Origin: Sulfobacillus thermotolerans
GTDB taxonomy: Bacteria; Bacillota; Sulfobacillia; Sulfobacillales; Sulfobacillaceae
Direction: 5' to 3'
NCBI GenBank assembly: GCA_002951815.1
Contig: CP019454.1
Coordinates: forward strand, 1,922,001-1,986,000
Length of the DNA stretch: 64,000 nucleotides
The translations under genes and the position numbers were made by a program. This document shows positions 1 to 64,000 of the stretch, in pieces (position 1 is the first letter of the stretch; each line of letters starts with the position of its first letter). The notes under the pieces were generated by a model, which was not told the origin of the DNA, did not search any database, and saw only the letters and a program-made list of their open reading frames with translations.

Positions 1-1194
1 AATTGCCCTATTTTTTACTTGGTGGATTCGGCAGGCGCACGCATAACGGATCAAGTTGAGATGTTTCCCGGACGCCGGGGGGCTGGCCGGATATTTTACA
101 ATCAGGTCAAGCTATCGGGCCGTGTCCCGCAAATTTGTTTGTTATTCGGGCCATCAGCCGCAGGCGGAGCCTACATTCCGGCCTTTACGGATGTGGTCAT
201 TATGGTCGATGGCAATGCATCAATGTATTTAGGTTCTCCGCGCATGGCGGAAATGGTGATTGGAGAAAAAGTGAGTTTGGAAGAAATGGGTGGGGCCCGG
301 ATGCATTGCACGGTAAGTGGCAACGGTGATTTATTGGCGGCCGATGAGCCGCAAGCAATTGCATGGGGTAAGCAGTATCTCAGTTACTTTCCCGACCATT
401 ATCAAGCCGCACCGCCGGCAATTGCTCCACAGCCTCCCGTGTCAACCGATTGGGATCGTGTGATTCCAAGCAATCAAAATGTGCCGTTTGATATGCACCG
501 AGTGATTTTTGGATTGGTGGACGAAGGCACTTGGTTTCCAATCAAGCCGTTGTTTGCACCAGAAATTTTGGTAGGGCTGGCACGGTTAAATGGCGAGCCT
601 ATCGCCATCGTAGCCAATCAATCTAAGGTCAAGGGCGGGGTGTTGTTTGTGGATTCCGCCGACAAAGCCGCACGCTTTATTACCTTGGCAGATGCGTTCA
701 ATATTCCTTTATTATTCTTGGCGGATGTGCCGGGATTTATGATCGGGACCAAGGTTGAACGCATGGGCATCATTCGCCATGGGGCGAAAATGATTGCCGC
801 AGTGTCCGAAGCGACCGTTCCCAAAATTAGTGTGATTGTTCGTAAAGCGTACGGAGCAGGACTCTATGCTATGGCGGGGCCAGCTTTTGGAGCGGATGCG
901 ACGTTGGCGTTGCCGTCGGCGCAAATTGCGGTTATGGGGCCAGAGGCTGCGGTCAATGCTGTGTATTTTAATAAGATTCATGAACTCGACGGAGCCGAGC
1001 GTCAGCAGTTTATTCAAGAACGGCAGAGGGAATACCGTGAGGATATCGATATTCTGCGCTTAGCCTCTGAATTGGTTGTGGATGAACTCGTGCAACCGCA
1101 TGAGTTACGCCAAGAGTTGATTCGGCGTTTTCACTTGTATCGGAATAAATCACGGGATTTTAGTGCTAGGCGTCATCCAGTGACTCCGGTATAA
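1..1194 (+). CDS. Acyl-CoA carboxylase carboxyltransferase (beta) subunit, 5' end cut by window
   Basis: Transfers carboxyl from carboxybiotin to an acyl-CoA; in this context probably 3-methylcrotonyl-CoA in leucine breakdown. The frame is open from base 1, so the gene begins upstream; 397 residues remain of a family usually near 510-540. The visible part has the CoA-binding Gly-rich segments GPSAAGGAYIPA (about residue 50 of the fragment) and DVPGFMIG (about 243), and the late GPEAAVNAV segment. The C-terminal tail resembles the YngE-type subunit of the Bacillus yng operon, as recalled. It is followed 24 bases later by an HMG-CoA-lyase-like gene and then an enoyl-CoA hydratase, matching yngE-G-F content. 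Propionyl-CoA carboxylase is the main alternative; the biotin carboxylase partner is not in the window. Confidence 0.85.
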   Translation, partial: NCPIFYLVDSAGARITDQVEMFPGRRGAGRIFYNQVKLSGRVPQICLLFGPSAAGGAYIPAFTDVVIMVDGNASMYLGSPRMAEMVIGEKVSLEEMGGARMHCTVSGNGDLLAADEPQAIAWGKQYLSYFPDHYQAAPPAIAPQPPVSTDWDRVIPSNQNVPFDMHRVIFGLVDEGTWFPIKPLFAPEILVGLARLNGEPIAIVANQSKVKGGVLFVDSADKAARFITLADAFNIPLLFLADVPGFMIGTKVERMGIIRHGAKMIAAVSEATVPKISVIVRKAYGAGLYAMAGPAFGADATLALPSAQIAVMGPEAAVNAVYFNKIHELDGAERQQFIQERQREYREDIDILRLASELVVDELVQPHELRQELIRRFHLYRNKSRDFSARRHPVTPV

Positions 1195-1218
1195 ATCCCG
1201 TAGAAGGGGAGTCAAGCA

Positions 1219-2154
1219 ATGAGCTGGGAATGGCAAGCACCACCGAAAGTCTGGATTCGGGACGTGTCTCCTCGAGATGGACTACAAGCGGAAAAAGTGA
1301 TTGTGTCCACTGAGGATAAGGTCTCGCTCGTTGATCAACTGACCCATGCCGGGGTACCCCGTATTGAGGTAACGTCTTTTGTGAGCCCCAAGTGGCTGCC
1401 GCAAATGGCGGATGCGGAGCAGGTTATGGCAAAGATCGCCCGGCGTGCGGACGTCGTGTACTCGGTATTGGTGCCCAATCCTGTAGGAGCCGAGCGCGCT
1501 TTAGCAACACATCCCGATGAGATGACTGTGTTTGTGTCGGCCAGTGAAACGCATAATCAAAAAAATGTGCACCGGACCATTGACGAGTCATTAAAAGGCT
1601 TTGCAGAGATCAGCGCAATGGCACGGTCCCATGGCGTAGTTCTTTCTGCGGTTATTGTCACAGCTTTTGGCTGTCCTTATGAAGGCACCGTGCCTTTGTC
1701 TCAAGTACTGGGCTTGGCGGAGCGGTTGCGCGATATGGGCATTCATGAATTGGCCCTGGGGGATACCGTGGGCGTTGCTAATCCGCGGCAGGTTGCGCAC
1801 GTTGTGCAGGCTTTTCGCGAAAAATTGCCGGATATCTCATTGGCTTTGCATTTCCATGATACGCGGGGAACGGCATTATCCAATTTGCTAGCCGCTGTTG
1901 GTAGTGGTGCCTCGCGTTTTGAAACCGCGTTAGGAGGGATTGGGGGCTCGCCTTTTTCTCCAGGGGCCGGTGGCAATTTATCGACAGAAGATACCGTGTA
2001 TTGTTTGGATGAAATGGGTATAGAAACCGGCATTGATTTAGATCAGCTGTTACAGACAGCACGTTTTTTGGTTGAGAAATTGGGCCATGATGTTCCCGCT
2101 AAAGTTTTTCATGCGGGCGGGAAGATGATTCCTGTAAACGCTTCGAAATCATAA
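1219..2154 (+). CDS. Hydroxymethylglutaryl-CoA lyase-like protein
   Basis: Member of the HMGL-like TIM-barrel family (311 residues, normal length for HMG-CoA lyase, which splits HMG-CoA into acetoacetate and acetyl-CoA). The N-terminal RDVSPRDGLQ motif (from about residue 14) and the metal-binding FHDTRGT motif (about 213) are present. The start ATG follows GAAGGGGA. The loop that in proven HMG-CoA lyases reads GGCPYA, with the catalytic cysteine, here reads GGSPFS (about residue 241), so the cysteine is a serine. Context with the acyl-CoA carboxylase and hydratase argues for the last step of leucine catabolism, but the substitution leaves room for a related lyase. The fold is certain, the exact substrate is not. 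Confidence 0.8.
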   Translation: MSWEWQAPPKVWIRDVSPRDGLQAEKVIVSTEDKVSLVDQLTHAGVPRIEVTSFVSPKWLPQMADAEQVMAKIARRADVVYSVLVPNPVGAERALATHPDEMTVFVSASETHNQKNVHRTIDESLKGFAEISAMARSHGVVLSAVIVTAFGCPYEGTVPLSQVLGLAERLRDMGIHELALGDTVGVANPRQVAHVVQAFREKLPDISLALHFHDTRGTALSNLLAAVGSGASRFETALGGIGGSPFSPGAGGNLSTEDTVYCLDEMGIETGIDLDQLLQTARFLVEKLGHDVPAKVFHAGGKMIPVNASKS

Positions 2155-2162
2155 AGCGACCT

Positions 2163-2210
2163 AAACCGTCAGATGCGGTCTCCAAGATCGCGCTGGCGGT
2201 TTGTGTTTTA
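2163..2210 (+). terminator. Hairpin with T-rich tail between lyase and hydratase genes
   Basis: AAACCGTCAG (2163-2172) pairs with CTGGCGGTTT (2193-2202), ten pairs with one G-T wobble, followed by a T-rich stretch. It could be a weak terminator or an attenuating or RNA-processing hairpin inside the operon, lowering expression of the hydratase. The T run is interrupted, so full termination is doubtful. Confidence 0.4.
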
Positions 2211-2236
2211 GGTGATGCAACGACTGGGGGATAGCG

Positions 2237-3013
2237 ATGAACAATATAGAGGTGGAATCCGGGGCGATTAGCCGGATTTGGTTGAATCGGCCTGCTGTAC
2301 GCAATGCATTAAACGGACAAACGATTCAAGAATTAATTGGGACATTCGAACGCCTTGGTCAGGATCCTACGGTTCACGTAATTATTTTAAGCGCACGTGG
2401 GGAAAAAGCATTTTGCGCGGGAGCGGACCTAAATGAAGTGGCGACATTGCGGGATGTGGAGTCGGTCCGTACATATTTTTCTTTAATGGCGCAACTGATT
2501 GAGACCATACGCAGCGTGAAGGTGCCCGTCATTGGAGCGGCCTTCGGATATACGTTGGCAGGGGGGATGGGGCTGGCAGCGGCTTGCGATATTTTGATAG
2601 CGGCGGATAACGGGTCGTTTGGGCTGCCAGAAGTAAAAATTGGATTGTTCCCTATGGTGGTGATGGCGCCCATTACTCAGCTTATTGGGCCAAGAAGGAC
2701 CCTTGAGCTGGCATTAACAGGACGCATTATTTCGGCGCAGGAATTACATCAATGGGGGTTTTTCAATCAGTTGGTGCCGTTTTCTCTCTTGCAAGACAAG
2801 GCATGGGAGGTAGCTGACGCGATCAATCAAGGCAGCCCATTTATTGCGCAAATGGGAAAGGAAGCATGGCGGCATATTCAAGGGATGGATACATCACAAG
2901 CCATGGACTATCTGAAAAATATGGTGAGCTTAGTCGCTTTATCAGAGGATTCCCGGGAAGGTATCTTGGCATTTCAAGAAAAGCGTTCGCCACGGTGGCC
3001 TTCCGCACAGTAA
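2237..3013 (+). CDS. Enoyl-CoA hydratase/isomerase family protein (probable methylglutaconyl-CoA hydratase)
   Basis: Crotonase-fold enzyme of 258 residues, the usual length. AFCAGADL (about residue 60) and the oxyanion-hole segment GYTLAGGMGLAAACD (about 104-118) are clear, and the family glutamate lies in GLPEVKIGLFP (about 131). The ATG is preceded by CTGGGGG. It ends the branched acyl-CoA catabolic group that begins at the window edge, so hydration of 3-methylglutaconyl-CoA (YngF/LiuC role) is the best guess from context. The sequence alone cannot separate hydratase from isomerase activity. A strong terminator follows at 3105-3149. Confidence 0.85.
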   Translation: MNNIEVESGAISRIWLNRPAVRNALNGQTIQELIGTFERLGQDPTVHVIILSARGEKAFCAGADLNEVATLRDVESVRTYFSLMAQLIETIRSVKVPVIGAAFGYTLAGGMGLAAACDILIAADNGSFGLPEVKIGLFPMVVMAPITQLIGPRRTLELALTGRIISAQELHQWGFFNQLVPFSLLQDKAWEVADAINQGSPFIAQMGKEAWRHIQGMDTSQAMDYLKNMVSLVALSEDSREGILAFQEKRSPRWPSAQ

Positions 3014-3104
3014 CGAGGGGACATTGCCTCACTGAGCTAGCAATCTGCAGGGTCTATGTGGGCGTTAGTTATTCTTGCGTCACCTGAAAAGCACGTTCGG
3101 ACAT

Positions 3105-3149
3105 AAAAAATCTCTAAGCTTCGTGACTATTGCGCGGCTTAGAGATTTT
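3105..3149. terminator. Bidirectional intrinsic terminator
   Basis: AAAAATCTCTAAGC (from 3106) and GCTTAGAGATTTT (3137-3149) form a near-perfect inverted repeat flanked by A and T runs. It lies between the plus-strand hydratase gene and the convergent gene at 3165-3596 and can end transcription from both sides. Confidence 0.85.
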
Positions 3150-3164
3150 GCCGATAGGATTGTT

Positions 3165-3596
3165 TTAATTTTTGTTTTGGGCGGCTTTTTTGGCACCGTT
3201 ATGGCCTTGATGATCTTCTTTATGACGAGAATTCTGTTCGACATTGAGATGAGCTTCGATTTTACGGGCGATTAAGTCCTTTGGCCCGGGTATGACGTCT
3301 GCCGTAATGCGCAGTTGATGGTTTTGCAAGGCGGTCATAATGGCGCTGACCGAGCCTTGTGCTTCTAATGAGATGCGTGTTGAACGTGTTAGGTCAATAG
3401 TAACCATTTTTCCTGAGGATGTTTTGAGGGTAATTTCCGCCCCCGTAAAGTTGCCGGATTCAAACATCCCGTGAATGGTCTCCATATGCTTGGAATGGTC
3501 TGGCATATCGTGCTGCTTTTGCGCAAAAGCAGCCCCAGATAAGGCGAGAACGCTGACCATAGCTCCTGCGGTTATGATTCCCCGTGACTTTTCCAT
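3165..3596 (-). CDS. Exported histidine-rich protein of unknown function
   Basis: A 143-residue protein that I do not recognise. The first 26 residues form a signal peptide: charged MEKSRG, a hydrophobic stretch, then an AFAQ cleavage-like site. The mature part carries clusters of His, Asp and Lys (HDMPDHSKH near the N terminus, HKEDHQGHNG near the C terminus) around a compact core rich in Thr, Ile and Val that could be a small beta domain of the DUF5666 kind. The His-rich ends suggest metal binding outside the cell, an inference. AAGGAGGG lies just upstream of the ATG. It is a single gene, convergent with the acyl-CoA operon. Confidence 0.75.
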   Translation of the reverse strand: MEKSRGIITAGAMVSVLALSGAAFAQKQHDMPDHSKHMETIHGMFESGNFTGAEITLKTSSGKMVTIDLTRSTRISLEAQGSVSAIMTALQNHQLRITADVIPGPKDLIARKIEAHLNVEQNSRHKEDHQGHNGAKKAAQNKN

Positions 3597-3789
3597 TAAA
3601 TAGCCCTCCTTGGCTTTTCTTGAAGAAATTGATCTCCGTAAAAATTCGCCACGGCGTGGATGTTTCCTGTTTTTATGATCGAGATTTTGCGTAGGCTAGA
3701 GCTTCGGCACAAAGCGCGGTAGAACCCTTTACGATGCTCACGCGTTTTCGAAGCATGTGCTAAACCTGGTCAAGAGGAAGAAAAAGTAT

Positions 3790-3818
3790 TTGATAAAGCG
3801 CTATCTTGTGGGTATAAT
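3790..3818 (+). promoter_or_regulatory. Vegetative promoter of the mutasome operon
   Basis: TTGATA (3790-3795), a 17-base spacer and TATAAT (3813-3818) make a near-consensus housekeeping promoter. The predicted transcription start near 3825 sits just before the LexA box, an arrangement that fits repression by LexA. Confidence 0.85.
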
Positions 3819-3832
3819 AAAGATCGCTTAGG

Positions 3833-3846
3833 CGAACAAATGTTCC
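3833..3846 (+). promoter_or_regulatory. LexA (DinR) SOS box
   Basis: CGAACAAATGTTCC matches the Gram-positive LexA/DinR consensus CGAACRNRYGTTYC at every defined position. It lies 14 bases after the -10 element and 21 bases before the first start codon, so the downstream lesion-bypass operon should be induced by DNA damage. Confidence 0.9.
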
Positions 3847-3866
3847 GTGAAGCTGAGGTGTAAGCA

Positions 3867-4958
3867 ATGACGGTAGTGTACTGGCGTTTAGCACATCTCA
3901 AGCGAAGTGGCCAGGATCAAGACGGATTTATAGTCGAGCGTGAAAATAAGGTTTATGATACAGACCCTTTAGGGTGGAATAATGGCGTACGGCAAGGCAT
4001 GTCGATACAGGAGATGAAATGGCGTTATCCCTACGCAAAAATCATTCCCTGGAGCAAAAAAGATTACCAATCTACCTATGACAACCTGTGTCAATGGCTC
4101 AATGACAACGCATTATTTTATGTGCAAGATGATGTACAACAAGGGTATTGGGGTTGTCAGGAAATGAATAGCAACCAATGGCAACACCTTGTGACGTCGA
4201 CCTTACTTCAATGGGCCACAAGAAGTACGATGGGCATTGCTTCTCATTCGTTGTTAGCACAATGGCTTGCTCATGAAGGAGCACACTATCCCCAATTAAC
4301 AGAGCATTGGACACAGGCGCACCATGAGGCGTATGTCGCGCGGGAAAATAAAGAGGAAGAGCTGTGGAAATTATTACCGTTAGAATACTTACCAGAAAAC
4401 ATTCCAGAGTACTATCCGAAAGATTGGAAAAAAAGAGGATGGCTGAGAGTTGGAGATGTACCCAATTTATATACGAAAGTCAAGACAAGGGAGTTTGGGG
4501 GACAGCATTTCAAAAGTACGGCAGTAATCCGTGTAGAGAAACGATTTGATAGTCCTGTAGAACAAGGAATTCCTGAGTTAGTGCGTATCATGGCAGAGGA
4601 AATCGCGAGGATTTTACGTGAAAGAAGGCAGGGGAGCCGACAGTTGCGGATTATTTGGGAACATGAGCAGGGAGATGAAATGCGCAAAAGAACTTGGCCA
4701 GTGCAAACCGAAAATCCTCAGCAAGTCGTGACGCGGTTTTTAACGTTGCTTTCCGTACTCCCCCAAGCGCCTCCTCAAGGAATTATATTAGAAGCTCATC
4801 AAATTGAAGATTTACGGGCAGAACAAATGGCTTGGTGGTCCGGCCCTGTTGTGCGTCGTTTTCAGGGAGATCCGGAGGGGCCAATATCAGAATCCCGCCG
4901 AACGCGAATGCTTCAGTATTGGGATCCTTGGCGGAGAGGACATTCACTGGACAGATAA
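3867..4958 (+). CDS. ImuB-like Y-family polymerase homologue, probably catalytically inactive
   Basis: A 363-residue protein with the architecture of a Y-family DNA polymerase of the ImuB type. GVRQGMSIQEMKWRYP (about residues 40-55) matches the palm-region segment that reads GVRPGM..EA in ImuB and DinB. Residues near 190-205 (WLRVGDVPNLY) align with the helix-hairpin-helix region, and a little-finger-like segment follows. The catalytic acids of true polymerases are not seen: the N terminus reads MTVVYWRLAHL, without the DxD-like start motif. In known mutasomes ImuB bridges the DnaE2 polymerase and the sliding clamp, and DnaE2 is encoded downstream. The operon starts with a LexA box, and TGAGGTG precedes the ATG. 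By eye it is AT-richer than its neighbours. Confidence 0.75.
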   Translation: MTVVYWRLAHLKRSGQDQDGFIVERENKVYDTDPLGWNNGVRQGMSIQEMKWRYPYAKIIPWSKKDYQSTYDNLCQWLNDNALFYVQDDVQQGYWGCQEMNSNQWQHLVTSTLLQWATRSTMGIASHSLLAQWLAHEGAHYPQLTEHWTQAHHEAYVARENKEEELWKLLPLEYLPENIPEYYPKDWKKRGWLRVGDVPNLYTKVKTREFGGQHFKSTAVIRVEKRFDSPVEQGIPELVRIMAEEIARILRERRQGSRQLRIIWEHEQGDEMRKRTWPVQTENPQQVVTRFLTLLSVLPQAPPQGIILEAHQIEDLRAEQMAWWSGPVVRRFQGDPEGPISESRRTRMLQYWDPWRRGHSLDR

Positions 4959-5014
4959 CGGGAAATGGGTAATACAACGGGTCTATGATTGCCATCGAAA
5001 AGGGGGATTGCGGC

Positions 5015-5290
5015 GTGAGTCCAGAAGGAATTCCCCATTTCAGTCGTGAAGAAAAGGTTCGCCCCATTTCTCAGGTGCGAATACGTAACCATGTACCGTA
5101 TCAGTTCTTCTTGAACGGTCAATCTCATAAGATTATCCGTATTATGGACTACTGGCGAGATGTTTCCGAATGGTGGCGAGGAGAACCGGAACTATGGTTT
5201 TGGCGCGTTTTAACAGATCGTCAGGGGGTGTACGAGCTAGTATGCCATCCTCAGAGTAACCAATGGTGGGTTTATCATGTCTACGACTAG
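5015..5290 (+). CDS. DUF6504-like small protein of the mutasome cassette
   Basis: A protein of 91 residues if it begins at GTG 5015, which has AAGGGGGAT nearby; an ATG at 4985 would add 10 residues but lacks such a site. The pattern of aromatic and basic residues (FFLNGQSHKIIRIMDYWRD, then EWWRGEPELWFWRVLTD, and a terminal VYHVYD) matches my recollection of the DUF6504 family, which is found beside imuB and dnaE2 genes and has no established activity. It lies 56 bases after the ImuB-like gene and 13 bases before a 49-residue reading frame, in one operon. A role in lesion bypass is inferred from this position. Confidence 0.65.
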   Translation: MSPEGIPHFSREEKVRPISQVRIRNHVPYQFFLNGQSHKIIRIMDYWRDVSEWWRGEPELWFWRVLTDRQGVYELVCHPQSNQWWVYHVYD

Positions 5291-5303
5291 GAAGGTGAAG
5301 ACT

Positions 5304-5453
5304 ATGGCGAAAATTATTATCTTCCCCAAGCAATACCAAGCGCGCGAGTTAGAGATGGTGATTCACATTGGCCAAAGGACATTTCGTATTCGGGAGCATT
5401 CCTTGCTTGATCGGGTGTGGAGGAATTGGAAAAAACATGCACCGGGCGCTTGA
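5304..5453 (+). CDS. Unrecognised 49-residue protein inside the mutasome operon
   Basis: A small frame with ATG 5304 preceded by GAAGGTGAAG at good spacing, ending at TGA 5451-5453. The product begins MAKIIIFPKQYQARELEM and ends with a basic, tryptophan-containing tail (RVWRNWKKHAPGA). I do not recognise a family. It sits 13 bases after the DUF6504-like gene and 24 bases before the polymerase gene, where an imuA-type gene might be expected. It could be a small adaptor or simply short coding DNA kept for translation coupling. Tight spacing and the ribosome binding site support a real gene. Confidence 0.55.
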   Translation: MAKIIIFPKQYQARELEMVIHIGQRTFRIREHSLLDRVWRNWKKHAPGA

Positions 5454-5477
5454 TAGAGCGGACGTCTTAATAAAAAG

Positions 5478-8400
5478 ATGATAGGGGCACATCTTCATGT
5501 TCATTCGGCGTTTTCCTTTTTAGAAGGTGCTTCACTTCCTCAAGACCTCGTCCGCGTTGCTGCAGAAGAAGGAATTTCTACGTTAGCGTTGACCGATCTT
5601 CACCGCGTATCGGGCATTGTCCCATTTTTGACTGAAGCGAGCGCTTTAGGCATTAAAGCTGTTGTGGGGGCCGAAGTCGAACTCTTAGATATCGGGCGCA
5701 TCGTGCTCTTAGTTCCTGATACGGCGCATTATTCTGCGCTTGTCAATATCTTGTCGGAAGCACATCTTCTTGCTCCACGAAAGACGCCTTATGTGACGTG
5801 GGACACACTAAACCGTTGGGGAAAGGGTCTCATGGTTCTGACGGGCGACCGTATGGGCGCTATTATGCGTGCATGGTTTCGTGGTCAAAAAATGTTCATG
5901 GGAGAATTGCTCGATCGGTTTATTGAAATTTTTGGAACGGGCCATGTTTTTATTGAATTACCAGCGAATTATCTTCCCGGAGACAGCGCTCTTTTTCGAG
6001 TATTAACGGACTTATCGCAGTGGAAAAATGTACAGACTGTAGTGAGTGCCGCAGCCCATTATGCCAGAAAAAAAGACTTCGCAACGTTTGATTTGTTAAC
6101 CAGCATACGGTTAGGGCAAAAAATTGAGGACGTCGGGCCCGGGCGCTATTTAAATGCCGAAAATTATATTAAGCCATGGCAGGCCATCGTCACCTCTTTG
6201 GCGCAGTGGCCTGAAGCATTGCGGAACACCTTGGCATTAGCGGAGCGTTTGCAAACCCCTCAAATTTTGCACAAACGCCGTACTCCTCATTTTCCTTTGC
6301 CGCCTAAAACGTCTGCGTTTGAATACCTACGGTCGCAAGTGGTCGCGGGTATGCGCTGGCGGTATCCGCGCAATGCCCGAGATGTTTGGCCGCGTATTCA
6401 ACATGAACTGAACATTATTGAATCTTTAGGGTTTACCGAGTATTTTTTAGTGGTCTGGGACATCGCCCACTATGCTCGGCAAAAGGGCATTCGGTTTGCC
6501 GGACGAGGATCTGCCGCGGATTCTGTGGTGGCATATTGTCTAGGAATTACAGATGTGGACGCCTATGCACGCAATCTTTTATTTGAACGGTTCATGAGTC
6601 CAGAACGACAGGAAATGCCTGACATTGATATCGATTTTGATACCCGCTATCGGGATGATGTGATTGCCTATGTTCAAGATCGCTATGGTGAGGCACATGT
6701 CGCTCGCGTTGCAACTTATCAAACTTTTCGTCAGCGGTCAGCTGTGAGAGAAATTGGAAAAGTGTTGGGATTTCCCGCGTTAGAGTTGGATCGACTAGTC
6801 AAATCGCTGCCAGAAGCCTCCTTATCCCAAATTGTTGCTCGCTGGGATGAAATTCCCGAGTTGCGTCAATATGCCGAACGTCCTATGCTGCAAAAAATCA
6901 TAGAGTGGGCTTCACATATAGAAGGATTGCCGCGGCATATCGGCACACACTTGGGTGGGGTGGTGATTAGTCATGAGCCATTGTCGATGATTAGTCCACG
7001 CGAAATATCACACAAAGGGGTTCAAATCATTCCGTTTGATAAGCGGGATGTCGAAGCTTTGGGGTTGTTGAAATTAGATTTACTGGGATTACGGACCTTT
7101 ACCGCTGTAGAAATCGCTAATCAAGCCATCCAACAGAGTACGCCAACATTTGTGTATGATGAGATTCCTTTGGATGATGAGGCTACTTACCGGACGCTGC
7201 GGCAAGGGGACGGGATCGGAGTGTTTCAATTGGAAAGCCCTGCGCAAAGATCACTCGCTGTCAAACTTGAACCCGATCGGTGGGAAGATATCGTTGCCAG
7301 TTTAGCATTGATTCGCCCAGGACCGATTAAAGGCAATATGGTTGATCCATTTATTGCACGGCGTAAAGGACAAGAGCCGATATCCTATCTCCATCCAGCA
7401 CTGGAACCGATCTTGTCTAAAACCTATGGCGTGGTGCTTTTTCAAGAGCAAGTCATTGCCATTGCGAGTACATTAGCGGGATTTACCCCGGGAGAATCAG
7501 ATGCCCTGCGTCGTGTCATGACCCATGCTCGGTCCGTAGAGGACATGCGAGAATTGGGCCAGAAGTTTTTGGAAAAGGCTCAAGCGCGGGGAATTGATCC
7601 TGAAATTGCACAGGCGGCATTTCAACAAATGGTGGGATATGCAAGCTATGGGTTCAATGAAGCGCATGCTGCGGCATTTGCAGCGACGGCCTACCGTACA
7701 GCCTATCTTTTAACCCATTATCCCACCGAATATTTTATCGGGTTGTTCAATGCTGAACCGTTAGGCTATTATCCTCTAGATGTGCTGATGGTGGAAGCTC
7801 GAAGACGGGGAGTGGAGATACAGCCTATCGATATTAATGCCAGTGCGGTAAAAGCGCAGAAATCGGGAACTCACCGGATTCGCATGGGGCTGGCTTTCAT
7901 TAAACGGTTAGGAATAGAGTTGGCTAAAAATATTGTAGCGCGACGGCCTCGAGAAGGGTATAAGACGCCTCGTCAGTTGCGATCTTGCGGCTTAAACGAG
8001 TCGCAAATTATGGTGACGATTCAAATTGGTGCGTGGGATGAGACGGGTTTGTCGCGTGAGGCCTTAATCGATGAGTTGACATTACCAGATGGTCTAGTCT
8101 TGACATCAAAAATCTCTTCTCAAAAGACCCCATCCCCCATTGAGCAAAATCTTTGGGACTATCAGCACTGTGGATTTGGTCAACATCAGCAATGGATGGC
8201 TCCGTGGCGAAATCTTTTGACTCAGCAGGGGTTTGTGCCGATTAACGCCCTGGATCATCTGCCTGCTGGACGATTTGTTCGCTGTGTAGGCTTACTGATT
8301 CGACCTCATCGCCCGCCTACACGCAGTGGGAAGATCGTGGTATTCTTTTCATTACTGGACGAAACCGGTGTGCTCGAAGCACGATTAGGCCCGGATGGTT

Positions 8401-8519
8401 ATCAAAAATTTGGGCACTTGCTTTTTGGACCGCGTAATCCGGTGATTGTTGTGGCGGGACGTATTGGACAAAAGAGTCTCGACGTGCGCGCCATTTCCGT
8501 ATGGAATGGCCCGGGTTAG
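5478..8519 (+). CDS. dnaE2: DnaE2-type (ImuC) error-prone DNA polymerase III alpha subunit
   Basis: C-family DNA polymerase of 1013 residues, the size of DnaE2 rather than the longer replicative DnaE. An N-terminal PHP domain (HLHVHSAFSFLEGAS at 5-19, then ALTD and GAEVE) is followed by the palm with the catalytic acid motif PDIDIDFDTRYRD (about residue 380-392), finger segments, and a C-terminal OB domain ending around SLLDETGVLEARLG. It copies across lesions and causes SOS mutagenesis in families studied. The ATG at 5478 fits the PHP start, but the ribosome binding site is weak, so translation may depend on the upstream small gene. It is the last gene of the LexA-controlled operon. Confidence 0.88.
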   Translation: MIGAHLHVHSAFSFLEGASLPQDLVRVAAEEGISTLALTDLHRVSGIVPFLTEASALGIKAVVGAEVELLDIGRIVLLVPDTAHYSALVNILSEAHLLAPRKTPYVTWDTLNRWGKGLMVLTGDRMGAIMRAWFRGQKMFMGELLDRFIEIFGTGHVFIELPANYLPGDSALFRVLTDLSQWKNVQTVVSAAAHYARKKDFATFDLLTSIRLGQKIEDVGPGRYLNAENYIKPWQAIVTSLAQWPEALRNTLALAERLQTPQILHKRRTPHFPLPPKTSAFEYLRSQVVAGMRWRYPRNARDVWPRIQHELNIIESLGFTEYFLVVWDIAHYARQKGIRFAGRGSAADSVVAYCLGITDVDAYARNLLFERFMSPERQEMPDIDIDFDTRYRDDVIAYVQDRYGEAHVARVATYQTFRQRSAVREIGKVLGFPALELDRLVKSLPEASLSQIVARWDEIPELRQYAERPMLQKIIEWASHIEGLPRHIGTHLGGVVISHEPLSMISPREISHKGVQIIPFDKRDVEALGLLKLDLLGLRTFTAVEIANQAIQQSTPTFVYDEIPLDDEATYRTLRQGDGIGVFQLESPAQRSLAVKLEPDRWEDIVASLALIRPGPIKGNMVDPFIARRKGQEPISYLHPALEPILSKTYGVVLFQEQVIAIASTLAGFTPGESDALRRVMTHARSVEDMRELGQKFLEKAQARGIDPEIAQAAFQQMVGYASYGFNEAHAAAFAATAYRTAYLLTHYPTEYFIGLFNAEPLGYYPLDVLMVEARRRGVEIQPIDINASAVKAQKSGTHRIRMGLAFIKRLGIELAKNIVARRPREGYKTPRQLRSCGLNESQIMVTIQIGAWDETGLSREALIDELTLPDGLVLTSKISSQKTPSPIEQNLWDYQHCGFGQHQQWMAPWRNLLTQQGFVPINALDHLPAGRFVRCVGLLIRPHRPPTRSGKIVVFFSLLDETGVLEARLGPDGYQKFGHLLFGPRNPVIVVAGRIGQKSLDVRAISVWNGPG

Positions 8520-8545
8520 CAACCGGATAGAAAGGGAAGCGAAAA

Positions 8546-9097
8546 ATGGATACGGGAGCAAAATTTGATTGGACCGAACCCGTCTATGATGCGCGTAGGC
8601 GGGGAACCTTTATTATTTCCACATCCGACGGAGAACGTAGCCATATGCATACGGGATGTTGGGTTAGCCCTATCTCTCATAAGCCGCCCCGGATGGGAGT
8701 AGCGATGGCAAAAGAAATTGAAGGCGCACGCATTGTTCAAAAAGGACGTCGTTTTGGGCTATCGTTGGTAGCAGCAGATCAGTATGACCTTTATGTTCGG
8801 TTTTTACAAGGTGCGCATACGCCTGATTTACTTGGCGAAGGGGCTATTGTCTATGGCGAAAAGACGGGCGTTCCGTTATGGGCCAATGCCGTTGCAAATT
8901 TTGAGTGTTGGCTTGATGACCTTATAGATTTAGGCGACTTTTACTGGATGATTGGACAAACCGTGACGGCTACGCCGCTGCGAGAGGTCCCTGATTTGCT
9001 CGTTAACGACATTGGCCCGGTGACGAAAGTGAAAATGCCCTTTCGTGGATATGATGATTCGAGAGTTTTGCCAGACCGTTCTAATGATGCCCGGTAA
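8546..9097 (+). CDS. Flavin reductase-like (FMN-binding split-barrel) protein
   Basis: A 183-residue protein resembling the flavin reductase-like domain family: an N-terminal strand pair (GTFIISTSDGERSHMHTGCWV), then SHKPPRMGVAMAKE, then the RFGLSLVAADQ segment where such proteins bind FMN. Members reduce flavin with NAD(P)H for a partner oxygenase or act as flavoproteins. No partner oxygenase is nearby. It starts 26 bases after dnaE2 with AAGGGAAG before the ATG, so it may be co-transcribed with the SOS operon; a hairpin at 9144-9179 follows. The family is fairly sure, the substrate unknown. Confidence 0.7.
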   Translation: MDTGAKFDWTEPVYDARRRGTFIISTSDGERSHMHTGCWVSPISHKPPRMGVAMAKEIEGARIVQKGRRFGLSLVAADQYDLYVRFLQGAHTPDLLGEGAIVYGEKTGVPLWANAVANFECWLDDLIDLGDFYWMIGQTVTATPLREVPDLLVNDIGPVTKVKMPFRGYDDSRVLPDRSNDAR

Positions 9098-9143
9098 CCC
9101 ATTTCCTCCTGTAACTCTAAAATTGATGTGAACGCCAAACGGC

Positions 9144-9179
9144 AAGCACGGAAGAGTGGTCTAAAGCTTTTCCGTGCTT
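9144..9179. terminator. Hairpin after the mutasome and flavin reductase genes
   Basis: AAGCACGGAA (9144-9153) and TTCCGTGCTT (9170-9179) are perfect complements around a 16-base loop. The following T run is short, so it may be a weak terminator or a stabilising 3' hairpin. Confidence 0.5.
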
Positions 9180-9268
9180 TACATGCCTTTCCCACCGAGA
9201 GGATCTCATTTTTACGTCCCTGACTTGACGAAAAATCATGATGTTCTTTTCCCATAATTAATCGATTT

Positions 9269-9307
9269 ATAGGAAACTTTCTTCAAGATTTGTAAAAAGT
9301 TTCCTAT
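9269..9307. repeat. 12-base perfect inverted repeat upstream of the diguanylate cyclase gene
   Basis: ATAGGAAACTTT (9269-9280) and AAAGTTTCCTAT (9296-9307) are perfect inverted copies separated by 15 bases, 60 bases before the next start codon. It could be an operator or an RNA hairpin in the leader. The rest of the gap 9098-9365 holds no other feature I can support. Confidence 0.6.
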
Positions 9308-9365
9308 GAATTAAAGGATTTTTATTGGATAAAGCGAAATAGTATCTAATACGCCATAATGTTGG

Positions 9366-11345
9366 GTGAACATTGTGAAGGTCAAGCAAGCGCCGTACCG
9401 TATCGAAACCGAAAGGGCCATTTGGAAGATTCGTCCTTTAGAATGGTTGCTTGCCGCGGGGCTATTGGGGGTCCAACAGCCTCGCGACTTGATAGTGACG
9501 CTCATATGGGGGCTTATGGCTCTTTTGATGCTGTGGAAGATGCCCCAAAGCGGTCTGCGAACATGGAATGTCTTATTGATTCCCGTCGATATGATCGTGA
9601 TATCCACCGCGGTATTTCTCTCCGGCGGATTACAAAGTCATGGTTTTCTCCTCTATAGCATTGATGTGTTGTTTTTGGTGACGTATGTGTCGTGGCAATG
9701 GATCGCGGTGGGGACGGGCTTAATCTTAGTCAGCTATGGCATAGTATCTAATGGATGGACCCATGGCTTGTTTTGGTGGCAAGTCCTGTTATTAGTCTTG
9801 CTGGCATTGAGCGCCCATACATTAGGCTCCTCGGTTCTCAAAGCCATGCGTAGTGCCAATACCGGAAAAGTCAAACTGGAACAATTGGCTGCTTTGAAAT
9901 CTTTACAAGGTTCTTTAGTGGAATTATCGGATTTAAGTACCATGGTCATGACGATTCTCCAGGCAGGAACTCAGTTATTGCAAACGCGGGTAGGATATGT
10001 TGCGCGGTGGACAACCTCTGGAACACTACAGATGGTGGCTCAAGTGGGGTTGAGTGAAGACGAGGAAGAATGGGATCCGCGTGACAGTTATGAAGCCGAT
10101 GCCCTTAACCGCACTGAAATGACTTATTGGAAACACATTGCGAGTCTTCCACCTGTTAAGGTGGACCATGGCCTGTTAGCCCTTCGGTATTATCAATTGG
10201 CCCTGGTGCCGTTAAGAGATGGCGCTAAGGTAATTGGGGTGATGGCGTTTGCAGGAGACCGGGGAGGAGTGCCGCTCAATCAACAACAGGTTGTGCTTGA
10301 GGGACTTGCTGACATGGTGGTGAACCAGAGCCGATTTGCTCAGGCTCAATCTGACGCGCGTAAACGCGGTCGATTGCTAGGAATTCTAGAGCGAGTCGGA
10401 CGTATTGTGAATAAAAACCTTGAAATGGGCATGCTTTTGCGGTCATTGCACCAAGCCGTCGCTGAGGAATTAGAAACCGATTCGTTTTTTGTCGCACTGA
10501 CGTTGCCTGATGATTCGGAGCGTATCCTTATGGAGTATCTTTTTGATGAAGGTCAAGAATATCCTGCGGAAGTGATGTCGATTACGCCTGGCAGTCCTAC
10601 GGAACGGGTGTTAGAAGGACAAGAAGCATTACTCATTGCGGGAGATATTGGACCATCACAATTATTGGGATCATACCGTGTGCCCAAGAGCGCAATTTTT
10701 GCGCCGTTGATATTTGAAGGCACTATCATTGGTGTGATCTCTACTCAGTCCTACCGGATAGACTATGACCAAGATCATGTGGAGTTTGTCTCATCGATTG
10801 CCTCTCAAGCGGCAATCGCGATTCAAAATGCCCAGTTGTACCAACAAACCGAGTCGGTGGCCTTAACAGACCACCTGACCAATCTTGGAAACTCTCGGCG
10901 TTTTACGATAGCCTTGCGATTGGCTATCGACCATGCTCGGGCTACTCATACAGCCCTATCGTTGCTCTTGATTGACTCTGATAGCTTGAAGCAAATCAAC
11001 GACCGTTATGGACATATGGCAGGCGATACCCACTTACAGATGCTATCCCATGTGATTCTGCGCAATATACGAGAAAATGATACGGCGTGTCGTTATGCTG
11101 GCGATGAATTTGTTATTATTTTGCCCAATACCCGGGTGGATGAAGCCATGTCCGTTGGGGAACGCATTCGGCGGGAGATGGATGGGAAATTTGCGTGGAA
11201 CGATTCTATGATTGGAACGACTATTAGTGTGGGGGCGGCACAGTTAGACTCATCCATGTCGCAAGAAGAGCTTTTTGCAGCCGCTGACCGCGCGATGTAT
11301 GAAGCCAAGCAATCAGGGAAAAATCGAGTCGTTGCAGTATCGTAA
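9366..11345 (+). CDS. Membrane-bound GAF-GAF-GGDEF diguanylate cyclase
   Basis: A 659-residue signalling protein making cyclic di-GMP. The first 160 residues hold several hydrophobic helices and no long periplasmic loop, followed by two GAF-like sensory domains (about 175-330 and 335-490) and a C-terminal GGDEF domain (about 500-659). The active-site loop reads AGDEF, a variant common in working cyclases, preceded by the metal-binding IDSDSLKQIND segment. No EAL domain is fused. The start is GTG 9366, but GTG 9375 has a better-spaced TGGGTGA and would remove three residues. It stands alone, with an inverted repeat upstream. The signal sensed by the GAF domains cannot be read from the sequence. 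Confidence 0.85.
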   Translation: MNIVKVKQAPYRIETERAIWKIRPLEWLLAAGLLGVQQPRDLIVTLIWGLMALLMLWKMPQSGLRTWNVLLIPVDMIVISTAVFLSGGLQSHGFLLYSIDVLFLVTYVSWQWIAVGTGLILVSYGIVSNGWTHGLFWWQVLLLVLLALSAHTLGSSVLKAMRSANTGKVKLEQLAALKSLQGSLVELSDLSTMVMTILQAGTQLLQTRVGYVARWTTSGTLQMVAQVGLSEDEEEWDPRDSYEADALNRTEMTYWKHIASLPPVKVDHGLLALRYYQLALVPLRDGAKVIGVMAFAGDRGGVPLNQQQVVLEGLADMVVNQSRFAQAQSDARKRGRLLGILERVGRIVNKNLEMGMLLRSLHQAVAEELETDSFFVALTLPDDSERILMEYLFDEGQEYPAEVMSITPGSPTERVLEGQEALLIAGDIGPSQLLGSYRVPKSAIFAPLIFEGTIIGVISTQSYRIDYDQDHVEFVSSIASQAAIAIQNAQLYQQTESVALTDHLTNLGNSRRFTIALRLAIDHARATHTALSLLLIDSDSLKQINDRYGHMAGDTHLQMLSHVILRNIRENDTACRYAGDEFVIILPNTRVDEAMSVGERIRREMDGKFAWNDSMIGTTISVGAAQLDSSMSQEELFAAADRAMYEAKQSGKNRVVAVS

Positions 11346-11399
11346 ATCATTGGCTGTGGTCGCGTTCTTGTTTCGACGTAACATAGGAAAAAACGTTGT

Positions 11400-11530
11400 C
11401 CGGCCCAATGGGTCGGCGTGGGGGCTACGCATTGCTCTGAAAACCGATCGCCGATTGATCGAGCCAGCTATAACCAGCTTAAATGGAAGCGGGAATATGC
11501 CAAGCGTACGACCGCCGAACGGGGAACAGT
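11400..11530 (+). pseudogene. Probable remnant of a DDE transposase C terminus
   Basis: The plus-strand frame here encodes a short stretch reading ENRSPIDRASYNQLKWKR followed by EYAKRTTAERGTV. This resembles the end of the catalytic domain of several transposase families, where YK.LYKRRTAVERV surrounds the last catalytic Glu. Neither the rest of a transposase nor terminal repeats can be seen, so this is at most a relic. It lies just upstream of a tRNA array, a common site of element insertion. The remaining bases of the gap 11346-11864 hold only the tRNA promoter. Confidence 0.4.
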
Positions 11531-11806
11531 CGCGTGGCCATCTCCTTTGCAATGGAACTTCACACCATTTGCGGAAGGAGAGCTGAGAGCCCGGAACAGG
11601 CTCAATGACGGAGAGAAAAGCACAACATTATACAATATGGCACGTATGCCAAAAACTATCACCTGTGTTATCAATAAAATGCGTCCATAAGCTTTTTAAT
11701 GGGTACAATGCAAAAAAGCTCGTGGATGAAACCTCTTGACCATATGCTGGGGTGATGATAAAATTGCTTTTGTTGCAACGCCGACAAGGCAGAGCAAAAA
11801 AAGAAC

Positions 11807-11835
11807 TTGACAAGCCAAGTGAAGATCACTATAAT
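11807..11835 (+). promoter_or_regulatory. Promoter of the seven-tRNA array
   Basis: TTGACA (11807-11812), a 17-base spacer and TATAAT (11830-11835) are exact consensus elements, about 30 bases before the first tRNA. Confidence 0.9.
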
Positions 11836-11864
11836 AAGAAAGCGGCTCGTTAAGGCCAGTCAAT

Positions 11865-11940
<76 letters not shown>

Positions 11941-11942
11941 GC

Positions 11943-12018
11943 GACCCCATGGTCTAGAGGCCTAGGACATCACCCTTTCAAGGTGGTAACCCGGGTTCGA
12001 ATCCCGGTGGGGTCGCCA
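11943..12018 (+). tRNA. tRNA-Glu (anticodon TTC)
   Basis: Acceptor GACCCCA pairs with TGGGGTC, discriminator G, encoded CCA. The anticodon loop is CTTTCAA. It begins two bases after the preceding tRNA. Confidence 0.94.
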
Positions 12019-12025
12019 TCTATTC

Positions 12026-12102
12026 GGGCCATTAGCTCAGTTGGTTAGAGCATCCGCCTTTTAAGCGGAGTGTCGAAGGTTCGAGTCCTTCATGGCCCAC
12101 CA
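12026..12102 (+). tRNA. tRNA-Lys (anticodon TTT)
   Basis: Acceptor GGGCCAT pairs with ATGGCCC. The anticodon stem TCCGC/GCGGA encloses the loop CTTTTAA, and CCA is encoded. Confidence 0.95.
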
Positions 12103-12114
12103 TTACATGAACTT

Positions 12115-12191
12115 AGGCCAGTAGCTCGAATTGGTAGAGCAGCGGACTCCAAATCCGCGGGTTGGGGGTTCGAGTCCCTCCTGGCCTGCCA
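12115..12191 (+). tRNA. tRNA-Trp (anticodon CCA)
   Basis: Acceptor AGGCCAG pairs with CTGGCCT, discriminator G, encoded CCA. The anticodon loop is CTCCAAA inside GCGGA/TCCGC. Confidence 0.95.
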
Positions 12192-12196
12192 TTTAA

Positions 12197-12270
12197 GCGG
12201 GTGTAGCTCAATGGTAGAGCCTCAGCCTTCCAAGCTGATCACGTGGGTTCGATTCCCATCACCCGCTCCA
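12197..12270 (+). tRNA. tRNA-Gly (anticodon TCC)
   Basis: Acceptor GCGGGTG pairs with CACCCGC. The anticodon loop CTTCCAA lies between TCAGC and GCTGA, and CCA is encoded. Confidence 0.95.
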
Positions 12271-12272
12271 TC

Positions 12273-12348
12273 GGGGCTTTAGCTCAGCTGGGAGAGCGCC
12301 TGCTTTGCACGCAGGAGGTCAGCGGTTCGATCCCGCTAAGCTCCACCA
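12273..12348 (+). tRNA. tRNA-Ala (anticodon TGC)
   Basis: Acceptor GGGGCTT pairs with AAGCTCC with one wobble. The anticodon loop is TTTGCAC, and CCA is encoded. It is the second alanine tRNA of the array. Confidence 0.95.
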
Positions 12349-12366
12349 TATCAATTTAATATTTAT

Positions 12367-12442
12367 TGGGGAGTCGCCAAGCTGGTAAGGCACGGGACTT
12401 TGGATCCCGCATGCGCAGGTTCGAGTCCTGCCTCCCCAGCCA
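12367..12442 (+). tRNA. tRNA-Gln (anticodon TTG)
   Basis: Acceptor TGGGGAG pairs with CTCCCCA, discriminator G, encoded CCA. The anticodon loop CTTTGGA is held by CGGGA/TCCCG. It is the last gene of the array. Confidence 0.95.
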
Positions 12443-12446
12443 GTTT

Positions 12447-12476
12447 AAGCCTACAAATTGTTGTAGGGCTTTTTTT
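12447..12476 (+). terminator. Terminator of the tRNA array
   Basis: AAGCCTACAA pairs with TTGTAGGGCTT around a 4-base loop and is followed by seven T. It closes the seven-tRNA transcript four bases after the tRNA-Gln CCA. Confidence 0.9.
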
Positions 12477-12721
12477 ATGTCCATTCCTTTTTGTCAAAAC
12501 GGCGAAATTATGGCCGATGTTGGGTTGCCAGGCTTTTCAGTGCTGATGCGAGTGGGACCGGGAATCATGTTTGAAATGGCTAAACATTACCAGCACCCCC
12601 TTTTCTGGACGATAGGACATGATGGCGGTAAAATAAAGCGACAGTATACCGTGTTTCAGGCCGGCTAGTTGCGTTGGGTAATGCGATGATAGGACGACGA
12701 ACGGAAAGCAGGAGGACGTAC

Positions 12722-13321
12722 ATGAATACGCAGAGTATGAAGTTTGTCTTTGGAGTGTCGGCGCTACTAACCATCGGCGTCATTTTTGTGCCGATGACAA
12801 CCTCCTTGGGTCAGAATATTACTGAGGCGAATGTAACAGGATGGCAAGGAGAATATGAGGCCGATACGCAACAATTTAAGCTCCGCATGGAAACGCCAAA
12901 TCCCCAAACGACGGTCGTGGTAAACATGGCGCCTTTACCGTTAAAGGATTTTAGTATTCACCGAGGAGAAAATTGGTACACACCTGTTGATACCAAAGCG
13001 CCTATGCAAGCAGCCATGGCCGACGATCCGCATTTGTTGGAACAAGCTTTGGGAACCCGCAACAATGTCTTTACGCCGCTGACACCCTTTCCGGGGAATC
13101 CTGTCGCATATAGCGTGGGGATGCTTAAAACCTTAGCAAAAAATCGCATTAATCCCGACCAATTTGGGGGGCCTAATATTCCTCCGGGCAGCGTTCCCGT
13201 ATCCCACCTCAGTGACGGAATGCTGCAAATTGACACACAAGCCAATGCCGATACGTTTAAACAACTAAAGCCCGGGCAAATGCCACCCGAGCTTAGTGCG
13301 TTAATCAAAGAATATCATTGA
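12722..13321 (+). CDS. Exported protein of unknown function
   Basis: A 199-residue protein that I do not recognise. ATG 12722 is preceded by GGAGGA at ideal spacing, so an upstream in-frame ATG at 12674 is rejected. Residues 1-34 look like a signal peptide (MNTQSMKF, then a hydrophobic run, then SLGQN). The mature part is rich in Pro, Gln and Asn with few charged patches and no cysteine, and has no motif I can name. It is a single gene, convergent with a small membrane protein gene 14 bases away. Location outside the membrane is likely; function is open. Confidence 0.75.
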   Translation: MNTQSMKFVFGVSALLTIGVIFVPMTTSLGQNITEANVTGWQGEYEADTQQFKLRMETPNPQTTVVVNMAPLPLKDFSIHRGENWYTPVDTKAPMQAAMADDPHLLEQALGTRNNVFTPLTPFPGNPVAYSVGMLKTLAKNRINPDQFGGPNIPPGSVPVSHLSDGMLQIDTQANADTFKQLKPGQMPPELSALIKEYH

Positions 13322-13335
13322 TGGCCAGGGCGCCG

Positions 13336-13716
13336 TTATGCAGCTTTTTTAGCACGCGAAGCGCCCATTTCAGCCAATCCCATTGCGACGAGCATGAGGA
13401 GCAAATGCACAATGCCTAACGCGTTGCCGCGTATGTGCAACGTCAAGCCCATCAATCCTCCAACTGCGACAAGTACGGCGCCCGTCCACAGGGCGCCAGC
13501 CCCGGGTTTACGGGCTTTGCCAATGCTGCTCGCTACGGTAATCATGGCGCCTAGGACGATAATCCCCGATACAATATGTAAGTCAACCGTCGCGCGATTC
13601 AAGGCGAACCAGCCAAACATGCCTCCAAGGCCAATAATCAAAGCGACGAGAAAAGCTAAGCGCAAGATCATTTGAGTGATTTTGATGCCGCGTAGGGCGA
13701 CAGATTGTTGTGCCAT
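13336..13716 (-). CDS. Small integral membrane protein of unknown function
   Basis: A 126-residue protein with four hydrophobic helices (about residues 13-37, 45-63, 75-92 and 98-115) and short charged loops and ends. No catalytic or metal-binding motif is evident. GGAAGGAGAC precedes the ATG. It is encoded 29 bases downstream of menA on the same strand and may be the last gene of the menaquinone operon. The family is not recognised. Confidence 0.7.
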   Translation of the reverse strand: MAQQSVALRGIKITQMILRLAFLVALIIGLGGMFGWFALNRATVDLHIVSGIIVLGAMITVASSIGKARKPGAGALWTGAVLVAVGGLMGLTLHIRGNALGIVHLLLMLVAMGLAEMGASRAKKAA

Positions 13717-13745
13717 CGTGCTTGTCTCCTTCCTTAAACATCACC

Positions 13746-14612
13746 CTACCATAGAATACCGATTGCAAGCAAAACCCCGATGATGACGTGAATACGTCCT
13801 GTAATCGGGACGGCTTTGCCCCATGCCTGCCCCGAGGACAGTTTTTTTAAGTTGGCAATAATAACAGGCAGTGAAAGCCAAATGATGAGGACGCTGTAGG
13901 GCAAGAGGCCCGTGAAGGCCATAACGGTAATCCAGAGCAGGACGATTGCAATCATGCTGATTAAAATGAGCAGTCCGCGTTTGGCCCCAAAGACAATAGG
14001 GAGGGTATGTCGCCCGTGACGCCGATCTTTTTCCAAGTCGCGTAAATTGTTTGCAATTAAAATCGTTGCGACGGAAATCCCTACGGGCCAGGAAATCAAC
14101 TCAGCAACGGGCGTGATAACGCCCGCTGATGCAAATTGCGTCGCAAGCACTTCAATCGGGCCCATAATGAGCGCGACTAACAATTCCCCGAAGGGGGTCG
14201 AGGAAATGGGGTAGGGTCCGCTTGTGTAGAGAAAGCCGGCAATGATGCCCAACAGTCCCATGACCAAGAGCAAGGGGCCACGGTAATAGACAAGAATTAA
14301 TCCGAGAATAAGGGCTAGAGCATAAGTGAGCAATCCCGCATGCCAGACGGTGCGGGGCTTCACTTCCCCTGTGACAATAATGCCGCCAATGCCCAACGAT
14401 TCGTGGTCATCTAAGCCACGACGGTAGTCAAAGTATTCATTGAGCATATTCACGCCGATCTGCATACTAAAAGCGATGACTACCATATCAAGCCATGCCC
14501 ACCATTGAAAATGATGGGTTATCCAGCCCATTGCGCCCCCAATGAGCAATGGGACAATGGTCGCTAAAAGCGTAGGGGGGCGGCTAACACGGAGAAATTG
14601 TTTAAAGTTCAT
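13746..14612 (-). CDS. menA: 1,4-dihydroxy-2-naphthoate prenyltransferase
   Basis: UbiA-family membrane prenyltransferase that attaches the isoprenoid tail to 1,4-dihydroxy-2-naphthoate, giving demethylmenaquinone. The ATG at 14612 (MNFKQFLRVSRPPTL) has GAGGAAGGA upstream and gives 288 residues, normal for MenA; an in-frame TTG further upstream is less likely. The aspartate-rich prenyl-diphosphate motif NMLNEYFDYRRGLD (about 63-76) and the second motif NNLRDLEKDRRHGRHTLP (about 192-209) are present, with eight to nine hydrophobic segments. It lies 27 bases after menE at the end of the men operon. Confidence 0.93.
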   Translation of the reverse strand: MNFKQFLRVSRPPTLLATIVPLLIGGAMGWITHHFQWWAWLDMVVIAFSMQIGVNMLNEYFDYRRGLDDHESLGIGGIIVTGEVKPRTVWHAGLLTYALALILGLILVYYRGPLLLVMGLLGIIAGFLYTSGPYPISSTPFGELLVALIMGPIEVLATQFASAGVITPVAELISWPVGISVATILIANNLRDLEKDRRHGRHTLPIVFGAKRGLLILISMIAIVLLWITVMAFTGLLPYSVLIIWLSLPVIIANLKKLSSGQAWGKAVPITGRIHVIIGVLLAIGILW

Positions 14613-14639
14613 GAAGGATTCCTTCCTCAACGGTTCCGA

Positions 14640-16106
14640 TTAAATTGGCGCGTATTGCCCGTTTTCCCACATCGCTGCTAATTCGCGGCGCCTAAGCTTT
14701 CCGCTGGCGGTTCGTGGGAGAGTATTCGCTTGGTAATATTGCGTTGGCTGCTTCACGGTTGACAAGTGGAGCTGGGCCCACCGATGCAATTCATCACGGG
14801 AAATCGATTGGTCTGTGGCAATAATGGCCACAGGCACTTGACCCCATTGCGGATCAGGAACGCCTATGACGCCCGCATCGTTGATATGGGGATGAGCTAG
14901 TAATGCGGCTTCGATCTCACTCGGAGAGAGATTTTCACCGCCTTTGATAATGAGTTCCTTCTGCCGGTCAATGACGGTCAGGTAGCCCCTCTCATCAAGA
15001 TATCCGATATCGCCGGTTCTGAGCCAGTCATTCCAAAATGTTGCTTGAGTCGCGTCTGGCTGCTTCCAATAGCCTTGAAAGACTGTAGGGCCTTTGACTA
15101 ACACTTCACCGTGTTGATAGGGGCTAAAGCTAGGCCCTTGAGGCGTCATAATCGCAATTTGAGTCGGATAGATGGCGGGGCCTGATGATAGGGTACCATA
15201 GGCATCGTCCGGCAAGCGGGTTGCAATTTGCGAACTGGTTTCAGTCAGTCCGTAGGTTTGCACGGCCGGCACGTTGCGTCTATGCGCTTCTTCAACGAGG
15301 GAGGCAGGCGCAGGAGCGCCGCCTAACAGCACAATGCGTAGGTTAGACCCAAACGATTCATCCGATTCGAGCAAGCGATACAACATGGTGGGCACGACGG
15401 ATATTAATGTAATGGGATAGCGATGGAGCAAATCAAAGACCGTCTGAGGGTCAAAGCGATTGAGCCAGACAATGCCACTGCCCGTGATCACGCTCCGAAA
15501 GAGAATGGAAAGACCGCCAATATGAGACAAAGGCATCATGTGTAGCCACAGGTCTTGAGGCAGCGTTCCCAAGTGAATCGCGCTCGATACAGCGCTCGCA
15601 TAGATATTTCCAAAGGATAACAAGGCTCCTTTGGGGCGTCCCGTCGTCCCAGACGTATATACGAGAAACTGTGTAGCCGTTAAATCAATGAATGACGCCG
15701 GCATTGGTTCATAAGTGTTCAACTTGTCGAACAGATTTTCTAGACAGATGGCCGTCCCAAAGGAGGATGGAAAGGAATCTTGGGCAATGATGAGATCAAC
15801 GTCGGCATCGGCCACAAGAGGGGCCAGTTCTTGCTGTTTCAACCTACCATTTAATGGAACGAGCACCGCGCCGATCCGGGCCAGTGCATGAATGACGGGC
15901 ACCGCCTGCCACTCGCCGGACACTATTAAGGCGACACGGCGTCCTTTGACAACACCGCTTTGTGTCAAACGAGTGGCAACGCGGGCCACCATGTCATCGA
16001 GTTGCTGAAAGGTCCAACTCTCTTGCCCGTTGGTGAAAGCAAGAGAGTGAGCGGACGTTTTTGCACGGGCATGAAGCCAGTCAGGAAGGATGGTTGCCAT
16101 CATCAT
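14640..16106 (-). CDS. menE: o-succinylbenzoate--CoA ligase
   Basis: ANL-superfamily adenylating enzyme of 488 residues that makes o-succinylbenzoyl-CoA. The P-loop-like YTSGTTGRPKGA (about 150-161), TYGLTETSS (about 277-285), the RTGDIGYLDERGY hinge region (about 374) and the terminal Lys in PRTASGKLRRREL are all in place. AGGGGG precedes a run of two ATG codons, so the start could be 16106 or 16103. It lies between menB and menA in the operon, which supports MenE over other acyl-CoA ligases. Confidence 0.92.
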   Translation of the reverse strand: MMMATILPDWLHARAKTSAHSLAFTNGQESWTFQQLDDMVARVATRLTQSGVVKGRRVALIVSGEWQAVPVIHALARIGAVLVPLNGRLKQQELAPLVADADVDLIIAQDSFPSSFGTAICLENLFDKLNTYEPMPASFIDLTATQFLVYTSGTTGRPKGALLSFGNIYASAVSSAIHLGTLPQDLWLHMMPLSHIGGLSILFRSVITGSGIVWLNRFDPQTVFDLLHRYPITLISVVPTMLYRLLESDESFGSNLRIVLLGGAPAPASLVEEAHRRNVPAVQTYGLTETSSQIATRLPDDAYGTLSSGPAIYPTQIAIMTPQGPSFSPYQHGEVLVKGPTVFQGYWKQPDATQATFWNDWLRTGDIGYLDERGYLTVIDRQKELIIKGGENLSPSEIEAALLAHPHINDAGVIGVPDPQWGQVPVAIIATDQSISRDELHRWAQLHLSTVKQPTQYYQANTLPRTASGKLRRRELAAMWENGQYAPI

Positions 16107-16113
16107 AAACCCC

Positions 16114-16935
16114 CTAGGGAAGACGAGGGAATTTGGAAAAGTCGGGTTGCCGTTTTTCCAAAAACGCGTTTTTCCCTTCCTTGGCCTCCTCTGTCATATA
16201 GTAGAGCATTGTGGCGTTGCCAGCGAGTTCTTGAAGGCCAGCAAGCCCATCGGTATCTGCGTTAAAGGCAGACTTCAGGAACCGCAAAGCCAAGGGGCTT
16301 TTTTGCATCATTTCTTGTGCCCATTGAACCGTGACTTCTTCGACTTGGTCCAACGGAACCACGGTGTTGACCAATCCCATGTCTAGCGCTTCTTGGGCGG
16401 AGTATTGACGACATAAATACCAAATCTCTCGCGCTTTTTTATGGCCAACAATACGGGCCAACAAGGTCGCGCCATAGCCTGCGTCAAAACTTCCGACTTT
16501 TGGACCCGTCTGGCCAAACACCGCATTGTCCGCCGCAATGGTCAAATCGCAGACAATATGCAGGACATGGCCACCGCCTATCGCGTAGCCTTTGACCATG
16601 GCAATGACAGGTTTGGGAAGGGCGCGAATCTGCTTTTGCAAGTCCAAAACATTCAAGCGTGCGACGCCTTCGTCATCCACATATCCACCCTCACCGCGGA
16701 TACGTTGGTCGCCGCCTGAGCAAAACGCCTTATCGCCCTGCCCGGTAAGAATGACCACTCCAATGTGTGGGTCATCTCGCACAATATTAAATGCATCAGA
16801 TAATTGAAAGAGGGTTTGCGGACGAAAGGCATTGCGCACCTCGGGCCGATTAATGGTGATTTTCGCAATGCCTTCATATTCTTCTAAAATCACATCGGAA
16901 TAGTTTTTCAGTAGTTGCCATGAAATGGTTGCCAT
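16114..16935 (-). CDS. menB: 1,4-dihydroxy-2-naphthoyl-CoA synthase
   Basis: Crotonase-fold enzyme of 273 residues that cyclises o-succinylbenzoyl-CoA. It has the MenB features [19 protein letters not shown] (about 69-87), [20 protein letters not shown] and [13 protein letters not shown], and ends with [10 protein letters not shown], typical of the family. It is placed directly before menE with a 7-base gap. AGGTGAG precedes the ATG. Confidence 0.95.
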
Positions 16936-16953
16936 AATTGCTCACCTCAAATG

Positions 16954-17793
16954 TCATATTGTGGCTTCGGATCTGTCTACCCATGTCCGAAGAGCTTGAT
17001 GAAAGGCCCCTGGCGCTTGTTTGTGCACCGTGTGTCCAGCGTGAGGAATGAGATGCACCTGACTATTGGGTAACGCCGTGTGCAAGGATTCCGCCAGGGC
17101 CTGAAACTTTTGGTCATGCGCGCCAGCAATAAGGAGAACCGGCATATGGTAGGAGGGCAGAATGCTCCATAAAGAAGCTTGGTGCCCTGTTCCGGCCGCG
17201 CGCAGACTGGACGCTAGTCCTACCGGATTATTCCCTAATCGTTCTTCGTATTGCTGGGCTGCTAAAGCCGGATCGTCTGTGCGCAACAAGGGCAATGTGC
17301 CCCAGTAGTCTGCAAACCATTTGATGCCGCGTTCCTCAATGTGGCGTGCTAGTTGTTCGTCTGCTTGGCGTCGTAGAGCTCGTTCTTCTCTGCTGCGAAG
17401 CCCTGCGGTGGTACTTTCGAGAATCAGCGACCGCACCCTGGCTCCTCCACCATACAAGGGAAGATGCAAAGCAAGTCTACCGCCCATAGAATATCCTAAA
17501 ATCCCCACATCGGATACGCCAAGATGTTTGAGTAAGCGCCATAGGTCTCGTGCGGTTGTGGGAAGGGCCATATCGTCCACGGTTCCTGTGTGAAAACTCT
17601 GGCCATGGCCAGGTAAATCGGGCATAATGCAGTAATATTTCGAAGCCAAAGTCTCGGCTGTCGGCCACCAATCGTGGTGGCTTCCTGTAAATCCATGGAG
17701 TAACAGCCACGCTGGATGGCCTGATTGACCCGCGGTCACGAAGTGATAGGTGCGGGTCGGTGTGGCTGCAAACTGGTGGTGTTGGACGTTCAT
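16954..17793 (-). CDS. menH: 2-succinyl-6-hydroxy-2,4-cyclohexadiene-1-carboxylate synthase
   Basis: Alpha/beta hydrolase of 279 residues, in the MenH position. LLHGFTGSHHDWW (about 32-44) forms the oxyanion region, GYSMGGR carries the nucleophilic serine (about 106), GAHD the acid (about 222) and PHAGHTVH the histidine (about 253). Its ATG overlaps the menD stop by four bases (ATGA), so translation is coupled. The catalysed step is elimination of pyruvate from the MenD product. Confidence 0.9.
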   Translation of the reverse strand: MNVQHHQFAATPTRTYHFVTAGQSGHPAWLLLHGFTGSHHDWWPTAETLASKYYCIMPDLPGHGQSFHTGTVDDMALPTTARDLWRLLKHLGVSDVGILGYSMGGRLALHLPLYGGGARVRSLILESTTAGLRSREERALRRQADEQLARHIEERGIKWFADYWGTLPLLRTDDPALAAQQYEERLGNNPVGLASSLRAAGTGHQASLWSILPSYHMPVLLIAGAHDQKFQALAESLHTALPNSQVHLIPHAGHTVHKQAPGAFHQALRTWVDRSEATI

Positions 17794-19493
17794 ACGGGGT
17801 CACCCCAAAGAAAGGCATGCCACGAGACATTGTCCTGGCGGCTTGCCGTGTGCCATTCGATAATGCGCAAACCGGGCAAAGGAGCTAAGTCTTGAATTGC
17901 GGCCTTCAGCTCTTCTACAGTCTGGGTGTGGCGATAGGCCGCGTGATAGAGCGCTGCTGCATGTTCAAAGGTTAAGCCATGAGGTGTACCGAATAACGCC
18001 TCAAAGGTTGGTTCAGCCAACTGGCTTTGGGGCAGGAACGAAAAAATCCCTCCGCCGTCGTTATTGACAACAATGATAAGCGCATTGAGACCATATTTTT
18101 TAGCGGCCAAGAGTCCATTCATGTCATGATAAAAAGCAAGGTCTCCGGTGATTAAGACCACTTGGCCTTGTACCGCGGACATCCCTAACGCCGTGGACGT
18201 TACGCCATCGATTCCGTTGGCGCCCCGGTTAGCCCAAAACCGTAACTGACGACCTGGATTGAGCGTGAAGGCATCGACGTCACGGATCGGCATGCTGTTG
18301 CTCACAAAAACGTCGACAGGCTCTAATGGGGCCAACCAATTCACCAGATGGTAATAAAGGGACGGCTCGTTGGGGGTATTCACGGACGCCAAGCGTTGCG
18401 CTAATTGCGCACGCATACCCCGGTCTTGCTCCTGCCATAAATGATGCCACGCTGGATCCACGGTTTGGTTAGAAAGGGCGGTCGCCAATTCATCAAGCAC
18501 CTGATCCGCTGACCCCTGAAGAATTTGGGCCTCTTGGAGCATGGGTTCTCGGTAGCTGTTTTCCGCGTCGATGACGACTAACAGGCTCTGGGCAATAAAT
18601 TGATTAAGAGCTTTGGATGTTGGCGGCGCCCCGATTCGAATAACGGCTTGCGGGGTGGGCAAAGAGGCCGCATGGGCCCGCAAGATAGCATCGTGGGTGC
18701 CCAAAATCGCCGGGTCTAGGCCCCGAAGATTAGATAGCGGATCGGCCCAAATAGGCCATCCTAACTGGCGAGAGAGGCGGAGCATGGCGGGTAAAGCCTG
18801 CGCCATGTGTCCTGGTCCCGCCACAATGAAGCCTTGGCTGATGTGGCGCAGCCACTGGGCCACGAGCAAAATGCCTTGTGGGTCGGGTTGCTCCTGGGCG
18901 GGAATAATTCGAGCAGGACCCGGATCTAACAGCGTCGAGGGGTCGGGAAAGACCGTCAACAGGGGTTCTCGGAATGGAAAATTGAGATGCACAGGTCCCG
19001 CTGGATTTTGTTGGGCGGTAATGGCGGCGCGCTGAGCCGTGATGTTGGCAAATCGGTCCAAAATCTCCGTGCCATCTGCTAAGGGCATGTCTTGAAACCA
19101 TTTGACATGAGAGCCATAAAGGCGGATCTGGTCAATGGTCTGAGCGGCGCCTGAATCGCGCAGTTCAGGAGGCCGATCCGCCGTGAGCACAATCAATGGC
19201 ACATGAGACCAAAAGGCTTCGACCACGGCGGGCATAAAATTGGCGGCGGCTGTGCCTGAAGTCGAGACCAAAAGGGTTGGCCGTCTTAAGTTTTTCGCGA
19301 TGCCTAACGCAAAAAAAGCCGCGGACCGTTCATCCATAAGGACGTATGTCTTTAAATGCGACGCATAAAGGGCAAGAGACAAAGGGGTTGAGCGTGACCC
19401 CGGACATATAACAGCATGCGTGACGCCACTGTGTTCAAGAGAGATGACAAATTGCGCTAAATAGCGGCCGACCTCGGAAGATTGAGTGGACAT
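17790..19493 (-). CDS. menD: SEPHCHC synthase (menaquinone biosynthesis)
   Basis: Thiamine-diphosphate enzyme of 568 residues joining 2-oxoglutarate and isochorismate. CPGSRSTPLSLALY (about 30-43), DERSAAFFALGIAK (about 56-69) and the cofactor motif region GDLAFYHDMNGL to NNDGGGIFSFLPQ (about 430-460) are characteristic of MenD. The ATG at 19493 has AGGAGTGA upstream and overlaps the menF stop by one base; longer in-frame starts would reach far into menF and are rejected. Confidence 0.94.
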   Translation of the reverse strand: MSTQSSEVGRYLAQFVISLEHSGVTHAVICPGSRSTPLSLALYASHLKTYVLMDERSAAFFALGIAKNLRRPTLLVSTSGTAAANFMPAVVEAFWSHVPLIVLTADRPPELRDSGAAQTIDQIRLYGSHVKWFQDMPLADGTEILDRFANITAQRAAITAQQNPAGPVHLNFPFREPLLTVFPDPSTLLDPGPARIIPAQEQPDPQGILLVAQWLRHISQGFIVAGPGHMAQALPAMLRLSRQLGWPIWADPLSNLRGLDPAILGTHDAILRAHAASLPTPQAVIRIGAPPTSKALNQFIAQSLLVVIDAENSYREPMLQEAQILQGSADQVLDELATALSNQTVDPAWHHLWQEQDRGMRAQLAQRLASVNTPNEPSLYYHLVNWLAPLEPVDVFVSNSMPIRDVDAFTLNPGRQLRFWANRGANGIDGVTSTALGMSAVQGQVVLITGDLAFYHDMNGLLAAKKYGLNALIIVVNNDGGGIFSFLPQSQLAEPTFEALFGTPHGLTFEHAAALYHAAYRHTQTVEELKAAIQDLAPLPGLRIIEWHTASRQDNVSWHAFLWGDPV

Positions 19494-20860
19494 CACGACT
19501 TCACTCCTAACGCGTTTAACATGGCTTGTAGTTTCCATTCTGATTCCTCGAGTTCTTTGTGAGGATCCGAATCGTGCATAATGCCGCATCCGGCATAACA
19601 GGACGCTCTATTGCCTGCCACCAGCGCAGACCGTAGCGCAACCCATAGGCTTCCTTGACCCTTAAGGTCCATCGTGCCAACACTGCCCGCATACCATCCT
19701 CGGTCCAGTCCTTCATGGGTGCGCAACCATTGTTGGGCAACGGTTCGGGGTTCTCCGCCTACTGCCGGTGTCGGGTGTAGTTTCAAGGCCAATGACCAAA
19801 GAGACTGATCGCCTCGCACACCCCCCTGAATAGGGGTCCAGAGATGATGGACATTGGCTAACGTGAGAATCTGCGGAGCCTGGGGCACGTGTAAATCGGC
19901 GTAGGGCCTTAAGGTATCGACAATGCGGTTGACCACCGCATCATGCTCACGACGATTTTTTGCACTGTTCATGAGCATTTGTGCGGCGTGGGCGTCAGCG
20001 GAAGCTGATGGTTGACGCGCTGTGGTTCCAGCTAGCGCCATGGTTTCTAGCGTGTGGTCGTGGATGGACAAAAGCAACTCGGGCGTCGCTCCGAGAAATG
20101 TTTGACCTTGGGCGCGGAGGCCAAAAATGGTTGTTGAGGGGTTATGGTGATGCAATGTGTGTAATAGGTGCCCGACGGCTAATGGCGCTGCAAACGTTGT
20201 ATCCACGCGGCGGGCTACCACGACTTTGTGTAAAAGACCTTGCTGGATAGCGGCTGTGGCTTCTTCGACGAGCGCCATCCATTGGGATGATGGTGGAATC
20301 ATATTTTGCGACAAGACGGGAACAGGATCCTTGGAGTCCGGACGTTGGGGACGGTCGACAGCAGCCCACAGAGTGCCATAATACTGCACAGCGTCCTGGG
20401 CTGATGCGAAATGCTTAGGGTACACCGTCACGACAATATGGGCTTGTCCTTCCGACTGATGAATATACAGAGCGGGCAGTACCCACCGAGCATGCCCAAA
20501 TGCTGCCCAAGCCTCATCATGGCTGTCTGACGCGTCAAAAGCAAATCCTCCTCCTAAGGTGGTCTTAGAGGAGAGACCGGCGGCTAACAACTTGAGACGC
20601 TCACGCTCCATATCGATGAAGTCTTGGGAACTTGTCGTTTGCCAACGCATCGCAGCCCCCAGGCCGCATTGTTCCTGCCCCTGGGGATGTGCAAAATACC
20701 AGCCGTCTGCGGTATCTTGCAATGCCATTGGCAAATCCACCGCTGGATAGTCAAATTCTTTTTGCCAGAACTGTTGATCTGGCGCATACCGCCAATGTTC
20801 CCAAGCGGCTGCAACGAACTCTAAAAGGCTTGTGCTCTCAGTGACTGAATGCGTGTTCAT
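19493..20860 (-). CDS. menF: Isochorismate synthase
   Basis: Chorismate-binding enzyme that isomerises chorismate to isochorismate, first step to menaquinone. The conserved C-terminal half contains LAGTTARQ, KNRREHDAVVNRIVDTLRP, LHPTPAVGGEP and RGWYAGSVGTMD, all typical. ATG 20860 gives 455 residues; an in-frame TTG at 20899 would add 13, and no strong ribosome binding site decides between them. It is the first gene of the men operon F-D-H-B-E-A, with menC not seen in the window. The divergent ilv leader begins about 170 bases upstream. Confidence 0.9.
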   Translation of the reverse strand: MNTHSVTESTSLLEFVAAAWEHWRYAPDQQFWQKEFDYPAVDLPMALQDTADGWYFAHPQGQEQCGLGAAMRWQTTSSQDFIDMERERLKLLAAGLSSKTTLGGGFAFDASDSHDEAWAAFGHARWVLPALYIHQSEGQAHIVVTVYPKHFASAQDAVQYYGTLWAAVDRPQRPDSKDPVPVLSQNMIPPSSQWMALVEEATAAIQQGLLHKVVVARRVDTTFAAPLAVGHLLHTLHHHNPSTTIFGLRAQGQTFLGATPELLLSIHDHTLETMALAGTTARQPSASADAHAAQMLMNSAKNRREHDAVVNRIVDTLRPYADLHVPQAPQILTLANVHHLWTPIQGGVRGDQSLWSLALKLHPTPAVGGEPRTVAQQWLRTHEGLDRGWYAGSVGTMDLKGQGSLWVALRSALVAGNRASCYAGCGIMHDSDPHKELEESEWKLQAMLNALGVKS

Positions 20861-21028
20861 ATTGCCATCATAAGACGGAATGAGAAGGAAATCAATCAAT
20901 CTTGTACGCCGAAGACTAATACAGGAATGGATTCATCACGGGGCGCATAGATTGGTACAAATAACAAGGGGAGGTCATTCGTGACGAGAGCTGTCAAAAA
21001 ATATTTTACGAAATTCGGCATTTAGCCC

Positions 21029-21056
21029 TTGTTATTTTCAGAACGAATGGTATAGT
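21029..21056 (+). promoter_or_regulatory. Candidate promoter of the ilv-leu-pheA operon
   Basis: TTGTTA (21029-21034), a 16-base spacer and TATAGT (21051-21056) lie just before the ykkC-like aptamer, consistent with transcription starting near 21063. Confidence 0.65.
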
Positions 21057-21067
21057 GCTTGTATAAA

Positions 21068-21209
21068 TTCTTAGTCGGAGTGTACCTAGGGATCCGCCCG
21101 TAGCGGTAGGACCAAGCGGTACAGGCTCTTTTCTCAAAAAGGGCTACACCATGGGGATAAAAGACTCGTGGCAGGTTCGGCAGTAACTGAACTTGCTATG
21201 GGTTTTTTT
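21068..21209 (+). promoter_or_regulatory. ykkC-class riboswitch (probably ppGpp type) with its terminator
   Basis: The leader has the hallmark segments of the ykkC superfamily in the right order: CTAGGGATCCG (from 21086), GGACCAAGCGGTAC (from 21109) and, on the 3' side, GGGGATAAAAGACTCGTGG (from 21153). The class includes guanidine, PRPP and ppGpp sensors; upstream of branched-chain amino acid genes the ppGpp subtype is expected from published knowledge. CGTGGCAGGTTC (21167-21178) can pair with GAACTTGCTATG (21189-21200), followed by seven T, a terminator whose 5' arm uses the conserved 3' aptamer strand. Ligand binding should therefore block termination, an ON switch. The ligand assignment is inferred. 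Confidence 0.75.
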
Positions 21210-21220
21210 ATACCTACGGC

Positions 21221-21480
21221 TAGATTTGAGCGATGACGGGGTATCATGGCCTCATTGCCCAGACTACAGCGACTCGAGGATGGTGGAAGCTCGAGGTTTG
21301 GCGAGGTTGTGTGTCTCACCCTTGAGCGCGCTTCCCGAGTCCAGAGTGTTCTGGAGGTAGACGAAGCCGGGTGATGTCGTTAACCATCAACGAGTCCTTT
21401 GGTCTTGCCAAGGGAAAAATAAGGGTGGTACCACGCCAACGCGTCCCTTTTAGCCAATAGCGGCTGAAGGGGTTTTTCTT
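21221..21480 (+). promoter_or_regulatory. T-box leader, probable leucine specifier, with terminator
   Basis: AGGGTGGTACCACG (21422-21435) is the T-box sequence that binds the uncharged tRNA end. Upstream, the Stem I landmark GGTGGAAGC (21282-21290) is followed by GTGTGT-CTC-ACCCTTGAG, placing the specifier codon CTC (leucine) at 21315-21317. The terminator CCCTTTTAGCC (from 21445) pairs with GGCTGAAGGGG with two wobbles and ends in a T run at 21473-21477; the antiterminator uses the same strand. Uncharged tRNA-Leu should let the polymerase read into ilvN-ilvC-leuA. The specifier reading is inferred from position. Confidence 0.9.
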
Positions 21481-21519
21481 TTATTAGCCATTATTTCTAA
21501 GACTTGGGGGGTGTCTCTC

Positions 21520-22059
21520 ATGAATCCATTCATTGGGGTGGAAATGCAGGATAAGCCGGGCGCTATTCAACGTCTTTTGCTGCTTCTTGGACAGCGCAAT
21601 GTTGAAATCGAACAGATGACCATTAAAAAAGACCGAGAGGCTGGTCGGCTCACTGCCATGATTGGCATTGACGCGACGGCTGAAAAAGCGCGGTGGGTAA
21701 TGCGCCAATTGACAAGGCATCAGGACATTGTGCGCACCTTTCTCGCGAAGAACTCTTTTCATACGGTGCTTGTCGCTGCAGGGCCTAAGGATTCTGCTGT
21801 GCGCGATGTCCCAGCGGTCTCTTGTTCACCCATTGACGCGCATGCAGGGTACTACACCGTAGCGGGACCCCGTCACGCCGTGGACACGTGGATTGAAGAA
21901 AACCATGCCCGTGTTTTTGCTCTCTTCCCTAGTTGCTTATCGGGAAAAATCAATGACAAACACGCTCGAACTCAGACTCACCACATTCAAGGAGGATGGA
22001 ATCATGAACGCAAAATTATACTACGACGACAGCGCCGATCTGAGGTGGTTAGCCGATAA
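21520..22059 (+). CDS. ilvN: Acetolactate synthase regulatory (small) subunit-like ACT protein
   Basis: A protein of 179 residues whose N-terminal 75 residues form an ACT domain: [20 protein letters not shown] (from residue 4), then a second strand containing [10 protein letters not shown]. In IlvN this domain binds valine and tunes the catalytic subunit. GGGGG lies 8 bases before ATG 21520; GTG 21511 overlaps that site and is rejected. The frame runs 56 bases into ilvC, and its Arg-rich tail does not resemble IlvN, so a frameshift near 21950 is possible. Being first in the operon and four genes from ilvB is unusual. Confidence 0.75.
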
Positions 22060-23026
22060 GACAGTGGCGATCATTGGCTATGGGAGCCAAGGTCACGCTC
22101 ACGCATTAAATCTGCGCGATTCGGGAGTCAATGTCATCATCGGTATCCGCCCAGGACATTCCCGGGACCGGGCCAACGAACAAGGGTTTCGGACGATGGA
22201 CGTGAAAGATGCCGCACGTGAAGCAGACATTATTCAAATTCTTACACCCGACCATCTCCAAGGACAGTTGTTTGAAGAAGATATTTTGCCTGGCTTAGAG
22301 CCCGGCAACGCCCTAGCGTTTGCTCATGGATTTGCCATTCGGTTCAAGCAGATTATTCCACCGCCTGACGTCGATGTGTTTATGGTGGCTCCCAAGGCTC
22401 CAGGCCATTTGGTTCGCCGACTCTACGTGGAAGGTCAAGGAACTCCTGCGTTGGTGGCGGTTGAACAAGATGCGACAGGACATGCGCTGGATATGGCTCT
22501 GGCGTATGCCAAAGGTATTGGTGCCACGCGAGCCGGCGTTATCCGCACCACATTTGCGGAGGAAACGGAAACGGACTTGTTTGGCGAACAAGCGGTATTG
22601 TGCGGTGGTGTGACCAGTTTGATCCAGGCAGGGTTTGAAACGCTGACGGGCGCGGGCTATCAACCCGAAATTGCTTACTTTGAAACGTTGCACGAACTAA
22701 AACTTATTGTGGACTTGATTTATGAGGGTGGAATGGGCGCCATGTGGTATTCCGTTTCTGATACCGCAGAGTACGGCGGTTTAACCGTCGGTCCCAAAAT
22801 TGTCACCGAGGAAACCAAGCAGGAGATGCAGCGTGTATTGGCGGATATTCAAAATGGTACCTTTGCCGAACGCTGGATTGCGGAAAATCAAGCGGGTCGT
22901 CCCTCGTTTAACCGGATGCGTCAGGCCGCTAAAGAACACAGTGTGGAGGACGTGGGACGCGAATTGCGATCGATGATGTCTTGGTTGAAGCCGTCAGTCG
23001 TTGAACAAGATGGGGTTGGCAAATAA
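22004..23026 (+). CDS. ilvC: Ketol-acid reductoisomerase
   Basis: NADPH-dependent enzyme of 340 residues (class I length) acting in valine and isoleucine synthesis. The Rossmann motif is [17 protein letters not shown] (about 24-40), followed by HGFAIRF and a C-terminal knotted domain with [17 protein letters not shown] (about 188-204), which carries metal-binding acids. ATG 22004 has AAGGAGG at 21989; an in-frame ATG at 21893 would add 37 residues unlike the family. It overlaps the end of the ilvN-like frame. Confidence 0.95.
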
Positions 23027-23041
23027 GAGGGAGGTTCGTCC

Positions 23042-24571
23042 ATGGCCGACACGGTACGCATTTTCGATACGACTTTGCGAGATGGGGAACAGTCGCCGGG
23101 CGTGGCATTGACCGCACAGGAAAAATTGGCCATTGCTGAGCAGCTGGCGCGTTTAGGGGTCGATTATCTGGAAGCAGGTTTTCCACAAGCGTCGGAGGGA
23201 GACTTTGACGCCGTGTCTCGGATTGCCTCTTCCATTCAAGGCCCATCCATAGTGGCGTTGGCCCGTTGCAATCGCCAGGATATTGAACGGGCGGCACAGG
23301 CTCTTGAAAAGGCACAAAACGCGCGCATTCATGTGTTTATCGCGACATCGCCCATTCATATGCAGGCGAAGTTGCGGATGAGCCCCGAAGAGGTGTTGGA
23401 ACGCATCGATGCGATGGTGCGGTTGGCCAAGAGCTATCGTGACGACGTGGAGTTTTCGTGTGAAGACGCAACGCGTTCTCATCATGATTTTCTAATCCGG
23501 GCGGGGCGCATCGCGGTTGCGGCAGGGGCGTCCACCCTGAACTTTCCCGACACGGTCGGCTATACGAGTCCTCGAGAATATTTCCAGTTGATCACGGCCA
23601 TGCGCGAAGCGATTCCTGATCCGGATGTCATCTTGTCTGTACATTGCCATGATGATCTCGGAATGGCCGTCGCTAATACATTAGCAGGCATTGAAGCTGG
23701 TTGTCGGCAAGTGGAGGTGGCCGTTAATGGCATTGGCGAACGGGCGGGGAATGCCTCATTAGAAGAGGTTGTGATGAACCTCACCGCGCGTCAAGACCAA
23801 TATCAAGTCCAACACCACATCAAAACCCAAGAGATTTACCGTGCGAGCCAATTGGTCAGTAAATTAACCGGAATGACTGTACAGCCGAATAAAGCGATTG
23901 TTGGCAAAAATGCCTTTCGTCACGAGTCCGGGATCCACCAAGATGGGATGCTAAAAGACCGGTCGACGTACGAAATCATGACGCCAGAGACGGTTGGCTG
24001 GGGTCTTAGTCGGTTAGTATTAGGCAAGCATTCCGGTCGTCATGCGCTGAGACAGCGCCTTGAGGAATTGGGGCTTACCGCCACGAGCCAGCAAATCGAC
24101 CAAATCCAAGCGCGGATCAAGGAACTGGGTGAGCTGAAGAGCGACATCAATGACCAAGACCTGGAGGCGGTATGGCAAGAGGAAGTGGGGCAAATGCGGC
24201 GTTCTAGGCATACGGAGCTCGTCGCATGGCAGGTTAGTACCGGTAGCCAAAATCACCCGGTGGCCTATGTCAAAGTCCGCGTGGGTCAAGAAACCCGCGA
24301 AGACTCTGGGAGTGGCGATGGTCCGGTCCATGCGCTCTTTCAAGCTTTTTCCCGAGCCTTGGCATTGAATCATGTGGAATTAACCGCTTATCATTTGTCC
24401 CCCATTTCTCCCGGTGAGGCAGGTCTTGCCACGGTGCAGGTGGAGATTAACGGCTATGACTGCGAAACACGAGGGCAGGCGTCGGACAGCGATGTCATGA
24501 AAGCGACAGCGATAGCCTTGCACGAAGCGCTTTCCTATTTATATGAACGCACACAGAACGTCGTGGCTTAA
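23042..24571 (+). CDS. leuA: 2-isopropylmalate synthase
   Basis: Condenses acetyl-CoA and 2-oxoisovalerate, first committed step to leucine. The 509-residue length fits Leu[12 protein letters not shown] (about 9-19), the metal-binding HCHDDLG (about 202-208), and [10 protein letters not shown] (about 236) are in the catalytic barrel. The C-terminal third (from about 385) is the allosteric leucine-binding domain. GGGAGG precedes the ATG, 15 bases after ilvC. Homocitrate or citramalate synthases are unlikely, given leuB next door. Confidence 0.95.
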
Positions 24572-24592
24572 GCCACAACCAAGGAGGACATC

Positions 24593-25675
24593 ATGGCGAG
24601 TCACCAATTACTAGTGTTGGCTGGAGATGGAATTGGGCCCGAGGTCACGGAGTCTGCATTGAAGATTCTGGAAATTATGGCGAAGCTGGAAGATTGGCAG
24701 GTTGAAGTGGATCATGCCGCGATTGGCGGTGCTGCCATCGACCAATACGGCGATCCGTTTCCGGAGGCGACGCAGCAGGCGATTGACCGGTCTTCTGCTG
24801 TATTGTTGGGAGCGGTTGGAGGACCCAAGTGGGATAACGCGCCAAGGCGTCCAGAGGCAGGGTTGCTCGACATGCGCCAATACATGGGACTGTGGGCTAA
24901 TCTACGACCGTTCGAAATGATTCCCGGTCTCGAGCATTTATCTCCATTACGACATCCTGTGATGAATGGCATTATTTTTCGAGAATTGACAGGTGGCCTT
25001 TACTTTGGGCAGCCACGGGGACGGCGGTTTTTACCAGGAGACTTGGAAGTCATTGATACGCTACAATACCGTAAATCCGAAATGACGCGGATTATACAAT
25101 TGGCTTTTCAATACGCTAAGGACCACGGTTTGACATTGACGTCTGTGGACAAAGCCAATGTATTGGAAAGCTCCCGAGTATGGCGTGAAGTGACGGAAGA
25201 GCTGGCTCGTCAATATCCCGACGTGCCGCTTAGCCACCGATATGTTGATGCTGCAGCTATGGATATGGTACTCAATCCGCAAAATTACCAAGTCGTGGTG
25301 ACGGAAAATCTCTTTGGCGATATTTTAAGTGATTTAGCTGGGGGATTGGTGGGGTCTCTTGGACTTCTTGGTTCCTTGTCTGTGGCCGGAACCCCAGGCA
25401 CGCGTGGACTATTCGAACCTGTTCATGGCTCGGCCCCCGATATTGCTGGACAAAACCGCGCGAATCCCACAGGAGCCATTTTATCCCTCGCATTTCTTGT
25501 CGGATGGAGTTGGCAAGAACACGACGCCGAGCACCTGATTCGCGAGGCTGTGACCCAGACGTTAAGCGAAGGGCCCCGAACCGTTGACTTGGGAGGTCAA
25601 GCCACGACGCAAGAATTCACGGAGGCTGTAGGCAATCGGTTAAAGGACATTTGGCAGAGGAGGAGACAGCAATGA
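24593..25675 (+). CDS. leuB: 3-isopropylmalate dehydrogenase
   Basis: NAD-dependent oxidative decarboxylase of 360 residues in leucine synthesis. GDGIGPEV (about 11-18), the substrate-binding ELTGGLYFGQPRG (about 132-144), LFGDILSDLAGGLVGSLGL (about 240-258) and FEPVHGSAPDIAGQ (about 274-287) are canonical. AAGGAGG precedes the ATG. The stop overlaps the ilvB start by four bases (ATGA). leuC and leuD are not in this operon. Confidence 0.95.
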   Translation: MASHQLLVLAGDGIGPEVTESALKILEIMAKLEDWQVEVDHAAIGGAAIDQYGDPFPEATQQAIDRSSAVLLGAVGGPKWDNAPRRPEAGLLDMRQYMGLWANLRPFEMIPGLEHLSPLRHPVMNGIIFRELTGGLYFGQPRGRRFLPGDLEVIDTLQYRKSEMTRIIQLAFQYAKDHGLTLTSVDKANVLESSRVWREVTEELARQYPDVPLSHRYVDAAAMDMVLNPQNYQVVVTENLFGDILSDLAGGLVGSLGLLGSLSVAGTPGTRGLFEPVHGSAPDIAGQNRANPTGAILSLAFLVGWSWQEHDAEHLIREAVTQTLSEGPRTVDLGGQATTQEFTEAVGNRLKDIWQRRRQQ

Positions 25676-27336
25676 CCGGTGCAGAATTGGCGTGGGAAGT
25701 TTTGTCGAAACTCGGTACAACGGTTGTGTTTGGTGTGCCAGGCGGCGCCATTCTTCCTTTAGTAGACTCGTTAGCAACCCGCAAAGACAACCCCATTGAA
25801 TTTGTGGTGTCTCGTCATGAAGCAGCTTCGATTCACGCGGCCGATGGTTATGCCCGTGTGACCGGAAAACCCGCCATTGCCATGGCGACTTCGGGCCCGG
25901 GAGGGACTAACGTCATTACTGGTCTTGTGACCGCTATGACCGATTCTGTTCCGATTGTTTTGTTGATTGGTCAAGTGCCGACCACCCTCATTGGTACCGA
26001 TGCCTTCCAAGAGGCGGATTTGTTTAATATGACAATGCCTGTGGTAAAACACAGTTGGCGTATTTCGGATCCCAGTCAGGTGGCCGATGTCTTAATTGAG
26101 GCGTATGAGACCGCACGGCGTGGCCGTCCTGGCCCAGTGGTGGTGGAATTTCCTAAGAACATTCAGTTCATGGAGTGCCCGCCGTGGGAATTTCAGCCGA
26201 AGCAAGAAGAACAGGCTGAATGGGATGAGAAGCCCCTGGTGTTGGCGCGTATTAAGTCCTATCTGCGCAACGCGAAACGGCCCTTACTATACATTGGCGG
26301 CGGTGTCGTTTCAAGCGGGACCCAGGAGTATGTGCGTCAAATTGCCGAAACCTATCAATGTCCCGTTGCTCATACTCTGATGGGAGTGGGAGCATTTCCT
26401 AGCACCCATCCATTGGCGCTCGGGATGTTGGGGATGCATGGCACGTGGTATGCGAACAATGCCATTCAAAATGCGGACCTTATTTTAGCCCTTGGAGTGC
26501 GTTTTGACGATCGCGTCACGGGCAAACTGGATGAATTTGCTCCGAATGCTCACATTATCCATGTGGAAGTCGATGCGGCAGAACTGAGTAAATTGGTTCC
26601 GGCAGACATTGCCATTCGTGGAGATCTGCGAACCATTCTACCGAAGTTTGTCGAAATGGTTCCCGCACGCACCAACGAGGAGTGGTGGGCGACCATTAAT
26701 GAATGGAAAAAGGATCATCCCCTGCGTCCCCCTGCGGCTCCTGACGGGAGTATCGCGACGCCCAAGGTGATGGAAATCGTCAATCGCCATCTCCAAGCTG
26801 ACGACATTGTGGTGACGGAGGTTGGTCAACATCAGATGTGGGCCGCTTTATATCTCCGCCGGGAAAAGCCACGGACTTTTCTCACCTCAGGAGGCGCCGG
26901 AACGATGGGTTATGGGTTTCCCGCGGCGATGGGCGCACAGTTTGCTGCTGAAGGGCACCGTGTGGTCCTTCTGGCGGGAGACGGGAGCTTTCAGATGAAT
27001 TTGCAAGAAATGGGCACCGTGGCCCAATACAAGATCCCCATCTGGATGATTGTCCTTAATAATCAGGGACATGGCATGGTACGACAGTGGCAAGACCTTT
27101 TTCATGGCCAACGCCGTATTGGTGTCGACTTGTTGAATCCCGACTTTGTGCGACTGGCACAGTCATTTGGTATCCCAGGCTTTAGTGTGAATTCTGAAGA
27201 GGCCTTGGAAGAAGCCTTACAAACTATGGAGACGATCGAGGGGCCGATTATGCTTGAAGTTCGGGTGCCACAGGATGAACATGTTTTTCCAATGGTCCCG
27301 GCGGGGCAGCCATTATCAATGGTTCTAGAAGGATAA
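25672..27336 (+). CDS. ilvB: Acetolactate synthase catalytic subunit
   Basis: Thiamine-diphosphate enzyme of 554 residues making acetolactate or acetohydroxybutyrate from pyruvate. FGVPGGAILPLVDSL (about 20-34), SRHEAASIHAADGYAR with the catalytic Glu, ATSGPGGTN, and the cofactor motif GDGSFQMNLQEMGT to LNNQGHGMVRQWQDLF (about 436-475) are all present. The last motif reads NQGHG where NQYLG is common. ATG 25672 follows GAGGAGGAGA and overlaps leuB. The regulatory partner is the first gene of the operon. Confidence 0.94.
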   Translation: MTGAELAWEVLSKLGTTVVFGVPGGAILPLVDSLATRKDNPIEFVVSRHEAASIHAADGYARVTGKPAIAMATSGPGGTNVITGLVTAMTDSVPIVLLIGQVPTTLIGTDAFQEADLFNMTMPVVKHSWRISDPSQVADVLIEAYETARRGRPGPVVVEFPKNIQFMECPPWEFQPKQEEQAEWDEKPLVLARIKSYLRNAKRPLLYIGGGVVSSGTQEYVRQIAETYQCPVAHTLMGVGAFPSTHPLALGMLGMHGTWYANNAIQNADLILALGVRFDDRVTGKLDEFAPNAHIIHVEVDAAELSKLVPADIAIRGDLRTILPKFVEMVPARTNEEWWATINEWKKDHPLRPPAAPDGSIATPKVMEIVNRHLQADDIVVTEVGQHQMWAALYLRREKPRTFLTSGGAGTMGYGFPAAMGAQFAAEGHRVVLLAGDGSFQMNLQEMGTVAQYKIPIWMIVLNNQGHGMVRQWQDLFHGQRRIGVDLLNPDFVRLAQSFGIPGFSVNSEEALEEALQTMETIEGPIMLEVRVPQDEHVFPMVPAGQPLSMVLEG

Positions 27337-27373
27337 CAGCATCGTGACGCTTGCAAAACAGGAGGAACATGGG

Positions 27374-28273
27374 ATGGATGAACTAAAGGTCTATTTTAAC
27401 GGAGTAATGGTACCCGGTAGTGAGGCCCGCGTATCCGTGTTTGATCATGGGTTTCTTTATGGGGATGGGATTTTTGAAGGCATTCGGGCATATGAAGGAC
27501 GTGTATTTAAACTCGCCGAGCATCTTGACCGGCTTTACGATTCCGCCAAAAGTATTCTTTTGGAAATTCCTTATACAAAAGAGGAATTATCCGAGGCCGT
27601 GTGCGCTACCGTGCGCGCAAACAATTTGCAAGATGCCTATATTCGCTTAGTTGTTTCACGCGGTAAAGGCGATTTGGGATTAGATCCTAACAAATGTCCT
27701 GTGCCTAGTGTGATTATCATTGCGGACCGGATTGCCCTATATCCGGAAGAGTTGTATCTTAATGGCCTACAACTAGCGTCGGTTTCCACGAGGCGCCCAG
27801 CGACCGATGTGCTTAATCCCTCTATTAAGTCCCTCAATTACCTCAACAACATTCTTGCGAAGATTGAGGCGAACTTGCGCGGGCTACCAGAGGTAGTCTT
27901 ATTGAACCACCAAGGCTACGTGGTGGAGGGTACAGGCGACAATATTTTTATTGTCAAAAATGGCGAGCTCCTGACTCCTCCCGTCTATGCGGGAATTCTT
28001 AACGGCATTACCCGCCAATGCGTTATGGAGTTGGCGCGCGACATGGGGATTCCTTGCCGTGAGCAAAACCTGACCCTGCATGACCTGTACAATGCCGATG
28101 AGTGCTTTTTAACGGGGACAGCTGCAGAAATTGTGCCGGCGGTCGGATGTGATGGGCGTGTGATTGGGGATGGAATGGTTGGTCCAATTACGAAGCAGAC
28201 ACTCGAGGCGTTTAAACGGTATTCCCGTTCGACGGGAGTTCCCGTTTATGATAAAAATGTGGCGACCGCATGA
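27374..28273 (+). CDS. ilvE: Branched-chain amino acid aminotransferase
   Basis: PLP-dependent fold-type IV aminotransferase of 299 residues, the usual IlvE length. VFDHGFLYGDGIFEGIRAY (about 24-42) and the Schiff-base lysine within SIKSLNYLNNILAK (about 150) are typical, as are EGTGDNIFIVKNG and LTGTAAEIVPA near the C terminus. ATG 27374 has AGGAGGA 7 bases before it; an upstream GTG at 27344 is less likely. D-alanine aminotransferase and aminodeoxychorismate lyase share the fold, but the operon supports IlvE. Confidence 0.93.
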   Translation: MDELKVYFNGVMVPGSEARVSVFDHGFLYGDGIFEGIRAYEGRVFKLAEHLDRLYDSAKSILLEIPYTKEELSEAVCATVRANNLQDAYIRLVVSRGKGDLGLDPNKCPVPSVIIIADRIALYPEELYLNGLQLASVSTRRPATDVLNPSIKSLNYLNNILAKIEANLRGLPEVVLLNHQGYVVEGTGDNIFIVKNGELLTPPVYAGILNGITRQCVMELARDMGIPCREQNLTLHDLYNADECFLTGTAAEIVPAVGCDGRVIGDGMVGPITKQTLEAFKRYSRSTGVPVYDKNVATA

Positions 28274-29100
28274 CAGATGTGCCCGTGATTTATTATCAAG
28301 GCTCGCCGGGGGCTTTTAGTGAAGCCGCTATCTTGTCGCATTGGCCGCATGCAAAAGCTAAAGGGTTTGAGACTTTTGCGTTGACATTCCAAGCGCTATT
28401 GGACGACCCCAACGCGGTAGGTCTTCTCCCAATTGAAAATGCCTACCGCGGCCCCGTGTATGATGTGCTGGATTTGTTGACAGCTTCTGCCCCATTATCT
28501 ATTTGGGCGGAAGCTGTCCAGCCCGTCGAGTTAGCGTTGATGGCCTATGGACATCAAGACTTGTCGCGCCTGCGCCGGGTTCGGTCGCATCCCCAAGCGC
28601 TTATGCAAAGTCAAAAATTTTGCCAAGAGCATGGGCTCACGGTCGAAGTGGCCTTAGACACCGCGGGAAGCGCGAAAGAGTTGCTCGAAAATCCCCGGGA
28701 AGATACCGGGGCGATTGCCAGTCCAAGGGCGGCCGAAATATACGGCTTGAGCATTGTCCGTACGGGAATTCAGGACCATCCGGATAACCGGACACGGTTT
28801 TGGCTGCTGAGTCAAAAGCAACTGACTATTGAATCGCCGCTGGGATTAACCAAAACCAGTGGGGTTGTGGATTTGCCAGACGAACCCGGCTCGTTGGTTG
28901 CGTATTTGCAGGAGTTTCAAAAAGCGGGCATCAATTTGTCTAAGGTCGAGTCGCGGCCGAGACCGGGGGCGCCGTTTGCCTATCGGTTTTGGATCGATGC
29001 GGTCGGAACGGTGGATGCATTAAACGCCGCGTGGTCGGCTGGGGCGTCCCACGCGGAGTGGTCTCGCCGTTTTGGCACCTACCCCGTGTTAAGTCAATAA
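28270..29100 (+). CDS. pheA: Prephenate dehydratase
   Basis: Converts prephenate to phenylpyruvate, for phenylalanine. A 276-residue stand-alone PheA: GSPGAFSEAA (about 11-20), PIENAYRGPVYDVLDLL, and the catalytic Thr in NRTRFWLL (about 173-180), then a C-terminal ACT domain with LPDEPGSLVAYLQEF and the Phe-binding ESRPRPG (about 225-231). The ATG overlaps the ilvE stop by four bases. Its presence at the end of a leucine-responsive operon ties aromatic to branched-chain synthesis; IlvE can transaminate phenylpyruvate. Confidence 0.93.
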   Translation: MTDVPVIYYQGSPGAFSEAAILSHWPHAKAKGFETFALTFQALLDDPNAVGLLPIENAYRGPVYDVLDLLTASAPLSIWAEAVQPVELALMAYGHQDLSRLRRVRSHPQALMQSQKFCQEHGLTVEVALDTAGSAKELLENPREDTGAIASPRAAEIYGLSIVRTGIQDHPDNRTRFWLLSQKQLTIESPLGLTKTSGVVDLPDEPGSLVAYLQEFQKAGINLSKVESRPRPGAPFAYRFWIDAVGTVDALNAAWSAGASHAEWSRRFGTYPVLSQ

Positions 29101-29149
29101 GGCTGTAAAGAATCGTGTTGGGTTGGCCGGCTCTAATCTAGGAAGTTTT

Positions 29150-29359
29150 GGTGCGAGCGGGGCCTAACAACCAATAACCGAAAAACCGTTTGCATTTACG
29201 CCGGGGTTGTCAACCCCGGCAATTCTACGCTGACGTATGCGGTTTTATACTTCTTTTCGTTTTCGCTTGATGCTATGCTACAAGGTGATGTCAGTTCCCA
29301 AAAAATGACGCCGAAGCGAGCAAAGAGGCCGGGCATCTCGGAACTGTGGCCGGCCTTTT
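29150..29359 (+). promoter_or_regulatory. Unassigned structured leader with intrinsic terminator before the thiamine genes
   Basis: The 300-base gap 29101-29401 contains at least three stems: GCCGGGGTT/AACCCCGGC (9 bp, 3-base loop) inside an AAAACC/GGTTTT helix, a CGCTT/AAGCG helix around a smaller stem, and a terminator AGGCCGG (29326-29332) with CCGGCCT (29350-29356) followed by T. This layout resembles a riboswitch or attenuator. The conserved TPP riboswitch segments (CTGAGA and the ACCTGAT region) were looked for and not found, nor a T-box sequence. The ligand is unknown. Confidence 0.5.
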
Positions 29360-29401
29360 AGTCTGCAACATCATTCGGCGATGGGTGAATGGAGGAACGT
29401 T

Positions 29402-30472
29402 GTGGGAAAGTCAGAAATGCCAGCAATGGGAAAAATTTCTCCGGAAGTGTTTCGGGACTATGTTTATCCCAATTTGGGACAAGACCGGCCTGAAGTGTTG
29501 GTTGGACCGCGTTCAGGCGTGGACATTGCGATTACTCGGGTCGCTCCGGGAACCGTAATGGCGACGACGACCGATCCGGTTTTTATAGTGCCGGCTTATG
29601 GATGGGAACGGGCGGCTTGGTTTGCCGTTCATATTCTGGCGTCGGATGCGGCTACGTCTGGACTGCCGCCCTCGTTAATGACGGTTGACTTAAATCTCCC
29701 CCTTACCATTACTACGCAAGATTTTCAAAAGCTCTGGGAAGCCTTTGCTAAAACATGTCAATCATTGGGCATTGCTGTCGTGTCAGGCCATACCGCGCGT
29801 TACGAAGGTTGCGATTTCCCTATGGTGGGAGGGGCCACTGTGATGAGTATTGGCCCGGAAGATCGCTACGTCACGACGGCCATGGCTGAGGTTGGTGATC
29901 TGTTGCTATGTACCAAAGGCGCAGCCATTGAAACAACCGGTCTAATGGCTGCAACATTTCCTGATTATATCCGTCAGCATCTGGGGCATGATCTCTGGGC
30001 ACGGGCCGATGCGCTATTTGATGAGATGACTGTCGTAACAGATGCCTTAACAGCGGCTGCACAAGGGGTTCGGTCCCAGGGCGTGACGGCGATGCATGAT
30101 GCCACCGAATGCGGGGTTGTGGGTGGCGTGTATGAGATTGCCGAAGCCTCAGGGCTAGGCGTAGTGATGCGTGACGAGGCGGTGATTGTGCGGGAAGAGA
30201 CCAAAGCCATTTGCGATCTGACCGGCATCGACCCTCTCATTGCCATTAGCGAGGGCACCTTGTTGCTAACGGTCAAACCCCATGCGGTGGATAAAGTGAT
30301 GCGGGCATTAAAGGCGCAAGGCATTGACGTGTCAGTCATTGGGGAAATGCGTCCAGCGTCTGAGGGCATGTGGCGGGAGGCTCATGGGCGACGGATGCCC
30401 TTGGTACATCCGCGCATTGATCCGTTTTGGGCGGCGTTTGGCGCTTTGGCCGCCGGGAGATCGCCCAAATGA
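29402..30472 (+). CDS. AIR synthase-related protein (HypE/ThiL-like fold)
   Basis: A 356-residue protein of the PurM/HypE/ThiL/SelD superfamily. RSGVDIAITRVAPG and TTDPVFIVP in the N-terminal half fit the ATP-binding part; TKGAAIETTGLMAA and AMHDATECGVVGGVYEIAEASGLG (two adjoining segments) fit the second domain. The cysteine or selenocysteine segment of SelD is absent. GTG 29402 has GGAGGA at 29391; ATG 29381 lies before that site. It overlaps thiD and heads a thiamine operon, so it may be a ThiL-like kinase or an AIR-related enzyme, an inference. The exact reaction cannot be read. Confidence 0.65.
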   Translation: MGKSEMPAMGKISPEVFRDYVYPNLGQDRPEVLVGPRSGVDIAITRVAPGTVMATTTDPVFIVPAYGWERAAWFAVHILASDAATSGLPPSLMTVDLNLPLTITTQDFQKLWEAFAKTCQSLGIAVVSGHTARYEGCDFPMVGGATVMSIGPEDRYVTTAMAEVGDLLLCTKGAAIETTGLMAATFPDYIRQHLGHDLWARADALFDEMTVVTDALTAAAQGVRSQGVTAMHDATECGVVGGVYEIAEASGLGVVMRDEAVIVREETKAICDLTGIDPLIAISEGTLLLTVKPHAVDKVMRALKAQGIDVSVIGEMRPASEGMWREAHGRRMPLVHPRIDPFWAAFGALAAGRSPK

Positions 30473-31266
30473 TGGCGAGAGCTTTGACGATTGCAGGATC
30501 GGATTCGGGGGGCGGGGCTGGCATTCAGGCTGACCTGAAAACCTTTATGGCATTTTCTGTTTTTGGAATGTCGGCGATTACTGCCATCACCGTGCAAAAC
30601 ACGGTTGGTGTTGAACGTGTCCAAGCGTTGGATCCCGAAGTCGTGGGGGCGCAAATCGACGCCGTCACTCGGGACTTGGGTACAGATGCTATCAAGATTG
30701 GCATGTTGTTTTCGAAGCCCATCATTGAGGTAGTCGCAGAGCGGCTACGCCAATGGCCTGGCATTCCTGTCGTCCTTGATCCCGTGATGCGCGCCAAAGG
30801 AGGGGCACCCCTTCTCGATCCTGGCGCGGAAAAGGCTTTGCGTGATGTACTGTTGCCCCTTGCCACCGTCGTGACTCCCAACTTGCCAGAAGCCTCGGCG
30901 TTAGTGGGATTTCCTGTGCAAACCCGTGCCGATATGCAAAAGGCTGCGCATGTTCTAGAGAATTTGGGGGTCCCCTTTGTGTTGGTCAAAGGCGGTCATT
31001 TGGCGGACGAAGAGGCGGTGGATTTATTGCTACATGAGGGCCGGGAAACATGGCTATCGGCTCCGCGAATCGAGACCTTGCATACACATGGCACGGGCTG
31101 TACCCTATCAAGTGCGATTGCCGCAGGCTTGGCGCGTCACGACAATATCGAGCAGGCGATTTCGACTGCCAAGGAGTATGTTACGCAAGCCATTCGTCAT
31201 GCTCCGGGGCTTGGGCACGGACATGGGCCATTGCTTCACCACTGGGGGCAATCGCCATGGATTTAA
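30469..31266 (+). CDS. thiD: Hydroxymethylpyrimidine (phosphate) kinase
   Basis: Phosphorylates the thiamine pyrimidine. A 265-residue ribokinase-fold protein with AGSDSGGGAGIQADLK (about 8-23), VLDPVMRAKGG (about 102-112), and the anion-hole and catalytic Asp-like segment THGTGCTLSSAIAAGLA (about 206-222). The ATG at 30469 or 30472 overlaps the preceding stop, with GGGAG upstream. The next gene, thiE, starts inside its last codons. Confidence 0.93.
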   Translation: MMARALTIAGSDSGGGAGIQADLKTFMAFSVFGMSAITAITVQNTVGVERVQALDPEVVGAQIDAVTRDLGTDAIKIGMLFSKPIIEVVAERLRQWPGIPVVLDPVMRAKGGAPLLDPGAEKALRDVLLPLATVVTPNLPEASALVGFPVQTRADMQKAAHVLENLGVPFVLVKGGHLADEEAVDLLLHEGRETWLSAPRIETLHTHGTGCTLSSAIAAGLARHDNIEQAISTAKEYVTQAIRHAPGLGHGHGPLLHHWGQSPWI

Positions 31267-31868
31267 GTTTGCACGTTTTGGTGGACCCGTTTGCCTTGTC
31301 TGAAGAATCCTTACGGAGTGGCGTGCAAGCCATCGCTCTGGGAGGGGCGACGGTCGTGCAAATGCGCAGCAAAGACCGGTCAACACGCGAGTTAATAGAC
31401 GGTGGGCGCATGCTCAAGGCATTATGTCAGAAGTATGGGTTGGCGTTTATCGTCAATGATCGGGTCGATGTGGCTTTAGCGTTAGGAGCCGATGGGGTTC
31501 ATGTGGGGCAAGACGACATGCCCGTCTCCATGGTGAGAACGTTAGCGTCGCAGTTGACGGTCGGGTTATCCGTCAGTTCGCTACAAGAAGTGTTGGCGGC
31601 TGAGGCTAGTCCCCCGGACTATTTTGGTATGGGGCCCGTCTTTGCGACGGCATCAAAATCTGATGCTGGCCCGGCTGTGGGCACAAGTAAGCTTCGAGAA
31701 TGGACTAGGGTCGCACAGGCCATGGCACCGGTTGTGGCCATTGGAGGCATTAGCTTGGAGAATGCAGGGGCGGTGTGGCAGTGCGGGGTTAACGGGATTG
31801 CCGTCATCTCTGCTGTCTGGCAAGCAGCGGACAAACAAGAAGCGTGCCGCAGATTAAGAGAGCACTAA
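31257..31868 (+). CDS. thiE: Thiamine-phosphate synthase
   Basis: Joins the pyrimidine diphosphate and thiazole phosphate. A 203-residue TIM barrel with VVQMRSKDRSTREL (about 30-43), VNDRVDVALALGADGVHVGQ (about 64-83), GMGPVFATASKSDAGPA (about 122-138) and AIGGI (about 160). ATG 31257 lies 8 bases after GGGGG and overlaps the thiD end by ten bases; the longer in-frame extension runs antisense to family expectation and is rejected. TenI is a close relative, but the catalytic phosphate-binding residues here fit ThiE. Confidence 0.88.
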   Translation: MDLSLHVLVDPFALSEESLRSGVQAIALGGATVVQMRSKDRSTRELIDGGRMLKALCQKYGLAFIVNDRVDVALALGADGVHVGQDDMPVSMVRTLASQLTVGLSVSSLQEVLAAEASPPDYFGMGPVFATASKSDAGPAVGTSKLREWTRVAQAMAPVVAIGGISLENAGAVWQCGVNGIAVISAVWQAADKQEACRRLREH

Positions 31869-31885
31869 TAAAGGGGTGAAGACCC

Positions 31886-32548
31886 ATGACGATGGTAAAC
31901 CGATTAAAAGATTCGGCTACGGATCAATGGCAGCAGTTGATTCACCACCCATTTGTCGCCGGAATCGGGGAGGGCACCGTGTCACATCGGCAGTTTGGGT
32001 ATTTTTTGACGCAAGATGCTCTTTATCTAGGGGATTTTTTGTCCACACTCGCCGTTGCCGCGTCGCGTGCTCCAAGACGGGAATGGACAGAAACGCTCTT
32101 GCGCCACGCGGAGAATGTGACGACTGTGGAAACGGCGCTCCATGCTTCGCTGTTGCCAGCATTTGGCGTGTCGGCCGCGGATCTGGGCAGGGCAGTGCCT
32201 GGTTTAGCGACCATCGCATATACGGACCATTTGGTGCGAACGGCGTGGAGCCGCACCTGGCCGGCAACGATGGCGGCGGTCTTGCCGTGCTACCTCAGCT
32301 ATCAAGAAATCGGCATTCATCTCAAGGCGCATTACCATTCGCCTGACCCGCTCTATCAACAGTGGATTGAGACGTATGCGGGAGATGAGTACGGCCAAGC
32401 GGTCGAGGAACTATTGGCCATTGTGAACGCGATGGCGGTTGATGAAGCAGATTGGCCGCAGGTGCAGAACGTATTTGAACGGTCCGTAGGATATGAATAT
32501 CTATTTTGGAGTCAAGCGGCCACCGAGGGACATCTTATCGACCGTTAG
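31886..32548 (+). CDS. tenA: TenA family aminopyrimidine aminohydrolase (thiaminase II)
   Basis: Salvages the thiamine pyrimidine from degraded thiamine. An all-helical 220-residue protein with the TenA pattern: HHPFVAGIGEGTVSHRQFGYF (two adjoining pieces, from residue 20), DALYLGDF, the LPCYLSYQEIG segment with a conserved cysteine (about 133), and AGDEYG. A final FWSQAATEGH segment carries the usual late aromatic and Glu. AAGGGGTGA precedes the ATG. It ends the thiamine operon and meets a convergent gene one base later. Confidence 0.88.
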   Translation: MTMVNRLKDSATDQWQQLIHHPFVAGIGEGTVSHRQFGYFLTQDALYLGDFLSTLAVAASRAPRREWTETLLRHAENVTTVETALHASLLPAFGVSAADLGRAVPGLATIAYTDHLVRTAWSRTWPATMAAVLPCYLSYQEIGIHLKAHYHSPDPLYQQWIETYAGDEYGQAVEELLAIVNAMAVDEADWPQVQNVFERSVGYEYLFWSQAATEGHLIDR

Positions 32549-32549
32549 T

Positions 32550-33164
32550 TTAGGGATAGGGCAGGACTAAGGGGACCCGGTGGGTTGCCACGACTTGGCT
32601 GTTGGGGGCAATTTTATATAAAATCGTGTCGTGGATTTGATCCCAAAGCGTCTCGGACAGCGCGCACTGGACCCCTACGGTTTGTGAAAAATCAACGGAG
32701 ACGTTTAACGCATTATCCGCCATGAATTTTTTAAGGGGCTCCCATTGGGAGTAGGGGACGAGCAAGTGAATCTCAATCCCTTCTTGCTCTTGGCCCAGTT
32801 TCGCCTGGGCAAGAGCCTCTTTTGCTGCGTCTTGATAAGCATGCACAAGGCCGCCCGTTCCCAGCTTTGTGCCCCCAAAATAACGAACCGTGATAAGCAT
32901 GGTGTGAATCAGGTGATGTTTTTGCAAAAGGGCTAAAGTGGGGGCTCCTGCGGTGCCTTGAGGCTCCTTGTCGTCGGTCATGCGCTCATGACCTGGATCT
33001 AAAATATAGGCCCAGACGTAATGGGTGGCCTTGGGCCATTGATTTTGAACCGAGGTTAATCGGGATAAAGCCTCGTCATGCGTGCGCACGTGATAGGCGA
33101 CACTAATAAACCGTGATTGCTTAATAATCTTTTCAACGGGGATGCCTTGAATGACCGTGAGCAC
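32550..33164 (-). CDS. YigZ/IMPACT family protein
   Basis: A 204-residue protein of the UPF0029/IMPACT family, with KATHYVWAYIL and the signature DDKEPQGTAGAP (about 78-89) and RYFGGTKLGTGGLVHAYQDA (about 103-122), followed by a C-terminal ferredoxin-like domain. The role in bacteria is not settled; links to translation have been proposed. GTG 33164 has AAAGGAGAG 7 bases upstream and fits the family N terminus; a TTG start further up is less likely. Confidence 0.88.
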   Translation of the reverse strand: MLTVIQGIPVEKIIKQSRFISVAYHVRTHDEALSRLTSVQNQWPKATHYVWAYILDPGHERMTDDKEPQGTAGAPTLALLQKHHLIHTMLITVRYFGGTKLGTGGLVHAYQDAAKEALAQAKLGQEQEGIEIHLLVPYSQWEPLKKFMADNALNVSVDFSQTVGVQCALSETLWDQIHDTILYKIAPNSQVVATHRVPLVLPYP

Positions 33165-33308
33165 GACAAGCTCTCCTTTCTCTCTGCATAGCATATATTA
33201 GGATGCAATGGCAGACTAGCCACTTTTTAGCGTCCATGGTATCGTACACTTGAGATGAAACAAAACATGAAGGTGGTTGCGAGCCACGCGCATGATGGAG
33301 GTGAATGA

Positions 33309-34544
33309 ATGGACATGGTTCCCGCATCAGGACAAGACCTTAAGCAGTCGTCAGATTGGATTGACTGGTTGGCCACCCACCATGATGCAACCTTAAGCCT
33401 CCATCCCGAAGTGATGATTTTGGCTGCCCGTTATGGAGACGGTCATTTGCGAGCGGCTAAAGCAGTGGCCTTACAACTTCTCTTGATGGACAGTCAGATT
33501 AGCCTGGGCATTTTGGATTATTACCGATTTGTCAATCCGGGCCTAGATAATCTTATTCGTTGGGGCTATTTGACAAGCGTGAAACGGGCGCCGTCATTGT
33601 GGCGTTGGTTCTATATGTCAACGCAAAGTATCGATCCCATGTCGCATACCCAGCGCATGATTAATCATATCGGCATGAGACGATTCTATACGGCGTTAAA
33701 GGATGCTCCGCCCAAATTGATTGTGTCGACTTATCCTACGGCGGCGGGAGTGGTCTCAACGCTGAAGCAGCAGGGCAAGCTCGACGCCATTAACTTTGTG
33801 GTGATGACCGATTACAGCGTTCATTCGCAGTGGATTCATCCCGCCGTTGACATGTACTTCGTCGGTAGCGAAGATATGCGTAACGAATTACTCGACCGTA
33901 AGGTGCCTGACAGCAAAATTATGGTGTCGGGAATTCCGGTGGATGAGCGCTTTCAAGAAGAGGTCGATATAGAACGGGTGAAAGCGTCGTTAAACGTGGA
34001 TGCTACTTTGCCGATTTTATTATTTATGGGCGGCGCTTATATGCCCATCGGGGAATATGTTCAAGTCCTTAAGATTCTGGATCAAGTGCGGGTACCGCAT
34101 ACAACCATTGTGATTGCTGGCCATGAAGCCGTGCGGATGAACTTGGCCAAACAATACTTGCCGCAGGCGGCGAATCCTATGGTCGTGCTAGGCTACGTGA
34201 ATAATGTCCACGAATTGATGGCGATATCCTCGTTGCTCATTAGCAAGGCAGGAGGGCTTACGACAACGGAGTCGCTATGTCGAGGGCTGCCCACGATCAT
34301 TTATCGGCCCATTCCGGGCCAAGAGGACGCCAACGCCGAATTTTTGGTGCGTAATGGCGCAGGGCGTCGAGCGCATAGTGAAGAGGATTTGGGGGAGATC
34401 GTGACGCATTTGTTAGAACACCCTTGGGAACTGAAATCCATGGCGCATCAAGCGCGCGCGTTAGGTCATGCCGACGCTGCGCAGATTGTGGCACAACAAA
34501 TCTATTTGGCGCTGCAAAATGAGGAAGCTCATGCTCCAGCGTGA
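33309..34544 (+). CDS. Glycosyltransferase of the MGDG synthase/UgtP type
   Basis: A 411-residue GT-B enzyme. The N-terminal ILAARYGDGHLRAAKAVALQ (about 37-56) matches the MGDG synthase domain that binds the lipid acceptor, and ISKAGGLTTTESLCRGLP (about 312-329) with PIPGQEDANAEFL is the sugar-nucleotide site of GT28 proteins. These enzymes put glucose or galactose on diacylglycerol or a similar lipid at the inner membrane face. GGAGGTGA precedes ATG 33309. It overlaps a downstream MFS gene by about 14 bases, and a deacetylase follows. MurG is unlikely, given the N-terminal motif. Confidence 0.82.
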   Translation: MDMVPASGQDLKQSSDWIDWLATHHDATLSLHPEVMILAARYGDGHLRAAKAVALQLLLMDSQISLGILDYYRFVNPGLDNLIRWGYLTSVKRAPSLWRWFYMSTQSIDPMSHTQRMINHIGMRRFYTALKDAPPKLIVSTYPTAAGVVSTLKQQGKLDAINFVVMTDYSVHSQWIHPAVDMYFVGSEDMRNELLDRKVPDSKIMVSGIPVDERFQEEVDIERVKASLNVDATLPILLFMGGAYMPIGEYVQVLKILDQVRVPHTTIVIAGHEAVRMNLAKQYLPQAANPMVVLGYVNNVHELMAISSLLISKAGGLTTTESLCRGLPTIIYRPIPGQEDANAEFLVRNGAGRRAHSEEDLGEIVTHLLEHPWELKSMAHQARALGHADAAQIVAQQIYLALQNEEAHAPA

Positions 34545-35700
34545 GCGTATGTCTTTGCCGCAGACATTATTGCTCGTGATATTGGGATTAGCGGAATTTG
34601 CCCGCGGTGCTCTCATTATTTCGTTACTTCCTGCCTACGTGACCGGCCCCTTAGGCGCCTCGTTAACCATTGTCGGGTGGGCCCTATCTAGTCACTATTT
34701 TTTGGATACGGTCTTTAGAGGGCCTGCGGGCTGGCTGGTCGACCATATCGGAGTACCGCGGGTGTTGACGATTGGTTTGGCGATTGAGTGCTTGTCCCTT
34801 ATTGGGGCGATGAATACGACTCAGCCGGCGATGATTATTGTGTTTGTGGCGCTGTTAGGCGTGGGGACGGCCACGCATTGGCCGGCTATCGTGACGGGGA
34901 CAAATCGACTTACCGCGCCCGAACGGCGGGCGTCCATGATGGGCGTGGTCTTTGCGGCATGGTTAACCGGTTCAGGGTTGGGCCCGGTGCTGATTAATTT
35001 TCTCTTGGGGGGACGGGACCGTACAGCATTTCTTTTGTTGGTGATAGCGGACGTGGTAGCCTTTGCGGTGACCATCATGGTCTCTGACCCACGTTTGACC
35101 CACATTCATGAGCAGCATTTGAAATCCCACCCCCTATGGAAAACATTGTGGCGGTTTCGCTGGGTGATTCCTGGTACCTTTGTTCAAAATATGACCCTTG
35201 GACTAATGTTGCCGATTTTGCAGCCGTTTACAACGCGGGTATTACACCTCAGTCACGTAGAATTTGCCGAATTGTTATTGGGCAGTGGCGCTTTTACCGT
35301 GATCTTACTCGTCCCCATGGGAAAAATTACGGACCGCTTTGGCTTGCGGGTTCCCCTTGTGGGCGGATTTTTCGTTGCCGGCAGTGCTTTATTGGGAATT
35401 GCCTTTTTTCGCCACTTCTTTCAATTGATCGTCTTTGGGGGTATTTTAGGGCTCTCGTATGCGATGATCTTGCCATCCTGGAACGCATTTTTAGCGGAAC
35501 TCATCCCTAAGGAGATCGAGGGATGGCTTTGGGGTGTGTTTATGACCATTGAAGGATTTGGCATGTCGGTGGGTCCTATTTTAGGGACTCGGTTGTTTGC
35601 GTACCGAATTTGGCTACCCTTTGTAGCCTCAGCCATCATTTTACTCATCATGGGCACCTTTTACGCATCATTTCGCGTGCAAGACAAAATATCGGTGTAA
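34531..35700 (+). CDS. MFS transporter, possible glycolipid exporter
   Basis: A protein of about 389 residues with 12 hydrophobic segments. The loop motif DTVFRGPAGWLVDHIGVPRV between helices 2 and 3 is the MFS signature region, and the matching GKITDRFGLRVPLVG lies at mid-protein. The start is uncertain: ATG 34531 follows GAGGAAG closely, while ATG 34549 and 34519 are in frame. Coupling with a UgtP-like glycosyltransferase recalls the UgtP-LtaA pair, where an MFS protein flips glycolipid; this role is inferred from position. Drug export is the plain alternative. Confidence 0.75.
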   Translation: MLQRERMSLPQTLLLVILGLAEFARGALIISLLPAYVTGPLGASLTIVGWALSSHYFLDTVFRGPAGWLVDHIGVPRVLTIGLAIECLSLIGAMNTTQPAMIIVFVALLGVGTATHWPAIVTGTNRLTAPERRASMMGVVFAAWLTGSGLGPVLINFLLGGRDRTAFLLLVIADVVAFAVTIMVSDPRLTHIHEQHLKSHPLWKTLWRFRWVIPGTFVQNMTLGLMLPILQPFTTRVLHLSHVEFAELLLGSGAFTVILLVPMGKITDRFGLRVPLVGGFFVAGSALLGIAFFRHFFQLIVFGGILGLSYAMILPSWNAFLAELIPKEIEGWLWGVFMTIEGFGMSVGPILGTRLFAYRIWLPFVASAIILLIMGTFYASFRVQDKISV

Positions 35701-35738
35701 GAAGCGCCGGCGATGAACATAGGGGGATTGCTGGATTC

Positions 35739-36989
35739 ATGGGTTGGATTATTGGGTTACTAATCGTGATATGGGCTATCCTCTATCTCATTCCCGATTT
35801 GCTCTGGCATCAGTTGCAGTGGAAAGGGGCGCTTGGGGCTAGGGATAGCCACCAAATCGCGCTGACGTTTGATGATGGGCCGGGATCCGATACCGCGGCC
35901 ATTTTAGAGTCTTTGAATACGCACGGAGCTCATGCGACTTTTTTTGTTGTTGCTGAGCGCGCGCGTCATTATCCCGAAGTGCTTCAGGCTATCGTACAAG
36001 GCGGGCATGAAATTGGACTGCATGGGTTTCAGCATCGCTCGATGTATTTATTCTGGCCGTGGAGTGTACGGAAAGAATTGGAGCAAGGGATTGAAATTAT
36101 TGAGCAAATTACGGGTGTAAGGCCGCTTGTATACCGCCCACCGTGGGGGCATTTCAATCTTATGACCTACTGGGTGTCCCATCAACTGGGGTTGCGCCGT
36201 GTGCTATGGACCATTGCACCAGATGATTGGAAGCCGGGACGCACGGCCGAATTTATTGATCACTACGTGACTCAGTTAGCGCAGCCGGGAGCCATTGTTG
36301 TGATGCACGATGCGGGGGGAGACCGGAAGGCGACCGCCCAAGCGGTGGCAATGATGATCCCGCAACTTAGAAAATTAGGCATGGAGCCAGTCCGTGTGTC
36401 TGACTTAAAACCGGAAGTGTCGGAATTGCGGCGGTGGTGGACGTGGTGGGAAACCCGATTCACGCGCAGCTGGGACATTGATACTATTGCTTCATCTTTA
36501 GGAGGGGATCCCGTTCTCCGCCTGGGCTATATCCGCTTTCCCTACCCGTCTATCACGCTGAGTTCGGGGCGTACGGTAAGCAAAGGTGACCCTATGGGAG
36601 AAATCCATTTTGGTAATCCGGCCTTGTCTCAAATGAGCGCGGGCCGAGCCGGAGGTTTGCGAGCGTTTCATGCTGTAATGCGTTCGCTTAGCGATCTCGC
36701 GCAGTATGTGGATGAACATCCCAAATACCAGCATATTGAAGTGGTGGGCGGGATTACGTTGTTGGATGCGACGAGCGCGATTGAGAAGTTGGGGTTTGAC
36801 CGGGTCCCCGTATCGGGGTTTCGCAAATGGACGATGTGGGTCTATTTAATCTTTCTCATGGCGATTTATCATTCTGAAGGATGGCGGACATTCCATAGAT
36901 TTTTGCGGCTCCATCCGGTTCTGTTGGTCATGGACCGTGAAACCTTGATGAAAAAGTATCGGCGGGCTTCGAACAAACGCCAAGCTTGA
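35739..36989 (+). CDS. Membrane-anchored polysaccharide deacetylase with unassigned C-terminal domain
   Basis: A protein of 416 residues: one N-terminal membrane helix (about 3-22), a NodB deacetylase domain (about 35-225), and a further 190 residues. The NodB motifs ALTFDDGPGSDT (about 39), HEIGLHGFQH with both metal-binding histidines (about 89-98), RPPWGHFN (about 130) and VVMHDAGG (about 187) are intact, so activity on an acetylated sugar is likely. The C-terminal part is possibly a YkoP-like domain, a weak recollection. ATG 35739 follows AGGGGG at a long distance. It closes the glycosyltransferase-MFS-deacetylase group. Confidence 0.82.
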   Translation: MGWIIGLLIVIWAILYLIPDLLWHQLQWKGALGARDSHQIALTFDDGPGSDTAAILESLNTHGAHATFFVVAERARHYPEVLQAIVQGGHEIGLHGFQHRSMYLFWPWSVRKELEQGIEIIEQITGVRPLVYRPPWGHFNLMTYWVSHQLGLRRVLWTIAPDDWKPGRTAEFIDHYVTQLAQPGAIVVMHDAGGDRKATAQAVAMMIPQLRKLGMEPVRVSDLKPEVSELRRWWTWWETRFTRSWDIDTIASSLGGDPVLRLGYIRFPYPSITLSSGRTVSKGDPMGEIHFGNPALSQMSAGRAGGLRAFHAVMRSLSDLAQYVDEHPKYQHIEVVGGITLLDATSAIEKLGFDRVPVSGFRKWTMWVYLIFLMAIYHSEGWRTFHRFLRLHPVLLVMDRETLMKKYRRASNKRQA

Positions 36990-36992
36990 CAC

Positions 36993-37280
36993 TTAAGACT
37001 TGGGACTTTCTTTGGCGGTCACGATGGCTAAGAGACGGGTACGAAACTCGGGGTTATCCTTAAGACGGCCTACGAGGTCTAAGACAATGCCTTCTAAATA
37101 ACTATGGCCTTCGGAAGATCCAGGACGCATCCAAGATACCATGACATCCGCGAGAATGCCGGAAATTAGCTCTTCTCCTGCCGGGGAGTCTAGAAACTTG
37201 CGGAACCAGCGTTCAATTCGTGGCTCCAGAAATGCCTCAAACCGCTCTTCTAATTGTTGTTCCACGTTGAACAGTCGCAC
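36993..37280 (-). CDS. Small conserved-looking protein of unknown function
   Basis: A 95-residue, mostly helical protein that I do not recognise. It begins GTG 37280, with AAGGAGGG at good spacing. EERFEAFLEPRIERWFRKFL near the N terminus is amphipathic and ends basic; no signal peptide, membrane helix or cysteine is seen. The regular charge pattern suggests a soluble partner protein. It is convergent with the deacetylase gene, three bases apart. Confidence 0.65.
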   Translation of the reverse strand: MRLFNVEQQLEERFEAFLEPRIERWFRKFLDSPAGEELISGILADVMVSWMRPGSSEGHSYLEGIVLDLVGRLKDNPEFRTRLLAIVTAKESPKS

Positions 37281-37454
37281 GGGTGTACCCTCCTTATCCC
37301 ACAGGGTGTGATATCGCTATCCTACCATGTCAGGCGTTCGTGGGCAAAAACAGGAAACAGCACTAAGTACTACGGTTCATGAATATACCTAAAAGGGCGT
37401 CAATAGCGGCCTTGGGGCTTAGATATGCTCTCAGTTGGCTTAAGGGGGATGCGC

Positions 37455-37907
37455 ATGGAGATAGATAACCACAAAGTGATCGACGCGACGGCTGAGACGA
37501 CGTTTGGGTTGCTGATGGATCCGGCGGTGTTAGTGGAGGCGATGCCGGGGTTAAAACGTATGACACCCGAAGGCGACAACATTTACCATGTAGAGATGGA
37601 GTTAGGGATTCCCGGATTTAAAGGGAAATATGCCGGCACCATGCAGATTGACCAGATTAAGGCTCCGGTTTTCTACCATCTCCATCTTAGCGGGAACGGT
37701 CCGGCAGGAACGATCGAGATGGATCTGAGGATTACCTTGACGGCTAGTGGAAATGGACAGCAAACGGATCTACACTATGAGGGAGAAGGACAATTCGGAT
37801 CTCCTTCATCAGGAGTGGCTCAAAAAGTGCTGTCGGGCGCGTCGAGTGTCATTTTAGGACAATTTTTTAGTGAAATTTCCAAACGTGCTCACAAAATTGA
37901 TGGGTGA
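37455..37907 (+). CDS. CoxG-like (SRPBCC fold) protein
   Basis: A 150-residue protein resembling carbon monoxide dehydrogenase subunit G: VIDATAETTFGLLMDPAVLV (about 8-27), the following MPGLKRM segment, and GKYAGTMQIDQI in the middle match the family. CoxG assists maturation or membrane attachment of molybdenum hydroxylases, but no such catalytic genes are nearby. AAGGGGG sits 7 bases before ATG 37455. A MocA-like gene follows, which makes a molybdoenzyme connection more likely. Confidence 0.82.
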   Translation: MEIDNHKVIDATAETTFGLLMDPAVLVEAMPGLKRMTPEGDNIYHVEMELGIPGFKGKYAGTMQIDQIKAPVFYHLHLSGNGPAGTIEMDLRITLTASGNGQQTDLHYEGEGQFGSPSSGVAQKVLSGASSVILGQFFSEISKRAHKIDG

Positions 37908-37950
37908 GGTCGATTGGGTCAGCCTCGAACGGAAGGGAAGACCGGTGGCG

Positions 37951-38595
37951 ATGAGCACAACCGAACAGCCCGAGCAGAGACGTAAGCCTCCTGCCCGCGT
38001 CGTCGCGGTGCTGTTGGCGGCCGGTCTTTCGTCACGGATGGGGCGCCCTAAATATTTGTTGCCATGGGGTCGCCGCACGGTGCTAGGCCACATTGTGGAA
38101 ACCATTCAGGCTGTGGGAATGCCCGTTGCGGTTGTTCATCACCAGGTCTTGCCGAAGGCGCTTGGTGTGGACTATGTGTTTAACCCGGCCCCGGAGCGCG
38201 GCTTATCTGGGTCCTTGCGTTTAGGGCTTGAGCGGGTTGCGTACCGGTGGCCCGGCGCCGCGGCGGCGGTGTTTTTAGCGGATCAACCTTTTATTACGGC
38301 GGATGATATCGACTTTGTACTCGAAGGGTTTTTATGCAGGAAAAAAACGTGTCATGCTGTGCGTCCCTATTATAATGGGCAAGTGGGGCATCCCGTGCTG
38401 TTGGATGCGGAAGCGATAAGATGGACTCGCGATGCACAAGGAGATGCGGGATTGGGTCCCGTGTTAGCGGCGTTGGCTCCAGAATGCCGGCTTCTGCGGA
38501 CCATCGAGGGGCGTCCTAATCCGGCTATAGATATTGACACCCCAGAGGACTATCGTCTAGCGTTCAAATTATGGAATGGTGGGGACAAGCCATGA
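37951..38595 (+). CDS. MocA-like molybdenum cofactor nucleotidyltransferase
   Basis: A 214-residue protein with the nucleotidyltransferase signature LLAAGLSSRMGRPKYLLPWG (about 24-43), and the metal-binding FLADQPFITADD (about 109-120). The end, DIDTPEDY, is also typical. MocA adds CMP to molybdopterin for the xanthine dehydrogenase/CO dehydrogenase family, consistent with the CoxG-like neighbour. ATG 37951 follows GGAAGGGAAG; GTG 37945 is an equally spaced alternative. MobA and isoprenoid cytidylyltransferases are less likely. Confidence 0.82.
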   Translation: MSTTEQPEQRRKPPARVVAVLLAAGLSSRMGRPKYLLPWGRRTVLGHIVETIQAVGMPVAVVHHQVLPKALGVDYVFNPAPERGLSGSLRLGLERVAYRWPGAAAAVFLADQPFITADDIDFVLEGFLCRKKTCHAVRPYYNGQVGHPVLLDAEAIRWTRDAQGDAGLGPVLAALAPECRLLRTIEGRPNPAIDIDTPEDYRLAFKLWNGGDKP

Positions 38596-39401
38596 GTCTT
38601 TGGAAGGAAGGGGTGGACCAGCGTCGTATGCGGACGGCCACAGGATTGACGTATTATGTCTATGGCAAGGGGCATGAAGCGGTGTTGTGCCATCCGAGTC
38701 TCGGATTGGGACGCTTTTTATTTCACCGCATGGTCCCCGCCTTGTCACGGGAGTTTGTCATGGTGACATGGGATCCCCGGGGAATTGGAGACCATACCGA
38801 ATGGCAACCGACCATGTCTGACTGGGTGCATGATGTGGCCGATATTGTCCAAGCGCTTAATATGCCCGTGCATTTGTTGGGGGTGTCATTAGGAACATGG
38901 GTGATGGCTCGTGCTGCCGTGCAAAATCCGTCCGGTCTGGTACGATCCTTAACGGTTATCGGCGCTACTTTGGGATTTTATGGGCAAGAGGCGGATGTAT
39001 CGAAGCGACAACAACAGTTGGAGACGAATGGGATGGCGGCATTTGCGCGTGAATATGCACACAATACCCTGACGATGTACGCTTCGGAGGAAATCCAAGA
39101 AAACTTAGCCCTTGAGCTGGGCAGTTGTAATGTGCAGCGGTATTTAGAGGCGATGCGCATCATTTACGCCGAATCAAACGAACGGATTTATCCGGCCGTG
39201 TCTGTGCCGACGCTGGTGATGGTGGGAGCTTTAGATACGCGTACCGATGCCGCTCAGGCCGACGCGGTGTGTCAGTTGCTGCCACAGGGAACGCTTAAGG
39301 TGTTGCCTCGTAGTGGGCATTTGGCTTTATTGGACCAGCCTGACCGTGTACACCGGGAATGTCGTTATTTTTGGCAGCATGGCGTGGCTGCGGACGACTA
39401 A
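38592..39401 (+). CDS. Alpha/beta hydrolase
   Basis: A 269-residue hydrolase with the nucleophile elbow GVSLGT (serine about 105), an acid in VGALDTRTDAAQ (about 220) and a histidine in SGHLALLD (about 247). The start overlaps the MocA-like stop (ATGA), so the two are translated together, with GGTGGGGA upstream. The substrate is unknown. Its tie with CoxG and MocA-like genes is unusual; a cofactor or substrate role for a molybdoenzyme is only a guess. Confidence 0.8.
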   Translation: MSLWKEGVDQRRMRTATGLTYYVYGKGHEAVLCHPSLGLGRFLFHRMVPALSREFVMVTWDPRGIGDHTEWQPTMSDWVHDVADIVQALNMPVHLLGVSLGTWVMARAAVQNPSGLVRSLTVIGATLGFYGQEADVSKRQQQLETNGMAAFAREYAHNTLTMYASEEIQENLALELGSCNVQRYLEAMRIIYAESNERIYPAVSVPTLVMVGALDTRTDAAQADAVCQLLPQGTLKVLPRSGHLALLDQPDRVHRECRYFWQHGVAADD

Positions 39402-39521
39402 GGCGCGGGAATAGGTGTTTGGGACTGCTTCCAAGGATCTACCTAGCCCCTTTACCGTTATTTCATGGTATAGGTAAAATATACGAGTCAGGAATAGATG
39501 GTGCGGCAAGGAGGAACGAAC

Positions 39522-40433
39522 ATGGGCTATGATGACCATAGACGGTATCGCAGGCTAAAACTGCTAACGACTATCGGTCCCACGCTCTTTGTCGCCATAG
39601 CGGAGACGGTCCGATTTTATTATTTGCGTCAGATTCTGCCTCCAGCGGGGGTCAGCTTGGTAGCGGTAGCCGTGACCTTAGTGGGGGCGGCGGGTTTTTC
39701 GTCCTATGTGTTTGATGTGATTGAAAAAATCGAACGGGAACGGCGGCAATATCAGGATGCGATGTTGTCGTTGCAAGAACGAGAACGCTTGGCACGGGAA
39801 ATGCATGACGGGTTGGCGCAAAGTCTGGCGGTCATTAATCTCAAGGTCTATCAAGCCAAAACACTGCTCGAGGCTAACCGAACTGACGAGCTAAAGGTAG
39901 AACTTGAAGATATTCGCGCCGCTGTCAATAAGTCATATTCTGAAGTTCGGCAATCCCTTTATGACTTGCGTGCGGGAAAGCGCCTAGAAGAGGGGTTTTG
40001 GCCAGCCGTGCGGACGTTGGCCAAAGATTTCGAAGAGGGCAGTCATATTGCCGTGGAAGTCACCGCGTTGCCGAACGACGGGGTACCTTGGAGCGATATG
40101 GCGTCCGTTCAGATCTTGCGCATTATTCAGGAATCTCTGGCCAATGTTCGCAAGCATGCCCAAGCCCAACATGTGCATATTCGGGCGGAAATGCAACGAG
40201 ATAGGGTTGAGGTTGTGGTCCAAGATGATGGGAAAGGATTTATTGTGAGTCAGGACCGCCCCACTCATCATTTTGGGCTAGGCATTATGCAAGAACGTGC
40301 CCAAACTTTTGGTGGAAAGGTATCGATTCAGTCTGTGCCTGGACAAGGAACGACAGTTACGATATCGTATCAGTTGGATGGTGACAAAGGAGGAGAGCTT
40401 GGTGGAAAAGGCAAGAGTTATGCTGGTGGATGA
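39522..40433 (+). CDS. NarL-type sensor histidine kinase
   Basis: A 303-residue membrane kinase. Two hydrophobic helices (about 15-35 and 43-64) leave almost no outside loop; a coiled linker leads to the HisKA_3 motif REMHDGLAQSLAVI with the phosphorylated His (about 94). The ATP-binding part has ESLANVRKHAQA, DDGKGF (about 235) and FGLGIMQERAQTFGG. AAGGAGG precedes ATG 39522. Its end overlaps the response regulator gene. Such short input regions often sense membrane or redox state, which cannot be confirmed here. Confidence 0.9.
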   Translation: MGYDDHRRYRRLKLLTTIGPTLFVAIAETVRFYYLRQILPPAGVSLVAVAVTLVGAAGFSSYVFDVIEKIERERRQYQDAMLSLQERERLAREMHDGLAQSLAVINLKVYQAKTLLEANRTDELKVELEDIRAAVNKSYSEVRQSLYDLRAGKRLEEGFWPAVRTLAKDFEEGSHIAVEVTALPNDGVPWSDMASVQILRIIQESLANVRKHAQAQHVHIRAEMQRDRVEVVVQDDGKGFIVSQDRPTHHFGLGIMQERAQTFGGKVSIQSVPGQGTTVTISYQLDGDKGGELGGKGKSYAGG

Positions 40434-41046
40434 TCATGCATTATTTCGGTCCGGTATGGCGTCATTATTGTCCAGCCGTCCCGACCTTGAAGTGGTAGGG
40501 CAGGCCGAAACAGGCGAAGAAGCGGTGCGACTGGCCGAAGAATTGATGCCCGATTTGATTTTAATGGACATTAATATGCCGGGTGGCGGGGGCTTGGAAG
40601 CCACACGGATTATCAAAGAACAAATGCCGTATGTGAAGATTGTGGTGTTGACGGCTAGCGATGAGAATGATTTATTGTTTGAAGCCGTTAAGGCTGGGGC
40701 GCAGGGCTACTTACTCAAACATCTAGATCCTGAGCAATTTCTCGAAGAGTTGTCGGCGCAAATTCGGGGTGAGGCATCGATTTCCGGGGATGTGGCGTTG
40801 AAAATTATCCGTGCCTTTTCGTCTCATGACGTTGAACGCCAGCAAACCCAGTTGACCACGCGTGAACTCGAAGTATTGAAACTGGTTGGAGAAGGCTTTT
40901 CTAACCGAGACATTGCGACCCGGTTGTTTATTTCGGAAAACACGGTTAAGAATCACCTCCGCAACATTTTACAAAAACTGCACTTTGAAAATCGTGTGCA
41001 AGCCGCCGCCTATGCGATTCGGCGCGGGTTGGTGGACCCTCATTAG
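40402..41046 (+). CDS. NarL/FixJ-type response regulator
   Basis: A 214-residue DNA-binding regulator. The receiver domain has the acidic VDDH and the phosphorylated Asp in LILMDINMPGG (about 53), plus conserved Thr and Lys. The C-terminal LuxR-type helix-turn-helix reads LTTRELEVLKLVGEG then NRDIATRLFISENTVKNHL. AAAGGAGG lies 8 bases before GTG 40402; TTG 40399 is close. The overlap of 32 bases with the kinase gene supports a cognate pair. No target operator was identified. Confidence 0.92.
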   Translation: MEKARVMLVDDHALFRSGMASLLSSRPDLEVVGQAETGEEAVRLAEELMPDLILMDINMPGGGGLEATRIIKEQMPYVKIVVLTASDENDLLFEAVKAGAQGYLLKHLDPEQFLEELSAQIRGEASISGDVALKIIRAFSSHDVERQQTQLTTRELEVLKLVGEGFSNRDIATRLFISENTVKNHLRNILQKLHFENRVQAAAYAIRRGLVDPH

Positions 41047-41066
41047 GTTGCGGTAGAGGAGCGGCT

Positions 41067-41822
41067 ATGAACGATAGAGAGATGACGTTAACGGAACACT
41101 TAACGGAACTCCGCAACCGACTCTTTGTCATCTTGGGAGCGGTTGCGGTGGTTTTTTTAGTAGGGTTTTTCTTTACGCGTCCCGTCTTGCACTGGATTAT
41201 TCAGCATACGCCGGTGCATCACGTCATTGTGACGGGCGTCACCGAAGCGTTTTTTGCGCTCATTAAATTAGATTTTGCAATGGCGCTGATTTTGACGTCG
41301 CCATTGATTTTGTATGAAGTGGCGTCGTTTATTTTGCCCGGGCTAACGCCTGTGGAGCGTCATGTTGTGGGCGTAGTGGTGGGACCTGGTCTGGTTTTAT
41401 TTTTGGTAGGCACAGCGGCCGGGTATTTTGTTTTTGTGCCGATTGTCTTGCATGTGATGCTATCCTTTACGGGGCACGGCATCCAACCTATGTGGCGTCT
41501 TGGAAGTCTTTTAAGCTTTATTATTGATTTGTCAGTTCCTTTTGGCATCGTGGCCGAATTACCGCTGGTGTCTGGGGTCTTGGCACACTTGGGTCTGGTG
41601 CAGCCTATCATGTTTCGGCGCTACCGCCGCTATGCGATTTTATTAGCCTTCTTTATTGCTGCTATTTTAGCGCCTCCTGATGCGTTGTCGATGACATTGA
41701 TGGCGATTCCCATCTATTTAGTTTACGAGATTTCCGCATTGGTTGCCCGCCTTGCATATAAGGCACCTGCGACCACGGTTGCGGCCACAAGCGGACCTCC
41801 TGACGCGGAGGGAACACGGTGA
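41067..41822 (+). CDS. tatC: Twin-arginine translocase subunit TatC
   Basis: A 251-residue protein with six membrane helices, exporting folded proteins with twin-arginine signals. The family N-terminal motif TEHLTELRNRLF (about 9-20) and the late APPDALSM segment (about 207-214) are clear. GAGGAG precedes ATG 41067. No tatA is adjacent. Its stop overlaps the GTG start of feoA (GTGA), so the two are coupled. Confidence 0.94.
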   Translation: MNDREMTLTEHLTELRNRLFVILGAVAVVFLVGFFFTRPVLHWIIQHTPVHHVIVTGVTEAFFALIKLDFAMALILTSPLILYEVASFILPGLTPVERHVVGVVVGPGLVLFLVGTAAGYFVFVPIVLHVMLSFTGHGIQPMWRLGSLLSFIIDLSVPFGIVAELPLVSGVLAHLGLVQPIMFRRYRRYAILLAFFIAAILAPPDALSMTLMAIPIYLVYEISALVARLAYKAPATTVAATSGPPDAEGTR

Positions 41823-42046
41823 CACTCGATGAGGTAAAGCCAGGCCAACAAGTGCTGGTATCGGAGATTTTGTTGCCTGACAGCCGCTTGCAAGCGATTC
41901 GCTTGGGCATTGTTCCAGGTCGGGTGCTGACGGTGCACCAGCAATTGCCGAAGGGGCCGGTGATTGTGTTGGTTGGCCCCAGTAAAATTGCGCTCGGACG
42001 TGCATTGGCCCAGCACGTTGTCGTCACCCTGATGAAAGATTTTTAA
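41819..42046 (+). CDS. feoA: FeoA domain protein
   Basis: A 75-residue SH3-like protein of the ferrous iron uptake system. VKPGQQVLVSEIL, LQAIRLGIVPGRVLTVHQ and GPSKIALGRALAQHVVV fit the FeoA pattern. FeoA helps FeoB, which is encoded 4 kb away at 45983 and not in the same operon. The GTG start overlaps tatC. The pairing with tatC is unusual, and an independent regulator use of the same fold cannot be excluded. Confidence 0.82.
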   Translation: MTLDEVKPGQQVLVSEILLPDSRLQAIRLGIVPGRVLTVHQQLPKGPVIVLVGPSKIALGRALAQHVVVTLMKDF

Positions 42047-42055
42047 AAGAAATAT

Positions 42056-42065
42056 TTGTATACAA
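42056..42065. promoter_or_regulatory. Perfect palindrome upstream of the iron-sulfur reductase gene
   Basis: TTGTATACAA is a 10-base palindrome ten bases after the feoA stop and about 58 bases before the reductase start. Such sites are typical of GntR-type and related dimeric repressors, and a TAGAAT -10-like element follows at 42083. The regulator is unknown. Confidence 0.45.
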
Positions 42066-42122
42066 CAATAATTAACTAATGGTAGAATGGGACAGAAGAC
42101 CTCATATGAGGAGGCAACGGCC

Positions 42123-44114
42123 GTGACGCTTAACCATATTTTCTTTATCGCGCTGGTGGCTTTGGCCCTGTTGTGGTTTGGGTTGTTAGTCCAGGAAAAA
42201 TTAGCGCTCGTTCACTTAGGACAGGCGGATGACCGCACAGGTCAATCAGGGAAACGATGGGCTGGAGTGATGACGGAAGTTTTTGGTCAACACCGGGTGC
42301 TCAAAGAACGTTTCTCGGGCATCATGCATGTCTTGATGTTTTGGGGTTTTTTTGTGGTCTCCGTCGAAACCGCTATTTTTTTCTTGGATGGTCTCTTCCC
42401 GGGTTTAGGAGCGCCAGGGGGGATTGCAGGAACGCTCATCGATTCGGCCTTTGATATCGTCGCGGTACTGGTGTTGATTGCCGTCGGCATGGCTGCGTAT
42501 AAACGGTATGTGGCTCACACACCGCGGTTAGTCCGAAATTGGGATGCGGGTGCCGTGCTGATTTTGATTGCGTTAATTATTTTGGCGCAGCTGAGTATCG
42601 AGGGCTTTCAGATGGCGCTGGCACCGCATGGTAGTTATGCGCCTATTGGCAGCGCTTTGGGACGCTGGCTCCGCCACTTTGGCCCCGCTGCTGACGTGAT
42701 GGGGCTGCACATCTCGATGTGGGTTAATGCCTTGGTTTTGTTGGGATTTCTTGTATATCTGCCGTATTCCAAGCACTTTCACTTAATGGTGGCGCCGTTT
42801 AATATTTATTATCGCAATTTAGGACCTAAAGGGCAGTTGCCGGCGTTGAATTTTGAAGATGAGACCCAAGAAAGTTTTGGCATTGGCCAGGTCAATGATT
42901 TGACGTGGAAAGATTTGCTTGATACCTATGCGTGTGTACAGTGCGGACGTTGCACCGCGCAGTGTCCAGCCAATCAGACAGGAAAATCCCTGTCCCCCAA
43001 AAATATTATCGTCACCCTGCGCCACCAACTCGAAGAAGTCGGTCCGATTTTGCAAAAATCACCGGAAGAACGGTCTGCGGAGGAAATCGCGTGTGTCGAA
43101 CTGCCGCTTGCCGGTGGTGTTATCGCCCAAGAGGATTTGTGGGCGTGTACGACCTGTGGGGCGTGTGTGCAGGCCTGTCCTGTCTTTGATGAGCATGTCG
43201 TGAAAATCGTCGGGATGCGCCGTCATCTCGTGTTGACCCAAGGAGAAATGCCAGCGGAAGCGCAAAATGTTTTTCGTAACATGGAAACGCAGGGTAATCC
43301 CTGGGGATTAGGATCCGATCCTCGGCAGCGTTTTGCCCAAGAGATGGGAATTAAGGATGTGAGTAAGGGTGATCGGCCCAAGGTGTTGTACTGGATGGGA
43401 TGCGCGGCCACATACGACGACCGCGCGCACAAGGTCGCTGAAGCCACGGTTAAGCTGTTGAAAGAGGCAGGTGTGGATGTTGGCGTATTGGGCGCGCTGG
43501 AAAAATGTACGGGTGACTCCGCCAGACGGCTTGGAAACGAATATCTCTTCCAATCCCTGGCGGCTGAAAATATTGAGAACTTAAACGCCGTGCATCCGGA
43601 TCTAATTTTGACGACGTGTCCGCACTGCTTTAATACCATTAAAAACGAATATCCTGAATTTGGGGGTGAGTATACCGTCAAGCATCATGCGGAATATCTC
43701 GCCGAATTGGTCGCGGAGGGCAAACTGGTTCCTCAGGCACAAGAGGCGCAGACCCTGACGTACCATGACTCGTGTTATTTAGGACGATACAATGGTGTTT
43801 TTGATGCCCCGCGCGATGTGTTGCAATCGGTGCCCGGTTTGTCCTTGGTAGAAATGGACCATTCACGGGAGCAAAGTTTCTGCTGTGGAGCGGGAGGCGG
43901 GAGAATGTGGCTAGAGGAGAAGCAAGGCCAGCGCATTAACCAAAATCGTGCGCAAGAGGCCGTCGCGACGGGGGCTAGCACGGTGGCCACGGCCTGTCCT
44001 TTTTGTTTGACGATGCTGAAAGATGGGGTGCAGTCCTTGGGGGCCGAAGAGGGTGTCAGGGTGCGAGATTTCTCTGAGATTTTAGCGGATGCGGTATTGC
44101 CTGTAATCCAATAG
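42123..44114 (+). CDS. FadF-type membrane iron-sulfur reductase (HdrD/GlpC-like)
   Basis: A 663-residue protein: four to five membrane helices in the first 220 residues (nitrate reductase gamma-like), two 4Fe-4S motifs [12 protein letters not shown] (about 280) and [12 protein letters not shown] (about 350), and two CCG cysteine-rich domains with [21 protein letters not shown] and [13 protein letters not shown] (about 590). This is the FadF layout, thought to pass electrons from ETF to menaquinone; ETF genes lie at 60581-62348. GTG 42123 follows AGGAGG; ATG 42087 lies before that site and is less likely. It is a single transcript, closed by a terminator at 44127. Confidence 0.88.
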
Positions 44115-44126
44115 AATGATGGCGTC

Positions 44127-44175
44127 AAGGCCAAGGGCTGGTGCCGCATAAGCCGCGGGACCAGCCCTTGGCCTT
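44127..44175. terminator. Strong bidirectional terminator
   Basis: AAGGCCAAGGGCTGGT (44127-44142) and ACCAGCCCTTGGCCTT (44160-44175) are perfect 16-base inverted copies. The hairpin separates the reductase gene from the convergent MFS gene. Confidence 0.85.
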
Positions 44176-44178
44176 TCG

Positions 44179-45411
44179 TTAGGGGCGCACAATCTGAGCG
44201 CGTTTGCGCGCGACACTTGTACCGATGGCCAAAAATGTTATCGCGCCACACGCTCTCCAAATGGAGGACAATACCATGGCGCCGTGCATATGCCACTGAT
44301 GTAGCGCTACAATGCCAAATTCCGGGGCAATAAAAGCGACGGCGCCTAAGGCGACGTTGTACATGACAATATATTGGGTGCGGTAGGCAGGGGGAATATG
44401 GGCGAGGAGTTCGGTAAACAGCAGCAAATTCACACCACTTAAAAACAGGCCACTTTCGAAGTTGACGCCGGTTAAGATCCATAAGTTGCGTGAAAGAACG
44501 GTGAGCCACGGAACGGAGGCGAGTCCCAAGGCGGATATTCCCAGTGCCCGCATGCCTCCCTGGCGGCGGGCTAAAGCGCGCCAGCTTGGGAAACTGATGG
44601 CTTGAGAGATTAAAGCGGCCACGGTGAACAATCCCAGCCACAAAGCGGTGGCATGAGCCTGTCCGATTTGATATAGGCTAAATAGCGGCCATGACATTTG
44701 CCAACCAAAATTAAAGAACGCTGAGAGGACGAGATAGCGAACAAAGACGGGATTCTGCCAAATGGCCCGCCAAGCAATCGGGGGGATGACAGGAGTGGCA
44801 GCCGGGGGCCGGACTGGAAGACGGTGGCGTGCGAGCGTGATAACCTCTGCAATGCCCAAGCCAGCTGCCAAGATAAAAAAGGCTTTGAGAAAGAGACCAG
44901 TATGACTTCCTCCCCACTGCGTGATAAGCCCCGTCACGAGGCTGACCACTAAAGCGACCAAGGTTGTCACAATACTACGGTAGCTGAAAAAACTTTCCCG
45001 GACTAAGGGGGGAATGGCGTGGCCAATAATCGTTTGCCATCCCATAAGGCCCCAAGTCTGCGGGATATTGCCGACCGTGAGGATGAGGACAGCTGCTAGT
45101 GCGGCATGGTGAGGCGTTAGCCAGGGGGCTACGGCAATCAATAAATAGGAAAGGCGCGTCGCCAAAAACGAATGGGTCGTCCATGATAGCAACGCGGGCG
45201 TCTTGGGAAGCCGTACCATGAGGACAAGACTAGCGATGAGTGCGGCCAGCGCCGGCAGTGCGCTCGACAAGCCGACCAGCTGAGCGCTGGCATGAAGATA
45301 GTCAATTAAAAAAAGAGGAAAAAATGTTGTGACAATGGTGGTGGCCGCCGTAAAGAACGCGCCGTGCCACAATGATAGTCGCATGTTTTTCCGCAGCAAC
45401 GATGTGCGCAT
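44179..45411 (-). CDS. MFS transporter
   Basis: A 410-residue protein with about 12 hydrophobic segments and short basic loops, in two halves of six as in the major facilitator superfamily; an AALIASLVLMVRLPKT segment follows helix 2. No substrate motif is recognised. The gene is convergent with the iron-sulfur reductase gene across a shared terminator. TAGGACG lies upstream of the ATG. Drug, sugar or metabolite export are all possible. Confidence 0.75.
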   Translation of the reverse strand: MRTSLLRKNMRLSLWHGAFFTAATTIVTTFFPLFLIDYLHASAQLVGLSSALPALAALIASLVLMVRLPKTPALLSWTTHSFLATRLSYLLIAVAPWLTPHHAALAAVLILTVGNIPQTWGLMGWQTIIGHAIPPLVRESFFSYRSIVTTLVALVVSLVTGLITQWGGSHTGLFLKAFFILAAGLGIAEVITLARHRLPVRPPAATPVIPPIAWRAIWQNPVFVRYLVLSAFFNFGWQMSWPLFSLYQIGQAHATALWLGLFTVAALISQAISFPSWRALARRQGGMRALGISALGLASVPWLTVLSRNLWILTGVNFESGLFLSGVNLLLFTELLAHIPPAYRTQYIVMYNVALGAVAFIAPEFGIVALHQWHMHGAMVLSSIWRACGAITFLAIGTSVARKRAQIVRP

Positions 45412-45529
45412 GGTTCGCCCGTCCTAGGTCTCATTCGTATCGCTATTATACAAGCCTTTACCGCCGCAAAGATCAGCGCAAAAAAATTCCGCTTCTCTTT
45501 GGAACAAATCCTATATTGTGCCGAACTTA

Positions 45530-45925
45530 TCAGGCATTGGGGTGTGATGGACCTCGCACAGACGTACGGTTATCGTCCGTTTTTTTTACCGCGAAGGACG
45601 GAGCATGATGTGGGGAAATCAAGACAATGGTCATACCGCGGCGCTGAAACGGGGCTTTTGCCAAACGCTTGAGGTGTGATGCGAGATGGGGGGGAGCATC
45701 CGGGGCACAAATGACATCACAGACCGCAGCAAAATAACGTCCATCAGAAATGGTACGGGCCATGCCAATGAGGTCCTCTCCCCGCCAGGCGTGTACCACG
45801 TAGGCGCTGTTCTGCCAGGCTAAATCGATGCTTTCGGGATCACGCCCTGCCGTGTCTGAACACGTATCCCACAAACGTTTCAATGTCCTTATCGAGACAT
45901 GGCGATCAAAGCGAAATTCAATCAT
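45530..45925 (-). CDS. GNAT family acetyltransferase
   Basis: A 131-residue protein with GNAT traits: an N-terminal helix and strand, then NSAYVVHAWRGEDLIGMARTI (two adjoining pieces), and the acetyl-CoA binding region where CDVICAPDAPPHLASHLKR is followed by RLAKAPFQRRG. The usual RGxGxG loop is not obvious, so the fold call is moderate. ATG 45925 has GGAAGGAAGA upstream; a longer in-frame start is unlikely. It is divergent from feoB across 57 bases. Confidence 0.65.
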   Translation of the reverse strand: MIEFRFDRHVSIRTLKRLWDTCSDTAGRDPESIDLAWQNSAYVVHAWRGEDLIGMARTISDGRYFAAVCDVICAPDAPPHLASHLKRLAKAPFQRRGMTIVLISPHHAPSFAVKKTDDNRTSVRGPSHPNA

Positions 45926-45982
45926 GGCAGCAGTTCTTCCTTCCATATTTTGGTCATAGTCTGTCCTAGGAGGGACAAACCT

Positions 45983-47782
45983 ATGCCAGGCCGTAAAATT
46001 GTTCTCGTAGGCAACCCCAATGTGGGAAAATCTGTGGTGTTTCAAAAACTTACAGGGCGTTATGTGGAAGTTTCCAATTTCCCCGGAAGCACCGTACAAA
46101 TGTTTGAATCGGTGGTCGGAGACGATCTGGTAGTGGACACGCCTGGGGTCTATGGACTGAGTCGGTGGACGGAAGAAGAGCGAATTACCGTAGAAGCCTT
46201 AAAGAACGCCGATCTTGTGGTCAATGTGGTGGATGGGACCCATTTATCGCGCGACTTATTTTTGACCCTGCAACTGCTCGATGCGGGATTTTGTGTCATC
46301 GTCGCCGTCAACATGATGGATCAAGTCGCGGCGCAAGGAGGCTTTGTCGACACGGCTCGTCTCGAAGAAGAACTCAAAGTGCCGGTTGTTGGGGTTGCCG
46401 CTGTTCAAGGGCGCAATATCGCTGTCTTGAAAAGTCTGCTCGATACACGCTTGGAGCCCCCCGTAATTGACCCCCAGTGGGCCGTGCCTGAAACGTGGCA
46501 TCTGTCTTCATTGGAGGCGGTCTTGTGGTATGAAGAAGACAAGGAACTGCGGCGTCAAGTGGGCACGGGCCCTGAACCCGGAGAGCGAGAACGGCGCTAT
46601 ATTGAACGCCGTGAGCGGGCAGACCGCATAGCGGCTGCCGTATATCGCCCCGGGCGGGGCGCACCCGCTTTGGAGCAATGGCTTGACCGCGTTTTGTTAA
46701 GTCCGTGGGGGGGCTTGGCCAGTGCGGGGGTTCTCTCAATTCTGGTGTACTATTTTGTGGGCACGGTTGTGGCAGGAACGGTGGTCAATTTTTTACAAGG
46801 TGTCACGATGCAGTGGGTTGTGCCCTTTATGGGACATCTCATTGGGAGTGTCGTGCCCAGGACGTCTTTGCCGTACCGGCTGCTGATGGGCCAATATGGC
46901 ATCGTTTCGGCGGGCTTGCTCTATATTGTGGCCCTTTTGCTGCCCTTAGTCACAGGCTTTTACCTCCTGCTGGCCTTGCTGGAAGATAGTGGGTACTTGC
47001 CGCGGTTAGCGACAGTGCTGGATCGTTGGTTTTTGCGTCTGGGCCTCAATGGTCGTGCGGTCATTCCATTGGTGCTGGGATTTGGATGTGTGACGATGGC
47101 AACATTGACGACGCGTGTGTTGGAGACTCAGCGGGAGCGCACGATTGCCACCATTTTGTTAGCGTGGACGATTCCGTGCTCTGCGCAAATGGGCGTCATC
47201 ATTGGGCTGCTAAGCGGCATTGGATGGCCTTATGCCCTAAGCTATGTGCTGATTATTACGGGATTATTTGTGGCCGTGGGAACGGTCTTAGATCGGTCGT
47301 TGCCGGGCCGTCCTACCCCATTACTGTTGGATTTGCCGCGTTTAAGCGTCCCTCAGTTGAGCAATGTTGTCTGGAAAACACAAACAAAAGTCTTAGAGTT
47401 TCTTAGGGAGGCGGGACCTTTGTTCTTATGGGGATCCGCATTGGTGGAACTCGGGGACATTTTTGGGTTTTTGCCTTGGTTGGACCGGACTTTGGCCCCG
47501 GTGATGCGTTATTGGTTGGGGTTGCCAGCGCAAGCGGTCCAGCCCTTTGTGTTGGGCTTTATTCGCCGGGATTTTGGAGCCGCAGGATTTTATCAGTTAG
47601 GGTTGACTCCGCATCAGATTTTGACAGGGGCTGTGACCCTGACGCTATTTGTTCCTTGTATGGCTTCGACCTTGGTCATCTTAAAAGAGCGAGGCTGGAT
47701 GCAAGGGGCAGCCATTTGGGGTGGATCCATTGCTCTGGCCTTGGTCGTAGGCGGATTGGTCGCGCGCTTTGGACCCATTTAA
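45983..47782 (+). CDS. feoB: Ferrous iron transporter FeoB
   Basis: A 599-residue G protein-coupled membrane permease. The N-terminal GTPase has GNPNVGKS (about 10-17), the switch threonine in PGSTV, DTPG (about 51) and NMMD (about 110); the C-terminal part has about ten membrane helices with the Gate regions GFGCVTMATLTTR and VPCMASTLVIL, where the conserved cysteines sit. AGGAGGGA precedes ATG 45983; an in-frame ATG at 45899 adds residues unlike FeoB. A small Cys-rich protein gene follows. Confidence 0.92.
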   Translation: MPGRKIVLVGNPNVGKSVVFQKLTGRYVEVSNFPGSTVQMFESVVGDDLVVDTPGVYGLSRWTEEERITVEALKNADLVVNVVDGTHLSRDLFLTLQLLDAGFCVIVAVNMMDQVAAQGGFVDTARLEEELKVPVVGVAAVQGRNIAVLKSLLDTRLEPPVIDPQWAVPETWHLSSLEAVLWYEEDKELRRQVGTGPEPGERERRYIERRERADRIAAAVYRPGRGAPALEQWLDRVLLSPWGGLASAGVLSILVYYFVGTVVAGTVVNFLQGVTMQWVVPFMGHLIGSVVPRTSLPYRLLMGQYGIVSAGLLYIVALLLPLVTGFYLLLALLEDSGYLPRLATVLDRWFLRLGLNGRAVIPLVLGFGCVTMATLTTRVLETQRERTIATILLAWTIPCSAQMGVIIGLLSGIGWPYALSYVLIITGLFVAVGTVLDRSLPGRPTPLLLDLPRLSVPQLSNVVWKTQTKVLEFLREAGPLFLWGSALVELGDIFGFLPWLDRTLAPVMRYWLGLPAQAVQPFVLGFIRRDFGAAGFYQLGLTPHQILTGAVTLTLFVPCMASTLVILKERGWMQGAAIWGGSIALALVVGGLVARFGPI

Positions 47783-47818
47783 TGGGGAGCGGCATAGGAT
47801 GAAGATGAGGTGATGAGA

Positions 47819-48046
47819 ATGGCGCCAACGTCTTTAGGATCCTCGTGTCGTCAATGCGGATATCCTCTGTCGCGAGGAGTTGGCCGATGTCCTCGGTGCG
47901 GGGCTGCAGCAGTGGTGGAGTGGGGCAGTCCGTGTCAAGTGTGCCGCTTCGAGAAATCTTGTGGGGGGAAGGAATCTCGCCACTTCGGACGGGTGTTGCG
48001 GCGTTCGAAATCTGTCAAATCAATTCAAAACAATGAAATTTGTTGA
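47819..48046 (+). CDS. Cys-rich zinc ribbon small protein downstream of feoB
   Basis: A protein of 75 residues (starts at GTG 47810 and ATG 47813 are in frame) with AGATGAGG upstream. Pairs CRQC, CPRC and CQVC plus a later single Cys suggest one zinc ribbon and a second, incomplete metal site. Its tail is basic (RRSKSVKS). It begins 36 bases after feoB and is probably co-transcribed. It does not match the hydrophobic FeoB-associated Cys-rich protein; a FeoC-like role is a guess from position. Confidence 0.6.
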   Translation: MAPTSLGSSCRQCGYPLSRGVGRCPRCGAAAVVEWGSPCQVCRFEKSCGGKESRHFGRVLRRSKSVKSIQNNEIC

Positions 48047-48122
48047 ACTTATCAACGATCCTTGAGTCCCTCGCCAAATTTGTGCGATCATAAGAGAGCA
48101 ATCGAGGAAGGGGAGAGGGCCA

Positions 48123-49340
48123 ATGGAACAAGGTCATGCCATTGTGTATCACAATGGGAAAATTATGGTGCCCAACGATCCCATCATCCCGTATATCGAG
48201 GGAGATGGCATTGGGCCAGATATTTGGCGCGCCACGGTGCGGGTGGTTGATGCCGCTGTTAAAGCCAGTTATCAAGGCCAGAGACAAATCCACTGGGTGG
48301 AAGTCCTAGCGGGCGAGAAAGCCCATACGCAAGTGGGAGAATGGTTGCCTGCCAAAACGTTGGACATGTTCCGCGAATACAAAGTGGGGATTAAAGGACC
48401 GCTGACGACTCCCGTTGGCGGAGGCATTCGCAGTTTAAATGTCACATTGCGTCAAGAACTTGACTTATATGCCTGTGTTCGACCCGTCCGTTATGTGCCC
48501 GGAGTTCCGTCGCCGGTGGTGCACCCTGAATGGGTCGATATGGTCATTTTTCGCGAAAATACGGAAGATGTCTATGCCGGTGTGGAATGGCCAGCGGGCT
48601 CTGAAGAAGCCCAAAAGATTATCGCGTTTATCAACAAGGAAACTTCGAAACATATTGATGAATTAGCGGGTATTGGCATTAAGCCCATTACGCGCTTTGG
48701 CAGTGAACGCCTCATACGCAGTGCGATTCAATATGCGATTGAGCACCACCGCCGTTCCGTGACGTTGATGCATAAAGGGAATATTATGAAGTTCACAGAA
48801 GGAGCATTTCGTGACTATGGGTATCAACTCGCTGCGCGCGAGTTCCCTGATATCGTAATTACCGAAGATGTCCTCTACAGCGAGTACGGCGGCAAGCAGC
48901 CCGAGGGGAAGATTGTGCTGAAGGACCGCATCGCCGATATTACTTTTCAGCAAGTGTTGCTCAGGCCTAAGGAATTTGACGTTATTGCGACCCCCAACCT
49001 CAATGGCGATTATCTGTCTGACGGGTTGGCGGCGCAAGTGGGCGGTGTAGGCATGGCACCGGGAAACAATATGTCTGATGAAATTGCTGTGTTCGAGGCC
49101 ACTCACGGGACAGCCCCGAAATATGCCAACTTGGACAAAGTCAATCCGGGCTCACTTATTTTGTCGGCAGTGATGATGCTGCAGCATTTGCATTGGGATG
49201 AAGCGGCGGATTTGATTGTCCGGGGGCTCGAGGAGACCATTCAAGCGAAGACGGTGACCTACGACTTGGCAAGGCAATTGGAAGGGGCGACGGAACTGAA
49301 AACATCGCAGTTTGCCGACGCCATCATCAGCCGATTTTAA
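48123..49340 (+). CDS. icd: Isocitrate dehydrogenase (NADP type)
   Basis: TCA enzyme of 405 residues converting isocitrate to 2-oxoglutarate. GDGIGPDIW (about 28-36), the substrate-binding [18 protein letters not shown] (about 100-117), [13 protein letters not shown] (about 143), [15 protein letters not shown] (about 296) and [11 protein letters not shown] (about 322) match the Escherichia coli-like NADP class. AAGGGGAGAGG precedes ATG 48123. It begins a TCA group with mdh, sucC and sucD. Confidence 0.94.
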
Positions 49341-49362
49341 AACAGACCAAGGGGTGATCAGA

Positions 49363-50292
49363 ATGTTCAAAAGGCACAAAATTACCATTATCGGGGCCGG
49401 CGCTACAGGAGCTACGACTGCGCATGTCATGGCCTTGAAAGAAATGGGCGATATTGTCCTGGTTGATGTGGCTGAAGGGATTCCTGAGGGGAAAGCGCTA
49501 GATATTTGGGAAGCCGGACCCATTGAGCGTTTTAGTCTCAAAGTGACGGGCTCTAATGATTATGATGCCACGGCAGACTCCGATATTATTGTGGTGACCG
49601 CGGGTATGCCGCGTAAGCCCGGCATGAGCCGTGACGACCTCTTGAAAGTCAATGCGGAGATTGTCTATCAAGTCGTTGAAAAAGCCGCGAAGCTTTCCCC
49701 TAATGCGTTGCTGGTGGTCTTGAGCAACCCCGCGGATGTGATGGCGTACGTTGCCCAAAAAGCTAGCGGGTTCCCTTATCACCGGGTCATTGGGCAAGCG
49801 GGTGTACTGGATTCTGCCCGATTCCGTGCGTTCTTAGCGGATGCGTTAAATGTGTCGCCCAAAGATGTGACGGCGTTTGTGATGGGCGGTCATGGCGACG
49901 ATATGGTGCCGCTCGTGCGCTATTCTTCCGTCGGCGGCATTCCGATCGAAAAATTGCTGCCAGCCGACACCATCGCCCAAATCGTCCAGCGCACGCGCAC
50001 GGGTGGTGGTGAAGTGTTGAATCTCATGAAAATCTCAGCCTTTTATGCGCCGGCTTCGTCGCTGGCGGAGATGGTGGAAGCCATGCTCAAAGATGAGCGC
50101 CGGGTGATTCCGGTGATTAGCTACTTGAATGGCGAATATGGCGAGCACGATATCTTTGTCGGAGTTCCCGCCATTGTGGGCGGCAATGGCATAGAAAAAG
50201 TGCTTGAAGTGGAATTCACAGAAGAAGAGCGCCAAGCTTTTGCCAAGTCTGTCGCCTCTGTGCGTAAGCCGCTATCCATGCTGAACTATTAG
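49363..50292 (+). CDS. mdh: Malate dehydrogenase
   Basis: NAD-dependent lactate dehydrogenase-like MDH of 309 residues. The Rossmann loop GAGATGATTAHVMA (about 10-23) is followed by VLVD, with an acid favouring NAD. TAGMPRKPGMSRDDLL (about 79-94) holds the substrate arginines, and the catalytic His is in GGHGDDMVPL (about 172). ATG 49363 follows AAGGGGTGA. It is 22 bases after icd. Confidence 0.93.
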   Translation: MFKRHKITIIGAGATGATTAHVMALKEMGDIVLVDVAEGIPEGKALDIWEAGPIERFSLKVTGSNDYDATADSDIIVVTAGMPRKPGMSRDDLLKVNAEIVYQVVEKAAKLSPNALLVVLSNPADVMAYVAQKASGFPYHRVIGQAGVLDSARFRAFLADALNVSPKDVTAFVMGGHGDDMVPLVRYSSVGGIPIEKLLPADTIAQIVQRTRTGGGEVLNLMKISAFYAPASSLAEMVEAMLKDERRVIPVISYLNGEYGEHDIFVGVPAIVGGNGIEKVLEVEFTEEERQAFAKSVASVRKPLSMLNY

Positions 50293-50335
50293 AATTTGTG
50301 AGCGATGCCTCCTATCCAAGGGGGACTATGAGGAT

Positions 50336-50414
50336 GGGGCGTGGCGAACAAGCACAAAGGCTTGACTTCCCGCGCCCCCACTCGTGACAGAACCCTTACG
50401 CCCACGAGGTGGGG
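50336..50414. other. Two stable hairpins in the mdh-sucC intergenic region
   Basis: GGGGCGTGG (50336-50344) pairs with CCGCGCCCC (50370-50378) around a smaller stem, and a second short hairpin built on CCCAC/GTGGG follows near 50400. Neither has a T run. They may be mRNA-stabilising or a leader for sucC. No promoter could be named with confidence in the gap 50293-50554. Confidence 0.4.
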
Positions 50415-50554
50415 AGCGTTCCCATTGACCTTGTGATATTCCTTACGTCTAGGTCATCAATTTTTGTCTAGTTGAGATCCCAAGGATGTCAGGGTAGGGC
50501 ATTGTGGTTAGTGAAAGTCAAAAGAGAACACATGGGATAAAAGGAGGGTGCCGC

Positions 50555-51667
50555 GTGAAGCAATATGAATATCTAGCCAAAGGCACATTAAAAGCCTACG
50601 GCATACCTATTCCCCCGGGTCAGCTTGTTCGTACTCCTGAGGACGGGGCGGAGGCGGTGGCAACCATTGGGCCGGCTGCTTTGAAGGCGCAGGTCTTAGT
50701 GGGAGGCCGGGGCAAAGCAGGGGGCATTCGCTTTGCCCAAACTCCTGAAGAAGGACGTCGTGTAGCCCAGGACATGTTGGGGATGGACCTTAAGGGGTAT
50801 ACCGTCGAACTGCTGTACGCAGAAAGCAAGCTGGCGATTGAGCGGGAGCTGTATATTTCCGTGACAACCGATCGCAATGCCAAAAAACCCCTGGTCATGG
50901 CTTCTTTAGCGGGTGGGATGGAAATTGAAGATGTGGCCGACGACCAGATTGTGAAAGCTTATGTGGATCCCGCGGTTGGCGTCTTGCCATACTTTGGGAG
51001 AGAAGTAGCTGCCGCGTTAGGGTTGGAGGGCACCATTTTTAAAGAGTTTGCCGACTTGGTGGTCAAGCTCTATCAGATTTACCGCGAGAAGGACGCCGAA
51101 TTAGTGGAAATCAATCCGCTTGCGGTTGTGGATGGGCACTTAGTGGCGGCCGATGCCCGCTTGAACTTGGATGACAGTGCGCTCTATCGCCACAAAGATG
51201 TGACGGTGGTTGACGAGGGATCAGCATTGGAGCGCAAAGTGCATGAAATTGGCCTAGCCTATGTCGAGCTCGATGGTGATATTGCCGTCATGGCCAATGG
51301 CGCCGGTATGGCCATGGCCACGTTAGACGCTATTCAACATTTTGGCGGAAGGCCAGCCAACTTTTTGGATGCGGGGGGAGGAGCTTCAGTAGGTCCTACA
51401 GCAGAAGCGCTCGGGGTGTTAGTCTCGATGCATCCCAAAGCCATTTTGGTCAATATATTTGGGGGCATTACCCGGTGTGATGATGTGGCTTCCGCAATTT
51501 TGCAAGTGAAACAAACCACGGGGATTCCCGTACCATTGGTCGTGCGCTTAGTGGGGACCAATGAAAAAGAAGGGGTGGCCCTCTTGAAAGCAGCGGGTAT
51601 CGAAGCGTATTCGGAAATGGCTGAAGCCGCGGAACAAGCGGTGCGCCTCGCAAAGGAGGCGATGTAA
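50555..51667 (+). CDS. sucC: Succinyl-CoA synthetase beta subunit
   Basis: ADP- or GDP-forming ligase subunit of 370 residues. The N-terminal KQYEYLAKGTLKAYGIPIPPG, KAQVLVGGRGKAGGI, an ATP-grasp core and the NIFGGITRCDDVASAIL segment (about 304) are typical. AAGGAGGG lies 7 bases before GTG 50555; an upstream in-frame ATG or GTG is rejected for lack of a site. The stop overlaps the sucD start by one base (TAATG). Confidence 0.94.
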   Translation: MKQYEYLAKGTLKAYGIPIPPGQLVRTPEDGAEAVATIGPAALKAQVLVGGRGKAGGIRFAQTPEEGRRVAQDMLGMDLKGYTVELLYAESKLAIERELYISVTTDRNAKKPLVMASLAGGMEIEDVADDQIVKAYVDPAVGVLPYFGREVAAALGLEGTIFKEFADLVVKLYQIYREKDAELVEINPLAVVDGHLVAADARLNLDDSALYRHKDVTVVDEGSALERKVHEIGLAYVELDGDIAVMANGAGMAMATLDAIQHFGGRPANFLDAGGGASVGPTAEALGVLVSMHPKAILVNIFGGITRCDDVASAILQVKQTTGIPVPLVVRLVGTNEKEGVALLKAAGIEAYSEMAEAAEQAVRLAKEAM

Positions 51668-52536
51668 TGTCTATTTTGCTCACGCAGGACACGCGCATTA
51701 TTGTCCAAGGCATTACAGGGAATCAAGGACGATTTCATACGCGCCAAATGCTCGCCTTTGGCTCCCGGGTGGTGGGTGGGATTTCGCCGACCAAATCCGG
51801 ACAAATGGTGGAAGGGGTTCCGGTGTTTGACACCGTGCGCCAAGCTGTGGATGCCACCAAAGCCGATGCATCCATTGTTTTTGTGCCGGCACCCTATGCG
51901 AAGGATGCGGCATTTGAAGCCTTGGAAAATGGTATTCGTTTGCTGGTCATGATTCCTGAACACATTCCCGTGCAAGATTCCATTGATATTGTGGCGCGCG
52001 CCAAAGCGCTGGGGGCGACGGTTATTGGCCCGAATACCTTTGGGATTATTTCCCCGGGTGAACACACGAAAATGGGGATTATGCCGAACCATATTTATCA
52101 ACCGGGCCCGATTGGCGTCGTGGCGCGCTCAGGGACCCTGAGCTACGAAATTGCGTTTAGTCTGACCAATGCGCAACTGGGGCAATCCACGGTGGTAGGG
52201 ATGGGGGGTGATCCGGTGGTGGGTCAGACCTTTATTACGGTGCTCGAGCATTTTCGCCAGGATCCCGACACCAAAGCGGTGGTAATGGTTGGTGAAATTG
52301 GAGGCAGCGCCGAAGAAGAAGCAGCGGAATATCTTGAGACATTGGGCAAGCCTGTGGTCGCATATTTAGCGGGCCGGGCAGCTCCTGCTGGAAAACGCAT
52401 GGGCCATGCAGGGGCTATCATTGAGCGTGGACGCGGCACTTTGGAGAGCAAAGAGCAAGCGCTGCGCGCGCATGGTGCGGAAGTGGTGACGATGCCGTGG
52501 CAAGTCGCAGAGGCCGTCCGTTCCGTAATGTCGTAA
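51667..52536 (+). CDS. sucD: Succinyl-CoA synthetase alpha subunit
   Basis: A 289-residue partner of SucC. The CoA-binding start is ITGNQGRFHT; the phosphorylated histidine is in GHAGAIIE (about 242); ARSGTLSYEIAFSLT (about 155) is also conserved. It is translationally coupled to sucC. It ends the TCA cluster, with a convergent XRE regulator gene beyond. Confidence 0.94.
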   Translation: MSILLTQDTRIIVQGITGNQGRFHTRQMLAFGSRVVGGISPTKSGQMVEGVPVFDTVRQAVDATKADASIVFVPAPYAKDAAFEALENGIRLLVMIPEHIPVQDSIDIVARAKALGATVIGPNTFGIISPGEHTKMGIMPNHIYQPGPIGVVARSGTLSYEIAFSLTNAQLGQSTVVGMGGDPVVGQTFITVLEHFRQDPDTKAVVMVGEIGGSAEEEAAEYLETLGKPVVAYLAGRAAPAGKRMGHAGAIIERGRGTLESKEQALRAHGAEVVTMPWQVAEAVRSVMS

Positions 52537-52557
52537 CGGCTTGACAGGATATCCCTA

Positions 52558-52917
52558 TTAAGACGAGTGGCCTTGTTTTCTTCGGGCCACTTTGTTTTGT
52601 ATAAGGGCCCGCACATCGGCCCAATCATCCTCTGACAAGGTGGCGAGTGCTTCGGCCCATTCGTCCGGTTGTATCCCGTAGGGAGCGGATTCTTCTTGTA
52701 AATGCGGCGTGAGGTAGCCGGCTTGTTGCATTAATTGTTCATAGGGTAAGTCGAGGGCATCGGCTAAACGACCTAAAATAGCGGGGCGGGGAGGTTCCCT
52801 GAGTCCACGTTCGACGCGCGAGAGGTACGAAGGGCTGGTGCGGCTCAGACGAGCCAGTTCCACCAAGGATAGATGGCAGGCTTGTCGCCTGGATCGTAGA
52901 AAATGCCCAAAACGCAT
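52558..52917 (-). CDS. XRE family transcriptional regulator
   Basis: A 119-residue protein with an N-terminal helix-turn-helix (LSLVELARLSRTSPSYLSRV then ERGLREPP, about residues 18-45) and an acidic C-terminal part. ATG 52917 has AAGGAGGG at 7 bases; the adjacent GTG 52920 is possible. It is divergent from another small XRE gene across 143 bases holding three related inverted repeats, probably its operators. Confidence 0.82.
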   Translation of the reverse strand: MRFGHFLRSRRQACHLSLVELARLSRTSPSYLSRVERGLREPPRPAILGRLADALDLPYEQLMQQAGYLTPHLQEESAPYGIQPDEWAEALATLSEDDWADVRALIQNKVARRKQGHSS

Positions 52918-52967
52918 CACCAGCCCTCCTTTGTCCGTACGGTATCATCCCTATCCTACTCAATTCG

Positions 52968-53047
52968 TTGCCTGTAGGCAACTCCCGTGCTGCCTAAGAA
53001 AATTGCCAAAATAGCAAATCTGGGCTATGATTTTGCCAAAAAGGTAA
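52968..53047. promoter_or_regulatory. Three related operators and a promoter between divergent XRE genes
   Basis: TTGCC-TGTA-GGCAA (52968-52981), TTGCC-AAAAT-AGCAA (53003-53017) and TTGCC-AAAAA-GGTAA (53033-53047) share the half-site TTGCC with an inverted partner. A promoter TTGCCA (53003-53008), 17 bases, TATGAT (53026-53031) reads towards the 69-residue gene, so sites 2 and 3 flank and overlap it. This is the layout of an autorepressed switch. Confidence 0.7.
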
Positions 53048-53060
53048 AAGAGGGATTGTC

Positions 53061-53270
53061 ATGGCTACGTTAACAGTAAATATACCGGCAATGAGGAATT
53101 ATATGGAACAACGAGGATGGTCCGAACGTGACCTGGCGGCCCATATGGATTTAGCGTATTCTTATGTGAATCGGGTACTGGGAGGCAAAAGGCAGCCAGG
53201 AGCCAAATTTATAGCCGGCGTGCTGCTCTTAGGTATGACGCTTGAAGAAGCTTTTATTTTACAACGATAG
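53061..53270 (+). CDS. Small XRE-type helix-turn-helix protein
   Basis: A 69-residue protein that is little more than a helix-turn-helix: GWSERDLAAHMDLAYSYVNR then VLGGKRQPG. GAGGGA precedes the ATG. Cro-like or immunity-type partners of this size are common in mobile elements, but no other element genes are near, so it is probably a two-gene regulatory switch with the divergent XRE gene. The target beyond the shared operators is unknown. Confidence 0.75.
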   Translation: MATLTVNIPAMRNYMEQRGWSERDLAAHMDLAYSYVNRVLGGKRQPGAKFIAGVLLLGMTLEEAFILQR

Positions 53271-53396
53271 CCCTAGGTCGCGATGATGAGTGGCCTAAAA
53301 GGCTATGGCGAACACTTGGTTGCCGTATCTAGTATAGTGAATGCTTAATGTTGTTTAATTTCGGTTAAACTTCCTTTGATTTTTTAATATTGGATG

Positions 53397-53415
53397 CGTT
53401 CATAGCCGATGAACG
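53397..53415. repeat. Inverted repeat in the hemA upstream region
   Basis: CGTTCAT (53397-53403) and ATGAACG (53409-53415) flank a 5-base spacer, just upstream of a TATGAT -10-like element at 53419. It may be an operator for the heme operon. Nothing else was found in 53271-53490. Confidence 0.4.
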
Positions 53416-53490
53416 TGTTATGATGAGAGAAATAGTGATCGGCACATAGGTTTGCCAGAATACGGTCACGCTAGATTTGAGGTGGCTTGG

Positions 53491-54801
53491 ATGCAGATAC
53501 AGGTTGTCGGAATTAATCACAAAACTGCATCGCTAAAAATACGCGCTCGGGTGGGGCTCACGCCGGAGTTAATTGCTGATGCATATCAGCGACTCGGTGA
53601 GTTGCATGGTAATCAAGGCGTGGTCATTTTGTCGACGTGCAATCGCACAGAAATATATGTCGCCGGAAATGTGTCTTATGCCGCCATGGTGAAATGGTGG
53701 GCGAAGATTGTTGGCGTCGATCAGAGTGAATTCGTCGATGCAGTGTTTTGGTATGCAGATGACCGGGCATTCGATCATCTCTTTCGGGTGGCAGCGGGGC
53801 TGGATTCAATGGTTTTGGGCGAAACACAAATCCTGGGGCAGGTCAAAGCGGCTTATGAGGTATCGCAGCGCTATGGTGCGGCCAAAGCCCTGCACCGTCT
53901 ATTTCGCTATACCCTGACCGTCGGTAAAAGAGCCCATGCCGAAACGGGCATTAGTCATAATGCGCTGTCGATGGGGCATGCCGTGGTGGAATTGGCACGC
54001 AAGGTGTTTGAGGATATTCATAAGACGCATGCCCTGGTGATTGGTTCGGGTGAAATGGGAACGCTGGTGGGCCGTCATTTAACATCAGCGGGTGTGGGCA
54101 GGTTGACGCTGGTCAATCGTACGGTTGCCAAGGCGCAAGAATTGGCAGAGGAATTGGGCGCCGACTATGCGGATATGGCAGCTCTCCCACAACTATTGCG
54201 TGGAGCGGATATTGTCGTTACGGCCACGAATGCGTCGGGGTTTTTACTTGACGAAACCATGGTACGCACGGCAATTCGGGGAAACACCCAGAAGTTGCGG
54301 TTTCTCTTTGACTTATCTGTGCCTCGCAATATCGACCCGGCCATTGCTAAATTAGGGGCGGGAATCTTTTTGTATGATGTCGATGATGTGGAGGCGGTTG
54401 TGCAAGCAAATTTGGCACAACGGCAAAAAGAAGCCGTGAAAGTCGAGCGCATTATCCAGGAGGAGATCCGTTCTTTGAAAGAAGAATTGGCGGCATCGGA
54501 AGTGGGGCCCGTTATTCGCCAGCTGCGTTCCAAGGCCGATGCCATTCGCACGGCTGAGTTGGAGAAGGCTATGAACCGTTTGCCGCACTTGTCCGCTGAG
54601 GAAAAGGCCGTTGTGGCTGATACGACACGGCTTATCCTCAATAAGTTTCTTAATGATGCTATGGTGACTATGCGCTCCTGGGCAGCCGAAGGGGACAAGC
54701 AAAATCATATTGATGCCGTGCGCGAACTGTTTAAGCTGACGGAGTCCAACGAGCCCTCCAGTGTCCCGATGCAAGGTGTGGCGCTCGAACCAGAGCGGTA
54801 A
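53491..54801 (+). CDS. hemA: Glutamyl-tRNA reductase
   Basis: NADPH enzyme making glutamate-1-semialdehyde, first step of heme synthesis. A 436-residue protein: VVGINHKTASLKIR (about 5-18), the catalytic cysteine in STCNRTEIY (about 48-56), GLDSMVLGETQILGQVK (about 103-119), the nucleotide-binding VIGSGEMGTL (about 183) and a helical C-terminal dimerisation part. ATG 53491 follows GAGGTGG; TTG 53452 is in frame but not family-like. It is the first gene of hemA-X-C-D-B. Confidence 0.94.
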   Translation: MQIQVVGINHKTASLKIRARVGLTPELIADAYQRLGELHGNQGVVILSTCNRTEIYVAGNVSYAAMVKWWAKIVGVDQSEFVDAVFWYADDRAFDHLFRVAAGLDSMVLGETQILGQVKAAYEVSQRYGAAKALHRLFRYTLTVGKRAHAETGISHNALSMGHAVVELARKVFEDIHKTHALVIGSGEMGTLVGRHLTSAGVGRLTLVNRTVAKAQELAEELGADYADMAALPQLLRGADIVVTATNASGFLLDETMVRTAIRGNTQKLRFLFDLSVPRNIDPAIAKLGAGIFLYDVDDVEAVVQANLAQRQKEAVKVERIIQEEIRSLKEELAASEVGPVIRQLRSKADAIRTAELEKAMNRLPHLSAEEKAVVADTTRLILNKFLNDAMVTMRSWAAEGDKQNHIDAVRELFKLTESNEPSSVPMQGVALEPER

Positions 54802-54819
54802 ACTAGGGCGGGGATACCG

Positions 54820-55581
54820 GTGGAAGCGCTGTTAGCCGTAACCTTTTTAGGATACATGATAGCAGCGGCCGCATTTGTGGCCGCTTTATATGATGCCCAG
54901 TGGAAACGCTGGGCTTTTTCGAGTTTAGCTGTGGGCTGGGGGGCACAGACCGCATGGCTGGTCCGTGAGGGTTTTCAACGGGGGCTATGGCCTATCACCA
55001 CGATGTATGACTGGACAGCCGGATTCGTTTGGCTGTCCATTGTGGCATTTGTCTTCTATCAACGGCTTCGTCCCACATGGCCGCTTGGGGGATTTTTAAT
55101 GCCTGTGGTGGTTGTGGTATGGTTGGGAGGGCAGGTGCTACCGAGAACGCCCGGCACGTCCACGGTTCTTGTATCCTCCATCGCTTCCATGGCGGCATAC
55201 GTGGCCTTTTTAATTGCCGCAGTGTTTAGTGTCATGTATTTTGAAAAAGAGCGGGAGCTTAAATGGAAGAAAGTTCGCGTCTTCTATTATCAATTGCCTT
55301 CCCTCGACGTGATGGATATGGTCAGTGCCCGGTTGGTGTGGCTCGGACTCGCATTGTTGACAATGGCGTTAGGCGCGGGATTTTTGGTGCCGACTGGCAG
55401 CCGGATGGGGCTTCGTGCCGTGTCGACGGTCATTGTGTGGGTAATCTATGCGCTATATGTCGCGCTTCGGCAATGGGGTTGGCAAGGACACCGGGCTGCG
55501 GTGTATCTTATGCTGGCGTTTGTCTTGATTTTGGTCGACGTCTTTCTCGTGGGGAGTCTCACCCACGGAGCATTTTATTAA
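54820..55581 (+). CDS. hemX: HemX-like cytochrome assembly family membrane protein
   Basis: A 253-residue protein with about eight membrane helices and the CcsA/HemX-like tryptophan-rich region (TTMYDWTAGFVWLSIVAF). Bacillus HemX lies in the same operon position and lowers HemA level; that role is inferred. GTG 54820 follows GGGCGGGGA. It is 18 bases after hemA and 41 before hemC. Confidence 0.8.
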   Translation: MEALLAVTFLGYMIAAAAFVAALYDAQWKRWAFSSLAVGWGAQTAWLVREGFQRGLWPITTMYDWTAGFVWLSIVAFVFYQRLRPTWPLGGFLMPVVVVVWLGGQVLPRTPGTSTVLVSSIASMAAYVAFLIAAVFSVMYFEKERELKWKKVRVFYYQLPSLDVMDMVSARLVWLGLALLTMALGAGFLVPTGSRMGLRAVSTVIVWVIYALYVALRQWGWQGHRAAVYLMLAFVLILVDVFLVGSLTHGAFY

Positions 55582-55622
55582 AAGCATGGGGATTTGAAGG
55601 CAGAAAGAAGGCAAAATAAACG

Positions 55623-56519
55623 ATGCTCAAAGTAGGGTCACGCGCTAGCACTTTGGCAACAGCGCAGGCAGAACAGGTGGTGCGTTTAATTACGGATGCG
55701 GGTGTGGCGTGCGAACTTGTCCTCTTTGAAACGAAGGGCGATAAAATCCTTGATCGGGCCTTGGACGCGATTGGCGATAAAGGGCTTTTTACCACGGAGC
55801 TTGAAAATGCGCTGATTGCCGGGACGATTGACTTGGCTGTGCACTCGCTTAAAGACTTGCCGACTACCCTGATGGAGGACTTGACGATTGGCGCCTATCT
55901 CTTGCCGGAAGATCCACGCGATGTCTTGATTGCGGCGCCACACCTTACTTGGGAGACACTTCCTTCGGGGGCGGTGATTGGCACCTCCAGTTTGCGCCGC
56001 AAGGCGTTTTTGTCCGCCATGCGCCCCGATTTAGAAATTGTGCCGGTCCGAGGCAATTTGCAGACTCGCGTCGAGAAATGGAAGTCCCAAGGCTGGGACG
56101 GCTTGATATTAGCGGCTGCAGGCGTTCACCGATTGCACTGGCAGGACATGATCGCCAGTTACATGGACCCTTGGACGTTTGTGCCGAGTCCGGGCCAAGG
56201 AGTCTTGGCGGCCGAAATACGCCGTGATAACGAACCTATTCAACAGTTACTCGCCTCACTCAATGATGAACAAGCGGCCTTGCGTGCGCGGGCGGTGCGC
56301 GCCTGTTTGGCGCAACTCGGCGGCGGCTGTCAAATTCCTTTTGGCGCCTATGCCGAACTTGTGGATTCGCATGTCCTGCGGATGCGTGCAAAAGTGGGTG
56401 ATCTTCAAGGCGAACATATTCTTGTGGCCGATGTTCAGGGCAATGTGGCCGACCCGGAACGGATTGGGCGCGAAGCAGGACAGCGTCTGATAGAACAAGG
56501 TGCCTTAAAATTGCTCTAG
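55623..56519 (+). CDS. hemC: Porphobilinogen deaminase
   Basis: Joins four porphobilinogens to hydroxymethylbilane. A 298-residue protein with VGSRASTLATAQAEQV (about 4-19), HSLKDLPT (about 78-85), GTSSLRRKAFL (about 120) and the dipyrromethane-cofactor cysteine in LGGGCQIPFGAY (about 234-245). The ATG follows AGAAGG. It is 10 bases before hemD. Confidence 0.94.
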   Translation: MLKVGSRASTLATAQAEQVVRLITDAGVACELVLFETKGDKILDRALDAIGDKGLFTTELENALIAGTIDLAVHSLKDLPTTLMEDLTIGAYLLPEDPRDVLIAAPHLTWETLPSGAVIGTSSLRRKAFLSAMRPDLEIVPVRGNLQTRVEKWKSQGWDGLILAAAGVHRLHWQDMIASYMDPWTFVPSPGQGVLAAEIRRDNEPIQQLLASLNDEQAALRARAVRACLAQLGGGCQIPFGAYAELVDSHVLRMRAKVGDLQGEHILVADVQGNVADPERIGREAGQRLIEQGALKLL

Positions 56520-56529
56520 AGGGGGGTGT

Positions 56530-57855
56530 GTGGTGGCTAGGGTATATTTTATCGGGGCGGGCCCAGCTGGCGTGCGGTGGATAACCCAACAAGGCTGGGA
56601 TATCCTTGCGCGCGTGGATGTGGCATTAGTTACGGATCAAGCAGTACCGGAAGGCGAGTGGCCGTGGCCGGCACAGGCAGAACACATCACAGCGGATGAG
56701 GTCATCTCCCGTTTAAAGCACTGGACGGACCAGGACCGGACGGTGGCGGTTCTGGTGCCCGAATCTCCTGCTCACCATCCCTTGTTGCCGACATGGGTGA
56801 CCTGGGTGCAAGAGCGCAGGCAATTGGGGGCGGTTGTGCCAGGGATTTGGCGCATGACGGCCGTGTTGGATACCGAAGGCTTTACCCTCGCGAAACCGCT
56901 TGAAGCGGTGGAGCCTGCGCAACACCTGCAGATAGCGACGTATACCCTTTCAGCTGACACGACAACTTGGGCATATGGGGCGCCTGGGCAATGGAGGCAG
57001 ATAGGCAATGACGAAATGGATTTTAAGGCATGGTTGACTGTCAAAACCCCCGCGTCTGTTGCTCCTTCATTGTGGTTTTCCCGCAGGCCCTTGGCGGGTC
57101 GTACCGTCATGCTCTTAAGGGCCGGCCGCGCGGCGGCTCGGGCCCGCGAACGACTTGAGGAGTATGGCGCTACGGTCTTACTCGCACCGGTGTCGGCTGT
57201 TACCGATCCCGTATCATGGGAAGCGGTGGACGAAGCAATCACGCATTTAGAACGGTTTGACTGGGTCATTTTTACCAGTCAAGAGGCCGTCTCGCGCTTC
57301 TTTTCCGCGATGCGGCGCTTGCGCCTGGACATTCGTAAGTTGTCTGCGCAAATTGCTGTAGTCGGACCGCAGACTGCGGCTGCGGTTCAAGACTACGGCA
57401 TTTACCCTAGTCTTATGCCTGATGAAGAATATAGTCAGGAGGGACTGGCGGAGCGCTTGGCGTCTTTACCGTTGTTGGGCAAAGGCATTTTGCTTCCGGG
57501 CGGCAACCTCAATCGCTCTTATCTCAAGGACTTTCTTATGCAGCAGGGCGCATTGGTCACGTCTATCGCCCTCTATCAAAATCTCCTAGTGCCCTTAAGC
57601 CCTGCAGTGGCTAAGCGGGTAGCCGCTCACGACATCGACGCTGTGTTTTATACGGCATCGTCGGCGGTTGAGCATTTATGGGAACCGCATCCCGAGTTGC
57701 GTGAGGCGTTGCGGCAAACGCAAGCCGTGAGTATCGGCCCCTTAACAACAAGAACATTGCATCACTATGTCGTGGGGGAAATCTTGGAGGCCGAGACATC
57801 CTCTATGGAAGCCATGGTCGAGGCGTTGGTGCGGCATTATCAAACTCATCGTTAA
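56530..57855 (+). CDS. hemD: Uroporphyrinogen-III synthase with a degenerate N-terminal methylase-like domain
   Basis: A 441-residue protein, nearly twice the length of plain HemD. The HemD part (about residue 185 onward) has LRAGRAAARARERLEEYGA, FTSQEAVSRFF and a late FYTASSAVEHLW segment, as expected. The first 180 residues start VYFIGAGPAGVRWITQQGWD, which recalls CobA-type SAM methyltransferases (GAGPGD), but the SAM-site sequence is altered and the region is shorter. It may be an inactive relic of a CobA-HemD fusion. GTG 56530 or 56533 starts the gene after GGGGGG. Confidence 0.8.
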   Translation: MVARVYFIGAGPAGVRWITQQGWDILARVDVALVTDQAVPEGEWPWPAQAEHITADEVISRLKHWTDQDRTVAVLVPESPAHHPLLPTWVTWVQERRQLGAVVPGIWRMTAVLDTEGFTLAKPLEAVEPAQHLQIATYTLSADTTTWAYGAPGQWRQIGNDEMDFKAWLTVKTPASVAPSLWFSRRPLAGRTVMLLRAGRAAARARERLEEYGATVLLAPVSAVTDPVSWEAVDEAITHLERFDWVIFTSQEAVSRFFSAMRRLRLDIRKLSAQIAVVGPQTAAAVQDYGIYPSLMPDEEYSQEGLAERLASLPLLGKGILLPGGNLNRSYLKDFLMQQGALVTSIALYQNLLVPLSPAVAKRVAAHDIDAVFYTASSAVEHLWEPHPELREALRQTQAVSIGPLTTRTLHHYVVGEILEAETSSMEAMVEALVRHYQTHR

Positions 57856-57870
57856 GGAGTGATTTCCATT

Positions 57871-58845
57871 ATGTTTCCGATAGAACGTCCGAGACGTCTT
57901 CGTCAAACTGAAGGGCTAAGGGCATTGGTGCGTGAAACACGCGTGGCCGTCGAACAATTAATTTATCCGGTGTTTGTTCGCCCCGGGCAAGGACTTCAAG
58001 AACCCATTAGCTCGATGCCCGGGATTTATCAGTGGTCGGTAGATACCTTATGTGCTCATCTTGAAGAGGTCTATGCATTAGGTGTGCATGCTTTTCTCTT
58101 CTTCGGCATTCCCAGCCATAAGGATGCGCAAGGATCCGAAGCCTATAGTCCTGATGGGATTGTCCAGCGTGCGCTGCAGGCGGTTCACGAACGGCTTCCC
58201 GACGCGACCTTGATTGCCGATTTGTGTTTATGTGAATATACGGACCATGGTCATTGTGGCCTATTGCATGGAGAGATTGTGGACAATGACGCGACGATTG
58301 ATGTCTTAGCTCGTACGGCTGTCGTCCAAGCGCGGGCCGGGGCCACGGTGGTAGCGCCTTCGGATATGATGGATGGGCGGGTGGGCGCTATACGTCGCGC
58401 CTTGGACGCTGCTGGCTTTGAACAGGTGCCGATTATGTCTTATGCGGCCAAATATGCGTCGGGTTTTTACGGGCCCTTCCGCGAAGCGGCAGAGAATACC
58501 CCGACCTTTGGTGATCGGCGGGCTTACCAAATGGACCCGGCCAATCGCCAAGAGGCCTTAAAAGAGGTGTTGCTGGATTTAGAAGAAGGGGCGGACATGG
58601 TCATTGTGAAGCCGGCGATGCCATATTTGGATGTGCTGTCTGATGTCAAAAAGGCGGTCAGAGTGCCAGTGGCGGCTTACCAAGTGTCGGGAGAATTTGC
58701 CATGATTAAGGCGGCCGGACAATTGGGATGGCTGGAAGAACGTCGCGTGATTGAAGAATCATTAGTGAGCATCAAACGCGCGGGCGCTGACATGATTATC
58801 ACCTACTTTGCGCCTGATATGGCGCGCTGGGCGCAAGAGCGTTAG
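57871..58845 (+). CDS. hemB: Porphobilinogen synthase (ALA dehydratase)
   Basis: Condenses two aminolevulinate molecules. A 324-residue TIM barrel: the metal-binding cysteines in ADLCLCEYTDHGHCG (about 117-131), the first lysine in MSYAAKYAS (about 193-201) and the Schiff-base lysine in VKPAMPYLD (about 248-256). ATG 57871 follows AAGGAG at a distance of 11; the GTG at 57859 lies within that site. The cysteine triad indicates a zinc enzyme. No hemL follows. Confidence 0.94.
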   Translation: MFPIERPRRLRQTEGLRALVRETRVAVEQLIYPVFVRPGQGLQEPISSMPGIYQWSVDTLCAHLEEVYALGVHAFLFFGIPSHKDAQGSEAYSPDGIVQRALQAVHERLPDATLIADLCLCEYTDHGHCGLLHGEIVDNDATIDVLARTAVVQARAGATVVAPSDMMDGRVGAIRRALDAAGFEQVPIMSYAAKYASGFYGPFREAAENTPTFGDRRAYQMDPANRQEALKEVLLDLEEGADMVIVKPAMPYLDVLSDVKKAVRVPVAAYQVSGEFAMIKAAGQLGWLEERRVIEESLVSIKRAGADMIITYFAPDMARWAQER

Positions 58846-58931
58846 GGGGAAGAGGGGCGCACAGGGTACAATAGAAGAGGGGACTGGGTTTTCTGTTAAC
58901 CCTGCTGAATAGAGGAGAGGAGGCGTTATGA

Positions 58932-59108
58932 ATGGAGTTCGCATCTCAACGCAAATCGGGTAAGGTGCGTAATGAGGCCGTGTTTCTCTATGACATGAAT
59001 GCTGACGACCTATTCGAGTCTCAAGGCTACCTAGTGATAGATTCGTCACTGGGTATGATCACTTCGCCGGTTCCTCCAGTCTCCCCAGAGCATCAGAAGA
59101 TGCATTAA
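58932..59108 (+). CDS. Unrecognised 58-residue protein between hemB and selA
   Basis: A small frame with ATG 58932 preceded by GAGGAGGC at good spacing and ending at TAA 59106-59108. The product begins MEFASQRKSGKVRNEAVF and holds YDMNADDLFESQGYLV before a Pro/Ser-rich tail. It has no signal peptide or membrane helix. I do not know a family. The gene fills most of the 284-base gap 58846-59129 and is followed by a hairpin at 59120-59143. The start at 58928 in another frame gives only 11 residues. Confidence 0.55.
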   Translation: MEFASQRKSGKVRNEAVFLYDMNADDLFESQGYLVIDSSLGMITSPVPPVSPEHQKMH

Positions 59109-59119
59109 AACCGCAAAGA

Positions 59120-59143
59120 CAAGGCCGCCTTGTGGCGGCCTTG
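59120..59143. terminator. Perfect hairpin upstream of selA
   Basis: CAAGGCCGCC (59120-59129) and GGCGGCCTTG (59134-59143) pair fully with loop TTGT. No T run follows, so either weak termination or an RNA structure at the 5' side of selA is possible. It lies 22 bases before the likely start codon. Confidence 0.5.
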
Positions 59144-59165
59144 CGTAGGAGTGTGGCCGGACAAT

Positions 59166-60554
59166 ATGCAAGACCCAGATATTCGCAGACAAATTCCTGC
59201 AGCGCAAAAAATATGGCAAGCCATGCCAAACCCTTTGCCGGTGTCCCGTTATTGGGTCCGGCGGGCGATGGACGTGGTACTGGACGAGTTAAGACAAGAT
59301 GCGGTACAAGGACAGTTGCCGCCGCCCGTGCCCATAATTGTTCAAAACATTTTGCATAAGGCCGAAGAGTGGGCCATTCCGCACCTCAAACCGGTGATTA
59401 ATGCTACAGGGGTCCTTATCCATACAAATTTAGGGCGTTCTCCGCTACCGGCTGAGATTATGGAGATGGTAAAGGACGTTGCGACCCAATATTCGACCTT
59501 GGAATATGAAGTGGAAGCCGGGCGCCGGGGCTCGCGCCATGATCATGTGGCAGGGGTTTTGGCGGACCTGGTAGGCGGCGAGGCCGCGATGGTGGTCAAT
59601 AATAATGCGGCTGCCGTTTTGATGGCGTTGTCGGCATTGGCTCGGGGCCAAGAAGTGGTGGTGTCCCGGGGAGAATTGGTGGAAATTGGCGGTTCTTTTC
59701 GCATTCCCGAGGTGATGGCCTTGTCGGGTGCGATTTTGCGCGAAGTGGGGGCGACGAATAAGACGCATGCGCGCGATTATATTGGCGCGATTAACACCAA
59801 CACGGGCATGCTGCTTAAGGTCCATCAGTCAAATTTTCGTGTGATTGGATTTACCCAAGGGTTATCCACGGCTGATCTTGTCCGCATTGGTCGTGAATAT
59901 GGGATTGTGGTGATGGAAGATCTAGGAAGTGGCGTGATTGATCCGCTGCGGCTGGAGGATGTGGTCGAGCCTAGCGTCAAAGAGGTTGTGGGCGCTGGAG
60001 TTGATATCGTCACCTTTTCGGGCGATAAGCTGCTTGGGGGACCGCAGGCCGGCATTATTGTGGGGAAGGCGGCGATTATTGACCGGCTGAAAAAATATCC
60101 GTTGGCTCGGGCCGTTCGGGTCGATAAAATGACGTTGAGCGCTTTAGAGGGGACCATTCGGTGGTATTTGGAAGGGCGCGCTCAAGAGTTGCCACTGTGG
60201 CACATGATGACCCAAACGGTGGATACCCTTCAGCAACGTGCCACGGCCGTGGCGCAGGTGCTTCGCCAGCGCGTAAGCGGCCCTGTGGACATTGATACCG
60301 CTCCCGATTTTTCCCAAATTGGAGGAGGGTCTATGCCTGGGACCCATATTCCTTCGGTTGTTGTCCGGGTGACGCCGCAAGACGGCAGCGTGGTACCGCA
60401 TTTCGAACAACGCCTAAGATACGCCCGGATGCCGGTGATTGCACGCATTAGTCATGGTTCGGTAATTTTTGATCTGCGCACAATTTTCCCTAGTCAAGAA
60501 TCTTTGTTGATTGATACTATAGTGATGGCTCTGGAAGAGGCGCTCTTTACCTGA
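59166..60554 (+). CDS. selA: L-seryl-tRNA(Sec) selenium transferase
   Basis: PLP enzyme converting seryl-tRNA(Sec) to selenocysteinyl-tRNA(Sec). A protein of 462 residues with INATGVLIHTNLGRSPLP (about 79-96), GGSFRIPEVMALSGAILREVGATNKTH split over neighbouring pieces, and the PLP lysine in FSGDKLLGGPQAG (about 285-297). ATG 59166 is 14 bases after AGGAG; GTG 59151 lies within that site. Neither selB, selD nor a tRNA-Sec is found in the window, so a SelA-like paralogue cannot be fully ruled out. Confidence 0.88.
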   Translation: MQDPDIRRQIPAAQKIWQAMPNPLPVSRYWVRRAMDVVLDELRQDAVQGQLPPPVPIIVQNILHKAEEWAIPHLKPVINATGVLIHTNLGRSPLPAEIMEMVKDVATQYSTLEYEVEAGRRGSRHDHVAGVLADLVGGEAAMVVNNNAAAVLMALSALARGQEVVVSRGELVEIGGSFRIPEVMALSGAILREVGATNKTHARDYIGAINTNTGMLLKVHQSNFRVIGFTQGLSTADLVRIGREYGIVVMEDLGSGVIDPLRLEDVVEPSVKEVVGAGVDIVTFSGDKLLGGPQAGIIVGKAAIIDRLKKYPLARAVRVDKMTLSALEGTIRWYLEGRAQELPLWHMMTQTVDTLQQRATAVAQVLRQRVSGPVDIDTAPDFSQIGGGSMPGTHIPSVVVRVTPQDGSVVPHFEQRLRYARMPVIARISHGSVIFDLRTIFPSQESLLIDTIVMALEEALFT

Positions 60555-60580
60555 TACTCAAGAGCAAGGGAGAGATAGCG

Positions 60581-61348
60581 ATGAAAATTTTAGTCACCGT
60601 GAAGCAGGTGCCCGATACCGCGACGAAGATTCAAATTCGTGCGGACGGACAAGGCATTCACGAAGAAGGGATTAAATGGGTTATTAATCCTTATGATGAA
60701 TTTGCGATTGAAGAAGCCTTGCGTATAAAAGAAAAGCATGGGGGTGAAGTGGTGGTTCTGGCTTTGGGACCATCACGCGTGGAAGAGGCTGTGCGCCAGT
60801 CGCTGGCGATGGGAGCGGACCGGGCTGTCATTGTTACGACTGAGGGCTCAGTGGAACCCGCGACAGCGGCTCATGCCTTGGCCGCCATTTGCCAACAAGA
60901 GGGATTTGATTTGATTATTACGGGCAAACAAGCGGTTGACGATGATTCCGCTCAGGTTGGGCCTATGATTGCGGCCGGATTGGGCTTACCACAAGTGACG
61001 GTGGTGATTCACCTAGAAGTCGATGAAGCGTCGAAACGGCTGCGAGCGGAACGCGAATTAGAAGGCGCGAGCGAGATTGTGGAATTGCCCTATCCCGCCG
61101 TTGTGACAGCTCAACGGGGTTTAAACGAGCCGCGCTATCCGACGTTGCCCAATATTATGAAGGCCAAGAAGAAAGAAGTGCGGCGGGTCACTTTAGAGTC
61201 GTTGTCGTTACCGGCCCAACCGTGGGTGACGGTTAACCGGTTATTTGAACCACCAACACGGCCAGAGCCCACCATTCTCAGTGGGGATCCTGCCGAAACG
61301 GCGAAGGAATTGGTACGCCTGCTGCACAACCAGGCAAAAGTTTTATAG
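60581..61348 (+). CDS. etfB: Electron transfer flavoprotein beta subunit
   Basis: AMP-binding subunit of ETF, 255 residues. KILVTVKQVPDTATKIQI (residues 2-19), NPYDEFAIEEALRIKE (about 36-51), GKQAVDDDSAQVGPM (about 117-131) and the late LPYPAVVTAQRGLNEPRYP segments (about 170-188) are standard. AAGGGAGAGA precedes the ATG. With EtfA it accepts electrons from acyl-CoA dehydrogenases. Confidence 0.94.
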   Translation: MKILVTVKQVPDTATKIQIRADGQGIHEEGIKWVINPYDEFAIEEALRIKEKHGGEVVVLALGPSRVEEAVRQSLAMGADRAVIVTTEGSVEPATAAHALAAICQQEGFDLIITGKQAVDDDSAQVGPMIAAGLGLPQVTVVIHLEVDEASKRLRAERELEGASEIVELPYPAVVTAQRGLNEPRYPTLPNIMKAKKKEVRRVTLESLSLPAQPWVTVNRLFEPPTRPEPTILSGDPAETAKELVRLLHNQAKVL

Positions 61349-61376
61349 GGAAATGCAGAAGTAGGAGGGATTTAGG

Positions 61377-62348
61377 ATGGCTAATGGCGTGTTGGTAATT
61401 TTTGATCAAAATGCGGGCGATATCCGCCATGTTGTCTTAGAGATGTTGACGGTCGCGCGGTCTTTGGGAAAAGGACCCGTAACGGCCTTGACGTTCGGTA
61501 CAGATGCGGCAAAGACTCTTCCAAAATTAGCCGAATATGGAGCCGATCGGGCGGTGTTTTGGGAATCGTACACACAATACAGTTCGGATGGATTTTCAGC
61601 AGCGATTGCGCAAAGCTTTCCGCAGTTTGACGCGGACGTGATCCTCTTTCCAGCGAATGCGTGGGGCAAAGACTTATCCGCTCGCCTATCCGAAGTTCTT
61701 GGAGCCGGATTGGCCACCGACTGCCTCCATTTAGAGGCGGAGGCATCGGGGCGAGTGAAGGCTATTCGTCCTGTTTATGCGGGCAAGGCGTTGGCTGAGG
61801 TGGTCATCAACACGCCGGTGCAAATGTTTTCATTGCGTCCGAATATCAATGCCGCTGAAGTGCACCATGTAAACCCAGAGGTATTGGACATTGCTCCATC
61901 TGTTGACCCTGCGACATTTCAAGCTGTTGTGGTCGAGCGCAAGGAGGCGCAAACCGGCACCATAGAATTGACGGAAGCGGACATTATCGTATCCGGCGGG
62001 CGTGGTATGAAAGCCCCAGAAAATTTTCAGTTGTTAGATGCCCTTGCCGCAGCGCTGGGAGCTGCGGTGGGATCGTCGCGGCCGGTGGCCGATGAAGGCT
62101 GGGTTCCGCATTCGTATCACATCGGCCAAACGGGCAAGGTCGTGAGCCCTACCGTCTATTTTGCTATTGGCATCTCGGGGGCGATTCAGCATTTAGCAGG
62201 AATTTCGGGGTCGAAGTATATTGTAGCGGTCAATAACGATCCGGAAGCGCCCATTTTTAAAGTGGCCAACTATGGTATTGTAGGGGATCTCTTTGAAGTC
62301 GTACCCCGCCTGACGGAGGAGATTAAAGCCTTGAAGGCGCAACAATAA
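61377..62348 (+). CDS. etfA: Electron transfer flavoprotein alpha subunit
   Basis: FAD-binding subunit of 323 residues. The C-terminal FAD domain has SGGRGMKAPENFQLLDALA (about 204-222), GSSRPVADEGWVPHSYHIGQ (about 233-252), the TGKVVSPTVYFAIGISGAIQH region split here, and NNDPEAPIFKVANYGIVGD (about 287-305). AGGAGGG precedes ATG 61377. Its likely quinone-side partner is the FadF-type reductase at 42123. Confidence 0.95.
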   Translation: MANGVLVIFDQNAGDIRHVVLEMLTVARSLGKGPVTALTFGTDAAKTLPKLAEYGADRAVFWESYTQYSSDGFSAAIAQSFPQFDADVILFPANAWGKDLSARLSEVLGAGLATDCLHLEAEASGRVKAIRPVYAGKALAEVVINTPVQMFSLRPNINAAEVHHVNPEVLDIAPSVDPATFQAVVVERKEAQTGTIELTEADIIVSGGRGMKAPENFQLLDALAAALGAAVGSSRPVADEGWVPHSYHIGQTGKVVSPTVYFAIGISGAIQHLAGISGSKYIVAVNNDPEAPIFKVANYGIVGDLFEVVPRLTEEIKALKAQQ

Positions 62349-62365
62349 ATCCCTTCGCATAAAAC

Positions 62366-62431
62366 AATGGGACGGGCATAGGGATATGGAGGAAGGCGCC
62401 AAGGAGGAATATCCCTATGAAACGTCCCATT
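62366..62431 (+). promoter_or_regulatory. Long hairpin enclosing the start codon and ribosome binding site of the next gene
   Basis: AATGGGACG (62366-62374) pairs with CGTCCCATT (62423-62431), and CATAGGGATAT (62377-62387) pairs with ATATCCCTATG (62409-62419), the last three bases being the start codon. AAGGAGG (62401-62407) lies in the 21-base loop. About 20 pairs with one small internal loop would hide the ATG, a layout suited to translational control such as a thermosensor. Function is inferred. Confidence 0.65.
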
Positions 62432-63448
62432 TCCGTTTTTCTATTGCTGATGTTTGCCGTGCTGCAAATCTATGTGGCAAAAGTCCCCGCCTCGCACCAA
62501 GTGCAAACGTCTAGTTGGATGATGGTAAGCGCGCAGCCTGGTGGGTTAGTGGAGCAAAATGGTCAATTTTATCTTGTGACCCCCGAGTTGGCCATGACGA
62601 TCCATGCCACAGGGATTCATATTACCACGGATTCCCCAACGCCTCTTGCGTGGGAAGACGTGCCGGAACCATCTGGGGCAGGCGTGTGGCGCGTGGGAGT
62701 CAGTGCTGGCCATGCCTTGCTAGGGATTGGGGGCAAACTCTATCCCGCACCCAACGGCACGAGCGCTTTGTGGATAGATGGAGGAAGCCAGCAACTCTAT
62801 TTTACGCAACCTGTCGTCTCCGCCATGCACATGGCGGCAAGAGGGTTGCAAACGAGCCATCAGGTCGTTTGGGCATCGGATGCGGAAAGCGCAGCCATTT
62901 TAGGGCAAGCCGCTCAGGGATCGGGTATATATGTTTGGACACGCGACCACCACTTGTCTCCGGCTATTATTCCCGAATCACCCCATGATATTATCAATTT
63001 TGGCGTAACTCGTGACCAAAGTGTCATTGCGGCACTGAGTAATGGGACGGTTCTCTGGCAAGGCCATGGACTAGTGAAGCTGCCACGTCTGTCGGAACTC
63101 CGGGTCTCGCGTCATCATGCGACGGCATTAGGCCAATCAGGTCAACAAGTGGTATTGTGGCACCGGGGACAGGTGTTCCATTATCCTTTGCCCGCGCAGG
63201 TGAAGTGGGTTGGGGTCCCTCGATTTTCCCCCAAAGGGGACATGGCGGCGACTTTGGGCCAGTCACACCAAGGCGTCTGGCACTTGCTCCTTTATGGGCC
63301 ACATCGCGCATTAAATATTCGCATGCCATTTTCTTCGGTGTCGGACTATCATTTGTTAGGATTCGTAGGCGAACACTGGGTCTTAGTGACAGTGCCACAG
63401 GGGCCTCACCACGGGACGTACGCATGGTGGATTAATGATGCGTCATAA
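62417..63448 (+). CDS. Exported protein of unknown function, possible beta-propeller-like
   Basis: A 343-residue protein that I do not recognise. A signal peptide or anchor spans residues 1-22 (MKRPISVFLLLMFAVL). The rest has short repeats of beta character, such as QQVVLWHRGQVFHYPLP and IAALSNGTVLWQGHG, spaced by 40-50 residues, as in WD/YVTN-like propellers, but no clear signature. Many Trp, His and Gly residues and no cysteine. AAGGAGG precedes the ATG inside a strong hairpin. It stands alone after etfA. Confidence 0.7.
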   Translation: MKRPISVFLLLMFAVLQIYVAKVPASHQVQTSSWMMVSAQPGGLVEQNGQFYLVTPELAMTIHATGIHITTDSPTPLAWEDVPEPSGAGVWRVGVSAGHALLGIGGKLYPAPNGTSALWIDGGSQQLYFTQPVVSAMHMAARGLQTSHQVVWASDAESAAILGQAAQGSGIYVWTRDHHLSPAIIPESPHDIINFGVTRDQSVIAALSNGTVLWQGHGLVKLPRLSELRVSRHHATALGQSGQQVVLWHRGQVFHYPLPAQVKWVGVPRFSPKGDMAATLGQSHQGVWHLLLYGPHRALNIRMPFSSVSDYHLLGFVGEHWVLVTVPQGPHHGTYAWWINDAS

Positions 63449-63470
63449 CCGTGACAAAAACGTAGGCCGG

Positions 63471-63503
63471 GCGGAGATGGCATCACCACACCGTCATCTC
63501 CGC
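63471..63503. terminator. Hairpin after the exported protein gene
   Basis: GCGGAGATG (63471-63479) and CATCTCCGC (63495-63503) are perfect complements. No T run follows, so the terminating strength is uncertain. It lies 22 bases after the stop codon. Confidence 0.45.
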
Positions 63504-63543
63504 TGACATGGATCTAGAAAGGGATCTTTTCGTGTCGGAGGCG

Positions 63544-63572
63544 TTGCTATTTCTCGTCAGAGCATGTATAAT
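63544..63572 (+). promoter_or_regulatory. Promoter of the second tRNA group
   Basis: TTGCTA (63544-63549), 17 bases, TATAAT (63567-63572), followed 23 bases later by tRNA-Val. Confidence 0.85.
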
Positions 63573-63594
63573 CAAAAACGCTTCTTAAGGTTGT

Positions 63595-63669
63595 GGGCGG
63601 ATAGCTCAGCGGTAGAGCACCTGCTTTACACGCAGGGGGTCACAGGTTCGAGACCTGTTCCGCCTACCA
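63595..63669 (+). tRNA. tRNA-Val (anticodon TAC)
   Basis: Acceptor GGGCGGA pairs with TCCGCCT, one end wobble. The anticodon loop is TTTACAC inside CCTGC/GCAGG, and CCA is encoded. Confidence 0.95.
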
Positions 63670-63686
63670 TGATGAAATTATCTTAC

Positions 63687-63764
63687 GGAGGCGTGGTGTA
63701 GTCGGCCTAACACGCATGCCTGTCACGCATGAGATCACGGGTTCGAATCCCGTCGCCTCCGCCA
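63687..63764 (+). tRNA. tRNA-Asp (anticodon GTC)
   Basis: Acceptor GGAGGCG pairs with CGCCTCC, discriminator G, encoded CCA. The anticodon loop CTGTCAC lies between CATGC and GCATG. Confidence 0.95.
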
Positions 63765-63770
63765 CTACAC

Positions 63771-63846
<76 letters not shown>

Positions 63847-63850
63847 TTGT

Positions 63851-63877
63851 ACCCTGCCACCGAAGCGGGGTTTTTTT
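63851..63877 (+). terminator. Terminator of the second tRNA group
   Basis: ACCCTGC pairs with GCGGGGT around CACCGAA and is followed by a run of seven T. The last 120 bases of the window hold nothing else I can support. Confidence 0.85.
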
Positions 63878-64000
63878 ATGCTCGCCAAACGAAATATTGT
63901 CAAAACAACGCTTGTTTTCTCCAACAGGTTTCCGCACGTGAATCTCTTGGGCAATGCATTTTTCGACGTCTAATATTCCGCAAAGGAATACCGGATGGCT

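Follow-up and report, generated by a model that had tools for sequence, protein, structure and literature searches.

What controls transcription of the branched-chain amino acid operon of Sulfobacillus thermotolerans, and how many signals does its leader RNA read? The genome of this organism is one contig of 3,317,203 bp, and the stretch analysed here (the window, 64,000 nucleotides, positions 1,922,001-1,986,000) contains a leader of about 460 bases between a promoter-like site and the genes ACT-ilvC-leuA-leuB-ilvB-ilvE-pheA, all on the same strand according to a reading of the sequence and to gene matches (Table 1). Our analysis indicates that this leader very probably controls this single operon through two switches in series, a ppGpp riboswitch and then a leucine T-box, with one terminator apiece. 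The promoter-like site TTGTTA-16-TATAGT is found at the identical position in the other six complete genomes of the genus. Scanning the window with Rfam at default settings yielded tRNAs only; the matches to the aptamer and to the T-box (21072-21451) are both under their gathering scores, so that default annotation would miss the entire leader. In the genome as a whole, just 3 of 13 T-box matches are at or above the RF00230 cut-off. The sub-threshold RF00442 and RF00230 matches in the leader are real elements.

Table 1. Positions of the leader elements and operon genes within the window.
Feature	Position	Strand	Basis
Promoter-like site TTGTTA-16-TATAGT (extended -10, TG)	21029-21056	+	consensus scan
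ykkC subtype-2a (ppGpp-class) aptamer, predicted	21072-21182	+	RF00442 match, MFE fold, covariation, class residues
Aptamer helix P0	21074-21079/21176-21181	+	
Aptamer helix P1	21081-21086/21118-21123	+	
Aptamer helix P2	21124-21145	+	
Aptamer helix P3	21149-21155/21165-21171	+	
Terminator 1, long hairpin, 5' half = 3' strand of P3 and P0, ends in U7	21159-21209	+	folds, hairpin/U-tract search
T-box leader (stems I-III and antiterminator)	21224-21451	+	RF00230, full length
Specifier codon CUC (leucine)	21315-21317	+	RF00230 alignment
T-box core AGGGTGGTACCACG and antiterminator (AGGG...CCCU)	21422-21448	+	RF00230 alignment, direct sequence reading
Terminator 2 of T-box, CCCTTTTAGCC-loop-GGCTGAAGGGG then TTTTTCTTTT	21445-21482	+	terminator scan, fold
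ACT-domain protein, probable divergent acetolactate synthase small subunit (ilvN-like)	21520-22059	+	weak ACT/IlvN matches
ilvC, ketol-acid reductoisomerase	22007-23026	+	NCBIfam
leuA, 2-isopropylmalate synthase	23042-24571	+	NCBIfam
leuB, 3-isopropylmalate dehydrogenase	24593-25675	+	NCBIfam
ilvB, acetolactate synthase large subunit	25651-27336	+	NCBIfam
ilvE, branched-chain aminotransferase	27344-28273	+	NCBIfam
pheA, prephenate dehydratase (4-base overlap with ilvE)	28270-29100	+	Pfam PF00800

A preliminary description of this DNA had placed a ykkC-class aptamer at the start of the leader, and a covariance-model search bears this out: the Guanidine-I model (RF00442), the sole Rfam ykkC model to match here, aligns over its full length at 21075-21176 with 36.0 bits (E 8.3e-5; gathering score 63). 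Folded alone, 21073-21182 adopts a minimum free energy structure of -39.8 kcal/mol with P0, P1, P1b, P2 and P3, the complete four-way-junction architecture, and contains the ykkC core, i.e. P1 with CUAGGG.UCC...GG.CC.AG, P2, and P3 with ACACC and a GAUAAAAG-type loop. When 24 aptamers from relatives were aligned and scored on the published architecture, pairing was seen in 96.6% of cells and both sides had changed in 10 of 32 pairs; because the scored structure was partly derived from these same sequences, which biases the percentage towards it, the both-side changes are the stronger evidence. Pairing falls to 26-48% when the partner strand is slid by 1-3 columns. The P0 helix is 90.3% paired in this alignment, with changes on both sides in four of its six pairs. 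A covariance model built from the aligned aptamers and searched against 398 genomes of the phylum finds matches in 220 of them.

The second half of the leader had been read as a complete leucine T-box followed by a second terminator, which is what we find at 21224-21482. RF00230 matches over its full length with 71.4 bits (E 1.7e-15; gathering score 93), and the features of a leucine T-box are all there: stem I with its specifier loop, the T-box sequence and the antiterminator/terminator pair, the terminator hairpin occupying 21445-21472 ahead of the tail. The specifier CUC was recovered by pattern search in 19 of 20 relatives, the twentieth, S. acidophilus, having CTCGGCCC, and a tRNA-Leu(GAG) that matches CUC is encoded in the S. 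thermotolerans genome. The rule used to read the specifier was checked on other T-boxes of the same genome, where it gives CUC for leuS, UUC for pheS, AUG for metG, ACC for thrS, GUC for valS, CCC for proB and UGG for trpE; agreement between rule and gene is less clear for the T-boxes of ileS and of the DAHP synthase gene.

Terminator 1 is a 22-bp hairpin that starts within the loop of P3 and has a run of seven U at its end. As the preliminary description proposed, it is built from the 3' side of the aptamer, and since the closed aptamer and the terminator both use the 3' strands of P3 and P0, the two structures are mutually exclusive. The terminator scan missed this hairpin, probably owing to its stem rules, and it was found by folding combined with a U-tract search. 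It is present in all seven leaders of the genus, at -23 to -31 kcal/mol and with a U-tract. The leader in its terminator form has a calculated energy of -54.9 kcal/mol, versus -39.8 kcal/mol for the closed aptamer folded alone, which suggests that ligand should be needed to hold the aptamer closed.

These structures suggest how the leader would work. Known ppGpp riboswitches are ON switches in which transcription terminates without ligand (PMC6031431, PMC10687018), and the scheme that we infer for the window agrees with the mechanism measured for another member of the class (PMC10687018). In the absence of ppGpp, terminator 1 would capture the aptamer's 3' strand and transcription would stop near 21209, while bound ppGpp would hold P0 and P3 closed and let the polymerase continue. 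The polymerase would then meet the T-box and stop near 21475-21480; only if uncharged tRNA-Leu(GAG) paired with the CUC specifier and stabilized the antiterminator, which competes with terminator 2, would it read on. Each element thus has a separate expression platform, and a series of two ON switches is expected to behave as an AND gate, as published for such arrangements (PMC9481103, PMC5912903), so that full expression in the cell would require both signals. S. thermotolerans encodes Rel, and the ppGpp signal can therefore be made; it also encodes CodY, which may act on the operon in addition.

The genes downstream are those of branched-chain amino acid synthesis, as had been claimed, with ilvC, leuA, leuB, ilvB and ilvE all recognised by NCBIfam models; ilvD is located elsewhere in the genome, outside the operon. 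The identification of the first gene as ilvN stands in part: its product of 179 residues has a weak ACT-domain match and is not a canonical IlvN, and TIGR00119 has no match anywhere in the S. thermotolerans genome, but the acetolactate synthase small subunit seems its likeliest role. The gene overlaps ilvC by about 50 bases and is found in the same place in relatives. After pheA and a gap of 280 bases, the window continues at 29381-32548 with an AIR-synthase-like gene, thiD, thiE and tenA, an order repeated in several relatives.

The tandem of aptamer then T-box, together with the operon, is conserved in all 20 relatives that were read, S. acidophilus DSM 10332 among them. ilvC comes next in 20 of 20, followed by the remaining operon genes as far as the contigs reach; the exceptions are L057, where no ACT gene was detected, and L059, where leuA was not. 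pheA belongs to the operon in the genus of the window and in genera g2, g3 and g11, i.e. in four of the six genera read, and is not part of it in g5 and g6. The gene order being family-wide, the ilvN-first arrangement and the extension to pheA, which the preliminary description had thought unusual, are better seen as lineage traits. The LeuA match covers about 380 residues in seven relatives (L053, L054, L057 and L061-L064), versus about 505 in the genus of the window, a shortfall that would fit a C-terminal regulatory domain that is lost or too divergent to match.

An alternative to two independent switches is that the aptamer and the T-box are coupled, the one affecting the folding of the other, in which case the logic would depart from a simple AND. 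Terminator 1 is present in 14 of the 21 family leaders, including all seven of the genus; in the other seven (L051, L052, L055, L056, L058, L059 and L060), the U-tract is lost or the hairpin is absent and the aptamer residues are kept, which means that the two-terminator scheme is not obligatory in the family. The survival of an intact aptamer in these relatives speaks for coupling, as does the leader L051, where the terminator 1 hairpin is missing and the aptamer adjoins the T-box directly. Against it, the strength of terminator 1 in the window and throughout the genus is what separate platforms predict, and no conserved pairing between aptamer and T-box was identified. We therefore regard coupling as a distinctly unlikely account of the window leader and retain the reading as two separate switches, while the leaders that lack terminator 1 may either be losing the aptamer or using it in another way. 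A second hairpin stands where the U-tract would be in six leaders from two genera (L022, L052, L055, L056, L058 and L060). A helix between the spacer and stem I (CCUACA/UGUAGG), noticed by eye in leaders without terminator 1, was dropped since it breaks in L060. It is conceivable, if rather improbable, that some tandems of the family have shed terminator 1 and kept the ppGpp aptamer under selection, acting through the T-box and a single terminator as a coupled gate, the window being the two-terminator form. Leaders that have terminator 1 and leaders that lack it thus occur side by side in the family, a natural set in which the AND gate can be tested, and the leaders without it, rather than that of the window, are the most worth testing.

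The preliminary description had supposed, conditionally, that the first switch senses ppGpp, and this assignment is supported by residue rules, gene context and kinship with S. acidophilus. In the ykkC fold, residue 49 is A in guanidine-I aptamers and a pyrimidine in PRPP and ppGpp aptamers, the latter two are set apart from guanidine-I by the P0 helix, which guanidine-I lacks, residue 96 is G in PRPP aptamers and either absent or any of A, C and U in ppGpp aptamers, and C75 pairs with the guanine of ppGpp (PMC6031431). The window aptamer has C49 and C75, both invariant in 24 of 24 aligned aptamers, none of which has G96. Residues 95-96 are missing altogether, which makes it a variant of the ppGpp class and counts somewhat against our interpretation. 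The branched-chain genes that follow are as expected of the ppGpp class, which precedes branched-chain or glutamate genes.

A PRPP riboswitch (subtype 2b) would have the identical fold and P0 helix, the two classes being chiefly one residue apart (PMC6031431), and that residue could be checked in a sample of the phylum. Among 86 loci read, 65 leaders were compared, 38 before purine and 27 before branched-chain genes, with the downstream genes assigned through sequence clustering and profile searches of representatives. G96 is found in 37 of the 38 leaders before purB, purC, purE or purine permease genes, the remaining one (L150) being a parse artefact whose sequence CCCAGGCGG also has G, and is missing from 26 of the 27 before ilvE, ilvB, ilvD, leuA or branched-chain binding-protein genes (p = 7e-16 for the split over the 65 leaders). 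A T-box lies alongside 10 of 40 leaders without G96, versus 1 of 46 with it. With G96 missing from all 21 family leaders, and branched-chain instead of purine genes downstream in the window, a PRPP switch is highly improbable. The exception to the residue-96 rule, L097 (1501-1619, before ilvB and with a leucine T-box), has an aptamer with G96 (CCCAGGCGG) and a weak U-tract after the aptamer hairpin, and could be either a ppGpp switch in decay or a tandem of a PRPP aptamer with a T-box. A guanidine-I riboswitch, the label used for T-box tandems before ilv and leu genes in a 2025 survey (PMC12452182) and that of the Rfam model matching here, has a negligible chance of being correct, given C49 in place of the expected A, a P0 helix that is present and covarying, an RF00442 score of 36 versus a cut-off of 63, and downstream genes that are biosynthetic and not for guanidine efflux. 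The first switch thus very probably belongs to the ppGpp class (ykkC subtype 2a), and micromolar binding of ppGpp that relieves termination, as expected of this class and known from S. acidophilus (binding) and from other members, is predicted for the window RNA.

The specifier-reading rule applied outside the family yields tandems of a ppGpp-type aptamer with a T-box of isoleucine specifier AUC before ilvE, with the T-box first in L096, L110, L113, L117 and L134 and the aptamer first in L102 and L108, these AUC readings including RF00230 alignments examined for L113, L117 and L134 only; the published table of tandems lists T-box(Leu) only (PMC9481103). Where T-box/'guanidine' tandems precede ilv and leu genes, the 2025 survey takes them to sense guanidine (PMC12452182); the residue test argues that these are ppGpp switches, so that the leaders labelled 'guanidine' by Rfam before such genes are better read in this way. 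This ppGpp reading, the isoleucine-specifier tandems and the leaders without terminator 1 may be new. In the family as a whole, a single leader RNA would read both a global starvation signal and a signal specific to one amino acid.

How does this leader compare with known systems? An AND gate made of a ppGpp/T-box(Leu) tandem was reportedly described by Sherlock et al. in 2018. The preliminary description had held such tandems to be known in principle, which understates the matter: they are published with counts, as presumed AND gates, with 15 cases in the order ppGpp then T-box (PMC9481103, Table 2). The window tandem has the same elements, order, class of target genes and separate terminators as these, shows no essential difference from them with its operon order ACT-ilvC-leuA-leuB-ilvB-ilvE-pheA, and belongs to this already published design. 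A close characterised relative is the ppGpp riboswitch of S. acidophilus DSM 10332, crystallised with ppGpp (PDB 6DMC and 6DME). In the genome that we took as this strain (G011), on the basis of a plasmid that matches CP003180.1 at 100% identity over 6 kb, there is a sole aptamer-model match, upstream of a T-box and ACT-ilvC-leuA-leuB-ilvB-ilvE, and we infer from this that the crystallised RNA comes from the tandem leader. The two aptamers are 76% identical, and the ligand-contact residues that were checked are the same except for residue 104, which is A in S. acidophilus and G in the window; the S. acidophilus operon lacks the pheA that is present in the window. The guanine/PRPP riboswitch (PMC5912903) likewise joins two tandem aptamers, of which one has the ykkC fold, but these share a single terminator and follow IMPLY logic, whereas each element of the window has its own. 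The ilv-leu operon of B. subtilis also has a leucine T-box upstream, in a genome that encodes CodY, but its leader is without the ppGpp aptamer (PMC12452182 and established knowledge) that the S. thermotolerans leader places ahead of the T-box.
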